From: a virus
Virus record (IMG/VR): IMGVR_UViG_3300029266_002706
Coordinates: 1 to 38,662 of that record
Reading direction: 5' to 3' (one strand)
Length of the DNA: 38,662 bases
How positions within the stretch are numbered: position 1 is the first letter of the stretch; each line of letters starts with the position of its first letter. The notes under the pieces were generated by a model. The model was not told the origin of the DNA. It saw only the letters and a list, made by a program, of their open reading frames with translations, and made no database searches. Position numbers and translations under genes: made by a program. This document shows, one piece after another, positions 1-38,662 of the stretch.

Positions 1-570
1 ATGTGCGGCAGATACGGCGCCCTGGATAGTGAGCGCATCACCCAGTTCGCCCGGGATCTTGGCGCCACCGACTTCGTGATCGAGCATAACCCGGACATCC
101 GGCCCACCAACCGGGTGCCGGTGATCGCCGCCGGCATGGAGACGCATTACGTCGGATGGGGCATTCAGCCACCGTGGGCCTCGCGGATCCTGATCAATGC
201 CCAGGGAGAGACGGTGGCCACAAAGCGGACCTTCGCCGCGGCCTTCCGCGAACACCGGTGCCTGATCCCGCTCGATTGCTGGTATGAATGGCGCGATGAA
301 GGCGGCCGGCGCAAGCAGCGGCACCGGTTCCAGCTGCCCGGCGGTGCTCCGTTGCTGATGGCCGGCATCCTATACCCTGGCGACAAACCCGCCATGGTCT
401 CGCTGACCACCCAGCCGAACGCGGAGAGCGGCGAGATCCACAACCGGATGCCCGCCATGATCCACCCGGACCATTCCCGCCTCTGGACCGAAGGCGCGCC
501 CGATGACGCGCTGCAGCTGATCGGACCGATGGAAGACGGCGCCCTCCAAATCGACCCCGTACCCTCGTAA
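1..570 (+). CDS. yedK: SOS response-associated peptidase (YedK/HMCES, SRAP family)
   Basis: The 189-residue protein belongs to the SRAP family, which forms a covalent link to abasic sites in single-stranded DNA and shields them during replication. The key residues are visible: Cys2 directly after the initiator Met (MCGRYG), the Asn in LINAQGET (Asn67), the Glu in CWYEW (Glu96) and the His in IHNRMP (His147). These correspond to the Cys2, Asn, Glu and His active-site set of E. coli YedK. It is somewhat shorter than the usual 220 or so residues, mostly at the C-terminus. It reads towards the tail operon. It may be a host gene flanking the prophage or a phage-borne moron; SRAP genes occur in both settings. 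No upstream sequence is available to look for a LexA box. Confidence 0.93.
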   Translation: MCGRYGALDSERITQFARDLGATDFVIEHNPDIRPTNRVPVIAAGMETHYVGWGIQPPWASRILINAQGETVATKRTFAAAFREHRCLIPLDCWYEWRDEGGRRKQRHRFQLPGGAPLLMAGILYPGDKPAMVSLTTQPNAESGEIHNRMPAMIHPDHSRLWTEGAPDDALQLIGPMEDGALQIDPVPS

Positions 571-741
571 CCGTCCCTTTTTTTGTGCGCTTTCGCGGAC
601 ACGTTCTGTCCATGATCTCCTACAGACAGCCGGAAGCGGCCGCCCTACCCTGGCATTGTCCGCCGTCGGCAGGGAAGCCAGCGACCAGAGGTCAGCGTTA
701 CTCGGCGGGCGCCCTTTGGGATCAATATGGAGAGGTCGAAA

Positions 742-936
742 ATGCCGGAGTATTTTGTAGATTTGAATATCGGGCCGGGCGAGCAGAAGCTGATACATCA
801 ACGCGGCACTCCCTGCGAGGCGCTGAGGCGGGGGAACTTCCATGATCTCCTGTACCAGGACAACCGCTTCGCGGCGCAGATACTGGCTCAAAGCTGGAAC
901 CATCACGCAAACTGCTGCCCCAAATGCTGCGAATAG
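742..936 (+). CDS. Small Cys-rich hypothetical protein
   Basis: A 64-residue protein of unrecognised family. I chose the ATG at 742 because a GGAGAGG ribosome binding site at 729-735 lies 6 nt before it; the in-frame ATG at 727 sits upstream of that site. The C-terminus ends in a dense cysteine cluster (NCCPKCCE) that could bind a metal or form disulfides. The gene converges on the tail fibre chaperone with only four bases between the stop codons and no visible terminator. It lies at the far end of the late operon, where morons are common. No function can be assigned, and coding status rests on the ribosome binding site and fit between neighbours. Confidence 0.5.
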   Translation: MPEYFVDLNIGPGEQKLIHQRGTPCEALRRGNFHDLLYQDNRFAAQILAQSWNHHANCCPKCCE

Positions 937-940
937 GTCG

Positions 941-1465
941 TTAGGTCACCGCTGTCACCACCGTCGGAGTCGGTGGCCAGACCACATTCACCGGGAAACC
1001 GCTCTGCTGCGGCACGTCCCGCAGCGCCTGGATATACTCGAGCACCTCCTGGAACTCGGATGGCGTGATCTCGGTATCGATTCCGAGGTCGACCTGGTCG
1101 CGGTGCCGGTCGCGGATGCCGAAAGCCGCGGGCAGTCGTGAATCCCGCTCGGCCCTCACGACCTCCGCCATGCGGTCCAGGTCATCTTCCCAACCGCCAG
1201 CACCCCAGACTTGGTATTCCCCCGGGGCATCGTCGGTGCAGTCGTCGGGAGTCTCATCCTCCTGGGCAATCTTCACGGCGCGGCCGGTGGCTTTGCGATA
1301 GACAGTCCGCTGCTCCCCGCTGTAGACCAGCATCTCGCCACCTCGGGGGCAGACCCGCCGGCCGGCGGCGAGGGCGCTCATGGCTTCCTGGTACTGCTCG
1401 TCGGTGATCTGGATCCCGCCTTCCAGAGGCAGGGTGCTAATTCGGCAGTCGGTTAAATACGGCAT
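941..1465 (-). CDS. Tail fibre assembly chaperone-like protein
   Basis: A 174-residue acidic protein. The C-terminal segment LRDVPQQSGFPVNVVWP is typical of phage tail fibre assembly chaperones (Phage_tail_APC/XkdW type), where it follows a helical segment like the one here (residues about 130-150). These proteins help fold or attach the fibre encoded next to them, and this gene starts right at the stop codon of the fibre gene. The N-terminal part (residues 1-100) is not recognised. It is the last gene of the long leftward late operon. Confidence 0.72.
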   Translation of the reverse strand: MPYLTDCRISTLPLEGGIQITDEQYQEAMSALAAGRRVCPRGGEMLVYSGEQRTVYRKATGRAVKIAQEDETPDDCTDDAPGEYQVWGAGGWEDDLDRMAEVVRAERDSRLPAAFGIRDRHRDQVDLGIDTEITPSEFQEVLEYIQALRDVPQQSGFPVNVVWPPTPTVVTAVT

Positions 1466-3021
1466 TACTCGATCCTCATGTACCAGGTGGCGGATACGTT
1501 CTTGCTTCGAGTTTCGCCGGACGTGCTGCCCGAAGCGCGAGCGTTGGGACTTTCGGCTGAGTTGAACTCTAAATCCGCAGGAACAGATCCGCCGCCGCCG
1601 CCGCTATGGAAGGACGTATTCGCGCCTGTTTTTTGGAGGGCGGAGGCGGCCACATTAACTTCGAAAGCACTGCCATTGAACCCTGGAACTAGGCCCTGGA
1701 TTCGCTGCATCTGATCCATTTGCTGGGCGCCGGACGTTTCGCGAGCGCGAATGAACGATTCCTCTGTGTTGAGGAGATGAACGGTTTCACCAGCAAGCGG
1801 CCCTGTGGCTATCTGGGCAGTGGCGTTTGTGAGGGGGGCCACACCGAATACAGATTCCCCTACAAGCAGGCCGTCGTTATATTGGCCGCCGGTCGCTTGC
1901 CCGGCAGTTAGCCTGATGTACTTCTCGGCACCGCTATTGTCCGGCGGATCGACGCCATCCAAGTGATCCCACAACGGGAAGGGCTCGCCGAGCAATTTGC
2001 CAGACAGCGCCGGCCCCACCTCGTAACCGTCGCCGGCGGGGTTCACCAGCAGCGATCGGCCAGCGTCCCCGGGGCCGATGGTGGGGAGATTCAGGCTCGC
2101 GGCGGCTTGCTGCGCATCATCTCGAAAACCTTGGGTTTCATTCCGCAGAGCCTGAACCGTCTGGCGCTCGGCGACGGTGTCATTATAAGCGTCCACCGCC
2201 AAGCCTTGGGCGGCCTGTGCCGTGTTGGCGTATTGCTGCGAATCATCGGCATATCCAGCAGCGGCTTGCTCGGAATCCTGAGCATTTGCGGCATGCTGAC
2301 CGGCGGCCACCTCATGATCGCCGGCGTTCCCCTCGGCTGTCTGAGCTTGGTTCCGGAACTGCTCGGCGTCGTCGCGGGCATTCTCGGTGGCGGTGCGGTC
2401 CGCGGCGGTGTCTGTCGCCGCTTGCTGGGCATCGTCCCGGAGATCCTCGGTTTGGTCGCGCAGGTCCTGGACCGCGAGCCGGTCCGCCGCAGTATCGTCG
2501 GCCGCCTGCTGCGCGGCATCGATGTTGTCCACGATCTGCTGGACGCCCTCCCCGGACGGAAACTGCGCCAGAGGCCCATCCGCTACTCCGCCATCATTCT
2601 GGTAAAGCGACGTGGCGATATAGGGGTCATCATCCAGGATCTGGTAAAAGTCACCGTCTCCGGTGTTCTGCAACGCTTCGGTTTGATTGGGGAAGAACTC
2701 AACGCCGCCGGGCCAGTTGCCGGCATCGAACCCTTGAGCGTCCCCCATGAGGACATCAGGTATCGGGCCCAGGTCCAGACCCCCGGCCTCGCCCTCGATG
2801 CGGTAGCGCCCGCCCTGGGCCTTGAAGCCCAGACCGTCACTGCCAGAAGCGCTATTCCGGATATAGCCATCGGCATCAGTTGTGAGGGGCTGGGAGACCT
2901 GGTTCCCGGCGCCGTCGTACACGCTCGCGAGCTGGGTGGAGTCGCCGATATAGACGAAGATGTCCGCGCCCTCGACTGCCTCGCCGGCACGGTCTCGGAC
3001 CACGTTTACATACCGCTGCAT
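1465..3021 (-). CDS. Tail fibre protein
   Basis: I chose the ATG at 3021 (MQRYVNVVRD) because it has a GGAG site 8 nt upstream; the longer frame runs back through a terminator hairpin. The protein has 518 residues. Residues 1-100 form an Ig- or carrier-like N-terminal domain (MQRYVNVVRDRAG, later LTTDADGY) common in fibres that attach to the tail tip. Residues about 155-310 are Ala/Gln/Asp-rich heptads such as AQQAADDTAADR, predicted to form a trimeric coiled-coil shaft. The C-terminal 200 residues match a common fibre tip type (LLVGESVFGVAPLTNATAQI, GETVHLLNTEESF, and the ending ETRSKNVSATWYMRIE). This tip probably binds the host receptor. Confidence 0.88.
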   Translation of the reverse strand: MQRYVNVVRDRAGEAVEGADIFVYIGDSTQLASVYDGAGNQVSQPLTTDADGYIRNSASGSDGLGFKAQGGRYRIEGEAGGLDLGPIPDVLMGDAQGFDAGNWPGGVEFFPNQTEALQNTGDGDFYQILDDDPYIATSLYQNDGGVADGPLAQFPSGEGVQQIVDNIDAAQQAADDTAADRLAVQDLRDQTEDLRDDAQQAATDTAADRTATENARDDAEQFRNQAQTAEGNAGDHEVAAGQHAANAQDSEQAAAGYADDSQQYANTAQAAQGLAVDAYNDTVAERQTVQALRNETQGFRDDAQQAAASLNLPTIGPGDAGRSLLVNPAGDGYEVGPALSGKLLGEPFPLWDHLDGVDPPDNSGAEKYIRLTAGQATGGQYNDGLLVGESVFGVAPLTNATAQIATGPLAGETVHLLNTEESFIRARETSGAQQMDQMQRIQGLVPGFNGSAFEVNVAASALQKTGANTSFHSGGGGGSVPADLEFNSAESPNARASGSTSGETRSKNVSATWYMRIE

Positions 3022-3040
3022 TTCACAGACTCCAGAAAGG

Positions 3041-3062
3041 AAAAGCCCGGCGTATGCCGGGC
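3041..3062 (-). terminator. Intrinsic terminator between tail tip and fibre genes
   Basis: Read on the minus strand, a perfect 7-bp GC stem (3045-3051 with 3056-3062) with a four-base loop is followed by a T4 run (3044-3041). It lies between the tail tip stop and the fibre ribosome binding site. It probably attenuates rather than ends late transcription, since the fibre has no obvious promoter of its own. Confidence 0.6.
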
Positions 3063-3071
3063 GCGTGGGGT

Positions 3072-6000
3072 TCAATTAATGCGGTTGCCAAGGATCTCGC
3101 CCTCTTCCTCCCAGGTGATGTAGCTCTCCCCGTCGATGGCCGGGCCGGCGGTACCGCCGGCGCCGTAATAATGAGGGCCACCGGGATCGCTGGGGCCGGT
3201 GCAGTTCGTACCGTCCTGGCCCAGGTCACCGCCGTCACCGCCGACAATCACGCCGTTATTGCTACCGCCATCACCCCCGGTTTCCGTGGTGCCGGGATCA
3301 CCTGGTCGCAGCACCACACCGCTCGCATTAACAGGGCCGGCCTGGCCCGGCACGCGGCCAGCGCCGCCACCACCGGATACCGGCGGCGCCGTTGTGACGT
3401 TGCCAAACGCGAAGCCACCACCGCCGGCGCCGCCGCCTGCCAGTCGGCCTGCCTGCTTGCGCACGGTGATGGGAAATCGCGTGTAAAGGGCAGTGCCACC
3501 GTCCTCACCGGCGTAGTCGCTGGCGACAGCGCCGGCCGGGATGGGGGAATCACTCTTGCCGCCGCGCCCGCCTTTGCCGCTGCCCTCGAATCCTTCCTCG
3601 AACTCAAGAATGACGGTGGTGCCGTCGGGCCAATCCCCAACTTCAATGGAGCGCCCGGTCGTGGTGTTGGAGCCGACCTTCACGCCTTGCTCGAACCGGA
3701 TCAGGACTGATTCACTGACCGAGGAATAAATGCTGTCGTGGATCTCGCGCAGGTTGATGTTGAAGTCATCCTGGGAGATCGGGACATAGTTCTCGTCGTC
3801 GCCATCGTCGTCGTCCGAAATCCACCAGTCATAGCTCTCGGCTTCGTATTCGTACCGGTGGCCGGGTTCCTCTGGGTGAGCCTCGATGATCTGGAAGTTC
3901 CGGACGGCCATGGCGCCTGTGAGGCCCTGTAGCTTTCGGGTGAGGGCACGAAAGATGTCTCCCGTCCACAGGCCCGACCGCTTTGCATCGAGGGCATAGG
4001 AGATCGTGATGGGCGTCTCCCGGTACCGCCGAATATACAGGCGTGCCAGATCCTCAGCGGCCGCCTTGTTGTACCGGCTGATCCAGCGGCTGTTGATGGT
4101 CTTGAGCTGCTGAGTGCCATACCGGCGCTGGGCATCGTCATTCACAAGGTAAACGCCCTGTGAATAATTCGCAGCGTCATCGCGGTCCTCGGTCGGATCC
4201 AGCATCCCGAAGTTAACCAGCACCGAATCAACGCGATCCTTGGGGCGCTCTTTCTTTTCCAGAGAGTCCGCAAGGTAGTGCTCGGCATCGGTCAGCGTAG
4301 GGGCATTGCCCGGCGGCGCCTTGATGGCCCGCATGCGGATCCTTTGTTCCCGCTCATCCGGCCAGAAGTGGACTGGCACGGATTCCATTAGCTCCGCCAG
4401 CAGCTCGTTCACACCGGTTGGTTCAGTGATGTCACCGGAATAGAGGCGGGTCAGGAATTCATCAGCCTCTTCTTGCCACTCTTGGCCGGGAACCCATGGC
4501 GCCAGCTTTGGCTGCCCCTCGGTGATGATGGCTTCCGCGATCTGGTTAACCTGGCTGGGTTCGAACCGCCGGACGATCTGCACCAGGTCCTCGGGTTCGT
4601 GATCCGATACGCCGCGGTAGAGGCCCCGTTGCTGGATGGTGCACATGTCGCCGGCGCGGGTAACCTCGAACCCCTCATTGCCGATGCAGCACACGAACTC
4701 AGCGGGGTAGTCTTCATCGCCGATGCCGGCCGGCGCCAATTCGAACTCTGTGGCCTCTTCATCGATGCCGTCCGCCAGCTCCCCGCGGGAGGGCTTCGGG
4801 ACCACAGCGCGTTCTTTTTCGAGCAGGGCGAACACGTCGGTGCCGGTGATCTTCACGCGGTCCTTGGTGTCCGGCCCCTCGATCTTGTCGATCACATACT
4901 CCCGGATCTCGAAGTCATCCAGAGAGAAACCCTCGGGGGAGATGTAGCCGTACAGAAGGCGCATCCGCCAGCCGCGGTAATAGGGATTGCGGGCCAGCCA
5001 CTTCCCCCAGTAGGTGCCCTGCTCGATGGGGTCGTAATCTCGCGCCTGGTACCAGGCATCATCCAGCGGCCAGTACGCGACAAGGCCCGGCTCGTTGCCG
5101 GTCAGCAGTTCGCGGTGACGCAGCTTGATTTGAAGATCGGGCCGCAGGTAGTTCCAAATCCGAACCTCGGAGATCCTGCCGGTCCACATATAGGAAAGGG
5201 TTGAGTAGCCGCCGATAAGTGTGAAGGTATTGTTCCCCAGGGTGAATGCCTGTGAGTGGCGGTGCTCCCCGTTTATGAAGAAGCTTATCTGGCCGCCGCC
5301 GATCCGAATTGAAACAAAGCTCCACTCTCTCATTGGAACCAGACCGAACGGCGAATTCACGCGACTGCCAGGTGTGTAAACCCGGATTCGTCCATCGTCG
5401 TAAACGCCGAAGTAGGTGGTGCCGCTGACCCCCCGTCCAGTCAGGAACATTCTCAGGATGCTGCCGGAGTCCAGGCTATAGTCTGGGTACAACCAAGCCT
5501 CGACAGTGCACTCCCCCACGATTCCCGGCGAGGGAACATCGATGCCGGAGTTCGCAGTTGTCTCTACAAAGGAAGGCGCTGCTTTTCTGATCGGACCTTT
5601 CCCCCACCCTGTGCTGGGGCGCAGGCTTCCGGGATCAGATACTGCCAATCCCAGGCTTCTAACCTCGGTCACGCTGTCGTCTATGCCCTTCTCCAGAACA
5701 TAGGGATCCGTGCCGATGTCGTGCCAGGGGTGGTCGAGCACCGTGACTTCAGCTTTGGCGCCCTCGCCCAGACCCTTCGACGGGCTGAGCCGGCGCGGCG
5801 CAGAGTCCACGTCAACGATAGTGGGCCGGATCCGCCAGTCCGGCGGGATGTCCTGCTGCGCGGTGGAGAACCGCAGGATGTCGTCTTCCGGTTCCGGGTC
5901 GAAGCTGTCCGGGACGGGGCAGGACCGGAGGGTGTTGAAGCACTTGGCCGGCGAGTCCTCGCCCAGCACCGCCGGGCAGGTGCCGTGCTCATTCGTTTCG

Positions 6001-6089
6001 CCGTAGCGAAGCCGGCACTTCGGCTGGTACAGCTCCATCAGGGTGACGAGCTGACGCCCCGGGCGATTGCGTTCCTGTTCCAGGCTCAT
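3072..6089 (-). CDS. Large tail tip/host-specificity protein with LamG and glycine-rich domains
   Basis: I chose the ATG at 6089 (MSLEQERNRPG) because it overlaps the upstream stop as ATGA; this gives 1005 residues. Residues about 25-57 hold four cysteines (C25, C38, C50, C57; motif KCFNTLRSC) that resemble a metal or Fe-S site, as lambda tip protein L has in its C-terminal domain. Residues about 190-345 look like a LamG/pentraxin jelly roll (VEAWLYPDYS, ISFFINGEHRHSQ, GRISEVRIWNYLRPD, LVAYWPLDDAW). The middle (about 345-820) fits a tail-hub-like region. Residues about 825-985 are extremely Gly-rich, with GGxGG and PGxPG runs, and may form a polyglycine-helix receptor-binding module. It fills the position of lambda J, and functions of several lambda tip genes may be merged here. 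Confidence 0.82.
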   Translation of the reverse strand: MSLEQERNRPGRQLVTLMELYQPKCRLRYGETNEHGTCPAVLGEDSPAKCFNTLRSCPVPDSFDPEPEDDILRFSTAQQDIPPDWRIRPTIVDVDSAPRRLSPSKGLGEGAKAEVTVLDHPWHDIGTDPYVLEKGIDDSVTEVRSLGLAVSDPGSLRPSTGWGKGPIRKAAPSFVETTANSGIDVPSPGIVGECTVEAWLYPDYSLDSGSILRMFLTGRGVSGTTYFGVYDDGRIRVYTPGSRVNSPFGLVPMREWSFVSIRIGGGQISFFINGEHRHSQAFTLGNNTFTLIGGYSTLSYMWTGRISEVRIWNYLRPDLQIKLRHRELLTGNEPGLVAYWPLDDAWYQARDYDPIEQGTYWGKWLARNPYYRGWRMRLLYGYISPEGFSLDDFEIREYVIDKIEGPDTKDRVKITGTDVFALLEKERAVVPKPSRGELADGIDEEATEFELAPAGIGDEDYPAEFVCCIGNEGFEVTRAGDMCTIQQRGLYRGVSDHEPEDLVQIVRRFEPSQVNQIAEAIITEGQPKLAPWVPGQEWQEEADEFLTRLYSGDITEPTGVNELLAELMESVPVHFWPDEREQRIRMRAIKAPPGNAPTLTDAEHYLADSLEKKERPKDRVDSVLVNFGMLDPTEDRDDAANYSQGVYLVNDDAQRRYGTQQLKTINSRWISRYNKAAAEDLARLYIRRYRETPITISYALDAKRSGLWTGDIFRALTRKLQGLTGAMAVRNFQIIEAHPEEPGHRYEYEAESYDWWISDDDDGDDENYVPISQDDFNINLREIHDSIYSSVSESVLIRFEQGVKVGSNTTTGRSIEVGDWPDGTTVILEFEEGFEGSGKGGRGGKSDSPIPAGAVASDYAGEDGGTALYTRFPITVRKQAGRLAGGGAGGGGFAFGNVTTAPPVSGGGGAGRVPGQAGPVNASGVVLRPGDPGTTETGGDGGSNNGVIVGGDGGDLGQDGTNCTGPSDPGGPHYYGAGGTAGPAIDGESYITWEEEGEILGNRIN

Positions 6090-6910
6090 CCGCCGAAGCC
6101 CTCCACCGACATTCTGACGTCCATCCAGCCGGCGTTGCTGCTGTATGTGGGCGCAGGCGGGCTGTCCGAGGTCCACACGTAGGCGATTTCATTGGGCCAG
6201 CGGATCGGGTCCCAGATCATGTACAGCGGCCGGCGCTCCGCGTGATCCAGCAGAGGCTCCCATTCATCACGCACCCAGTCGGGGTGCACCCGCTTCAACT
6301 GAAACTGTGTCGAGATCCCGCGGCGGATTCGGCTGCGGCCGACGAAGTGCCCGACCTCGGTCTGGTTGTTCATGATCTCGTTGTTCCGTGCGAGGGTCGG
6401 CGGCTCAAACGGAGAGGCGATACCGGTATCGCCCACCAGGGCTTTGCACAGCGTCACATCGGCAACCCGCGGCGGCGTGTCGCCCTCGAACAGGATGCGC
6501 CAGGCGTCATGCTGCTCGGCGTCGAACACGAACCCCACCACCCGGTCGGTGGCGCCCACGGGCCCTGCCACGTCCTGCCACTCCGCACCGTCGTCGTCGC
6601 TCGCCTGTAGGCGCACCGTGGTGCCGACCGGAGCGTTCAGCGGGTTGTCGCCAAATAACAATAGGCCGCAGAAGTCCGCCTCCGCGCCCGGCTGATCGAC
6701 GCGCATCCACCAGGTGGAAACACCTTCTTCGCCAATCCAGACCGTATCGGTGAAGCCATCCAGGGCCAGCTCATAGGGAAACTGGGCCTGTTCGCTGCTC
6801 ACCGTCACGTCACCCTCGATAAAGTGATTTCGATAGGCAAAGCGGGGAAGATGCGCCCCCGCCTCCGCCGGCTGGCTGGTGGCGAGCGTGCCGGATATGG
6901 CCAAGCTCAT
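6086..6910 (-). CDS. Distal tail / tail tip assembly protein
   Basis: A 274-residue protein between tape measure and tip protein, the position of distal tail proteins. Residues about 20-150 resemble an F5/8-type C (discoidin-like) carbohydrate-binding jelly roll, with ELALDGFTDTVWIGEEG, WWMRVDQPG, TVRLQASDDDG and DAWRILFEG. The C-terminal half (RSRIRRGISTQFQLKRVHPD, RPLYMIWDPIRWPNEIAYVW) resembles conserved siphophage tail proteins of unknown structure. The stop overlaps the start of the tip gene as ATGA, indicating translational coupling. The exact structural role is inference from gene order. Confidence 0.7.
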   Translation of the reverse strand: MSLAISGTLATSQPAEAGAHLPRFAYRNHFIEGDVTVSSEQAQFPYELALDGFTDTVWIGEEGVSTWWMRVDQPGAEADFCGLLLFGDNPLNAPVGTTVRLQASDDDGAEWQDVAGPVGATDRVVGFVFDAEQHDAWRILFEGDTPPRVADVTLCKALVGDTGIASPFEPPTLARNNEIMNNQTEVGHFVGRSRIRRGISTQFQLKRVHPDWVRDEWEPLLDHAERRPLYMIWDPIRWPNEIAYVWTSDSPPAPTYSSNAGWMDVRMSVEGFGG

Positions 6911-6921
6911 TGATCGTCCTC

Positions 6922-8961
6922 TTAGAAAACCAGTTCGGCTTCGGGGTCTTCCTCACGCAGCCTGCGGATCTGCTGCCGGAACTGGCGCAGGGAGACCCGG
7001 GTATCGTCGTCGCCCTCGAATTCCACGTAGACGCGGCGCTGAGAACCGCCGCCCTGCTGATCGGATACCGGCGTCACCGGCGGCGCCGGCGTGGACCCGG
7101 CTACCGAGGGCGCAGTACCACCACCACCGCCACCGCTCTTGCCGCCGCCGAAACTTTGCGACTGGATCGCAGAGACCCGGGCCATGCCCGCGGCGGTGAT
7201 GATGCCGGCGAACACCGGACCGAGCGGCCAGCCCCATTCGAGGGCTTTGCTGGCACCCTGGTAGGTGCTAACGATCGCGTTGGCGGTGGCCGCCATCTTG
7301 TTCGCTTCGAACATCTTGCGGTTGTGCTGAGCACCTGCCGCCGTCATCTTCGAGAGAGCACCGGTGACAGTGTTCAGCTGGGCGGCGCCGGACTGCTTCT
7401 GCGCCTTCTCCATCGAGTCCAGGAACGCGAGGCTGTCCTGAAACTGCTGGCTCTGGCCCTGGCGCCGGATCTCGTTGAGACGGTCCTGGTGGCTGGCCTC
7501 GAGCTGCTCCCGCATCTCCGCGTGGACTTGGTCCTGGATGAAGCCTTGCTCGCGGAGTTCGTTCAGGTCCTCCATCCGGCTGAGGTGGGAGGCGCGCTCG
7601 CTTTCTTCCTCGGTGCGCAGGTGTTCCCGGAGGCGCTCCAGGCGTTGCTGGTAATCCTGTTCGCGGCCGGCGTTCGCAAGATCCAGCCCGCCACCACCAC
7701 CGCCAGCGGCGGCGACGTCTGGCAGCTCAAACTTGGCGGCCTCTTCCTTCACGCCCTTCATGAACCCGTCGATGGCGCTGGACGGCAGCGGCTTCATCAT
7801 CGCTTCATGGAGCTTCTCCCGCTCAATGCCCACCTGCTCGCGGGTCGCCTCGCCCATCGTGCGGATCGCTTTCACCCAGCCCCGGTTCTCCATGGACTGG
7901 ATCAGGGGGATGTCATCTATCCCGGGGATAGAGTTAAACGCGCGGATCAGGTCGTTGATCGCAGCCGCGCCGAAGTCGCGCGTTTTTACGATGATGCCGA
8001 CCAGGCCTTCGAAGGCGGAGGCCGCCGTGGCGGCAAAACCGGTTGCGATCAGTTTCAGGCCCTGGAATATCACCTTGATTCCATGGAGCCCGTCCGCCAT
8101 GACGCCCACCACTTTGCCGGCGGTGCTGATCGCGGAGATAACGGTCTCGCCGAAGCCCTTGCCGTTCTTCGCCGCGTCCACCAGGCGGTTGGAAACCGCC
8201 TCGATGTACGGCGCCAGCTCCGAAGTGATGACCCTGCCGGCACCCTGCAGGGCGGCGCCGGCTCGGGAGATAGCCTGGTCGGCCGCCAGCACCCGCGCCG
8301 CGTCGACATCATCAACGGCGTAGCCGAGCTGCTCGGCCTCGCGGCGCAGCTCGTTGATGCCAGCACTACCCTTGCGGAGCATGTTCAACAGCTCGCGGGA
8401 GTCACCGCCCATCAGCTCGTCGGCGATGCTGGCGCGCGCCGCGGCATTCGGCAGGCGGTTCAACGCATCCGCCACCTGGCCGATCACAGCGCCCGGCCGC
8501 TGCTTCGACAGGTTGCGCGCACTCAGTCCCAGCATCTCCAGCGACTCAGCCGCCGCCCCGGTACCGAGCTGGTCGGCCTCGCCGATCCGCTGTACCAGTT
8601 CGCTCAGCCCTTCACGCAGGCGGTCCACCGGCGCACCGGAAGCCTTGGCCGCGTATTCAAGGCCGCTGATTTCCTTTGCCGTACCATTAAGCCGCTGCGC
8701 GAGGCGCTGCGTGCTCTGGATCGCCTCCATCTGCGTCCGGACGAGCAGACCGATGCCGCCGGCGCCGGCCAGCGTGGCGATCACATTGCGCGTGTTGACG
8801 ATGCTGCTGGAGAACGAGCGGAAGGATTTGACGGCGCGGCCGACCTGGCGCTGGGCGTCCCGTGAGAAATCACGGGTCCGCTTTTTGGCCTCACGGAGCC
8901 CGGCTGTCAGGCTCTTGGTATTCGCCGCGAACCTGACATTGAGCTCTGCAATCGTTGACAC
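6922..8961 (-). CDS. Tail tape measure protein
   Basis: A 679-residue protein that sets tail length and later helps DNA entry. The start MSTIAELNVRFAANTKSLTA and the basic helix AKKRTRDFSRDAQRQVGRAV are typical of siphophage tape measures. They are followed by long Ala-rich helices and a hydrophobic stretch (about residues 285-310, with SAFEGLVGIIV). A highly charged coiled coil lies at about 430-500, and a Gly-rich linker (SFGGGKSGGGGGG) near the C-terminus. At about 1.5 angstrom per residue it predicts a tail of roughly 100 nm. It follows the G/GT chaperone genes, as in lambda. Confidence 0.92.
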   Translation of the reverse strand: MSTIAELNVRFAANTKSLTAGLREAKKRTRDFSRDAQRQVGRAVKSFRSFSSSIVNTRNVIATLAGAGGIGLLVRTQMEAIQSTQRLAQRLNGTAKEISGLEYAAKASGAPVDRLREGLSELVQRIGEADQLGTGAAAESLEMLGLSARNLSKQRPGAVIGQVADALNRLPNAAARASIADELMGGDSRELLNMLRKGSAGINELRREAEQLGYAVDDVDAARVLAADQAISRAGAALQGAGRVITSELAPYIEAVSNRLVDAAKNGKGFGETVISAISTAGKVVGVMADGLHGIKVIFQGLKLIATGFAATAASAFEGLVGIIVKTRDFGAAAINDLIRAFNSIPGIDDIPLIQSMENRGWVKAIRTMGEATREQVGIEREKLHEAMMKPLPSSAIDGFMKGVKEEAAKFELPDVAAAGGGGGGLDLANAGREQDYQQRLERLREHLRTEEESERASHLSRMEDLNELREQGFIQDQVHAEMREQLEASHQDRLNEIRRQGQSQQFQDSLAFLDSMEKAQKQSGAAQLNTVTGALSKMTAAGAQHNRKMFEANKMAATANAIVSTYQGASKALEWGWPLGPVFAGIITAAGMARVSAIQSQSFGGGKSGGGGGGTAPSVAGSTPAPPVTPVSDQQGGGSQRRVYVEFEGDDDTRVSLRQFRQQIRRLREEDPEAELVF

Positions 8962-8964
8962 AGA

Positions 8965-9276
8965 TCAGCCTTTTGACCACATCCGGGCGATCCGGGCCTG
9001 CTCCTGCCAGGATTGCCGCTTCTTGGTCTTGCCGTAGTTTGGAAGGAATTTGTTCAGCCCGATGGCGGGGGATCGCCGCGGGCGGTGGATGTTCGCCATC
9101 GTGGAGCAGATCAGCGCGGCGCGCCGATCCGCCGGCTCCGTGCCCCAAGGCTCGATGGTGTAGTAGGCCTGCCACTCATCGAACTCCGCATGGCTCATGC
9201 GCCGCCGGAGTTCGCCCTTGGTCATGCCCAGGGCCAGCGCTAGTCGGTGGGTGAATCGCTCTCGGGGCTCCGCAAC
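8965..9276 (-). CDS. Tail assembly chaperone T region, made as a G-T frameshift fusion
   Basis: This is the -1 frame continuation of the G-like gene. After the slip at 9276-9282 the reading frame is open and gives VAEPRERFTHRLALALGMTK, then GELRRRMSHAEFDEWQAYY. That segment is the conserved phage tail assembly protein T (DUF4035-type) sequence, including the WGTEPADRRAALICSTMAN block. The fusion from 9626 would be 220 residues, with 103 from the T frame. An ATG at 9225 exists, but the conserved LALALG segment lies upstream of it, which argues for expression by frameshift rather than independent initiation. GT binds the tape measure and recruits tail tube subunits. Confidence 0.88.
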   Translation of the reverse strand, partial: VAEPRERFTHRLALALGMTKGELRRRMSHAEFDEWQAYYTIEPWGTEPADRRAALICSTMANIHRPRRSPAIGLNKFLPNYGKTKKRQSWQEQARIARMWSKG

Positions 9277-9626
9277 TTTCCCACCAGGGCTTCCTCGTCC
9301 TGGATCTTGAGGCCGTTGATCTCCATGGCGCCTTCCACGACACGGTTCATCGCTTTGATGCTCTTGCCGCGGAGCGCTTCGGCCGCGTCGTGAGTGAACA
9401 GAAGATCACCGTCTTCATCGCACACAGCGCGGACAAAGAGGTCAATGCTGGCGTCCACCTCGGTTTCCCGGCTGGCGCGGATCCAGTCCATGTAATCGCC
9501 CTCGGTCAGGACCCGGACCAGGACGCTGCCTTTCCACTCCGGCACCTTAACCTCTTTGGTTTCGAAGTCGCGGGCGCTGAGGATCTGTTCCGCGCTCAGG
9601 ATCTTGGCTTTCTTATTGGCCGCCAT
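9240..9626 (-). CDS. Tail assembly chaperone G-like protein
   Basis: A 128-residue protein encoded between the major tail protein and tape measure, in the position of lambda gpG. It starts MAANKKAKILSAEQILSARD and contains KEVKVPEWKGSVLVRVLTEG, typical of siphophage tail chaperones. Residues about 30-110 are mixed alpha/beta, and the C-terminus (SPESDSPTD) is disordered and acidic. Most ribosomes should end here, and a minority shift at codons 116-117 (GGA AAG) into the T frame. The chaperone coats the tape measure before tube assembly and is absent from virions in lambda. Confidence 0.86.
   Translation of the reverse strand: MAANKKAKILSAEQILSARDFETKEVKVPEWKGSVLVRVLTEGDYMDWIRASRETEVDASIDLFVRAVCDEDGDLLFTHDAAEALRGKSIKAMNRVVEGAMEINGLKIQDEEALVGKLRSPESDSPTD
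9276..9282 (-). promoter_or_regulatory. Programmed -1 frameshift slippery site GGGAAAG
   Basis: The minus strand reads G GGA AAG in the zero frame of the G-like gene, identical to the lambda G-T slippery heptamer. A slip back of one base leads directly into the open T frame. The zero frame stops 36 nt downstream of the site, leaving short overlap, as in lambda. Confidence 0.9.
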
Positions 9627-9629
9627 GGG

Positions 9630-10055
9630 TTACGCCACCTCCGTGAAGTCGGGCTTGCCGGTTGTGCGGAACGTCACTTCCTCGGTCAGCCGCTCGTTGT
9701 TGGCGATCTCGCTGGGGGCGATCCCGGAGGGCCAGCCCTTGAACTCCCACTGCGAGCCATCGGGATAGGTCACCCGATAGTTGTGGGTTTCCTCATCTTC
9801 CAGGTCGTCCTTGAGAGCGTGATGAGAGGCATCGTTGATGTAGGCCAGCGTGATCGTCGGCTCGCCACCGTCCTTCATGCCCTTCTTGTACTCGTTGTAC
9901 TTTTCGGGGCTTGTAAGGTGGGATGCCTCAACGTTCTCACGCGAGAGCTGGGGCGGCGTGATGCTGATGACCTCAGCGAGCGGCACGAAAGTTCCTTCCG
10001 GTTCTTCCCGCTCGAAAGTGCCGCCGTGGCCCGTTTGGGACTCTGACTCGCTCAT
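9630..10055 (-). CDS. Major tail (tube) protein
   Basis: A 141-residue acidic protein between tail completion and the G/GT chaperones, the fixed position of the siphophage tube protein. It contains VRNVSE-type beta-strand segments such as ITLAYINDASHHALKDD, HNYRVTYPDGSQWEFKG and NERLTEEVTFRTTGKPDF, matching the tube fold in which subunits form hexameric rings. The EFKGWPSGIAPSE block is typical of this group. It carries no C-terminal Ig domain, so it is shorter than lambda V. It lies 4 bases from the G-like gene. Confidence 0.85.
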   Translation of the reverse strand: MSESESQTGHGGTFEREEPEGTFVPLAEVISITPPQLSRENVEASHLTSPEKYNEYKKGMKDGGEPTITLAYINDASHHALKDDLEDEETHNYRVTYPDGSQWEFKGWPSGIAPSEIANNERLTEEVTFRTTGKPDFTEVA

Positions 10056-10070
10056 GGCTGTCTCCTGTCG

Positions 10071-10460
10071 TTAGAGCTGCCGGTAGTAAATGGAGTAATC
10101 GGTGGTGATGCGGTACACATCCACGTCCTGCTCATAGATGTCTTGCTGTGCCACCCGCCAGGAATCCGTAGCCTCATAAATCCCTATTGGGCCGCGGTAC
10201 CCATCAAGAGCGTCGTCCAAGGCACCGGTGATCGCATCGACATCCATGGCGTCTTTTGCCCAAATGTCGACTTGCATGCGCACCCAGCGCAGGCCAGAAC
10301 GCCCCTTCAGGTGTTGTTCGCTGGTGCTGTTGATTCGCTGGTAGGTGGCCGCCGGATATTGCACACCCTGAGGCAGATGAACCGGGTAAATCCTGGTGTC
10401 TACTAGGTCGGCCACGACCGGTATGCCGAGCAGGTGCTGGCGAAATTGCGCGAGTCTCAT
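10071..10460 (-). CDS. Tail completion/terminator protein (DUF3168-like)
   Basis: A 129-residue protein starting MRLAQFRQHLLGIPVVADLV and containing RIYPVHLPQGVQYPAATYQRI, LRWVRMQVDIWAKD and AITGALDDALDGY. These are hallmarks of the DUF3168 tail completion family, whose hexamer caps the tail and joins it to the head. It overlaps the stop of the upstream HK97 gp10-like gene by four bases, and the order gp10 - completion - tube is the normal one. Confidence 0.85.
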   Translation of the reverse strand: MRLAQFRQHLLGIPVVADLVDTRIYPVHLPQGVQYPAATYQRINSTSEQHLKGRSGLRWVRMQVDIWAKDAMDVDAITGALDDALDGYRGPIGIYEATDSWRVAQQDIYEQDVDVYRITTDYSIYYRQL

Positions 10461-10924
10461 CTTTTCACAGCCTTCTTCACCGCCAGCTTCTCGGCTTCAC
10501 GCTGCATAATTCTCCCCACACGCTCGATGAAGCGCCGCAGGACGGCGCCCTGTTCCGACTCGAGGGCCGGCCGGAGCATGGGCCTGGCGGCATAGTGCCG
10601 GCCGTAGCGGATGAAACCCCGCTCCCAGAACTGGAGCTTGTAGGCGTCCTCGGAGAAATAAACCAGAGCGCCGAAGTCGATGTTCGCGCGCTGTCGCTCG
10701 CCCTTTTTTAACACCCGCCGCTTAATGCCCTTAACTGACTCACGGCTCGGTGAATCGAACTGCGCCTCAGCGAGCCGTCGGGCTTCCTTGACCACAGGGA
10801 GCATCGATTGTGACGCCGCACGCGAGAGCGTTGACCGAAACTTCCGAGACTCCAGTTGGCGGCCATAGTCCTCGATCTTCTGTGCCAGGATGTCGCCACC
10901 GGTGACGCTGCCGCTAACCTTCAT
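10457..10924 (-). CDS. HK97 gp10-like head-tail protein
   Basis: A 155-residue protein. I chose the ATG at 10924 (MKVSGSVTGG) because of a GGAGG site 7 nt upstream; a longer frame to 11026 lies wholly within the upstream gene. Segments typical of the gp10 family are LESRKFRSTLSRAASQSMLP, VVKEARRLAEAQ, and the C-terminal PMLRPALESEQGAVLRRFIE. The protein is basic and largely helical at the C-terminus. It acts at the head-tail joint during assembly. Confidence 0.83.
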   Translation of the reverse strand: MKVSGSVTGGDILAQKIEDYGRQLESRKFRSTLSRAASQSMLPVVKEARRLAEAQFDSPSRESVKGIKRRVLKKGERQRANIDFGALVYFSEDAYKLQFWERGFIRYGRHYAARPMLRPALESEQGAVLRRFIERVGRIMQREAEKLAVKKAVKR

Positions 10925-11243
10925 AGTCTTGCCTCCGGCTGACGTGCAGGCGCAGACCCTCACGGCGCCCGACTTCCTCCGGCGCGCCCTGGATCTCGTA
11001 GCGCTCGCCTTCCATTGCCACCTCATGCAGCGGCCCGAGGTCCGGGCGGTACCGGATCTCGAAGCTGCCGGCGGCGGTTTCGACGGTCTGCATGGCTGCC
11101 CAGCGATTCGCGCCCCGCAGCGGCGCCCAGGCAGCCCACACCTTGGCGACGGGCACCCAGGTGATTTGATCCTGGCCGGCGGCGTCCTGCTCCGTCTCTT
11201 TCCGAAACAGGGTCACCAGCCGATCCATGCGCCCGGCTCGCAT
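10914..11243 (-). CDS. Phage head closure (head-tail adaptor) protein
   Basis: A 109-residue protein with the pattern of SPP1 gp16/HK97 gp9-type closure proteins: MRAGRMDRLVTLFRKETEQD, VPVAKVWAAWAPLRG, and FEIRYRPDLGPLHEVAMEG followed by YEIQGAPEEVGRR. These small beta-barrels form a ring under the connector that stops DNA leaking. The gene overlaps the connector gene at its start and the gp10-like gene at its end, showing tight coupling. Confidence 0.87.
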   Translation of the reverse strand: MRAGRMDRLVTLFRKETEQDAAGQDQITWVPVAKVWAAWAPLRGANRWAAMQTVETAAGSFEIRYRPDLGPLHEVAMEGERYEIQGAPEEVGRREGLRLHVSRRQDYEG

Positions 11244-11893
11244 CAGCGCACCCTCAGGTTGTCGAGCATCCGCTGTACGTGGGTTAGCTGCGACGTGATG
11301 GTGCCGATCACGGAGCCCTCACGGTCGCGGTAGAGGTCGCCGACCCGGATCAATACCCACTGCTGAATCAGGGCGGGGACGTCCTCCGCGGCGCCGTAGC
11401 CGGCGACGTACTCAATCTTCATGGATCCCGGCTCGGCGGCGATCACCGGCCACGCCTCGCGGGGCCAGATCAGCGCCGGCTCGGCGTCCAGGTCGACTCG
11501 ATAATCTGCCGGGTCCATTTCGTGCTCGTCCCCGGCGGCATCCCTGTATTTGACCGCCGTCACCTCGGTGACCGGCGGGCCGGGTAGCTGCACCACCGAC
11601 GGTGGCTGGGCATCCAGGGAGAGCCGCAGGGTGCGCGTGAGCAGCGAGCGACCCAGCCAGCCATCAGGCGCATCGATCTCCTGGGTGGCTGCCTGGATCA
11701 TCCGTTCGATTGAGGAATCCTCCGCGCCGCCCATCGGGTCGCTTTCCCCCGGGAACAGCACGCGAGTGTTCAGCTTGGCCTCGTTGATCGACACAACCAG
11801 GCCGTCCGGCGGCTCGACGACGGATACACGCCCGTCCTGGTGCCGCGTCCGCAGCTCCGCGAACGGGCGATTTGAAAGTATCCGCGTCGTCAC
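11243..11893 (-). CDS. Head-tail connector protein (HK97 gp6-like)
   Basis: A 216-residue protein. The central and C-terminal parts match gp6-like adaptors that form a ring under the portal: IERMIQAATQEIDAPDGWLG, TRTLRLSLDAQP, PVTEVTAVKYRDAAG, YRVDLDAEPALIWP and MKIEYVAGYG, followed by the helix PALIQQWVLIRVGDLYRDRE. The N-terminal 55 residues are extra and variable. Its stop overlaps the start of the closure protein. Confidence 0.87.
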   Translation of the reverse strand: MTTRILSNRPFAELRTRHQDGRVSVVEPPDGLVVSINEAKLNTRVLFPGESDPMGGAEDSSIERMIQAATQEIDAPDGWLGRSLLTRTLRLSLDAQPPSVVQLPGPPVTEVTAVKYRDAAGDEHEMDPADYRVDLDAEPALIWPREAWPVIAAEPGSMKIEYVAGYGAAEDVPALIQQWVLIRVGDLYRDREGSVIGTITSQLTHVQRMLDNLRVR

Positions 11894-11896
11894 TGG

Positions 11897-12142
11897 TTAT
11901 TCCTTCTTGTCGCCGCCTTCCTTGCCGCTGTCGCCGGTGCCCTTGCCGGTGCCTTTGTTGCCGCCAGATTTCGTGGCAGCGCCGGAGGCCTTGCTCGGGG
12001 CCTTGGCAGGCGCAATATAGCCACGCTCTTCCAGGGTTTTAGCGCGCTCACCCTCGTAATCCACGGTCTTCTCCGGATCGGGGTTCATGCGCTTCTTGGT
12101 GTCCTTGTCGATGAATTTCTTCACCACGTGATACTTGGCCAT
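11897..12142 (-). CDS. Small lysine-rich hypothetical protein in head module
   Basis: An 81-residue protein. Residues 1-45 (MAKYHVVKKFIDKDTKKRMN, YEGERAKTLEERGYI) form a small basic fold of the kind often found between capsid and connector genes in HK97-type phages. Residues 46-81 are a low-complexity Ala/Ser/Gly/Lys tail. The role is unknown; a head-tail or scaffold accessory function would be a guess from position. Confidence 0.65.
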   Translation of the reverse strand: MAKYHVVKKFIDKDTKKRMNPDPEKTVDYEGERAKTLEERGYIAPAKAPSKASGAATKSGGNKGTGKGTGDSGKEGGDKKE

Positions 12143-12178
12143 CTCGAACCTCTCGTTCAGCCAATGGATTGCCCGCGA

Positions 12179-12550
12179 TTACGGGTTGAAGCGCGGCTCG
12201 CCGCCGATCAGCGTGGCGCTGGTCGGGTTGGCCCCGGATGCGGTGACAACCGCAGCCACATGGGTAAAGCCGTCGGAAAGGTCGGCGGCCGCCACCTCGG
12301 CGAAGCCGCTGGCCGCGTCCACCGCCACCGGATCACCAAGATCCTGGGCGTCGGTGCCTTCGGCGTCGGTCGCTTCGCGGAGCTGGATGGTGGTGACCTC
12401 ACCGGCGGATACCTGGGCGAACACCATCAGCATCCGGCTGTTGCCCATATCCGCGTACTCGGTGGTGACGCCGGCCGAGCCATCGGCCGCGACGATGCCC
12501 GCCGAGACCAGCACGGCCTCGGACACCTTGCGAGAAGTGATAAAGCTCAT
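12179..12550 (-). CDS. Putative head decoration or minor structural protein
   Basis: A 123-residue protein rich in Ala, Val and Thr (MSFITSRKVSEAVLVSAGIV, GVTTEYADMGNSRMLMVFAQ). It lies directly after the major capsid gene, where decoration proteins are common. The sequence looks like an all-beta fold. I do not recognise a specific family, so the assignment rests on position. It is followed by the lysine-rich small gene. Confidence 0.55.
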   Translation of the reverse strand: MSFITSRKVSEAVLVSAGIVAADGSAGVTTEYADMGNSRMLMVFAQVSAGEVTTIQLREATDAEGTDAQDLGDPVAVDAASGFAEVAAADLSDGFTHVAAVVTASGANPTSATLIGGEPRFNP

Positions 12551-12599
12551 GAGATTCTCCTACCGAGGGCGGCGGCGGCCGCCCTCACATTGGGGGGGG

Positions 12600-13859
12600 T
12601 TACGCTTCCGGGACGTCGAGCAGGACGAACGGGCTTTGCGTGTCGCCGTTCTCCTGCTTGATCGGACCCTTGAGCCAGGGCTGGCCGTCCACGTTCCAGA
12701 ACGCCTTGATGACGGTCTTGTTGTTTTTGAAATGGACGTGCTCACTGGCGGCTACGAACGGGCCGCTGCCGTCCTTGATCAGGTAGTAGCTCAGATCCAC
12801 CAGTACCAGGTCGCCCTTGTTACCGCGGCTGGGCATGCGGGGAACGATCTGCACGGGGTAACCCAGCAGGGTGGGCGGCAGGCCATCGCGAGCACCGGAC
12901 CAGATGTACTGTCCCGCCTCATCTTTGATGAAGCGCATGCGTGCAGCGCACCGGCGAGTTGTAATCCACACCGGCTGAGCGTTGGCCAACAGATTGGATT
13001 CCATCCCCACTACGTCGGTGTAGGTCACGTCATCAGCGGTTTCGCGGTTGACTGTCAGCCCGGCTCCCGAGTTAATGAAACCCAACGGGGCGCCTGCGCC
13101 CGAGCCGATCATGAACTTATGATCCTCGGCGGCCATGATCGCTTGGCGAAGCAGCCGACCGAGCAGCGCCCCGGCGGCCTGCCAGTTGCGCAGCAGCTTG
13201 TCGGTAACGGTGATGTGCGCGGCCACTTCCTGCGGCTGCATGGTCACCTCGCGCAGCTTCGCGCCCGTCTCCGGCTTCTCGCCGCCCTCGTTGATCCAGT
13301 CCACTTCGACACCGCCGTACATATTGGCCGCGTCGGACTGGTCCAGGGCCGGCATGGAAACCGGGGCGTCCGGCGGACTGCCGGCGGGGATCACGGTGGC
13401 GCGGGGACGCACCGCTGCCGGGGACTGCTCGACTTCCAGCAGCTCACCGCGGAACTGCGCCGGGACGGCGAAGCCACCATCGGTGCCGTTATCCATGCGC
13501 TGCTCGCCGTGCAGGCTGGCTTCCTGCCAGTTGAGGCGCTGGTCATTGGGGTTAAACCGGACCGCATGCATGAATTCGCCAAAATCGCCGAATTCACGCG
13601 AGGCCTCCGGACCCGGGGCGCGGCCACCAGCAAACTGGCGCTGGCCGGCGGACGGCTCCGGCTCGTCCAGTTCGTGTTCCAGGCCCTGGAGTCTTTCTTC
13701 CCGGGTGATCTGGGCGTTAAGCCCGTCCAGTTCCTTATCGAGGGCATCGTACTTCTCGATGTCCTCAGCACTGAGATCGCCACCAGGCGCGGCGTCGAGA
13801 ATACCGCGCATTTGGGCGACCTTTGCATTGCGCTTCTCGCGCAGCTCCTGGAGCGTCAT
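12600..13859 (-). CDS. Major capsid protein, HK97 fold
   Basis: A 419-residue protein. I chose the ATG at 13859 (MTLQELREKRN) because of a GGAGG site 6 nt before it. Residues about 1-105 are a charged helical delta domain (scaffold) with LREKRNAKVAQMRGILDAAP and YDALDKELDGLNAQITREER. The mature coat follows, with typical segments DGGFAVPAQFRGELLEVEQS, TMQPQEVAAHITVTDKLLRN, FMIGSGAGAPLGFIN and GLPPTLLGYPVQIVPRMPS. The protease encoded upstream presumably removes the delta domain. I see no proof of HK97-type cross-linking. Confidence 0.95.
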   Translation of the reverse strand: MTLQELREKRNAKVAQMRGILDAAPGGDLSAEDIEKYDALDKELDGLNAQITREERLQGLEHELDEPEPSAGQRQFAGGRAPGPEASREFGDFGEFMHAVRFNPNDQRLNWQEASLHGEQRMDNGTDGGFAVPAQFRGELLEVEQSPAAVRPRATVIPAGSPPDAPVSMPALDQSDAANMYGGVEVDWINEGGEKPETGAKLREVTMQPQEVAAHITVTDKLLRNWQAAGALLGRLLRQAIMAAEDHKFMIGSGAGAPLGFINSGAGLTVNRETADDVTYTDVVGMESNLLANAQPVWITTRRCAARMRFIKDEAGQYIWSGARDGLPPTLLGYPVQIVPRMPSRGNKGDLVLVDLSYYLIKDGSGPFVAASEHVHFKNNKTVIKAFWNVDGQPWLKGPIKQENGDTQSPFVLLDVPEA

Positions 13860-13885
13860 AGTGAGCCTCCGTTGATTGCCGGTCA

Positions 13886-13921
13886 TAAAAAAGCCCTGAT
13901 CCGCCGGCACGAATCAGGGCT
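13886..13921 (-). terminator. Intrinsic terminator between protease and capsid genes
   Basis: On the minus strand a 9-bp stem (13892-13900 with 13913-13921) and 12-base loop are followed by a T-run (13892-13887). It stands after the protease stop and before the capsid ribosome binding site. In the late operon it may reduce readthrough or protect the 3' end of the upstream transcript. Confidence 0.7.
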
Positions 13922-13944
13922 GGTCGCTTTCTGTATGTGGAGCT

Positions 13945-14850
13945 TTAAACCTTTGCTTTGGCGTTCAGCGCCATGCGGCGGGCACTCGGCCCGGACCCAC
14001 CGGAGCGGTTCCCCGCCGGCCGGGTGAACCGCTTAATGGTTTCGTCGAGGGTGGCCACACGATCCACCATGCCCATGGCCAGCGCGTCCTTCGCGCCAAC
14101 CATGCGGCCTTGGCCGAAGCCGTTGCGCACCTGGTCTTCGTCTTTCTCCCGCCCCCGGGCGACGGTGGCCACGAAGCGCTCGTAGGCTTCGTCGACACGG
14201 CTCTGCAGGTAGGCGGCCGCCTCTTCGGAAAGCGGCTCGAATGGGTTGGCTTCAACCTTGTACTTCCCGGCGGAGATGATCGTCTCGGTGACGCCCTCAG
14301 CCTCAAGCATGCGGCTGATGTCTTCGTGGACGGTGTACACACCGATTGACCCGACGTCGCCGCCCGGGGTCACCACCAGCTCTTCCGCCTGGGTGGCATC
14401 CCAGAAGGCGGCGCTGGCGGCTACGCTGTTTACCTGCGCGATCACCGGCTTAACGCCCCGCGCTTCGTAGATTTTGTTACCCAGTTCCTCGACGCCGTAG
14501 ATGTTCCCGCCCGGGGAGTCGACATGCAGGATGATGGCTTTAACGTCCTCATCCTCCAGGGCCTCATCGAACCAGCCGCCGACCATGTCGGTGGAGGTGC
14601 CACCGCTGATCGCATCGAGCATGCCCATGCGCTGGCTCATGACGCCCATCAGCGGGATGACGGCCACGCCACCGCGGCGCTCAGCGATCTGCTGGGTTTC
14701 GTCATCGCCAATCTGCCCCCGGATTTCCGCCGGGGTGTATTTCCCGCCACTGGCTTGAAAGGCCAAGAACTCCAGCATGGCGCGACCCTTCGCCGGCTCA
14801 ATGGCCCATACCTGATCGGCCACGGCGCGCAGGATGCGGCTGTACTTCAT
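13945..14850 (-). CDS. S49 (SppA/protease C-like) prohead protease
   Basis: A 301-residue serine protease of the short SppA/lambda C type, used to mature the prohead. The conserved block VIPLMGVMSQR is followed by AIILHVDSPGG (residues 105-115), which binds substrate. Ser146 in NSVAASAAFWDA is the likely nucleophile, and Lys198 in SAGKYKVEANPFEPLS the likely general base. The C-terminus (about 265-301) is basic and disordered. The gene overlaps the portal gene by four bases, and order portal - protease - capsid is the usual HK97-type order, although HK97 itself uses a different protease fold. Confidence 0.93.
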   Translation of the reverse strand: MKYSRILRAVADQVWAIEPAKGRAMLEFLAFQASGGKYTPAEIRGQIGDDETQQIAERRGGVAVIPLMGVMSQRMGMLDAISGGTSTDMVGGWFDEALEDEDVKAIILHVDSPGGNIYGVEELGNKIYEARGVKPVIAQVNSVAASAAFWDATQAEELVVTPGGDVGSIGVYTVHEDISRMLEAEGVTETIISAGKYKVEANPFEPLSEEAAAYLQSRVDEAYERFVATVARGREKDEDQVRNGFGQGRMVGAKDALAMGMVDRVATLDETIKRFTRPAGNRSGGSGPSARRMALNAKAKV

Positions 14851-16010
14851 GCGGCTTCTCCTTCTTTGTCGTCGAGGCCTTCAATCGGGTTCAGGTCCTC
14901 TTTCTCGCGGGCTTCGTTCTTGAGCAGCCAGCCCGAATCGATGCCCTCTTTGTAGAAGGCCGAGCGGCTGGCGGCGTCACCACGCAACAGGGCGGTGACG
15001 TTGAACTTCACGAACAGCCCTTCCTGGCGCTCTCTCGCCGTGAACAGCTTGCGGTTCAGCTCCTGCTCCCAGCGCACCAGCCAGGGCATGAGCGTGAAGT
15101 GCACGAAACCCAGGGTCATTTCCTCAATGCCCGAGCCCCAGGACGTGGATTTTTCATGGCTCTGCAGCATGTGCAGCGGCACCCGGTAGATCCGCGCGAT
15201 CTCAGCAATCTGGAACTCACGGGACCCGAGGAACTGCGCATCCTCGGGCGGGATCGTGGTCTGGACGAACTTGGCGCCTTCCTCGAGGACCTTCACCCGA
15301 TGGGCGTTGTCCAGACCGCCCTGCTTCTGCAGCGAATCCTGTATGTTCTTGCTGGCTTTCTCGGATAGCTGACCGGGGTAATGGACGAACCCGCCAGACT
15401 TCGCGTCGTTGCTGAAGAACTTGGCGCCGAACTTCTCCATGGCCAGTCCCAGCCCCACGGCCTGGCGCGCCATCCATATCGGGCTGTAGCCCACCAGCCC
15501 GTCAAAGCCGAGGGCAGGAATGTGCGCTACCTTGCTCGGTGCCAGCGGATACTGCTCACCATCGATGGTGGTGAAGTACCGGATGCCCTTCCGGTCCTTA
15601 ACGATCCCGGTGGAGTCCGGAAGCAGCGGCCAGAGGGCGGCCATCTCGCCGCTCCGCCGGCGTTGCGGCTCCATGTAGCCGTTGCCCCATAGCAGCGAGT
15701 GGCTCTGGATTGCGTTCCGCAGAACGAACGGCGACATGTAGGGATTGGGTTCGAAGTTCAGGAGGTGCGCGACCGGATGGTCGTTGACCTTCGTCTTGCG
15801 CCCGTTCTTGGCCTGGAACACATCCACCGGCAGCTGCCCGACGGCATCGGAGATCACCCCGACCGCGGCGTACACAACCGGCAGGTGCATAGCCGTGTAC
15901 TCGGAAACGTATGTGCCAGCGTCAGTCTTCGGTGATATGGCGCGCACCAGCCAGGAGTCATGGCTGCCGACCGAGCTAGATCCGCCGAAGGCGCCCGCGA
16001 ACATTCCCAT
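14847..16010 (-). CDS. Phage portal protein, HK97 family
   Basis: A 387-residue protein with hallmarks of the HK97-type portal: LPVVYAAVGVISDAVGQLP, LLNFEPNPYMSPFVLRNAIQ, LWGNGYMEPQRRRSG, the PALGFDGLVGYSPIWMARQA helix region, and SREFQIAEIARIYRVPLHML near residue 275. Twelve copies would form the DNA entry ring, the docking point for terminase and head-tail adaptors. The stop overlaps the start of the protease gene. Confidence 0.95.
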   Translation of the reverse strand: MGMFAGAFGGSSSVGSHDSWLVRAISPKTDAGTYVSEYTAMHLPVVYAAVGVISDAVGQLPVDVFQAKNGRKTKVNDHPVAHLLNFEPNPYMSPFVLRNAIQSHSLLWGNGYMEPQRRRSGEMAALWPLLPDSTGIVKDRKGIRYFTTIDGEQYPLAPSKVAHIPALGFDGLVGYSPIWMARQAVGLGLAMEKFGAKFFSNDAKSGGFVHYPGQLSEKASKNIQDSLQKQGGLDNAHRVKVLEEGAKFVQTTIPPEDAQFLGSREFQIAEIARIYRVPLHMLQSHEKSTSWGSGIEEMTLGFVHFTLMPWLVRWEQELNRKLFTARERQEGLFVKFNVTALLRGDAASRSAFYKEGIDSGWLLKNEAREKEDLNPIEGLDDKEGEAA

Positions 16011-16199
16011 TTACCGTGCTCCTGCCCGGGCGATCAGTACCCCGGCCGCCAGCAACAGCACGCCGCCCACAAGGAAGCCCGCCGGCTGATAAATACTCCA
16101 GGCCCCGTAGGAGACCAGGCCAGTGCCCGCCGCCAGCAGCACGTCCTCGGCCCCGACTTTAGAGGTCCATTTCGATGATTCCTCGGTCCTCGTAGACAC
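16011..16199 (-). CDS. Small two-helix membrane protein between terminase and portal
   Basis: A 62-residue protein starting at a GTG (16199) with AAGGAG upstream; it overlaps the end of the large terminase gene by 41 nt. Two hydrophobic helices are visible (about 20-36, DVLLAAGTGLVSYGAWSIY, and 40-58, AGFLVGGVLLLAAGVLIARA). Small membrane ORFs occur at this spot in several HK97-type phages. The function is unknown. It abuts the portal gene directly. Confidence 0.6.
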   Translation of the reverse strand: MSTRTEESSKWTSKVGAEDVLLAAGTGLVSYGAWSIYQPAGFLVGGVLLLAAGVLIARAGAR

Positions 16200-17913
16200 T
16201 GGGCTGCTCTCCTTCGTCGTGAAGCATCATGACCACACCCATAGCCATGGCCACGAAACCGTCGATTTTTTCCTGGCTGTTCTTGCGGTCCGGCGCGAGG
16301 CTTTCGTTGGCGTCCCGCCGGGCCACCACGTTGCTCGCCATCCAGGACAGGACCGGGTTGTTCCCGTGATCGATCGTGCCGGCGACGTTCCGCCGCTCGA
16401 TCTCCTGCATCGCCGGGTGATAGCTGCGCGCGCCCTGCCGCACCAACACCATCGGAGCGCCCTGGTCCACCAGCCGGTTGACCAGGTCGGTCGCATTCCA
16501 GGGGTCATAGCCGATGGCCTGGACGTTGAACCGGTCCAGCGAATCCATGATGTCCCGCTCGATGAACTCGTAGTCGGTGACGTTGCCCGGGGTGAGCGTC
16601 AGCAAACCCTGGTCGGCCCAGGTCTGGTAGGGCACGTTCCCGCGCTCGGTGCGCGGCCACACCGCGTCCTCCGGCAAGTAATACCGACCCCAAACCTGCA
16701 AGCGGCCCTCTTGCATCCAGACCAGCACGAACGCCGACATGTCCGTGGTGGACGCCAGGTCGAGCCCTGCCCAACAGCGGCCGTCCGCCAGCGCCTCAAG
16801 GTCCGGTTTCGCCTTGCCTCGCTTCCAACTTTCCATGTTGAGCCAGGCGGCCTTGGCGCTGGTCCAGATATTGAGGCGCTTGGTTTTGAACTCGCCCATC
16901 GAATCGGGGGAGTGCCGCGCTTCCTGCGCGTAACTCTCCATGGACTCCACCGTGGGCGTGACGCCCAGCAGCGGATTCGCCTTGATCCAAACCGTCGGAT
17001 CAAGCACGTCGTCCTTTTCATCCAGGGTGAAGATGATCCCGAAGTAATGGTCCGCCTGGACCAGCCCCTCCAGGATCTTCTCCACCAGCAGGTGTTGCTC
17101 GTAGCACACACCGAGGACGTTGTAGCCGGCGGTGGTGATCACCCATAGCAGAGGGTTTTTCCGAGCACCGAACGCCGACTTGATGACGTCGTACAGCCCG
17201 CGATCCTTGTGAGCGTGCAGCTCATCAAGGATCCCGACGTGTGGGTTCCAGCCGTCCTGGGTTGAGCTCTTCGCGTTGATGGGCTGCATGAACCCGCCGG
17301 ACGCCTCGCACGTGATCGAGCGCGCCCAAACATCAACGCCAAAGGCTTCCCGGTACGCCCCGGTTTTCTCGGCCATCTTCTTGGCCGGCAGGAACACCTT
17401 GTTGGCCTGTTCGCCGGTGGTGGCGCCGATGATGACCTGCGGCCCCACGGCCCCTTCGCAGGCGAGGCAGTAGTGACCGATCACCGCGGTGAGCGTGGAC
17501 TTGGCGCCCTTCCTGGCCATCTCGATATAAACCGAGGTGAACCGGCGCCCGCCGGTGGCCTTCCGGCGCCAGCCGAAGACGCAGCACAAAATGAATATCT
17601 GCGCCGGCTCCAGGGTCAGGGTCGGCGAATCCCACTCACCCTCGACATGCGGGAACTTCTCCGCGAAGTCGCAGACGTCGTTTCCGTGCCAGGGGTCAAA
17701 CTCAAACTGCCAACGCTTTCGTTTCAGGTCCTGCAGGTGGCGCTTCGCCGCTAGCCGAACCCATTTGCAGTAGCTCTTGCCGTGCCGGTCGGCGGCGGCG
17801 GCCTTGGCGTACTCGTAGGCAATCTGACAATAGTTCCGCGCATGCCCGGTCGGCTCATGAACCGGGCCGGCCTTTCTGGCCGTTTTGGCTGAACGGGTTG
17901 TCTTTTTTGCCAT
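16159..17913 (-). CDS. Terminase large subunit
   Basis: A 584-residue packaging ATPase-nuclease of the HK97-type TerL group. A deviant Walker A motif is at residues 133-140 (ARKGAKST) and Walker B at about 226-231 (VGILDE, followed by LHAHKDRG). The arginine-rich region TGGRRFTSVYIEMAR precedes the P-loop. The nuclease half begins with AGLDLASTTDMSAF (about residue 385), with the metal-binding acidic residues of an RNase H fold, and continues to QAIGYDPWNATDLVNRLVDQ. The start overlaps the small subunit by 59 nt. Confidence 0.95.
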   Translation of the reverse strand: MAKKTTRSAKTARKAGPVHEPTGHARNYCQIAYEYAKAAAADRHGKSYCKWVRLAAKRHLQDLKRKRWQFEFDPWHGNDVCDFAEKFPHVEGEWDSPTLTLEPAQIFILCCVFGWRRKATGGRRFTSVYIEMARKGAKSTLTAVIGHYCLACEGAVGPQVIIGATTGEQANKVFLPAKKMAEKTGAYREAFGVDVWARSITCEASGGFMQPINAKSSTQDGWNPHVGILDELHAHKDRGLYDVIKSAFGARKNPLLWVITTAGYNVLGVCYEQHLLVEKILEGLVQADHYFGIIFTLDEKDDVLDPTVWIKANPLLGVTPTVESMESYAQEARHSPDSMGEFKTKRLNIWTSAKAAWLNMESWKRGKAKPDLEALADGRCWAGLDLASTTDMSAFVLVWMQEGRLQVWGRYYLPEDAVWPRTERGNVPYQTWADQGLLTLTPGNVTDYEFIERDIMDSLDRFNVQAIGYDPWNATDLVNRLVDQGAPMVLVRQGARSYHPAMQEIERRNVAGTIDHGNNPVLSWMASNVVARRDANESLAPDRKNSQEKIDGFVAMAMGVVMMLHDEGEQPSVYEDRGIIEMDL

Positions 17914-18286
17914 TGCCTGTCGTGCCCACCCTGGTCCGGCTGGACGGGGTCAGCCCGAACTCCGAGAAATACATCCTCAACTGCGATAGCTCGGCGGCGG
18001 TCGGCGCCAGCCGGCGCGAGTAGTCGTCCACGATCTTGCCGTGCAGCTGGCACAGGTGACCGAGCGCGTGGATGTCCACGGTGCTCAGCACCTTCTGCGC
18101 GAACAGCAGCGGCGCCAGTTCGTCCCACAGATCCATGCCGGCTTCGTAGGCAATCCAAGGCGGCGGATCCGGCACACCATCGGCCTTTGGAAACTCAACG
18201 ACCGTCGGCCCCTGGCGAGACGGACGAGTCTCACCCTTCGCCGCCTTCTGCTCTTTCGCTTGTGGCTTGCGGCCTCGAGGTGGCAT
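17855..18286 (-). CDS. Terminase small subunit, P27 family
   Basis: A 143-residue protein with the P27-type pattern: a disordered basic N-terminus (MPPRGRKPQAKEQKAA), then PPPWIAYEAGMDLWDELAPL, LSTVDIHALGHLCQLHGKIV and MYFSEFGLTPSSRTRVG near the C-terminus. This family recognises the packaging site and recruits TerL. The sequence overlaps the large subunit. The upstream 200 bases hold the candidate cos region. Confidence 0.92.
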   Translation of the reverse strand: MPPRGRKPQAKEQKAAKGETRPSRQGPTVVEFPKADGVPDPPPWIAYEAGMDLWDELAPLLFAQKVLSTVDIHALGHLCQLHGKIVDDYSRRLAPTAAELSQLRMYFSEFGLTPSSRTRVGTTGNGKKDNPFSQNGQKGRPGS

Positions 18287-18496
18287 TGGTCATATCCAGT
18301 GAAAGCTCAGTCGAAGAGCGCCGGCCGCCGGCGCCCAGGTGAGAGCCGGTCTCATTTCCGCGCCCAAAAATTTCCAGAAAATTTAATTTGTCCGCGCAAA
18401 AAAATGAGGACCCTGCGCGGTTCCCGCGCTCAGACTGCGAACTTTTTGCCGCTCCGGCGATGTGTGTGCGCGAAAAAATTTTGCCCGGGGGTGGGG
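18287..18496. other. Candidate cos / packaging region
   Basis: A 210-base gap between HNH and small terminase genes with no credible coding. In HK97-type phages cos lies at this junction. Three similar GC-plus-A-tract motifs occur: GCGCCCAAAAATTT at 18360-18373, GCGCAAAAAAAT at 18394-18405 and GCGCGAAAAAATTTT at 18468-18482. They could be terminase binding sites or bent-DNA elements. The cut position cannot be read from sequence alone. Confidence 0.4.
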
Positions 18497-18874
18497 TCAC
18501 CCTGGGCGGGCGAACCCCTGTGTGCGTGCTGTGTGCCTGTCATGGCAGGTCTTGCAAAGGCTGCGCAGGTTCGAGCGCACCAGCCGAAGGTCCGGCCGCT
18601 CGCTGATCGGGATGATGTGGTCCACCACCTCGGCCGGCTTGGTGATGCCGCGCTCTCGGCAGAATCGACAGAGGGGCTCGTCTGCCAGATGCGCCAAGCG
18701 CAGTGCTTGCCAGTCGGCGTCATAGCCCCGCTGGGTACGGGTGCCCCTGTCCCTGTCCTGCTGACGCCGCTGCCGCTGTTGCTGCCAGTCGGTGCGATGC
18801 TCAGGACACCTGCCCTTGGCCACCAGCGCCTTGCACCCTGGGTATGTGCAGTAGCTCGGCGGCCGGCGCGGCAT
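18497..18874 (-). CDS. HNH endonuclease next to terminase
   Basis: A 125-residue HNH nuclease of the HK97 gp74 type, which cooperates with terminase during DNA packaging. Zinc-binding cysteines appear in the N-terminus (CTYPGCKALVAKGRCPEH) and in CRFCRERG and LCKTCHDRHT; the catalytic core is VVDHIIPISERPD, followed by RSNLRSLCKTCHDRH. The N-terminal extension is basic and Arg/Gln-rich. Its place upstream of the small terminase gene is the usual one. Confidence 0.93.
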   Translation of the reverse strand: MPRRPPSYCTYPGCKALVAKGRCPEHRTDWQQQRQRRQQDRDRGTRTQRGYDADWQALRLAHLADEPLCRFCRERGITKPAEVVDHIIPISERPDLRLVRSNLRSLCKTCHDRHTARTQGFARPG

Positions 18875-18876
18875 CG

Positions 18877-19110
18877 TCAGTCGTCACTCATGTCCCGATC
18901 TGAATCAGGAATCCCGAGCTGACGCAGCAACTCCAGCCGCTTGCGATGAATCTCGCGCATCGCTTTCTTGTGATTGCGGTTCACCAAATACGTGGCCACC
19001 GCCACGATCAGGCCGCCGACTGCCGCCCACTCCTGGACCGTCAGCACCCCAAACGCGCCGACCAAGCCAGATGCCATGTAGGCCAGAGCGGAGGCGATGC
19101 GGTCACTCAT
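18877..19110 (-). CDS. Pinholin-like holin (P21 S-type)
   Basis: A 77-residue protein; I chose the ATG at 19110 (MSDRIASALAYM) since longer starts lie inside Rz. TM1 (about 4-22) is small-residue rich, IASALAYMASGLVGAFGVL, and TM2 (about 26-43) is EWAAVGGLIVAVATYLV. It ends in a basic charged tail (NRNHKKAMREIHRKRLE). The pattern closely follows the P21 S pinholin (DKISTGIAYGTSA, then QWAAIGVLG). Pinholins make small holes that collapse the membrane potential and release SAR endolysins. The SAR endolysin in the same cassette supports this. A dual-start antiholin is not obvious. Confidence 0.85.
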   Translation of the reverse strand: MSDRIASALAYMASGLVGAFGVLTVQEWAAVGGLIVAVATYLVNRNHKKAMREIHRKRLELLRQLGIPDSDRDMSDD

Positions 19111-19144
19111 TCTCACCTCATTCTCCAAGCGGCCGGCGGCCGCC

Positions 19145-19636
19145 TCAATTTCCATCCTGCTCGGCGAGCAGGACACGCAAGTACTCCTGGAGCGCGATTA
19201 GTTGCCGTCGCTGCTGCTGGTATCTGGCTCGGAAATCCAGATAACGCTGTCCAGCCGCTCCAGTAAGTTGGGCGGGCTCTGCATCGTCCACGCCGGCGGC
19301 CTCTGAATCTCCGGACACGTCTGGGCAGTACGCATCGACGTGCACCCCGCGAGTACCGCTGTCGAGATCAGCACGTAAGCTATCAATCTCATCCTGGGCA
19401 TCTGCGAGCTCCTGGGTGTGCCGTTGGTCGATCTGGTTGATCTCATCACGCGCATCAGCCTCGGCGTCGCGGGCCTTCTGCTGCGCATCCACCAGGGCGT
19501 CGCTTTGCGCTTGTTTGTACTCCGCAAACGACCTCTGAACCTGCGCCCGGCCGAATCCCCACCCCAGCCCGAACACCACCGCCAGCACCGCCAGGATGGC
19601 GGCACCACGAAGTAACGGCGCACTTACTCCAGGCAT
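19145..19636 (-). CDS. Rz: Rz-like i-spanin
   Basis: A 163-residue inner membrane spanin. It has one N-terminal membrane helix (residues about 8-27, LLRGAAILAVLAVVFGLGWG) followed by a long charged periplasmic coiled coil (about 35-95, AEYKQAQSDALVDAQQKARD, NQIDQRHTQELADAQDEIDS). With its partner Rz1, nested inside the gene in another frame, it fuses inner and outer membranes in the last step of lysis. It overlaps the endolysin gene by 13 nt. Confidence 0.9.
   Translation of the reverse strand: MPGVSAPLLRGAAILAVLAVVFGLGWGFGRAQVQRSFAEYKQAQSDALVDAQQKARDAEADARDEINQIDQRHTQELADAQDEIDSLRADLDSGTRGVHVDAYCPDVSGDSEAAGVDDAEPAQLTGAAGQRYLDFRARYQQQRRQLIALQEYLRVLLAEQDGN
19198..19401 (-). CDS. Rz1: Rz1-like o-spanin lipoprotein, nested in Rz
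   Basis: A 67-residue lipoprotein wholly inside Rz in a different frame. The ATG at 19401 has a GGAG 7 nt upstream (19409-19412). The N-terminus MPRMRLIAYVLISTAVLAGC is a lipoprotein signal peptide with lipobox LAGC (Cys20). The mature part, CTSMRTAQTCPEIQRPPAWT and onward, is Pro-containing and short, as in o-spanins. It should be anchored in the inner leaflet of the outer membrane and bind the Rz coiled coil. Confidence 0.88.
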   Translation of the reverse strand: MPRMRLIAYVLISTAVLAGCTSMRTAQTCPEIQRPPAWTMQSPPNLLERLDSVIWISEPDTSSSDGN

Positions 19637-20082
19637 AGATTCATCTCTGCCCGGCGGCGGCGCTCCAGCCCGGTCAGTCGCTCACCGCCGGCATAGACCC
19701 ACCGCGGCAGCTCACGACACCACACGGCCGGAGCCTCGCCGGCGTTCACCAGTTCAACCAGAGTTGAGCCGCAGGCGTTTCCGGTCCCGACGTTGAACGT
19801 CCAGGAAACCAGAGCGGCCCACTCATTGGGGTCCAACTCACGATCAACGCACGAAGCAATACCCTCAAGCGCCTGCCGCATATCGTCGTCCAGCAGTTGC
19901 TCGCACTGGTCGTCCGTGAACTGATCTCCGGGGTCGGCCGTGGCCGTATGGCCAAAGCAGATCGTGGGTACGCCAACAGGGTCGAGGTACGTTTCGTTGG
20001 ACTTGCCTTCGAACTGCATGACCACCGGAGCTGCCAGAGCCATCACTCCAGCCCCAACTAGGGCGGCGACCTTACCTTTCAT
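19624..20082 (-). CDS. SAR endolysin (GH24 lysozyme, R21-like)
   Basis: A 152-residue muramidase. I chose the ATG at 20082 because AAGGAGG lies 9 nt upstream. The N-terminus (residues 4-22, KVAALVGAGVMALAAPVVM) is a weakly hydrophobic Ala/Gly-rich helix, typical of a signal-arrest-release domain that holds the enzyme inactive in the membrane. The catalytic set E25-x8-D34-x5-T40 (EGKSNETYLDPVGVPT) matches GH24 lysozymes, followed by ICFGHTA and WAALVSWTFNVGTG. Loss of membrane potential by the pinholin would release and activate it. It is the first gene after the terminator at 20157-20180. Confidence 0.93.
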   Translation of the reverse strand: MKGKVAALVGAGVMALAAPVVMQFEGKSNETYLDPVGVPTICFGHTATADPGDQFTDDQCEQLLDDDMRQALEGIASCVDRELDPNEWAALVSWTFNVGTGNACGSTLVELVNAGEAPAVWCRELPRWVYAGGERLTGLERRRRAEMNLCLE

Positions 20083-20156
20083 GTCGACTGGCCTCCTTGG
20101 GCGAGTTAGAAACTGGTTGCGACGACCGGGTGCCTCCCAGGCCATGGAGCGAAAAT

Positions 20157-20180
20157 AAAAAAACCCGCCGAAGCGGGTTT
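20157..20180 (-). terminator. Intrinsic terminator before the lysis genes (tR'-like)
   Basis: On the minus strand an 8-bp stem (20161-20168 with 20173-20180), CGAA-type tetraloop (20169-20172) and T-rich tract (20161-20154). It separates early and late genes, the position where lambda tR' is overcome by Q. Confidence 0.8.
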
Positions 20181-20287
20181 GGGGTCCGGCGCATGGACGC
20201 GGGGAAGGGGGAACGCTAACGCCGGAAAGGCTGGGCTCTGAACGCAGAAACCCAACTTAGGAAAATATGCTACATATCTGCGGCCAT

Positions 20288-20845
20288 TTAGGATGCGGCC
20301 ATTTTCGCCCGATCTTTTTGCCGCAGCGCCGCCACCTCATTGCACAAGGCTCGGGGCTGACGTAGCGCCTCGCGCTCCCAGCGGTGCAGTACCCGCCCCA
20401 TGGCCGCGTACCAGTTCCGCCAGCGCCTCTCGGGCTTGTACCAGTGGCTGCGATCAATCCCGGCCATATCGCACACCATCTCGACCGTGAACGGCCCCTT
20501 GCGGGCCTGGGCCTGGTAATCAAAGACCGCCACCTCCGACAGCAGGCGCGCCTTGAGAAACGTCCGGTCCTGCTTAATCTCATCTCCCTGCTGACGCACG
20601 AACTCGCCCCATAAGCATGTCCGGATCACTTCGAAGTTCCGTGTTTCCCACTCGGGGGCGTAACACATCAGCAACAGGTCACCGAGTGGTCGGGGCTGAT
20701 CTTCGACCGCGGCCATCACCTTGCCCGCCCAGATGTTCTTGGCCATGCCGTAGATCCGCCCGGACTCGGGATCGCCACCGCCGCTGCCGTGCTGCATCTT
20801 GTGGATGCCGTATGCGTCGTGGATCTCTTTCTTAACGTCGACCAT
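20288..20845 (-). CDS. Putative late gene regulator in Q position
   Basis: A 185-residue protein of a phage family I know from this position but cannot name for certain. It starts MVDVKKEIHDAYGIHKMQHG and carries YGMAKNIWAGKVM, MCYAPEWETRNFEVIRTCLW and a probable helix-turn-helix near residues 135-165 (FTVEMVCDMAGIDRSHWYKP). It is the last early gene and is followed by a terminator and then the lysis cassette, which is where lambda places the antiterminator Q. That role is inference. The start has AAGAGGTG upstream and lies next to the upstream stop. The 108 bases after the gene up to the terminator hold no other gene. Confidence 0.6.
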   Translation of the reverse strand: MVDVKKEIHDAYGIHKMQHGSGGGDPESGRIYGMAKNIWAGKVMAAVEDQPRPLGDLLLMCYAPEWETRNFEVIRTCLWGEFVRQQGDEIKQDRTFLKARLLSEVAVFDYQAQARKGPFTVEMVCDMAGIDRSHWYKPERRWRNWYAAMGRVLHRWEREALRQPRALCNEVAALRQKDRAKMAAS

Positions 20846-21244
20846 TCAAAGCACCTCTTGAAGCCAGCCCGGGACCCATGTCGGATCCCGCTGATTTACA
20901 GTTCTCACCTCAATGAGTTCGACCTGACGCCCCCACTGCCGGAGTCGCGCCAGTGCTCGCTGCCGGCGCGGATTAACCTCGGGCTTATCTGTGCAGAAGA
21001 TTTTGGCCGGCGTCGACTGGATTTGCGGGATGACGGTCATGAGCCAGCAGTAAGAGGTAAGCGCGTTCGGGAACAGTGGACCGTTCGCTGCGGCGGAAAT
21101 CGCCTTCGCCCTGCACGCGCACTTCTGCATCAATCTGAGCCCGGCGCGCCGGCGCCTCAATTCCTCGTTGCGGATCCGCTGCTCATGCTTAGCGATCACG
21201 CGCTCCACAGCCTCGCGCACCCTGTTCCAATCAGGCTCTTTCAT
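20846..21244 (-). CDS. Hypothetical early protein
   Basis: A 132-residue basic protein; start chosen at 21244 (MKEPDWNRVREAVERV), overlapping the upstream gene slightly. The N-terminal 45 residues form a charged helix with LRRRRAGLRLMQKCAC; the rest includes SYCWLMTVIPQIQSTPAKIF and ends in PTWVPGWLQEVL. No family recognised. It lies in the nin-like stretch between P and the Q-position gene, which in lambdoid phages holds recombination and small regulatory genes. Confidence 0.6.
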   Translation of the reverse strand: MKEPDWNRVREAVERVIAKHEQRIRNEELRRRRAGLRLMQKCACRAKAISAAANGPLFPNALTSYCWLMTVIPQIQSTPAKIFCTDKPEVNPRRQRALARLRQWGRQVELIEVRTVNQRDPTWVPGWLQEVL

Positions 21245-21443
21245 CGCCCTCTCCCATCCACTGCTTTCGAGTGTCCCACTGCCGGCGCATCTCACGGATC
21301 AAGGCGTTGGCGGCGTCAGCACCACGCTGCGCTGTGATCCGCTTGCGAAGGTCCTCCACTAGGTCAGGCCAGTGATAGCCGTTGCGCAACCACTCGCGGG
21401 CCTCGGTCACCCGCCGGTAATCCTCTACTTCGTCTGGGGCCAT
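21231..21443 (-). CDS. Small hypothetical early protein
   Basis: A 70-residue charged protein (MAPDEVEDYRRVTEAREWLR, then RGADAANALIREMRRQW). The ATG at 21443 has GGAG 8 nt upstream. It overlaps its neighbours at both ends, as expected in a compact early operon. Similar short proteins are widespread in this position in phages; no function known to me. Confidence 0.65.
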   Translation of the reverse strand: MAPDEVEDYRRVTEAREWLRNGYHWPDLVEDLRKRITAQRGADAANALIREMRRQWDTRKQWMGEGDERA

Positions 21444-21847
21444 AAGAGTATCTCCACAAGAATTGCTATGGTTTTCGCAGCCTGCCCGGCAGTCACCATG
21501 TGCTGGGAACACCGATAGACGGTCCAGCCCAGCCGCATGGCGGCGTCGTACTTGTGCAGGTCGCCCTCGATCCCGGTTGCAGACTGGTGGCGGCCAATGG
21601 CCATCTTGCCGCTGCGGCTGCGCCCGAAATGGGTGATGCCCTCCACCTCCACCGCCAGGCGGATTTCAGGGAGAGCAAAGTCGAACCGCCAGTCACGCAG
21701 GCCCTCTGCTTCCAGGCGCGCCCGAAGGCCCTTCCCCGGACCGCCGGCGGCCATCGCTCCAAACCGGTACTCGCGCTCCCAGGTGAACTGCCGCAGCCGC
21801 TCGTCAGCCCGCATCTGGATCGCCAATACTTCTTCCGCCTGACTCAT
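21425..21847 (-). CDS. Endonuclease-fold protein (DUF559/Vsr-like)
   Basis: A 140-residue protein; start at 21847 overlaps the preceding stop as TGATG. The segment WRFDFALPEIRLAVEVEG (residues about 53-70) gives a PD-(D/E)xK-like catalytic pattern, followed by GRHQSATGIEGDLHKYDAAM and GWTVYRCSQHMV, typical of the phage proteins that resemble DUF559 and very short patch repair nucleases. It may process recombination or replication intermediates. The reaction has not been shown for this group as far as I know. Confidence 0.72.
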   Translation of the reverse strand: MSQAEEVLAIQMRADERLRQFTWEREYRFGAMAAGGPGKGLRARLEAEGLRDWRFDFALPEIRLAVEVEGITHFGRSRSGKMAIGRHQSATGIEGDLHKYDAAMRLGWTVYRCSQHMVTAGQAAKTIAILVEILLWPQTK

Positions 21848-22206
21848 CAGCGCCTCCAATCCGCAATGGCCGCCAGCACCTCCGCTGGACATGGGAACTC
21901 GCCGCGCTGGCGGCGATAGATCGCGACCAGCCGGCGGAAAATGGTTTTCTCGATGTCCTTGCGGGTCTTGCCCAGGCCTTGGCCCTGGAACAAGCTCAGG
22001 TCACCGTGGATACCGCCCTGCCCCTGGTGCGCCTCCCAGCTGAGCGGGATCACCCACCACTGACCGATGTGCACCTTGTTGTGGATAGCAGACGCGCCGG
22101 CGCAGTGGTGGATGCAGGCGCTGCCGTAGCCGATGCTGCAGCCCTGGTCCGCCAGCCACCGGTGCCACCGCTGCTGTGCCGCCGTGGGCGCTTTGCCTCG
22201 CTTCAT
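21847..22206 (-). CDS. Putative HNH-like nuclease (Ref/DUF968-like)
   Basis: A 119-residue protein with a Cys/His-rich core: GCSIGYGSACIHHCAGAS, then HIGQWWVIPLSWEAHQGQGG and IHGD. The HH and HQG..GIHG arrangement resembles the C-terminal nuclease region of P1 Ref and DUF968 proteins, a treble-clef HNH variant. In lambdoid phages such genes sit near ninB/ninG and are tied to recombination. The gene overlaps both neighbours by a few bases. Confidence 0.62.
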   Translation of the reverse strand: MKRGKAPTAAQQRWHRWLADQGCSIGYGSACIHHCAGASAIHNKVHIGQWWVIPLSWEAHQGQGGIHGDLSLFQGQGLGKTRKDIEKTIFRRLVAIYRRQRGEFPCPAEVLAAIADWRR

Positions 22207-22400
22207 GCGCCCTCCGGTTCGCAGATGACCAGCGGCTTACGCCGGCCGATGTCACTGAGCGCGACCACTGACCAATGGCCCGGGGCGCCGGCGCGCGCCC
22301 GAACGATTGCGTGGGCCTTCCCGGTCTCCCGCACCATGAATTCGACTTCCTCCACCACGGCTTCCTGGTCGGTGAATGCCGACTCCGGCTCCGGATTCAT
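22203..22400 (-). CDS. Small hypothetical protein
   Basis: A 65-residue acidic protein (MNPEPESAFTDQEAVVEEVE, HWSVVALSDIGRRKPLVICE). I chose the ATG at 22400, which overlaps the P stop as ATGA, over the one two codons earlier. No family recognised. Tightly packed between P and the Ref-like gene. Confidence 0.6.
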   Translation of the reverse strand: MNPEPESAFTDQEAVVEEVEFMVRETGKAHAIVRARAGAPGHWSVVALSDIGRRKPLVICEPEGA

Positions 22401-23053
22401 GCCCACCCCGCCGTCATCGCCTTGAGTTTTGGCAGGGCCTCTTCCGCCGCTTCCTGGATCTCGCGCTCGCGCTCCGCGCTGGTCCGTTGCGGGATGCGCC
22501 CCAGGGGCGGCTCGGGCAGATCCTCGATCTCCGCCAGCACCCGCTCGTATTCACGGTCGAACTCGGCGCGCATGCGATGGCCACGCTCATGCAGGTCGGT
22601 CTGTCCGGTGCGCACGGCCGCCCAGTACACCGCCTTGTGGCTCCAGGGCATCCAATCCGAGTGTGGAGAGCGATTTGTGGCCTCCCGCCACGCAGCGTCG
22701 TAACTCGGCGCGCCGACCTCGTCAGGACGAACCTTCGCCAGCGCAAGGAACTCCGGCAGGCTCGGCGGCCAGGCATCGTCGCGCTGCCCGCATCGAGCGA
22801 GAGCGACCTTCAACCGCGCCACCGGCAGCGACTGCATGGCCCTGCGCCACAGCGGGTCCACCGCCACGCCGTAGCTCGAGGTCCACTTGTGCCCGTAGAT
22901 CGCCGATAGCCGGTGCCAAACCTGCGCCACCTGGTCATCGGTTGACCGTTCGGGGGGAGCCGTCTGGGTTGAGGCCGTTGGCGAGGGCAACTCGCTCCGC
23001 GACGCCGAGCGTGCGCCGGCCACCTTCGCTGCTATGTCCGCTGCGGTTTTCAT
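22397..23053 (-). CDS. Replication protein P-like helicase loader
   Basis: A 218-residue protein. The segment VAQVWHRLSAIYGHKWTSSY (residues about 42-61) followed by LWRRAMQSLPVARLKVALAR and CGQRDDAWPPSLPEFLAL is the signature of lambda P-family loaders, which bring DnaB to the origin through O. The C-terminal half is helical and charged. The ATG at 23053 has an AGGAG 8 nt upstream, inside the 3' end of O, so the first 40 residues share 119 nt with O in another frame. Confidence 0.85.
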   Translation of the reverse strand: MKTAADIAAKVAGARSASRSELPSPTASTQTAPPERSTDDQVAQVWHRLSAIYGHKWTSSYGVAVDPLWRRAMQSLPVARLKVALARCGQRDDAWPPSLPEFLALAKVRPDEVGAPSYDAAWREATNRSPHSDWMPWSHKAVYWAAVRTGQTDLHERGHRMRAEFDREYERVLAEIEDLPEPPLGRIPQRTSAEREREIQEAAEEALPKLKAMTAGWA

Positions 23054-23777
23054 CGGTCCTGCTCCTCATCCGCTCCGGGAAAACTCCGGTCCATCCGTTC
23101 TCGATCGATTCGTTCAGGCATTCGTCCGCCAGCGGCGGTGACAGCCCTTCAAGCTTTTTCGTGATCAGCTCCACGGCGCGGCCAGTGAGTTTGGCGCGCT
23201 TGGCCTTCCGGTGGTCGACGTAATCAGCCCACACCGATTCGGATACGTTCGGCGGACCAGGGGGACCACAGGGGGATGTTTCTGATTGGTTATCTGATTT
23301 GGTTAACTGATCTGTCGGAGATTTCTCCGGGGTAACCTCGGATTTTTCTCCGACCTTGCCCGGAGATTTCTCCGAGGTAAGTGGCTGCTTACTTCGGATA
23401 TTTCTCCGAGGTAGATCACCGCCCCGCGCCGCGCCGCTACCTCGGAGATTTTTCCGAGGTGCAGCGTCCGTCTGATTCCAGGTTTTCCCCTTCTCGGTCA
23501 GCGCCATCAGCGTGTAGGGGCCGCTGTTCGTCAGCGCCAGGAGACCCTTGTCTTGGAGCTGCTTCATGAGGCGGTACACCGTGTCGGGCTTATCGGTGAG
23601 CAGGGGCATCTCCTGCACCACCTTCCCCTTGGAGATGTGGTAGTAGATGACGCCGCCCTTGTCGGTCGGCTTGGCCCAGGAGGGCACTTCATACAGGAAC
23701 GCAAACAGCATGGCCTGCTGCGCGTTGAGGCCCCATTCAAGCGCCTTGTCCTGGTTGATGAAGATCGAGAACTGCAT
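22935..23777 (-). CDS. Replication initiator O-like protein
   Basis: A 280-residue protein. Start chosen at 23777 (MQFSIFINQDKALEWGLNAQ), with AGGA 6 nt upstream. Residues 1-105 form a winged-helix DNA-binding domain of replication initiators (GLNAQQAMLFAFLYEVPSWA, TVYRLMKQLQDKGLLALT). The middle (about 110-165) is disordered and is encoded by the iteron array. The C-terminal part (about 190-260), with VWADYVDHRKAKRAKLTGRA and LADECLNESIENGWTGVFPE, is the usual C-terminal domain of such initiators and probably contacts P. It is followed directly by P. Confidence 0.87.
   Translation of the reverse strand: MQFSIFINQDKALEWGLNAQQAMLFAFLYEVPSWAKPTDKGGVIYYHISKGKVVQEMPLLTDKPDTVYRLMKQLQDKGLLALTNSGPYTLMALTEKGKTWNQTDAAPRKNLRGSGAARGGDLPRRNIRSKQPLTSEKSPGKVGEKSEVTPEKSPTDQLTKSDNQSETSPCGPPGPPNVSESVWADYVDHRKAKRAKLTGRAVELITKKLEGLSPPLADECLNESIENGWTGVFPERMRSRTDENRSGHSSEGGRRTLGVAERVALANGLNPDGSPRTVNR
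23279..23461. repeat. Iteron array and AT-rich stretch: replication origin inside O
   Basis: Five copies of a 19-bp repeat related to CGGAGATTTCTCCGAGGTA start at 23316, 23339, 23361, 23395 and 23443; the copy at 23339 is the most divergent. Each holds a near-palindromic core (CGGAGA..TCTCCG). Downstream in the sense of O lies an AT-rich stretch (23279-23314). This matches lambda ori: iterons within O followed by an AT-rich unwinding region. Confidence 0.85.
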
Positions 23778-23785
23778 ATCGATTC

Positions 23786-24340
23786 CTACGCGGCGATCCG
23801 CCGCCGCTTCTCCGCCAGCACCCGCAACGCCTTGGCCACGTCCCGGCAACTGCCGCAATCCTCATCGAACGCCTGCGCGGCCGCCTCCAGCTCTTCGGGA
23901 ACCATGCCGTCGGCATCGCCCCTGGCAAGCCGGTAGCGCAGCTGGTCGGTCGCCGCGTCGTGCTCGGCATCCAGATTCAGCGCGTCCAGTAGCTCGCCCT
24001 CCCCCGGTTGCTGGCGGGGGAACAGCAGCACCCGGGCGGCGGCCCGGAACGGCTCGGGCAGCACCTCGATGAAATCGAGCGCGAGATCCAGCGGCAGCGT
24101 GGTTTCACCGGTGAGGCATTTTTCCAGGCGCTTGGCGGCCTGGCGCGGGTCATCGGGTGAGAGGCGTGGTCGTTGCTGGCGGCCGGCCCAGCGCTCCGCC
24201 AGATCGCCGGCCACCCGGGTCTGTATGCCGTTGCGGCTGTAGGCCATGACCCGCCACAGAGCCTCAAGCTTGGCGACGGCGCTTCCGCGCTCTTTAATGA
24301 CCTGGGGCACCTGCCCCAAGACCTTGTTGAGCTCATCCAT
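23786..24340 (-). CDS. Hypothetical protein in CII position
   Basis: A 184-residue helical protein, second gene after Cro. I chose the ATG at 24340; the frame could also start at the GTG one codon earlier, and GGGG lies upstream. Segments include NKVLGQVPQVIKERGSAVAK, LEKCLTGETTLPLDLALDFI, and a C-terminal helix CRDVAKALRVLAEKRRRIAA. Lambda encodes CII here, but no clear CII signature is visible. A regulatory role is possible by position only. Confidence 0.6.
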   Translation of the reverse strand: MDELNKVLGQVPQVIKERGSAVAKLEALWRVMAYSRNGIQTRVAGDLAERWAGRQQRPRLSPDDPRQAAKRLEKCLTGETTLPLDLALDFIEVLPEPFRAAARVLLFPRQQPGEGELLDALNLDAEHDAATDQLRYRLARGDADGMVPEELEAAAQAFDEDCGSCRDVAKALRVLAEKRRRIAA

Positions 24341-24358
24341 CACTATCCCCGCTTGACG

Positions 24359-24538
24359 CTAAGCGACTGAATCTTGGTCAGCTTTCAGCTGCCCATCGGT
24401 GAGAATCTGGATCTGGTACTGCCTGCCTTCCGGCACGCCCTCTTCCGGCCACTCCCGTACCGATTGATAACGGATACCCAGCGCGTCGGCCGTCTGTTGA
24501 ACACCACCGAAATAGCGGACGACATCGGACTTCTTCAT
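24359..24538 (-). CDS. cro: Cro-like repressor
   Basis: A 59-residue Cro protein. It starts MKKSDVVRYFGGVQQTADAL, and the helix-turn-helix QTADALGIRYQSVREW is followed by VPEGRQYQIQILTDGQL, a conserved ending of the family. GGGAG lies 6 nt before the ATG. It is the first gene of the leftward early operon, divergent from cI. Its recognition helix GIRYQSVREW is almost the same as GIKYQSVKGW in CI, so both should bind the operators upstream. Cro would repress cI transcription and later its own promoter. Confidence 0.93.
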   Translation of the reverse strand: MKKSDVVRYFGGVQQTADALGIRYQSVREWPEEGVPEGRQYQIQILTDGQLKADQDSVA

Positions 24539-24565
24539 GCCTGTCTCCCAATTAGATTAATCGGC

Positions 24566-24595
24566 ATTAAGGCATACCTTAACTATGAGAGTCAA
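24566..24595 (-). promoter_or_regulatory. pR-like promoter for cro and the replication operon
   Basis: Minus strand -35 TTGACT (24595-24590), 18-bp spacer and -10 CTTAAT (24571-24566). The operator at 24567-24582 covers the spacer and -10, so repressor binding would block polymerase. The expected transcript start is about 20 nt before the Cro ATG. Confidence 0.72.
24567..24582. promoter_or_regulatory. Operator OR1-like
   Basis: TTAAGGCATACCTTAA, a near-perfect palindrome over the cro promoter. Its reverse complement is identical to the operator at 27711-27726. Confidence 0.85.
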
Positions 24596-24601
24596 CGAAA
24601 A

Positions 24602-24617
24602 CAAAGGCATGCCTTTA
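24602..24617. promoter_or_regulatory. Operator OR2-like
   Basis: CAAAGGCATGCCTTTA keeps the palindromic AAGGCATGCCTT core. It partly overlaps the next operator and lies upstream of the likely cI promoter -10, well placed for activation by bound CI. Confidence 0.75.
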
Positions 24618-24630
24618 AGGCAAGCCTTTA
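24615..24630. promoter_or_regulatory. Operator OR3-like
   Basis: TTAAGGCAAGCCTTTA, immediately next to OR2 and touching the likely cI -10 element (24629-24634). Binding here would shut off cI transcription. Confidence 0.75.
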
Positions 24631-24641
24631 ATATCGCGGAA
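24629..24641 (+). promoter_or_regulatory. Putative pRM -10 for cI, leaderless transcript
   Basis: TAATAT at 24629-24634 lies 7 nt before the cI ATG, so transcription would begin at or next to the start codon. The -35 is poor, as expected for an activated promoter. Confidence 0.5.
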
Positions 24642-25358
24642 ATGAATGAGTATGCGGATCGAGTGAAAAAGCTGATGGTGGCCAGGGGCGTATCTGAGCG
24701 CGACATGCGCAGCGCCCTTGCGGACACCTGTGGCATCAAATATCAGTCAGTGAAGGGCTGGTTCGACGGCACCAGCAAGAGCATCACGGCGGGCAACCTC
24801 GCCAAGATTGCCCGCCGCTGGGGCGGAAACCTCGATTGGCTGATAACCGGGCAAGGGGATATGTTCGTCCCGGCGGGGTACTCCGAGGATGAGAGGGCCA
24901 GCTATCTTGTGACCGCCGCCTCTGGCCCATGGACGGACGATGTATCTCCAGGCCCCAGCGTGAGTGGGCAGATCCCGATCATCAGCTACGTCCAGGCTGG
25001 CGAGTTCTGTGAAGCTGAGGACCCCTTTGAGCCTGGGGACGCCGACGACTGGCTTCCGTTCCGGCCGCCGGGCGCGGGGCCGAGGGCCTATGCTCTCCGT
25101 GTCGAAGGGCCCAGCAATAAGCCCAAGATTCAGGACGGGGAGATCGTCATCGTTGATCCTGACCGCGCGCCAGATCCAGGGAAGTTCGTGGTGGCCAAGC
25201 GCCATTCGGATAGCAAGGTGACCCTTAAGCAGCTACAGTTCAGCGAGGGGGAGCCCTATCTCAAACCTGGGAATCCGGACTGGCCAGACCCCATCATCAA
25301 GGTCGATGGAGACTGGAGTGTGTGCGGGGTTGTGGTCGGAAAGTATGACCCTATGTAA
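24642..25358 (+). CDS. cI: CI-like repressor with S24 autocleavage domain
   Basis: A 238-residue phage repressor. I chose the ATG at 24642 (MNEYADRVKK) because earlier in-frame ATGs (24585, 24609) would place operators within the gene. Residues 5-70 are an HTH domain with GIKYQSVKGW as recognition helix; residues about 108-238 are a LexA/S24 domain. The cleavage site is probably A119-G120 (SYVQAGEF), the nucleophile Ser158 (VEGPSNKP) and the base Lys196 (VTLKQL). Ser is followed by Asn, where most relatives have Met. SOS-dependent self-cleavage would induce the prophage. The start is probably leaderless. Confidence 0.93.
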   Translation: MNEYADRVKKLMVARGVSERDMRSALADTCGIKYQSVKGWFDGTSKSITAGNLAKIARRWGGNLDWLITGQGDMFVPAGYSEDERASYLVTAASGPWTDDVSPGPSVSGQIPIISYVQAGEFCEAEDPFEPGDADDWLPFRPPGAGPRAYALRVEGPSNKPKIQDGEIVIVDPDRAPDPGKFVVAKRHSDSKVTLKQLQFSEGEPYLKPGNPDWPDPIIKVDGDWSVCGVVVGKYDPM

Positions 25359-25683
25359 ATTATTCCATAAAGTGCACTCCCTCTTCTCTAGCCTGCTCTC
25401 GCCAACGGGGAGAACTATCAAGTCAAAAATATCCATAGCTCAAAGCTATCAAAGGCATTGGCAATTGATTGCAAAAATACTTTAGCGGCTAAAAACAAGC
25501 GCTGCTCAGAATTCGTCGCCTAACCCATTGAAAATAAAAGGGTGATAGAAAAAAGTTCCTGGATGACTTCCTTTAAGCTTAAGAAAAGTGGTAAAAAATC
25601 ACTTCTGGCGCGATGGGGGCGCTAGAAACAACGATAAAGGACGTGCTATACATCGAGTACAGGCTTTACGAGCCTGGCTTCGC
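25359..25683. other. AT-richer intergenic region upstream of the IrrE-like moron
   Basis: About 325 bases without a credible gene, clearly richer in A and T than the surrounding phage. It contains a 6-bp inverted repeat CAGGCT-TTACG-AGCCTG (25662-25678) just before the promoter, which could be a regulator site. I see no convincing terminator for cI in it. Confidence 0.5.
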
Positions 25684-25712
25684 TTGACGGCTGCGCTGTA
25701 GTGCTGTATAAA
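25684..25712 (+). promoter_or_regulatory. Strong sigma-70-like promoter of the IrrE-like moron
   Basis: -35 TTGACG (25684-25689), 17-bp spacer, -10 TATAAA (25707-25712), 56 nt before the next ATG. No CI/Cro operator overlaps it, so it should be active in a lysogen. Confidence 0.78.
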
Positions 25713-25768
25713 GCGCGTCGCTCAAGCGTGTAGCTTAGCAATCGATATCTAAATATGAGGGGAGAATC

Positions 25769-25978
25769 ATGACGTCTCTACAGGCACCTGCCGTTCAACA
25801 ATTTGAACGTCGGTTCAGCGAACTGCGCGATCAGGGTCTCGTAGACATGAAGTTTTTTGTCGGCGAGGTCGGCGATGCGACCACGGAGGATTTCTGCGAA
25901 GAGTTCCTGCGGATGGACGAGCTTATCAAAGCTAACCAAAGCCGCCCCCTGAATTTTGGCGATTCCACCAAACGCTAA
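25769..25978 (+). CDS. Small partner of the IrrE-like protein
   Basis: A 69-residue acidic protein (MTSLQAPAVQQFERRFSELR, MKFFVGEVGDATTEDFCEEF, ending LNFGDSTKR) with GGGGAG 4 nt before the ATG. No family recognised. It is the first gene after the strong promoter and is followed by a terminator-like hairpin and the IrrE-like gene, so the two form an operon with partial readthrough. Small-plus-IrrE pairs act as regulator and protease in several mobile elements. Whether this pair works in that way is inference. Confidence 0.7.
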   Translation: MTSLQAPAVQQFERRFSELRDQGLVDMKFFVGEVGDATTEDFCEEFLRMDELIKANQSRPLNFGDSTKR

Positions 25979-25999
25979 AAACACAAGTTACCTGCGTCA

Positions 26000-26030
26000 G
26001 AGGCCCCTATACGGGGCCTCTTTCTTTATT
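26000..26030 (+). terminator. Intrinsic terminator/attenuator within the moron
   Basis: Perfect 8-bp stem (26000-26007 with 26013-26020), 5-base loop and a T-rich tract (26021-26030). It lies between the small gene and the IrrE-like gene and should lower expression of the latter. Confidence 0.82.
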
Positions 26031-26041
26031 GGGGAAGGGGC

Positions 26042-26659
26042 ATGAAGGCAACACAATTTATGGCACTGGCCGTTCTCGAGGCCAACAACATCCGTGAACT
26101 ATATGAACAATATAGCCTCCGCGGAGCCGATGATGAGGTCAGCATCGAAGATCTAAAAGACGTCATCTCGGAATATGTACCGATCAAAATTGAAGTGGAA
26201 GAGCTTGACTGGAACGCTCAGCGATACTGGGGGACGATTCAGCGCTTCGACGAATTGGCTCGTATATACGTGGCAATGCAGGGAGAAAAAGACGAGCCCG
26301 GCCGGCTTTCGTACTGCGAACAGCGATTCGTGGTTGCGAAAGAGATGGGCCACCTGGTAATAGACTCCCCCGATAACTTCACCGTCAACGCAGTGGATCT
26401 GGTAGAAGAGCTCTGCGCGCCCATGCTCGCCAAACTGGACGGCCGCCACCAGTTGCAAAGTGAATACATCACAGAGATATTCGCGATTGAGTGTTTGTTC
26501 CCTTACAACCGGCGTCAGGCGCACATCCAACAGATCCGGGATGGCTCCACTACCGCACTGGAGGTCGCGACCCACTTCCGAGTACCAGAGAAGCAAGTGC
26601 GTGTTGCTATGCACCCGGACTATGAGCAGGCCTGTCGGCACATTTATAAACTGCTTTAG
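26042..26659 (+). CDS. IrrE/ImmA-like protein with altered metal motif
   Basis: A 205-residue protein resembling the ImmA/IrrE metallopeptidase family. The segment YCEQRFVVAKEMGHLVIDSP (about residues 91-110) aligns with the zinc-binding helix normally HExxH, but here reads KEMGH, with Lys for the first His. A later EIFAIECLFP (about 146-155) corresponds to the conserved helix with the third ligand and the LLMP-like ending. A C-terminal region (IRDGSTTALEVATHFRVPEK) resembles the helix-turn-helix-like end of the family. The lost ligand suggests no protease activity, or a different one. It is followed by a terminator. Confidence 0.68.
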   Translation: MKATQFMALAVLEANNIRELYEQYSLRGADDEVSIEDLKDVISEYVPIKIEVEELDWNAQRYWGTIQRFDELARIYVAMQGEKDEPGRLSYCEQRFVVAKEMGHLVIDSPDNFTVNAVDLVEELCAPMLAKLDGRHQLQSEYITEIFAIECLFPYNRRQAHIQQIRDGSTTALEVATHFRVPEKQVRVAMHPDYEQACRHIYKLL

Positions 26660-26677
26660 TACCCCGCTCACACAGAG

Positions 26678-26700
26678 GCCCGCCCTTCCGCGGGCTTTTT
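26678..26700 (+). terminator. Intrinsic terminator after the IrrE-like gene
   Basis: 6-bp GC stem (26678-26683 with 26690-26695) and T5 run (26696-26700), 19 bases after the stop. It separates the moron from the convergent lipoprotein gene. Confidence 0.85.
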
Positions 26701-26710
26701 CATGCCTGCC

Positions 26711-27544
26711 CTACTCCGCGTTTCGCACCATCAGAGCCCGCACCCGTTCTTCCGCCGATGGACTGCGACAGGATACCCCTGTCGTTCCGGCAAGTGCCAG
26801 CCGACAAACACCTAGCTCGGCGGGCTCGCGGACAAAATATGGCGGGTAGTCCAGCCCCCTGGCGGGGAACTTGCTGTCGAGCGCCTGGCTGCAGCCTGCT
26901 ACCAATGAGTTGTTGGCTGGCTCAGATAGAGGGCGACAGTGAACCATAGCCCAAAGCTGCTCCCCAGATGGGATGCGCCAGCCGGCTGGATCTGTGGCGC
27001 TGAACTCGTCCTCTACCTCCGCATCTGGATACTCTGTGGGCTGCTCCAGGCACGTGGTGGCCCGCTCATCCCATGTCTGACCTTCACTGCATCGCTTCCA
27101 TTCCAGCCCGGCCGAGTGATCGATAACAACGCTAGGGTCGTCGGGCGACACCTGAAATATCCCCACCACTCCGGTTTTCGCCGGGTCTGTCTCCCTGCTG
27201 CCGGCCGTGGCGGTTACCGCGATGGTGTAGTTATGGCCCCACTCAGGGATCGTCCAGACCATTGGGCTATCGGCGTCCTGGATCCACTCGCTGTGGTCGT
27301 AGGCGGCGTAGTTCTCGACCTCCAGGGCGGGGTCGCTGGACACATAGACTTGGTAGGCATCGGCACCCGACACGCTATCCCAGGTCACTGTCACATGGTC
27401 GCCATCAGTCTGCGCGTCAAGATTCTGCGGAGCAGCCAACGGCGCCGCCGGCGACCCACAGTCTCCGCATGAGGCACCGCCGCCGCTGCCTCCGCCGCAG
27501 CCCGCCAGCACGATGGTCGCGGCAAAGATTGTTGTTCTGATCAT
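26711..27544 (-). CDS. Lipoprotein with Fn3 and DUF1566-like domains (moron)
   Basis: A 277-residue lipoprotein. Start chosen at 27544 (MIRTTIFAATIVLAGC), with GGAGGG 8 nt upstream; the signal peptide ends in lipobox LAGC, with Cys16 as the lipid site. A Gly/Ser/Cys linker follows, then an Fn3-like domain (PQNLDAQTDGDHVTVTWDSV, ADAYQVYVSS), then a DUF1566/Lcl-type region (IDHSAGLEWKRCSEGQTWDE, AGWRIPSGEQLWAMV). It should sit in the outer membrane or periplasm. It is not a structural phage gene. Possible roles are surface change or superinfection exclusion; neither can be shown here. Confidence 0.85.
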   Translation of the reverse strand: MIRTTIFAATIVLAGCGGGSGGGASCGDCGSPAAPLAAPQNLDAQTDGDHVTVTWDSVSGADAYQVYVSSDPALEVENYAAYDHSEWIQDADSPMVWTIPEWGHNYTIAVTATAGSRETDPAKTGVVGIFQVSPDDPSVVIDHSAGLEWKRCSEGQTWDERATTCLEQPTEYPDAEVEDEFSATDPAGWRIPSGEQLWAMVHCRPLSEPANNSLVAGCSQALDSKFPARGLDYPPYFVREPAELGVCRLALAGTTGVSCRSPSAEERVRALMVRNAE

Positions 27545-27576
27545 ATGAGCATCCCTCCATAGCATCCCATCCGGAC

Positions 27577-27604
27577 AGTATACCGGCCCACCCTGCCCGT
27601 TCAT
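27577..27604 (-). promoter_or_regulatory. Candidate promoter of the lipoprotein gene
   Basis: TATACT (27582-27577, minus strand) is a good -10; the -35 (ATGAAC-like, about 27599-27604) is weak. The transcript would start about 25 nt before the ATG. No operator overlaps it. Confidence 0.5.
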
Positions 27605-27642
27605 TTCCCATACCGCCACTGCCATCTGCGCGCCGGCCATCC

Positions 27643-27658
27643 GTGACCACATAGTCAC
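27643..27658. repeat. Inverted repeat GTGAC-N6-GTCAC
   Basis: A perfect 5-bp inverted repeat with a 6-base centre, just before the pL operators and upstream of the lipoprotein promoter. It could be a binding site for a regulator; no family can be named. Confidence 0.35.
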
Positions 27659-27664
27659 AAATAG

Positions 27665-27680
27665 TTCAGGAATGCCTTAC
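27665..27680. promoter_or_regulatory. Operator OL3-like (degenerate)
   Basis: TTCAGGAATGCCTTAC matches 13 of 16 positions of the perfect site at 27711-27726. The farthest and weakest of the three. Confidence 0.55.
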
Positions 27681-27686
27681 TTTAAG

Positions 27687-27702
27687 TTAAGGCACACCTT
27701 TA
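27687..27702. promoter_or_regulatory. Operator OL2-like
   Basis: TTAAGGCACACCTTTA overlaps the -35 of the pL-like promoter. Confidence 0.75.
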
Positions 27703-27727
27703 CTCTCCTTTTAAGGTATGCCTTAAT
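27699..27727 (+). promoter_or_regulatory. pL-like promoter for the integrase-side early operon
   Basis: -35 TTTACT (27699-27704), 17-bp spacer and -10 CTTAAT (27722-27727), the same -10 as the cro promoter. Operators cover both elements. Confidence 0.7.
27711..27726. promoter_or_regulatory. Operator OL1-like
   Basis: TTAAGGTATGCCTTAA, the exact reverse complement of the site over the cro promoter, 3 kb away. Covers spacer and -10 of the pL-like promoter. Confidence 0.85.
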
Positions 27728-27772
27728 ATACCCACGTTCATCAAACACAACGGCCGGAAAAGGGGAGGCCCA

Positions 27773-28147
27773 ATGACCCAATCAAAACAACAACCCGACG
27801 TCACCACGGCGCTGATGGATGCGCTGAATTACCTGCTGGAACAGACCGTGGACCAGCTTCTCGCCGACGGCGACGAGCTGAGCGAAGGCGAGCGGGCGGC
27901 ACGCGATAAAGCCATCTGTGCCCTGGCTGATGCCCACCAGGCCCGCCGCCATCCGAAGAAGGACCTGGTCGCCGACATTCATGAGATCGCCAGCGAGGCC
28001 GTGAGGCGCGAACCCGAAGCCCGGGTGCCGCGCGACCACTTCTTCATCGCTGCGCTCTCGGGACGCCTGCAGGCCGATCATCCAGCGGCCAGCGAGGCGG
28101 TGTTTGCAGTTATCAACGCCGATTGGGCCTGTGGAGGTGCAGCATGA
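27773..28147 (+). CDS. Hypothetical protein, first gene of the second early operon
   Basis: A 124-residue acidic helical protein (MTQSKQQPDVTTALMDALNY, LLEQTVDQLLADGDELSEGE) with GGGGAGG 4 nt before the ATG. It is the first gene after the pL-like promoter and will be made very early on induction. No family recognised. Lambda encodes N in this position, but the protein here is not short and Arg-rich, so there is no sign that it is an N-type antiterminator. Confidence 0.72.
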   Translation: MTQSKQQPDVTTALMDALNYLLEQTVDQLLADGDELSEGERAARDKAICALADAHQARRHPKKDLVADIHEIASEAVRREPEARVPRDHFFIAALSGRLQADHPAASEAVFAVINADWACGGAA

Positions 28148-28413
28148 GCGCCGACCTGCATCCCCTACTCCGCCGGCTGGAAGCCAAGAACCCGACGATG
28201 CGTCAGTCCATCTCGACGTTCCTGCTCGAAGCGCGCCACCGCGACCACCCCGCCGTGATTCGGCGGGGGTACGCCAACCGGATTATTGGCTACCTGGTCG
28301 CGCTGCTCGATGGCGGCGTGATCTCCACCCCTGAGTATCTCGACGCCATCGACGCCCTGGACGCGATCCAGGAGCAGATCACCAAGGACCGGCTGGAGGG
28401 CGCCATCTCATGA
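28144..28413 (+). CDS. Small hypothetical early protein
   Basis: An 89-residue protein (MSADLHPLLRRLEAKNPTMR, ANRIIGYLVALLDGGVISTP) starting in an ATGA overlap with the preceding stop. The C-terminus (EYLDAIDALDAIQEQITKDR) is helical. Similar genes occur in early operons of lambdoid phages; function unknown. Confidence 0.7.
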   Translation: MSADLHPLLRRLEAKNPTMRQSISTFLLEARHRDHPAVIRRGYANRIIGYLVALLDGGVISTPEYLDAIDALDAIQEQITKDRLEGAIS

Positions 28414-28604
28414 GCACGCAACCGACCACGCCGTACACGAAGCGCCGCCAGCAACAGCGGGTTAAGTCCCACATCGAGCGCTTCCTGGAGTCTGGCGGCC
28501 GCATCCGCCAGTTCACCCCCGACCACCGCGAGGTGCGCCGCCCCCGCATCGCTAACCGCGTGCAGCAGCGCCGGCTCGCACAAGCAGAACGGAGGACGTC
28601 ATGA
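28410..28604 (+). CDS. Small basic hypothetical protein
   Basis: A 64-residue very basic protein (KRRQQQRVKSHIERFLESGG, HREVRRPRIANRVQQRRLAQ). It starts in an ATGA overlap with the previous gene. The Arg/Gln content suggests nucleic acid binding. Being small, early and Arg-rich, it is a possible N-like candidate, but no specific motif supports that. Confidence 0.65.
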   Translation: MSTQPTTPYTKRRQQQRVKSHIERFLESGGRIRQFTPDHREVRRPRIANRVQQRRLAQAERRTS

Positions 28605-28762
28605 CCATGGCAACCCGAGTACCTGCCAATGCCGTTGGCCGCCAGTTGCTGGCGGACCACCAGGCCCGCCGCGACATGTTCATCAACGCCGCCGCCCGCC
28701 GGGCGCGACACCCGAACCGCGCGCAGCGGTTCTGGAAAGAATTCACACGACCGATGCGCTGA
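28601..28762 (+). CDS. Tiny basic hypothetical protein
   Basis: A 53-residue protein starting in an ATGA overlap (28601). The sequence reads MTMATRVPANAVGRQLLADH, then QARRDMFINAAARRARHPNR and a short WKEF-containing tail. It is one of three consecutive translationally coupled small basic genes. Function unknown. Confidence 0.62.
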   Translation: MTMATRVPANAVGRQLLADHQARRDMFINAAARRARHPNRAQRFWKEFTRPMR

Positions 28763-28821
28763 TTCGGTTGCTTTCCGGGGCTCCGGGCCCGGTGCTTTAT
28801 TCGATCTCGAGGGAGGGAGAT

Positions 28822-29163
28822 ATGGGCTTAGTGGAGGTGTGGCTCTGCGGAGAGTGTGACACCGAGTACGACGATCACCGTCCGGCCATGGAGTGCTGTG
28901 CGCCAGAGCCGTCGCTGCTGTTCAAGTGCCCGGATTGCGAGGCGGCTTATCCCGAAGAAGAAGGGGCGGAGAGCTGCTGCGGCGCCGCCGTGCAATGCCC
29001 TGTATGCCTGCGCGATCACAGCGGCGGGTCCATCGACGCGGTCGCTGTTGCCATCGCCGGCCACTGCCGGAGCTGCCGGCCGTATTACGACGTCGACCAG
29101 CAGCTCGTCATCGAGGCCCAGTTCGAAGAGCGGACGGGCGCATTCGTATCACTGAATAAGTAG
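28822..29163 (+). CDS. Cys-rich zinc-binding hypothetical protein
   Basis: A 113-residue protein; start chosen at 28822 (MGLVEVWLCGECDTEYDD) with GGGAGGGAG just upstream. Many cysteines in CxxC and CC patterns (CGEC, ECCAPEP, CPDC, SCCGAAVQCPVC, CRSC) indicate three or more zinc ribbons. It is the last of the first group of early genes before the antisense membrane protein. The role is unknown; small zinc proteins like this often bind host proteins or nucleic acid. Confidence 0.75.
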   Translation: MGLVEVWLCGECDTEYDDHRPAMECCAPEPSLLFKCPDCEAAYPEEEGAESCCGAAVQCPVCLRDHSGGSIDAVAVAIAGHCRSCRPYYDVDQQLVIEAQFEERTGAFVSLNK

Positions 29164-29197
29164 GGGCATCTGCATCATGCACAAGCAAATTCGCGAA

Positions 29198-29842
29198 CTA
29201 CAGAGAGCCGTGCCGCTCCACGTATTCAGCGTAGGAGGTCGACCGGCCGTGCCCAAAGCCAGTATCCCCAGGGAAAACATCGAGCCAACTGGCTTCGCGG
29301 TTGTCGCCGAACACTTCATGGAAGTGCTGCAGTTTAGGTTCGAATTCCTCAAGGTCGCCAGCTATCTCAGCAAAACCTTGCAGCTTCGCGATCTCTGGCT
29401 TATCCAGAATTTCATTCAGCATCTGGGCGGCGGCTTGGACTGCTCGCGAAACAGCCATCACGTCCCGGACTGCCTGCGTACTCGGGAGATCTTTAAAGAC
29501 GAGAGTATCGAGAAAGCTCTGTGTCTGAATCAGGCTGTCCCTGACACCGCGAAGGTAGATTGGGTGTGCGCTGCCTTCGCCTTCGATGAAATCAACAAGC
29601 TCTTTGAGCGTGGATCGCGCCAGATTGACCGTCGCTTTGAATCTTGCCAAAGACTGCAGATGGTCCATGTGTACCTTCTGGCGATAAAGCTCAACAGAAT
29701 CGCGCATCGTCTGTTTGCTTCTGGTGCCTGCATACAAAATAGCCAGCCCAGAGAGAATCGCCTGAACCCAAGCCGCCGTCGGGCTACTCCAAAACCAAGA
29801 TGCCCAGCAGTCCGCGTCGCCCCCACACCAATACCAATCCAT
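29198..29842 (-). CDS. Antisense membrane-anchored protein A
   Basis: A 214-residue protein read against the operon. Start chosen at 29842 (MDWYWCGGDADCWASW), with GGGAG 7 nt upstream. A short Cys/Trp-rich N-terminus is followed by one membrane helix (about 24-40, WVQAILSGLAILYAG) and a large helical domain, probably cytoplasmic. The start pattern M-[DE]-x3-C-G-G-x3-C-W-x2-W recurs in protein B at 31799-32482. The opposite long + frame (29177-29920) is its shadow. Antisense placement and a shared upstream motif suggest expression in the lysogen. A superinfection-exclusion role is possible and unproven. Confidence 0.72.
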   Translation of the reverse strand: MDWYWCGGDADCWASWFWSSPTAAWVQAILSGLAILYAGTRSKQTMRDSVELYRQKVHMDHLQSLARFKATVNLARSTLKELVDFIEGEGSAHPIYLRGVRDSLIQTQSFLDTLVFKDLPSTQAVRDVMAVSRAVQAAAQMLNEILDKPEIAKLQGFAEIAGDLEEFEPKLQHFHEVFGDNREASWLDVFPGDTGFGHGRSTSYAEYVERHGSL

Positions 29843-29870
29843 TCCTCTGCTCCCTTTTTTATTTCGGGGG

Positions 29871-29900
29871 AGCATGCCGCATTCCACCAGCCTGCGCCAA
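29871..29900 (-). promoter_or_regulatory. Shared upstream element of protein A
   Basis: Minus strand TTGGCG (29900-29895), 16 bases, then GGCATGCT (29878-29871) and a C-run, 28 bases before the ATG. The same motif with the same spacing lies before protein B. It may be a promoter with TTGGCG as -35 and CATGCT as -10. Confidence 0.5.
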
Positions 29901-29916
29901 GTCAGGAGGTGGCGGC

Positions 29917-31797
29917 ATGAAGACCGAGATCCGACACTTTCACCTCTTCTGCGGCCTGGGCGGCGGCGCCAAGGGCTTCAACGCCGGCGAAGCCCGGGTG
30001 GGCGCCATGGAGGCCGAGTTCCGCTGCATCGGTGGCGTTGATAACGACGCGGCAGCGATCGCTGATTTCGGGCGGGCCGCCGGCACCCCGGGCACCGTCC
30101 TGGATATGTTCAGCCGCGAGCAGTTCGAGGCCTTCCACGGGCGCGAGCCGTCAGCAGACTGGCGGGAATCCACACCGGAGGACATTCAGCGCGCCGCCGG
30201 CGGCGAGCGGCCCCACATCGTGTTCCTGTCCGCGCCCTGCAAAGGCTTCTCTGGGCTGCTGTCACAGACCCGCAGCACCACGCCCAAGTACCAGGCCCTC
30301 AACGGCCTGACCCTGCGCGGTGTCTGGCTGATGCTGGAAGCGTGGCGGGACGACCCGCCGGAGCTGGTCATCTTCGAGAACGTGCCCCGTATTGCGAACC
30401 GTGGCCGGCCGCTGCTGGACCAGATCGGCGCGCTGCTGGAGGCCTACGGCTACGCGGTGGCGGAAACCACTCACGACTGCGGCGAACTGGGCGGCCTGGC
30501 ACAGAGCCGAAAGCGGTTTCTGCTGGTGGCCCGCCACCAGGAGAAAGTGCCGGCGTTCCTGTACGAGCCCACCAAGCGGCCCCTGGCTGCCGTGGGCGAC
30601 ATCCTCGGCCGCATGCCCCTCCCCGGCGACCCCGGTGCAGGCCCGATGCACAGGGTGCCGCGTCTCCAGTGGAAAACCTGGGTGCGCCTTGCGTTCGTGG
30701 AAGCCGGCAGCGACTGGCGCAGCCTGAACCGCCTGGCGGTGGAAGACGGAAACCTGCGCGATTACCTGATCGTTCCGGACATGCACGGCGGCACCTACGG
30801 CGTCCGGGGCTGGGGCCAGTCGGCAGGCACCATCACCGGTAACGCCCGCCCCGTTACCGGAGCGTTCTCCGTGGCAGACCCGCGCTACGACGGTCAGGAC
30901 TACGGGGCCTATGGGGTCCTCGACTGGCAGTCATCCACCGGCGTCGTCACCGGCCAGCGGTCACCGGGTCAGGGCAAGTTCAGCGTGGCCGACCCGCGCC
31001 ACCACGGGGCGCCGAAGCACAATAACTGCTTCCGGGTGGTTCGCTGGGACGGCGAGAGCCGGGCCGTCACCGGCGCCCACGGCAGCGGCCAGTGCGTTGC
31101 AGATCCGCGCGGCGGGCACTTCGATGCCGAATGCGGAGTGGTGGATTGGCAGCAGGCGGTGGGGGCTATCGCTGGGAAAACCGCCCCCTCGAACGGACGG
31201 TTCAGTGTCGCAGATCCCAGGCCGCCGGCCGGCCCTCTTTTCAGCAAGTACGCGGTGACTCCCTTCTCGGCGCGCACCGGCACCGTCATCGGCGGCGACG
31301 ACGCCGGGGCCTACGCGGTTGCAGACCCTCGGCCACGGATGCAGCGCGGCAACGGCGACCACTACCTAACCGGTGGCCACTACGGCGTCGTGCCCTGGTC
31401 CGCCAGCACCGGCGCTGTCTCTGCCAGCGCCTGCCACGACAACGGCCGCTGGTCCGTCGCGGACCCGCGCATGCCCGCCCTGCGCGACAAGCTGGTGGCG
31501 ATGATCCAGTCGCTCGACGGCACATGGCACCGCCCCTTCACCACCCTGGAACTCGCAGCTCTGCAGGGGCTGGTGGATCCGGAAGAGCAGCTGGAGCTGG
31601 ACGGGCTGAGCGACGGGGCCTGGCGGGAGCGGATCGGTAATGCGGTACCGCCGCCGGCGGCGCAGGCCATCGCCTCGATGATGGGCGAGACCCTGCTGCT
31701 GGCCATGGCCGGCGAGACCTTCATCCTCAGCGCTATACCGGTGTGGGTGCGTCCTATCGCCACTGCGCTTTCGTTGCCGGAGGCACAAGGTGACTAG
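29917..31797 (+). CDS. DNA cytosine-5 methyltransferase with VADPR repeat insert
   Basis: A 626-residue C5 methyltransferase; start at 29917 with AGGAGGT 6 nt upstream. Motif I is LFCGLGGGAKGF (about residues 10-21), motif IV SAPCKGFSG with catalytic Cys108, motif VI ENVPR (Glu154), motif VIII QSRKRF (196-201), motif IX FTTLELAALQGL (from 541), motif X GNAVPPPAAQAI (from 574). Between motifs VIII and IX, about residues 289-518, lie six copies of a 37-46-residue unit ending in VADPR; the target recognition region belongs there. There is no restriction partner, so it is an orphan enzyme that may protect phage DNA or alter host expression. Confidence 0.92.
   Translation: MKTEIRHFHLFCGLGGGAKGFNAGEARVGAMEAEFRCIGGVDNDAAAIADFGRAAGTPGTVLDMFSREQFEAFHGREPSADWRESTPEDIQRAAGGERPHIVFLSAPCKGFSGLLSQTRSTTPKYQALNGLTLRGVWLMLEAWRDDPPELVIFENVPRIANRGRPLLDQIGALLEAYGYAVAETTHDCGELGGLAQSRKRFLLVARHQEKVPAFLYEPTKRPLAAVGDILGRMPLPGDPGAGPMHRVPRLQWKTWVRLAFVEAGSDWRSLNRLAVEDGNLRDYLIVPDMHGGTYGVRGWGQSAGTITGNARPVTGAFSVADPRYDGQDYGAYGVLDWQSSTGVVTGQRSPGQGKFSVADPRHHGAPKHNNCFRVVRWDGESRAVTGAHGSGQCVADPRGGHFDAECGVVDWQQAVGAIAGKTAPSNGRFSVADPRPPAGPLFSKYAVTPFSARTGTVIGGDDAGAYAVADPRPRMQRGNGDHYLTGGHYGVVPWSASTGAVSASACHDNGRWSVADPRMPALRDKLVAMIQSLDGTWHRPFTTLELAALQGLVDPEEQLELDGLSDGAWRERIGNAVPPPAAQAIASMMGETLLLAMAGETFILSAIPVWVRPIATALSLPEAQGD
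30781..31470 (+). repeat. Six-unit VADPR repeat in the methyltransferase
   Basis: Protein repeat of about 37-38 residues (46 in the last), pattern Y-G-V-x-W-x2-S-x-G-x-[VI]-[TS]-G-x(6)-G-x-F-S-V-A-D-P-R. The first VADPR codons start at 30871 and the last end at 31470. The DNA copies have diverged, so expansion is not recent. Confidence 0.85.
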
Positions 31798-31798
31798 A

Positions 31799-32482
31799 TC
31801 AAGACCGTTTCGAAAATCTCAGTTTCCGGCACAAGCTAGCTCGCGGCCACGCATGCTGCATAAGAACCTTACGAGCGTCCCAGAGAGACTGTTCAGCATC
31901 TTGAAGTCGCATCTCGAGGCTCCCCGATGCCGCGATCAAAGCCTTACAGCAGGACGCCAAATCACTAACGGCGGTCTGCACTTCATGCTCGTGGCTTATC
32001 TCGTCGAGGAGCGGTGCCCCTGTGTCATAGCTATTTTTGCGCGCCGCCGCCAAACGCTCGATAGCCAGACGAAGAAGGCGGGTTTCTTCCAGAACGCCCA
32101 ATGCGGCACCGAGAAAATCCGGATTGCCGGACTCTTTCATCGGTATGTCGAAGAAGGCTTCTTCTTGCACATAGAGGATGTTATGAATCCGACTGATTTG
32201 CCAGTCAGTAAGGCCGTCCGTGTCGACACTGCTTTTAGCAAGTTTGCATTGCTCCATCAGCCTCAGGTGGCATTGCATCACCACGAACGTCGTCTGCAGC
32301 CGGTGTTCGATCTTCTCAATTTTCGCTTTTGCGTCTTGGTGCCTTCGCTCGACCCATGGACCTCTAACTGCAATCCAGGCAACAAAGGTTGCCGCAACAA
32401 CCTGAGCCCAGCCAGCCCAGTTGACACTCGAAAGCCATCCGTACCAACAGCCCCAGTTTCCCCCGCAAAACGAATATTCCAT
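31799..32482 (-). CDS. Antisense membrane-anchored protein B
   Basis: A 227-residue protein on the minus strand; start chosen at 32482 (MEYSFCGGNWGCWYGW). After the Cys/Trp-rich start comes one membrane helix (about 23-41, GWAQVVAATFVAWIAVRG) and a long charged helical domain (AKAKIEKIEHRLQTTFVVMQ, LEETRLLRLAIERLAAARKN). The N-terminus follows the same pattern as protein A, and the upstream element is shared. Its stop is one base from the methyltransferase stop. The C-terminus is basic (ASLCRKLRFSKRS). The function is unknown; see protein A. Confidence 0.72.
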   Translation of the reverse strand: MEYSFCGGNWGCWYGWLSSVNWAGWAQVVAATFVAWIAVRGPWVERRHQDAKAKIEKIEHRLQTTFVVMQCHLRLMEQCKLAKSSVDTDGLTDWQISRIHNILYVQEEAFFDIPMKESGNPDFLGAALGVLEETRLLRLAIERLAAARKNSYDTGAPLLDEISHEHEVQTAVSDLASCCKALIAASGSLEMRLQDAEQSLWDARKVLMQHAWPRASLCRKLRFSKRS

Positions 32483-32510
32483 GTTCACCCCAGATCGTCC
32501 CCTTTGGGGA

Positions 32511-32540
32511 AGCATGCCCTACCGGTATGCACGTCGCCAA
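32511..32540 (-). promoter_or_regulatory. Shared upstream element of protein B
   Basis: Minus strand TTGGCG (32540-32535), 16 bases, GGCATGCT (32518-32511) and a C-run, 28 bases before the ATG: the same element and spacing as before protein A. Confidence 0.5.
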
Positions 32541-32556
32541 GCCTGGAGGAATCCGC

Positions 32557-33183
32557 ATGAGCGTATCCGCCTACCCTTTAGAGTGGCCGCGCCACGTACC
32601 CCGCCGCCAGCAACGGGACAGCGCCCGGTGGCGGCAGGACGGGAAGCGCCTGACCGTGGCGCAGGCTCGACGCAGGCTGATCGAGGAAATCGACAAGATG
32701 ACCAAGCCGGGACACACCTACCGAGTGGACCCCGACCTGGTCATCGTCAGCACCAACATCCGTAGCCGGGGTGACGGCATGCCCTACTCCAACGCCCGCG
32801 AGCCGGAGGATCCGGCGGTGGCCGTCTACTTCGAGCTGGACGGCGAGCCCCACTGCATGCCCTGCGACGCCTGGGACCGGGTAGCCGACAACATCGCGGC
32901 GGTGGCCGCCCACATCGGCGCCATGCGCGGGATAGAGCGCTGGGGCGTCTCCGACATCCGGCAAGCGTTCACCGCGTTCAAAGCCCTGCCCAGCTCCGCC
33001 AGCAACGCCGCCGGCGCCTGGTGGGTGGTGCTGGAGGTGGACCACAACGCCAGCCCCGACGACGTGCGCGCGGCCTACCAGCGCCGGCGCAAAGAAACCC
33101 ACCCCGACCACGGCGGCGACGCCGCTCAATTCAGCGCCGTTCAGCGCGCATGGGAACAGTATCAGGAGGCCCGGAATGGATAA
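32557..33183 (+). CDS. Phage J-domain protein
   Basis: A 208-residue protein; start chosen at 32557 with GGAGG 7 nt upstream. The N-terminal part (YPLEWPRHVPRRQQRDSARW, DLVIVSTNIRSRGDGMPYSN, VAVYFELDGEPHCMPCDAWD) belongs to a family common in Pseudomonas-like phages. The C-terminal 60 residues are a J domain with His-Pro-Asp at residues 182-184 (KETHPDHGGD), which stimulates DnaK ATPase. It probably recruits host DnaK during replication or assembly. It overlaps the next gene by 8 bases. Confidence 0.9.
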   Translation: MSVSAYPLEWPRHVPRRQQRDSARWRQDGKRLTVAQARRRLIEEIDKMTKPGHTYRVDPDLVIVSTNIRSRGDGMPYSNAREPEDPAVAVYFELDGEPHCMPCDAWDRVADNIAAVAAHIGAMRGIERWGVSDIRQAFTAFKALPSSASNAAGAWWVVLEVDHNASPDDVRAAYQRRRKETHPDHGGDAAQFSAVQRAWEQYQEARNG

Positions 33184-35392
33184 GCTTCGCGCAGACATGG
33201 ACGCCATCGAGGACAGCATCGCCCAGGGCGACATGAGCGCCGCCCAGGTGTTCACCCAAATGAAGCAGATGGTGGAGGCCGCCAGCACCCAGGCCCACAC
33301 CGACCTGGAGTCCCGTCTGGTGGTGGGCGCCCGGGTCAAGATCGGCCCGGCGTATGCTGCCGCCCACCCGAACTGCAAAGCCGGCGACATCATCACGCTG
33401 GTGCGCGGCGAGTTCGAGCACGAAAACGGCCTCTACACCGAACACGTGAGCGTCCCCTCCATATGGGACAGCGACTCCCGCGAGTTCGATTCCATCTACC
33501 ATCTGTTCGAGAACGACCTGAGCGGCTTCATGGATTGTGAAATCCTGCCACCGCCTATGGCGGTCGCTTTGCCGGCCGGCTTCCGCGCCTGGCTGGACGC
33601 CGTGGTCACCGTGGCCAACGCCACAGGCATGGACCACGACGAAGTGATCCCGACTTGGCCGCACTATACGGACGACGACCGGAAGATGTTCGCGAATCAC
33701 CCGGAACTGCGCGTCGGCGATGTGATGGAGCTGGACGCGCTGCTGGCCGGTGCTGACGGCACGCCCCAGGTGGTTTTCTCCGACACCCAGGAAGAGATCG
33801 AGGCCCGTTTAGCCGATCAACTGGAAAACTCCTGCCCGTATTGCCGTGGCAGCGGGCACAAGGACGACGTAGCCAAGCCCCAGGTGGCGGTGCCGGAGGG
33901 GTGGCCAACGGATGACGTGATCCTGACGTTGGCTCGGAAATGGTTTGACCGCAAGCAATACAGGGCCATGACGTTCGAGCGCTGGAAAGATGGGGTTGAG
34001 GTAGACCATCCCTCGGTCGGCCTTCGAGACTTCGCTCGAAACCTGCTCGCCGCTCCCACCGCGCCCGCCGGGGAGACGGCAGAGTGGCCCGAGCCCCAGG
34101 ACGCCATGACGGCCCACTTGCAAGATGCGGCGCGGAAGGCCGGTTACCAGCCTCATGAACTGAACATGCAGCTATCCGTGTTTGCCGGACACCTGATGGC
34201 GGGCATGATCCCCGACGAGAAACCTGTAATCGATCCTGGTGGGTCGCTAGCAACGCTGCTCGATGAAGTCGCCGAGCTACAGCACTACGCGAATGAGCTG
34301 GCCGACATGGCCACCAACGGCGTTCAGTGGCTGCGCAACGTGCAAGGCGGGATTTCCACTCCCGACGAGGCCCTGGCGGAAATGGAAGCCAACTGGAGGC
34401 GGATCAAGGCCCTCCCATGCCCCCCGTCCGAACGCGATGACCAAAGGCGTCGCCGCCTCGGTGCCCCCGCCCCGAATGAGCGGGAGGCCTGGTACAGCGC
34501 TCAGGAAATGTACGACTTCCTAATCCGCCGCGACTATTCCGCGCAGATCGCCAGTGAGCTGTCCGAGTTGTGGGCCGATTCATTGAACGCAGCGCGGCAG
34601 CGGGCGCTCACCGAGAATGCACCGGACGAACGGGAGATAGCGGACTGGCTCAATCGGGAGATCGGGCTCGCCAACGCATGCGCCAAGAAACACAAGGACA
34701 CGCCCAATCCCGAGGCCCACGCCATCATGGTCGGCAGGATCAACGCGCTGAAAGAAGTTCGGGGCAGGCTGCCTGCCCGCCTCCGCGCCGGGGGGCCGGC
34801 GCCCTACGAGCATCGTGTGAATGGCTGGATGATGGAGTGCTTCGGGGCGGAGATCGCCGCCGACCTTGAGGAACGCAATCACCGGTTCCTGGAAGAAGCT
34901 TTGGAGCTGGTCCAGTCCACCGGCTGTACCGCCGAAGCCGCGCACCTACTGGTCGATTATGTGTTCGGGCGCCCTGTCGGCGAGCCGTTCCAGGAGGTCG
35001 GCGGCGTCCGGGTCACCCTGGCGGCGCTGTGCCTCGCCAACGGGATCAACGGCGAGGCGGCGGCAGAGGCCGAACTGGCGCGCGTCACCCAGCCGGATGT
35101 TATCGCGCGGATCCGCGAGAAGCAGAAGCGGAAGCCTCAGTTCGGCCCGCTGCCGGGGGTCTACCCGGAGCGCACGGCGGCGCCGGCCACAGCCATGCCG
35201 CAGCACTACGACGCCGCCGTGGCGGTAGCCCGCCAGCACCGGCGCGTCTACCCCACGCTCCTCCAGCGGCACTTAGGCATCGCCTACAGCAACGCCCTCC
35301 AACTGATCGACCACCTGGAGGCCCGCGGTGTGGTGGGCGCGCCTGACGACAACGGCTGCCGCCGGTTGCTGGCGGAAGGGGGTGAATCGTGA
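33176..35392 (+). CDS. Multidomain protein: MazG-like domain fused to FtsK-gamma-like winged helix
   Basis: A 738-residue protein. The N-terminal part (about 1-540) is not recognised; it contains ARVKIGPAYAAAHPNCKAGD (about 50-70), a CPYCRGSGHKD motif near 220 and a helical region near 360-410. Residues about 546-660 form a phage MazG-like nucleotide pyrophosphohydrolase domain (RFLEEALELVQSTGCTAEAA, VDYVFGRPVGEPFQEVGGV, TLAALCLANGINGEAA). Residues about 678-735 resemble the FtsK gamma DNA-binding winged helix (YDAAVAVARQHRRVYPTLLQ, LIDHLEARGVVG). It may link nucleotide hydrolysis to DNA. The N-terminal part could be several fused phage units. Confidence 0.78.
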   Translation: MDKLRADMDAIEDSIAQGDMSAAQVFTQMKQMVEAASTQAHTDLESRLVVGARVKIGPAYAAAHPNCKAGDIITLVRGEFEHENGLYTEHVSVPSIWDSDSREFDSIYHLFENDLSGFMDCEILPPPMAVALPAGFRAWLDAVVTVANATGMDHDEVIPTWPHYTDDDRKMFANHPELRVGDVMELDALLAGADGTPQVVFSDTQEEIEARLADQLENSCPYCRGSGHKDDVAKPQVAVPEGWPTDDVILTLARKWFDRKQYRAMTFERWKDGVEVDHPSVGLRDFARNLLAAPTAPAGETAEWPEPQDAMTAHLQDAARKAGYQPHELNMQLSVFAGHLMAGMIPDEKPVIDPGGSLATLLDEVAELQHYANELADMATNGVQWLRNVQGGISTPDEALAEMEANWRRIKALPCPPSERDDQRRRRLGAPAPNEREAWYSAQEMYDFLIRRDYSAQIASELSELWADSLNAARQRALTENAPDEREIADWLNREIGLANACAKKHKDTPNPEAHAIMVGRINALKEVRGRLPARLRAGGPAPYEHRVNGWMMECFGAEIAADLEERNHRFLEEALELVQSTGCTAEAAHLLVDYVFGRPVGEPFQEVGGVRVTLAALCLANGINGEAAAEAELARVTQPDVIARIREKQKRKPQFGPLPGVYPERTAAPATAMPQHYDAAVAVARQHRRVYPTLLQRHLGIAYSNALQLIDHLEARGVVGAPDDNGCRRLLAEGGES

Positions 35393-35856
35393 ACATCTTC
35401 GAAGGCAGAAAGCGCAACTGGCTGATAGTCCTCCACCGGCACCACTGCGGCTGCCGGGGATGGCGGCATGAGGTACTCAAGGACGCCAGTAAAGATGAGG
35501 CCGAGGCATACGCGATACAGCGGGCCGGGGAGTGGGCCGGCGATGGCATTCCAAAGGTCAACGGCACGGCCATCGAGATTCCGTTTATGGCGCACTTCAC
35601 CTTCAAACCGGGCGCGCCGCCGAAACGAATCCACCGGCGGCGCAGGCCGGAGCTGGTGCAAAGGATGTTCGTGTCAACCTGCATGGTCGCCGGTGCCGCC
35701 TTCGGCGCTTGGCTGGTCCTGTTCGTGCACTGGGAGTGGGCGCTGGCGGACCTTACCGTGGGACACCGCCTGGCCATGCTCGCTGTAGGCGTGGTGGGTG
35801 GCATTCTCGGGGCGCTGATCGGACTGATGATGTCCGGCCGGGGAGGTGCCCAATGA
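35389..35856 (+). CDS. Hypothetical membrane protein
   Basis: A 155-residue protein starting at a GTG that overlaps the preceding stop (GTGA). It has a soluble N-terminal part (MNIFEGRKRNWLIVLHRHHC, GCRGWRHEVLKDASKDEAEA) and two membrane helices at about 98-116 and 128-147 (LAMLAVGVVGGILGALIGLM). A basic segment, RIHRRRRPELVQR, precedes the first helix, so the N-terminal domain is probably cytoplasmic. No family recognised. Confidence 0.7.
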   Translation: MNIFEGRKRNWLIVLHRHHCGCRGWRHEVLKDASKDEAEAYAIQRAGEWAGDGIPKVNGTAIEIPFMAHFTFKPGAPPKRIHRRRRPELVQRMFVSTCMVAGAAFGAWLVLFVHWEWALADLTVGHRLAMLAVGVVGGILGALIGLMMSGRGGAQ

Positions 35857-36086
35857 GTGACCCCCTATTCAGATTCCACATGCGATACGTGAATCGCCAC
35901 GACGATCCCTATTTCCATACGCGGTGGGACCAGGCGGTGCCTGCCCAAGTGCTCGGTGCGAACCAAGAGCAGGCGAGAGTGAAGCTGCTACAGGTGCTGG
36001 GAGAGCCGGGGGACCACCGGAAATGGGCGATCGCAATCGACCAGATCGAAGAGCTGCTGCCGCCGGCCGAGGGAGATGATCGATGA
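35853..36086 (+). CDS. Small hypothetical protein
   Basis: A 77-residue protein (MSDPLFRFHMRYVNRHDDPY, ending IDQIEELLPPAEGDDR) starting in an ATGA overlap, with GGAGG upstream. No family recognised. It is translationally coupled to both neighbours. Confidence 0.68.
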   Translation: MSDPLFRFHMRYVNRHDDPYFHTRWDQAVPAQVLGANQEQARVKLLQVLGEPGDHRKWAIAIDQIEELLPPAEGDDR

Positions 36087-36604
36087 GCAGAAGCGGATAT
36101 TGCGACGACCTCGATAACTGGGACCTGATTCGGTGGCGCGGGGCAGTGGCCAGCGCAATTCGCGGCGCGCGAGGGCAGGCCATGCTGCGCGAATTGCGGG
36201 ATGCCCTGGACGCGCTGCCTGAAAAGCGGCTAGCGGCCGACTCCCTGGTGACCGCAGACGGCGAATGCTGCGCCCTCGGATCTCTTGGGGTTGCTCGCGG
36301 CATGGACCTGGAACCGATTGATCCGGATGACCGGGAGGGCGTGGCTGCCGCATTTGGCGTGGCTGAGGCCCTGGCTGCCGAGATCATGTTCCTGAACGAT
36401 GAAATTGTCCTCGAATACAGGAACGCCGAGGTCGAGATATGCGGCCCCGTCCGACCCCATTGGCCCGATTGGGGACGCCACAAGCGCCGAGTGTTATTGC
36501 CGAACCGTGGCGCCGGCGAACAGCGATGGCGGTACATCCGAAATTGGGTGGAGCAGAACATAGCGGATCACCGCCAAGGGCGCGGGGATGACGATGTGGG
36601 CTGA
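36083..36604 (+). CDS. Conserved phage hypothetical protein (SRSGYCDD type)
   Basis: A 173-residue protein starting MSRSGYCDDLDNWDLIRWRG, then AVASAIRGARGQAMLRELRD. This start is highly conserved in many siphophages of Pseudomonas and related hosts. Other conserved parts are ALPEKRLAADSLVTADGECC, AEALAAEIMFLNDE and a C-terminal RWRYIRNWVEQNI. The function is not known to me. ATGA overlap with the preceding gene. Confidence 0.85.
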   Translation: MSRSGYCDDLDNWDLIRWRGAVASAIRGARGQAMLRELRDALDALPEKRLAADSLVTADGECCALGSLGVARGMDLEPIDPDDREGVAAAFGVAEALAAEIMFLNDEIVLEYRNAEVEICGPVRPHWPDWGRHKRRVLLPNRGAGEQRWRYIRNWVEQNIADHRQGRGDDDVG

Positions 36605-36800
36605 TTCCGAGACGCACCGCCGCTACCTGCAGCCGGTGGCGCCGAGATCCCGCCGGCGGTGCAGCTGCGGGTGCAGGCGGCGAGCCACCCACCTGGGCAT
36701 GGCCAACGGATGCGCCCTGACGTGCGGCTGCGAACTTTCGATCCGACGCTGGGTGCGTGACGGCGTCCGGGCGAGTCGAGCGAGGGCTACCCATGTTTGA
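36588..36800 (+). CDS. Small Cys-rich conserved phage protein
   Basis: A 70-residue protein with a conserved core CSCGCRRRATHLGMANGCAL, then TCGCELSIRRWVRDG. The cysteines suggest zinc binding. The start could be 36588 or the ATG two codons later (36594). It overlaps the preceding gene's end. Similar proteins occur in many phages in the same neighbourhood. Confidence 0.75.
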   Translation: MTMWADSETHRRYLQPVAPRSRRRCSCGCRRRATHLGMANGCALTCGCELSIRRWVRDGVRASRARATHV

Positions 36801-36924
36801 GCTATCTGTGGCCGGCCTGGTCACCGTCGGCGGCGTGATCGGCGGCGTGCTGCTGGGCGGGCTGTGGTTCCTGGCCTGGGTGGTGGACTGGGGCATGGAC
36901 CATTTTGACGACGAGGACGATTGA
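36793..36924 (+). CDS. Tiny membrane protein
   Basis: A 43-residue protein with one Gly/Val/Leu-rich membrane helix (about 6-32; LVTVGGVIGGVLLGGLWFLA) and an acidic tail (DHFDDEDD). It overlaps its upstream neighbour by 8 bases and stops one base before the next start. Function unknown. Confidence 0.6.
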   Translation: MFELSVAGLVTVGGVIGGVLLGGLWFLAWVVDWGMDHFDDEDD

Positions 36925-36925
36925 T

Positions 36926-37276
36926 ATGGCAGCGCGAGGGAGGTTCCACGGGCGCCCCACGCACTACGACGACCAGCGGCGGTGCTGGGTGCTCGATGAT
37001 ACGGGCGAGCGGATCTACAAGCCGGAGGACGCCGGCAGCGGGCAGCGCGGCGTGTGCGTTCATTGCGGCAAAGGCGCTACCCCGGAGGGGCATGACGGCT
37101 GCCTGGGCACGCTGGACGAAAGCGTCGTGATGAACGCCTGCTGTGGGCACGGCGACGTCTGGATGGCCTATATCCAATACTGGGACCGCAGCGACGTGCG
37201 CGGTCCGGCGGCAATCGAGGAACAGCGGCGACTGAAAGCCGACCAGGGAGCAGATGAAGATGGCAATGACCGATGA
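36926..37276 (+). CDS. Conserved Cys/His phage hypothetical protein
   Basis: A 116-residue protein; start chosen at 36926 (MAARGRFHGRPTHYDDQ), right after the previous stop. The core VCVHCGKGATPEGHDGCLGT, then VVMNACCGHGDVWMAYIQYW is common in phages of gammaproteobacteria; the Cys and His pattern suggests zinc binding. The function is unknown. The C-terminus is charged and overlaps the next gene. Confidence 0.8.
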   Translation: MAARGRFHGRPTHYDDQRRCWVLDDTGERIYKPEDAGSGQRGVCVHCGKGATPEGHDGCLGTLDESVVMNACCGHGDVWMAYIQYWDRSDVRGPAAIEEQRRLKADQGADEDGNDR

Positions 37277-37445
37277 GCGGACGGCATTCGAGCAACAGGT
37301 GACCAAGGGCGTGAAGAGCGAAAAGCTGCGCGCCCATCTGCTGGAGCGCGGCAGGGCCGGGTACGTCCACACATTCACCCTGCAGGCCCGCGAGTTCTGG
37401 CTGGCTGCACTTCGGTACGCGGAGGGAGGACACGACGATGGGTGA
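37260..37445 (+). CDS. Small hypothetical protein
   Basis: A 61-residue protein (MAMTDERTAFEQQVTKGVKS, TFTLQAREFWLAALRYAEGG). Three in-frame ATGs occur (37254, 37260, 37266); I prefer 37260 as GGGAG lies 9 nt before it. It overlaps both neighbours. No family recognised. Confidence 0.62.
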   Translation: MAMTDERTAFEQQVTKGVKSEKLRAHLLERGRAGYVHTFTLQAREFWLAALRYAEGGHDDG

Positions 37446-37638
37446 GCGAGTGATCACCGAGGAAGAGCTGCTGCAGGATACCGGCTTTGCCCGGCGCGGC
37501 GACCTTCGGAAGTGGCTCGACCAGGAGCACATCCCCTACCGGGTCGGCCGCGGCGGTCGGATCTGCGGCGTGACCGTCGACGCCTACAGCGCGGCGGCGA
37601 ACGACGGCGGCGGCATCGAGTTCGAAGATGGGCCGTAG
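37438..37638 (+). CDS. Excisionase-like protein (DUF4224)
   Basis: A 66-residue protein starting MGERVITEEELLQDTGFARR, then WLDQEHIPYRVGRGGRI. This follows the DUF4224 pattern, a winged-helix MerR-like fold found immediately upstream of phage integrases, where it probably acts as recombination directionality factor. The stop overlaps the integrase start by 11 bases. An excisionase role is inference from family and position. Confidence 0.85.
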   Translation: MGERVITEEELLQDTGFARRGDLRKWLDQEHIPYRVGRGGRICGVTVDAYSAAANDGGGIEFEDGP

Positions 37639-38662
37639 TCGTGGCACCCGCCGGGACAACGCGCTCCCGGAATACGTCTACCGGATCCCATCCAAGGACC
37701 GGATCATCTGGCGGGAGTACCTGGGAAAGGGCCGCTTTGGGCGGTCCATCACCCTGCTCGACCCCCAAGGGCACCCTCTGCGCGCTCAGGCGCACCACAG
37801 GGCCATCCTGACGGCCTATAACCGCCAGGTGGCCCAGGGCGGCGCACGGACCCTGGAGTGGCTGCTGAAAGAGCACATGAAGGCGCCCCGCCCCCGGCCC
37901 ATCGCCAAGCGCACCCGCGATAATTACGAAAGCTACATCCAGGCGATCTGCGAAGCGCCGGTGAAGGGCGGCCATGTCTTCGGCGACATGGACATTCGGA
38001 AGCTGAGCCGGGGCACCATGGTGCGGTACCGGGACCGGATGAAGGACACGCCGACCATGGCCAACCGCCACCTGCAGTTCCTGTCAGCGGCATTCTCCTG
38101 GGCGATTGAACGGGAGTACCTGGACACGAACCCATGCAAAGGGGTGCGTAAGTTCTCCACGCCGCCGCGCGACCGCTACGTGGAGGACTGGGAATTCGCG
38201 CTGGTGCAGCGCCTCGCGCCGGATTATGTGGCGGTGGCCATGGAGTTCGCCTACCTGATGCGGGCGCGCCGGGGCGAGATCCTGGCCCTTCGCCGGGACG
38301 ACGTGGACGAGCGCGGGATATTCCTGCGGCGGTCTAAGGCCAGCGAGTCAGAGGTGACGCTGTGGTCGGACCGCCTGACGACAGCTTACGAAACTGCCCA
38401 GGCGCTCCACCGGGGGACGATCAGCCCCTGGATACTCCACCGGGCCGACGGCGGCCCCATCGATCCGGAGGCCTTTTCCTCGGCCTGGGACCGGGTCATG
38501 GCCAAGGCGCTCAACAAGGGCGGGCTGGGCGAGCGGTTCACGTTCCACGATCTCAAGGCGAAGGGGCTGACCGACGACACCGAGCACTGGGCCGGCCACA
38601 AATCGGAGCGGATGCGTCAGATCTACCAGAGGCTGGCGAGGGAGAAGAAGGCCACCCGGTGA
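37628..38662 (+). CDS. int: Tyrosine integrase
   Basis: A 344-residue phage tyrosine recombinase. Residues about 1-70 are an arm-binding-type N-terminus (PSKDRIIWREYLGKGRFGRS), about 75-170 the core-binding domain (TLEWLLKEHMKAP, ANRHLQFLSAAFSWAIEREY), and 180-344 the catalytic domain. Catalytic residues are Arg214 (MRARRGEIL), His307 and Lys310 in FHDLKAKG (the second Arg is Lys, as in this integrase subfamily), His324 (AGHKSERM) and nucleophile Tyr333 (RQIYQRL). It catalyses integration and, with the small protein upstream, excision. As usual the attachment site should lie beside it, here probably past the end of the window. Confidence 0.95.
   Translation: MGRSRGTRRDNALPEYVYRIPSKDRIIWREYLGKGRFGRSITLLDPQGHPLRAQAHHRAILTAYNRQVAQGGARTLEWLLKEHMKAPRPRPIAKRTRDNYESYIQAICEAPVKGGHVFGDMDIRKLSRGTMVRYRDRMKDTPTMANRHLQFLSAAFSWAIEREYLDTNPCKGVRKFSTPPRDRYVEDWEFALVQRLAPDYVAVAMEFAYLMRARRGEILALRRDDVDERGIFLRRSKASESEVTLWSDRLTTAYETAQALHRGTISPWILHRADGGPIDPEAFSSAWDRVMAKALNKGGLGERFTFHDLKAKGLTDDTEHWAGHKSERMRQIYQRLAREKKATR

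What the first reader, a model, noticed from the sequence alone, without database searches (positions are those of the whole stretch)
29198..32540. Two related membrane proteins, antisense, flank the methyltransferase with a shared upstream element
Seen: proteins A (29198-29842) and B (31799-32482) both begin M-[DE]-x3-C-G-G-x3-C-W-x2-W-, then one membrane helix and a long helical domain. Both run against the operon. Before each ATG at exactly the same distance lies TTGGCG-N16-GGCATGCT-C-run (28 bases from GGCATGCT to ATG). The C-terminal domains differ strongly. Inference: a duplicated cassette with a common promoter and interchangeable effector domains, expressed when the early operon is silent. 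That suits superinfection exclusion or abortive infection, with A and B as different specificities. I know of no named system with this layout.
Basis: partly seen in the sequence, partly recalled or inferred. Interest (0 to 1): 0.8.

Follow-up and report, generated by a model that had tools for sequence, protein, structure and literature searches.

The report
Antisense membrane-protein cassettes flanking phage methyltransferase
Two related membrane proteins encoded backwards in a temperate phage's early operon belong to a large, unnamed phage gene family that repeatedly sits beside a DNA methyltransferase with its own start signal, and probably helps a dormant phage protect its host from other phages.

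Summary
A and B are real genes, homologous over most of their length, antisense in the early operon of a lambda-like temperate phage, with a shared upstream element; the gap to the divergent gene is exactly 74 nt in both cases. A profile built without A and B recovers both, so they are divergent members of a large, unnamed phage protein family: a DWAxWVQAxGS membrane helix followed by a variable helical domain (N-termini match PHROG 33632, function unknown). Fifteen family genes lie next to a C5-methyltransferase, all antisense: ten 3' of it (B's slot), five 5' of it (A's slot); one other phage fills both slots. Members often occur in two or three copies per phage. They carry a conserved promoter-like leader, which also precedes unrelated antisense genes. 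In one subgroup the N-terminus is 60-66% identical and the C-terminus only 16-21%. So 'common leader, changeable effector' is supported as a general feature. The layout has a precedent, lambda sieB, antisense in the PL operon, but A and B do not match the SieB family. Superinfection exclusion or abortive defence is the likeliest role, but it is untested.

The parts
29198..29842 (-). Gene A: 214 aa, short Cys/Trp N-terminal tail, one membrane helix, cytoplasmic helical domain (inferred topology); occupies the divergent slot 5' of the methyltransferase
   Evidence: Translation; called as gene; family profile built without it E=8.6e-5, 23.2 bits against at most 8.3 for shuffles
31799..32482 (-). 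Gene B: 227 aa, same architecture; occupies the convergent slot 3' of the methyltransferase
   Evidence: Translation; called as gene; family profile E=1.8e-6; BLASTP to A E=9e-6
29843..29916 (.). 74-nt divergent spacer A/methyltransferase; - strand carries TTGGCG-N16-GGCATGCT (29871-29900), + strand carries the ribosome-binding site of the methyltransferase
   Evidence: promoter role inferred
32483..32556 (.). 74-nt divergent spacer B/DnaJ-domain gene; - strand carries the second copy of the element (32511-32540)
   Evidence: promoter role inferred
29917..31797 (+). C5-cytosine DNA methyltransferase between A and B
   Evidence: Similar to annotated phage methyltransferases; 80 relatives in IMG/VR
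32557..33183 (+). DnaJ-domain protein of the early operon, divergent from B
   Evidence: PF00226 E=3.8e-7; phrog_9210 E=4.6e-61; relatives
28822..29163 (+). Small Cys-rich protein of the early operon, convergent with A
   Evidence: phrog_32948 E=4.9e-21
24585..25358 (+). CI-like repressor at the head of the early region (sequence reading)
   Evidence: Frame; position next to a CII-like gene 23786-24343(-), phrog_4834 E=2.6e-6

Best explanation
A and B are lysogen-expressed accessory ('moron') genes for inner-membrane proteins that defend the host of the dormant phage against other phages. Each is read from its own promoter against the early operon. While CI keeps the operon silent the antisense promoters are free; during lytic growth, transcription through the operon and its antisense RNA would switch A and B off. 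The N-terminal part anchors the protein in the inner membrane with the helical domain in the cytoplasm, where it would block entry or early steps of an incoming phage, the variable C-terminal domain setting the target. Shown: homology of A and B, family membership, antisense position beside the methyltransferase, shared leaders, and a constant N-terminus with variable C-terminus in the family. Inferred: promoter activity, timing, topology, and the exclusion function.
For: A profile made without A and B finds both. Fifteen family genes flank a C5-methyltransferase, all antisense; L292 has both slots filled like the window. Both neighbours are on the other strand in 25 of 42 family cases against 43 of 279 other genes. 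-10-like box TA[ACG]GAT in 35 of 76 family leaders against 20 of 545 controls; leader core 35 found against 0.8 expected, always on one strand within a locus. Subgroup with N-terminus 60-66% and C-terminus 16-21% identical. Several copies per phage in 16 of 71 loci. Precedent: lambda sieB antisense in the PL operon; sas RNA controls P22 sieB (PMC12197685); accessory prophage loci are often highly expressed in lysogens (PMC7067206).
Against: No expression or phenotype data. No match to any known exclusion or defence family. The A/B element is not of the main leader type and scores poorly as a sigma-70 promoter (0 hits in 25300-33300). No terminator directly after A or B. Leader hairpins are not better than shuffles.
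Confidence: 0.5

Rival explanations
1. A and B are membrane-active effectors of abortive infection: the helical domain senses a phage event in the cytoplasm and the membrane segment then damages the membrane or stops growth.
For: Membrane helix plus variable helical domain fits sensor-effector proteins; several diverged copies per phage.
Against: No PADLOC, Pfam or NCBIfam match; no partner gene; no recognisable catalytic domain.
Confidence: 0.2
2. They are lysogenic-conversion genes that alter the host envelope or physiology without an anti-phage purpose.
For: Accessory prophage loci often have such roles (PMC7067206); an antisense lipoprotein gene lies nearby at 26711-27544.
Against: Fast C-terminal divergence and multiple copies fit conflict better than a host-benefit role (inference).
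Confidence: 0.15
3. The antisense transcription itself is the function: it restrains the methyltransferase and the downstream early genes in the lysogen, and the proteins matter little.
For: Convergent or divergent position at the methyltransferase in all 15 cases; the leader overlaps operon start codons in 29 of 35 cases.
Against: The protein core W-x2-W-[AV]-Q-A is conserved across very different DNA; many members lie beside other genes.
Confidence: 0.12

Closest known systems
PHROG 33632 (phage proteins of unknown function)
   Same: All ten family members tested match it, mainly through the N-terminal membrane segment; L172 too, E=9.5e-4
   Different: A and B do not reach it on their own; C-terminal domains mostly lie outside the match; no function is assigned
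SieB of lambda and P22 (Pfam PF14163)
   Same: Temperate-phage exclusion protein, membrane N-terminal part, gene antisense inside the PL operon between ral and N; in P22 controlled by the antisense RNA sas (PMC12197685)
   Different: No sequence match of A or B to PF14163 at E up to 10, while lambda SieB scores 1e-29; SieB is single copy
SieA of P22
   Same: Inner-membrane exclusion protein of a temperate phage with divergent types of about 25% identity at one genome position (PMC10883804)
   Different: Three predicted membrane helices and a place between genes 16 and 9; sequence relation not tested
Phage morons / prophage accessory loci
   Same: Extra genes with presumed own promoter, against the operon, lower G+C (0.54-0.55 against 0.63 for the window), variable between relatives
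   Different: No terminator found; repeated leader shared by several different antisense genes of one phage, and fixed slots beside the methyltransferase

Membership tests
DWAxWVQAxGS phage membrane-protein family (defined here; PHROG 33632-like) | Match to the N-terminal membrane-segment profile | tested here: met
   B E=1.8e-6, A E=8.6e-5 with a profile made without them; reversed and shuffled controls negative
DWAxWVQAxGS phage membrane-protein family (defined here; PHROG 33632-like) | Lone antisense gene in a co-oriented early operon | tested here: met
   A and B both so placed; same in most of the family
DWAxWVQAxGS phage membrane-protein family (defined here; PHROG 33632-like) | Leader with TA[ACG]GAT-type -10 box | tested here: inconclusive
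   A and B have CATGCT-CCCC instead, closest to CATACTCCCC in L268; 35 of 76 members have the main type
PHROG 33632 | Direct match to the PHROG profile | tested here: not met
   No match of A or B at E up to 10; linked only through intermediate members
SieB (PF14163) | Match to the Pfam model | tested here: not met
   No match at E up to 10; lambda SieB control E=1e-29
SieB (PF14163) | Gene antisense within the PL-type early operon | tested here: met
   Window layout compared with lambda
SieB (PF14163) | Exclusion of superinfecting phages and control by an antisense RNA | not testable with these tools
   Needs expression and challenge experiments
Moron (autonomous accessory prophage gene) | Own promoter | tested here: inconclusive
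   Shared leader element and family leader statistics, but no sigma-70 consensus hit
Moron (autonomous accessory prophage gene) | Own terminator | tested here: not met
   No terminator-like site directly after A or B
Moron (autonomous accessory prophage gene) | Absent from relatives at the same place, deviating composition | tested here: met
   B absent before the DnaJ-domain gene in the 23 relatives inspected; A and B G+C 0.55 and 0.54 against 0.69 for their + strand neighbours

The most novel reading that the evidence does not exclude
Many temperate phages carry a modular exclusion arsenal: a portable compact leader, whose -10 box overlaps the start codon of the opposing operon gene, drives antisense cassettes at fixed places such as the two sides of the methyltransferase. 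Its main product is a membrane anchor with an exchangeable cytoplasmic domain, and the phage changes its exclusion specificity by duplicating or swapping that domain.
Probability: 0.35. Interest if true: 0.82.

Novelty: new variant of a known kind. Interest (0 to 1): 0.62.

Why it matters
It links an anonymous pair of genes to a large, unnamed phage family with a shared leader and anchor, a variable effector domain, and a recurring antisense niche by the methyltransferase. If the products exclude other phages, this would be a widespread and readily searchable source of new anti-phage proteins and a general form of the lambda sieB arrangement. Because the genes run against the operon they are easily missed or called on the wrong strand: in Achromobacter phage CF418P1 the deposited annotation calls a + strand frame where the profile finds the family on the - strand.

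Tried and rejected
Direct searches with A and B found no relatives: A and B in IMG/VR, INPHARED and PLSDB, A in GTDB genomes. Pfam, PHROGs, NCBIfam and PADLOC were empty or at noise level for A and B. The upstream string is not a specific marker. The DNA regex for the CGG-x3-CW motif gave only chance hits with stops. Rfam: nothing. Leader hairpins fold no better than shuffles, so no RNA structure is claimed. Fold searches with the low-confidence models (pLDDT 65) gave only generic helical bundles. PHROG 33632 in 369 genomes rang nowhere, not even in the control genomes, so it says nothing; the N-terminal profile gave 2 weak matches in 274 genomes. tblastn with family members finds nothing in INPHARED, so the family is mostly seen in IMG/VR prophages. 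Searches used the methyltransferase one base out of frame (its start is 29917); later calls are corrected. The host was not identified; distant relatives infect Pseudomonas, Marinobacter, Achromobacter and Caulobacter. I dropped the idea that the shared element is only the ribosome-binding region of the + genes, because the similarity continues into the coding starts of A and B.

Full report
Setting. The window is one IMG/VR virus record of 38,662 bases. It reads as a lambda-like temperate phage: late genes on the - strand, a CII-like gene at 23786-24343(-), a CI-like repressor at 24585-25358(+), and a + strand early operon from 25769 to the integrase at 37628-38662. A, B and a lipoprotein gene at 26711-27544 are the only - strand genes that a simple gene caller finds between CI and the integrase.

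The observation. A (29198-29842) and B (31799-32482) have the stated coordinates, starts and N-terminal motif. TTGGCG-N16-GGCATGCT is found exactly twice, 28 nt before each ATG. The gap between the antisense ATG and the ATG of the next + gene is 74 nt in both cases and matches at 35 of 74 positions; runs of at least 8 and at least 7 in register occur in 25 of 2,000,000 random pairs. A and B align by BLASTP over residues 1-177 at 20% identity, E=9e-6. Single-sequence AlphaFold models are of low confidence (pLDDT 65) but show the same order of helices: membrane segment, long helix to residue 88-89, then helices near 93-113, 121-153 and from 154-159 onward.

What they are. Direct searches failed, so I looked at what other phages carry beside the same methyltransferase and the same DnaJ-domain gene. 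L218 has the same order: an antisense membrane protein before the methyltransferase, another antisense frame after it, then the DnaJ-domain gene. Its membrane protein and one from L172 suggested a shared core, W-x2-W-[AV]-Q-A. A DNA pattern for D-W-A-x-W-[AV]-Q-A found 58 stretches in IMG/VR, nearly all near the N-terminus of frames of about 170-245 aa. A profile from 46 of these, extended with eight genes found in the methyltransferase loci but without A and B, scored B at E=1.8e-6 and A at E=8.6e-5 among 28,068 frames. Reversed frames gave no hit at E up to 1; shuffled A and B reached at most 8.3 and 7.4 bits against 23.2 and 28.6 for the real ones. All ten members tested match PHROG 33632, unknown function, chiefly in the N-terminal part; Pfam gives nothing above its cut-offs.

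Where they sit. In 25 of 42 cases both neighbours of a family gene are on the other strand, against 43 of 279 other genes of 90-260 aa in the same loci (the caller is crude). Neighbours include methyltransferases, a RecT-like protein, a ParB-like protein and a PAPS reductase. Fifteen family genes lie within 350 nt of a C5-methyltransferase; all are antisense and none is on the same strand within 600 nt. Ten are 3' convergent, B's slot: window, L126, L172, L173, L178, L197, L204, L205, L226, L292. Five are 5' divergent, A's slot: window, L218, L288, L292, L303. L172 and L173 are near-identical loci. Many of these loci were fetched because they hold the methyltransferase, so the count shows position and orientation, not overall frequency. 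L292 has both slots filled, like the window. In L126 (Achromobacter phage CF418P1) the deposited annotation calls a + strand frame there. Sixteen of 71 loci have two or more members.

Leader. Family genes carry a -10-like box 20-45 nt before the start: TA[ACG]GAT in 35 of 76 non-redundant leaders against 20 of 545 leaders of other genes. The core CATG[CA]TA[ACG]GAT occurs 35 times in 58 loci (0.8 expected by shuffling). In loci with several copies it is always on one strand, and in 29 of 35 cases its CAT is the start codon of an opposite-strand frame of at least 60 aa. The leader also precedes about 20 other frames, most of them short and unrelated; some may be chance. Within L292 two members share CATGCTAA[GT]ATTCCTTTCAAACAACT. 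In Pseudomonas phages D14H, PP9W, PotUPM1 and LKA5 a different leader, with ..CCGGCATRGGGCCGG.., precedes different small antisense genes beside the same methyltransferase. So repeated leaders for antisense genes occur in more than one phage group. The A/B element is not of the main type: it has CATGCT followed by C-rich sequence, nearest to CATACTCCCC of L268. Its promoter role is inferred.

Constant and variable parts. Among L264, L282 and L303 the first 58 residues are 60-66% identical and the rest 16-21%. This supports swapping or fast divergence of the C-terminal part. For A and B themselves an old duplication is enough.

Mechanism. Acidic residues before and basic residues after the membrane helix of A suggest that the C-terminal domain is cytoplasmic (inference from sequence). 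The arrangement equals that of lambda sieB, which lies antisense between ral and N in the PL operon. In P22 the sas antisense RNA governs sieB translation (PMC12197685). Accessory prophage genes are often highly expressed in lysogens (PMC7067206). I therefore commit to lysogen-expressed exclusion at probability 0.5, with abortive infection at 0.2, host conversion at 0.15 and regulation by antisense transcription at 0.12. A and B are not SieB family members: PF14163 gives no match, while lambda SieB gives E=1e-29.

Verdict. The kind (antisense prophage accessory genes) is known. The family, its slots by the methyltransferase and the portable leader are, to my knowledge and in the papers searched, not described.

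Noticed in passing
window 26711-27544 (-): A third antisense gene in the early operon: a lipoprotein-like protein with a weak Lcl C-terminal domain match; TATACT lies 36 nt or so before its likely ATG at 27544-27542, so it may have its own promoter too.
   Followed up: partly
L126 5287-5949 (-), Achromobacter phage CF418P1: Family member on the - strand where the deposited annotation has a + strand hypothetical protein (WNO49155.1); probably a wrong-strand gene call.
   Followed up: partly
L127, L128, L129, L130: upstream of small antisense genes beside the methyltransferase: Pseudomonas phages share a leader (..TGGCGCAGTG..CCGGCATGGGGCCGG..AGGAG) before several different short antisense genes; found in 11 phage records.
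   Followed up: partly
L290, L263, L294 and other IMG/VR loci: Leader TCATGCTAGGATTCC recurs two or three times per locus on one strand, also before short unrelated frames such as MTRVQTESGIRN; a possible bidirectional start-codon/-10 element.
   Followed up: partly
L218 8010-8423 (-): Another unrelated antisense frame (MGQYQVVQLENGRW) fills B's slot in L218, so the slot accepts different genes; no family match.
   Followed up: no
window 26042-26659 (+): ImmA/IrrE-like (Peptidase_M78, E=1.2e-5) gene just after the repressor region; its motif reads EMGH rather than HExxH, so it may be inactive.
   Followed up: no
window 1-570 (+): SOS-associated peptidase-like (YedK/HMCES type, by sequence reading) gene at the left end; a DUF159 gene is antisense near the integrase in Marinobacter phage PS3.
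   Followed up: no
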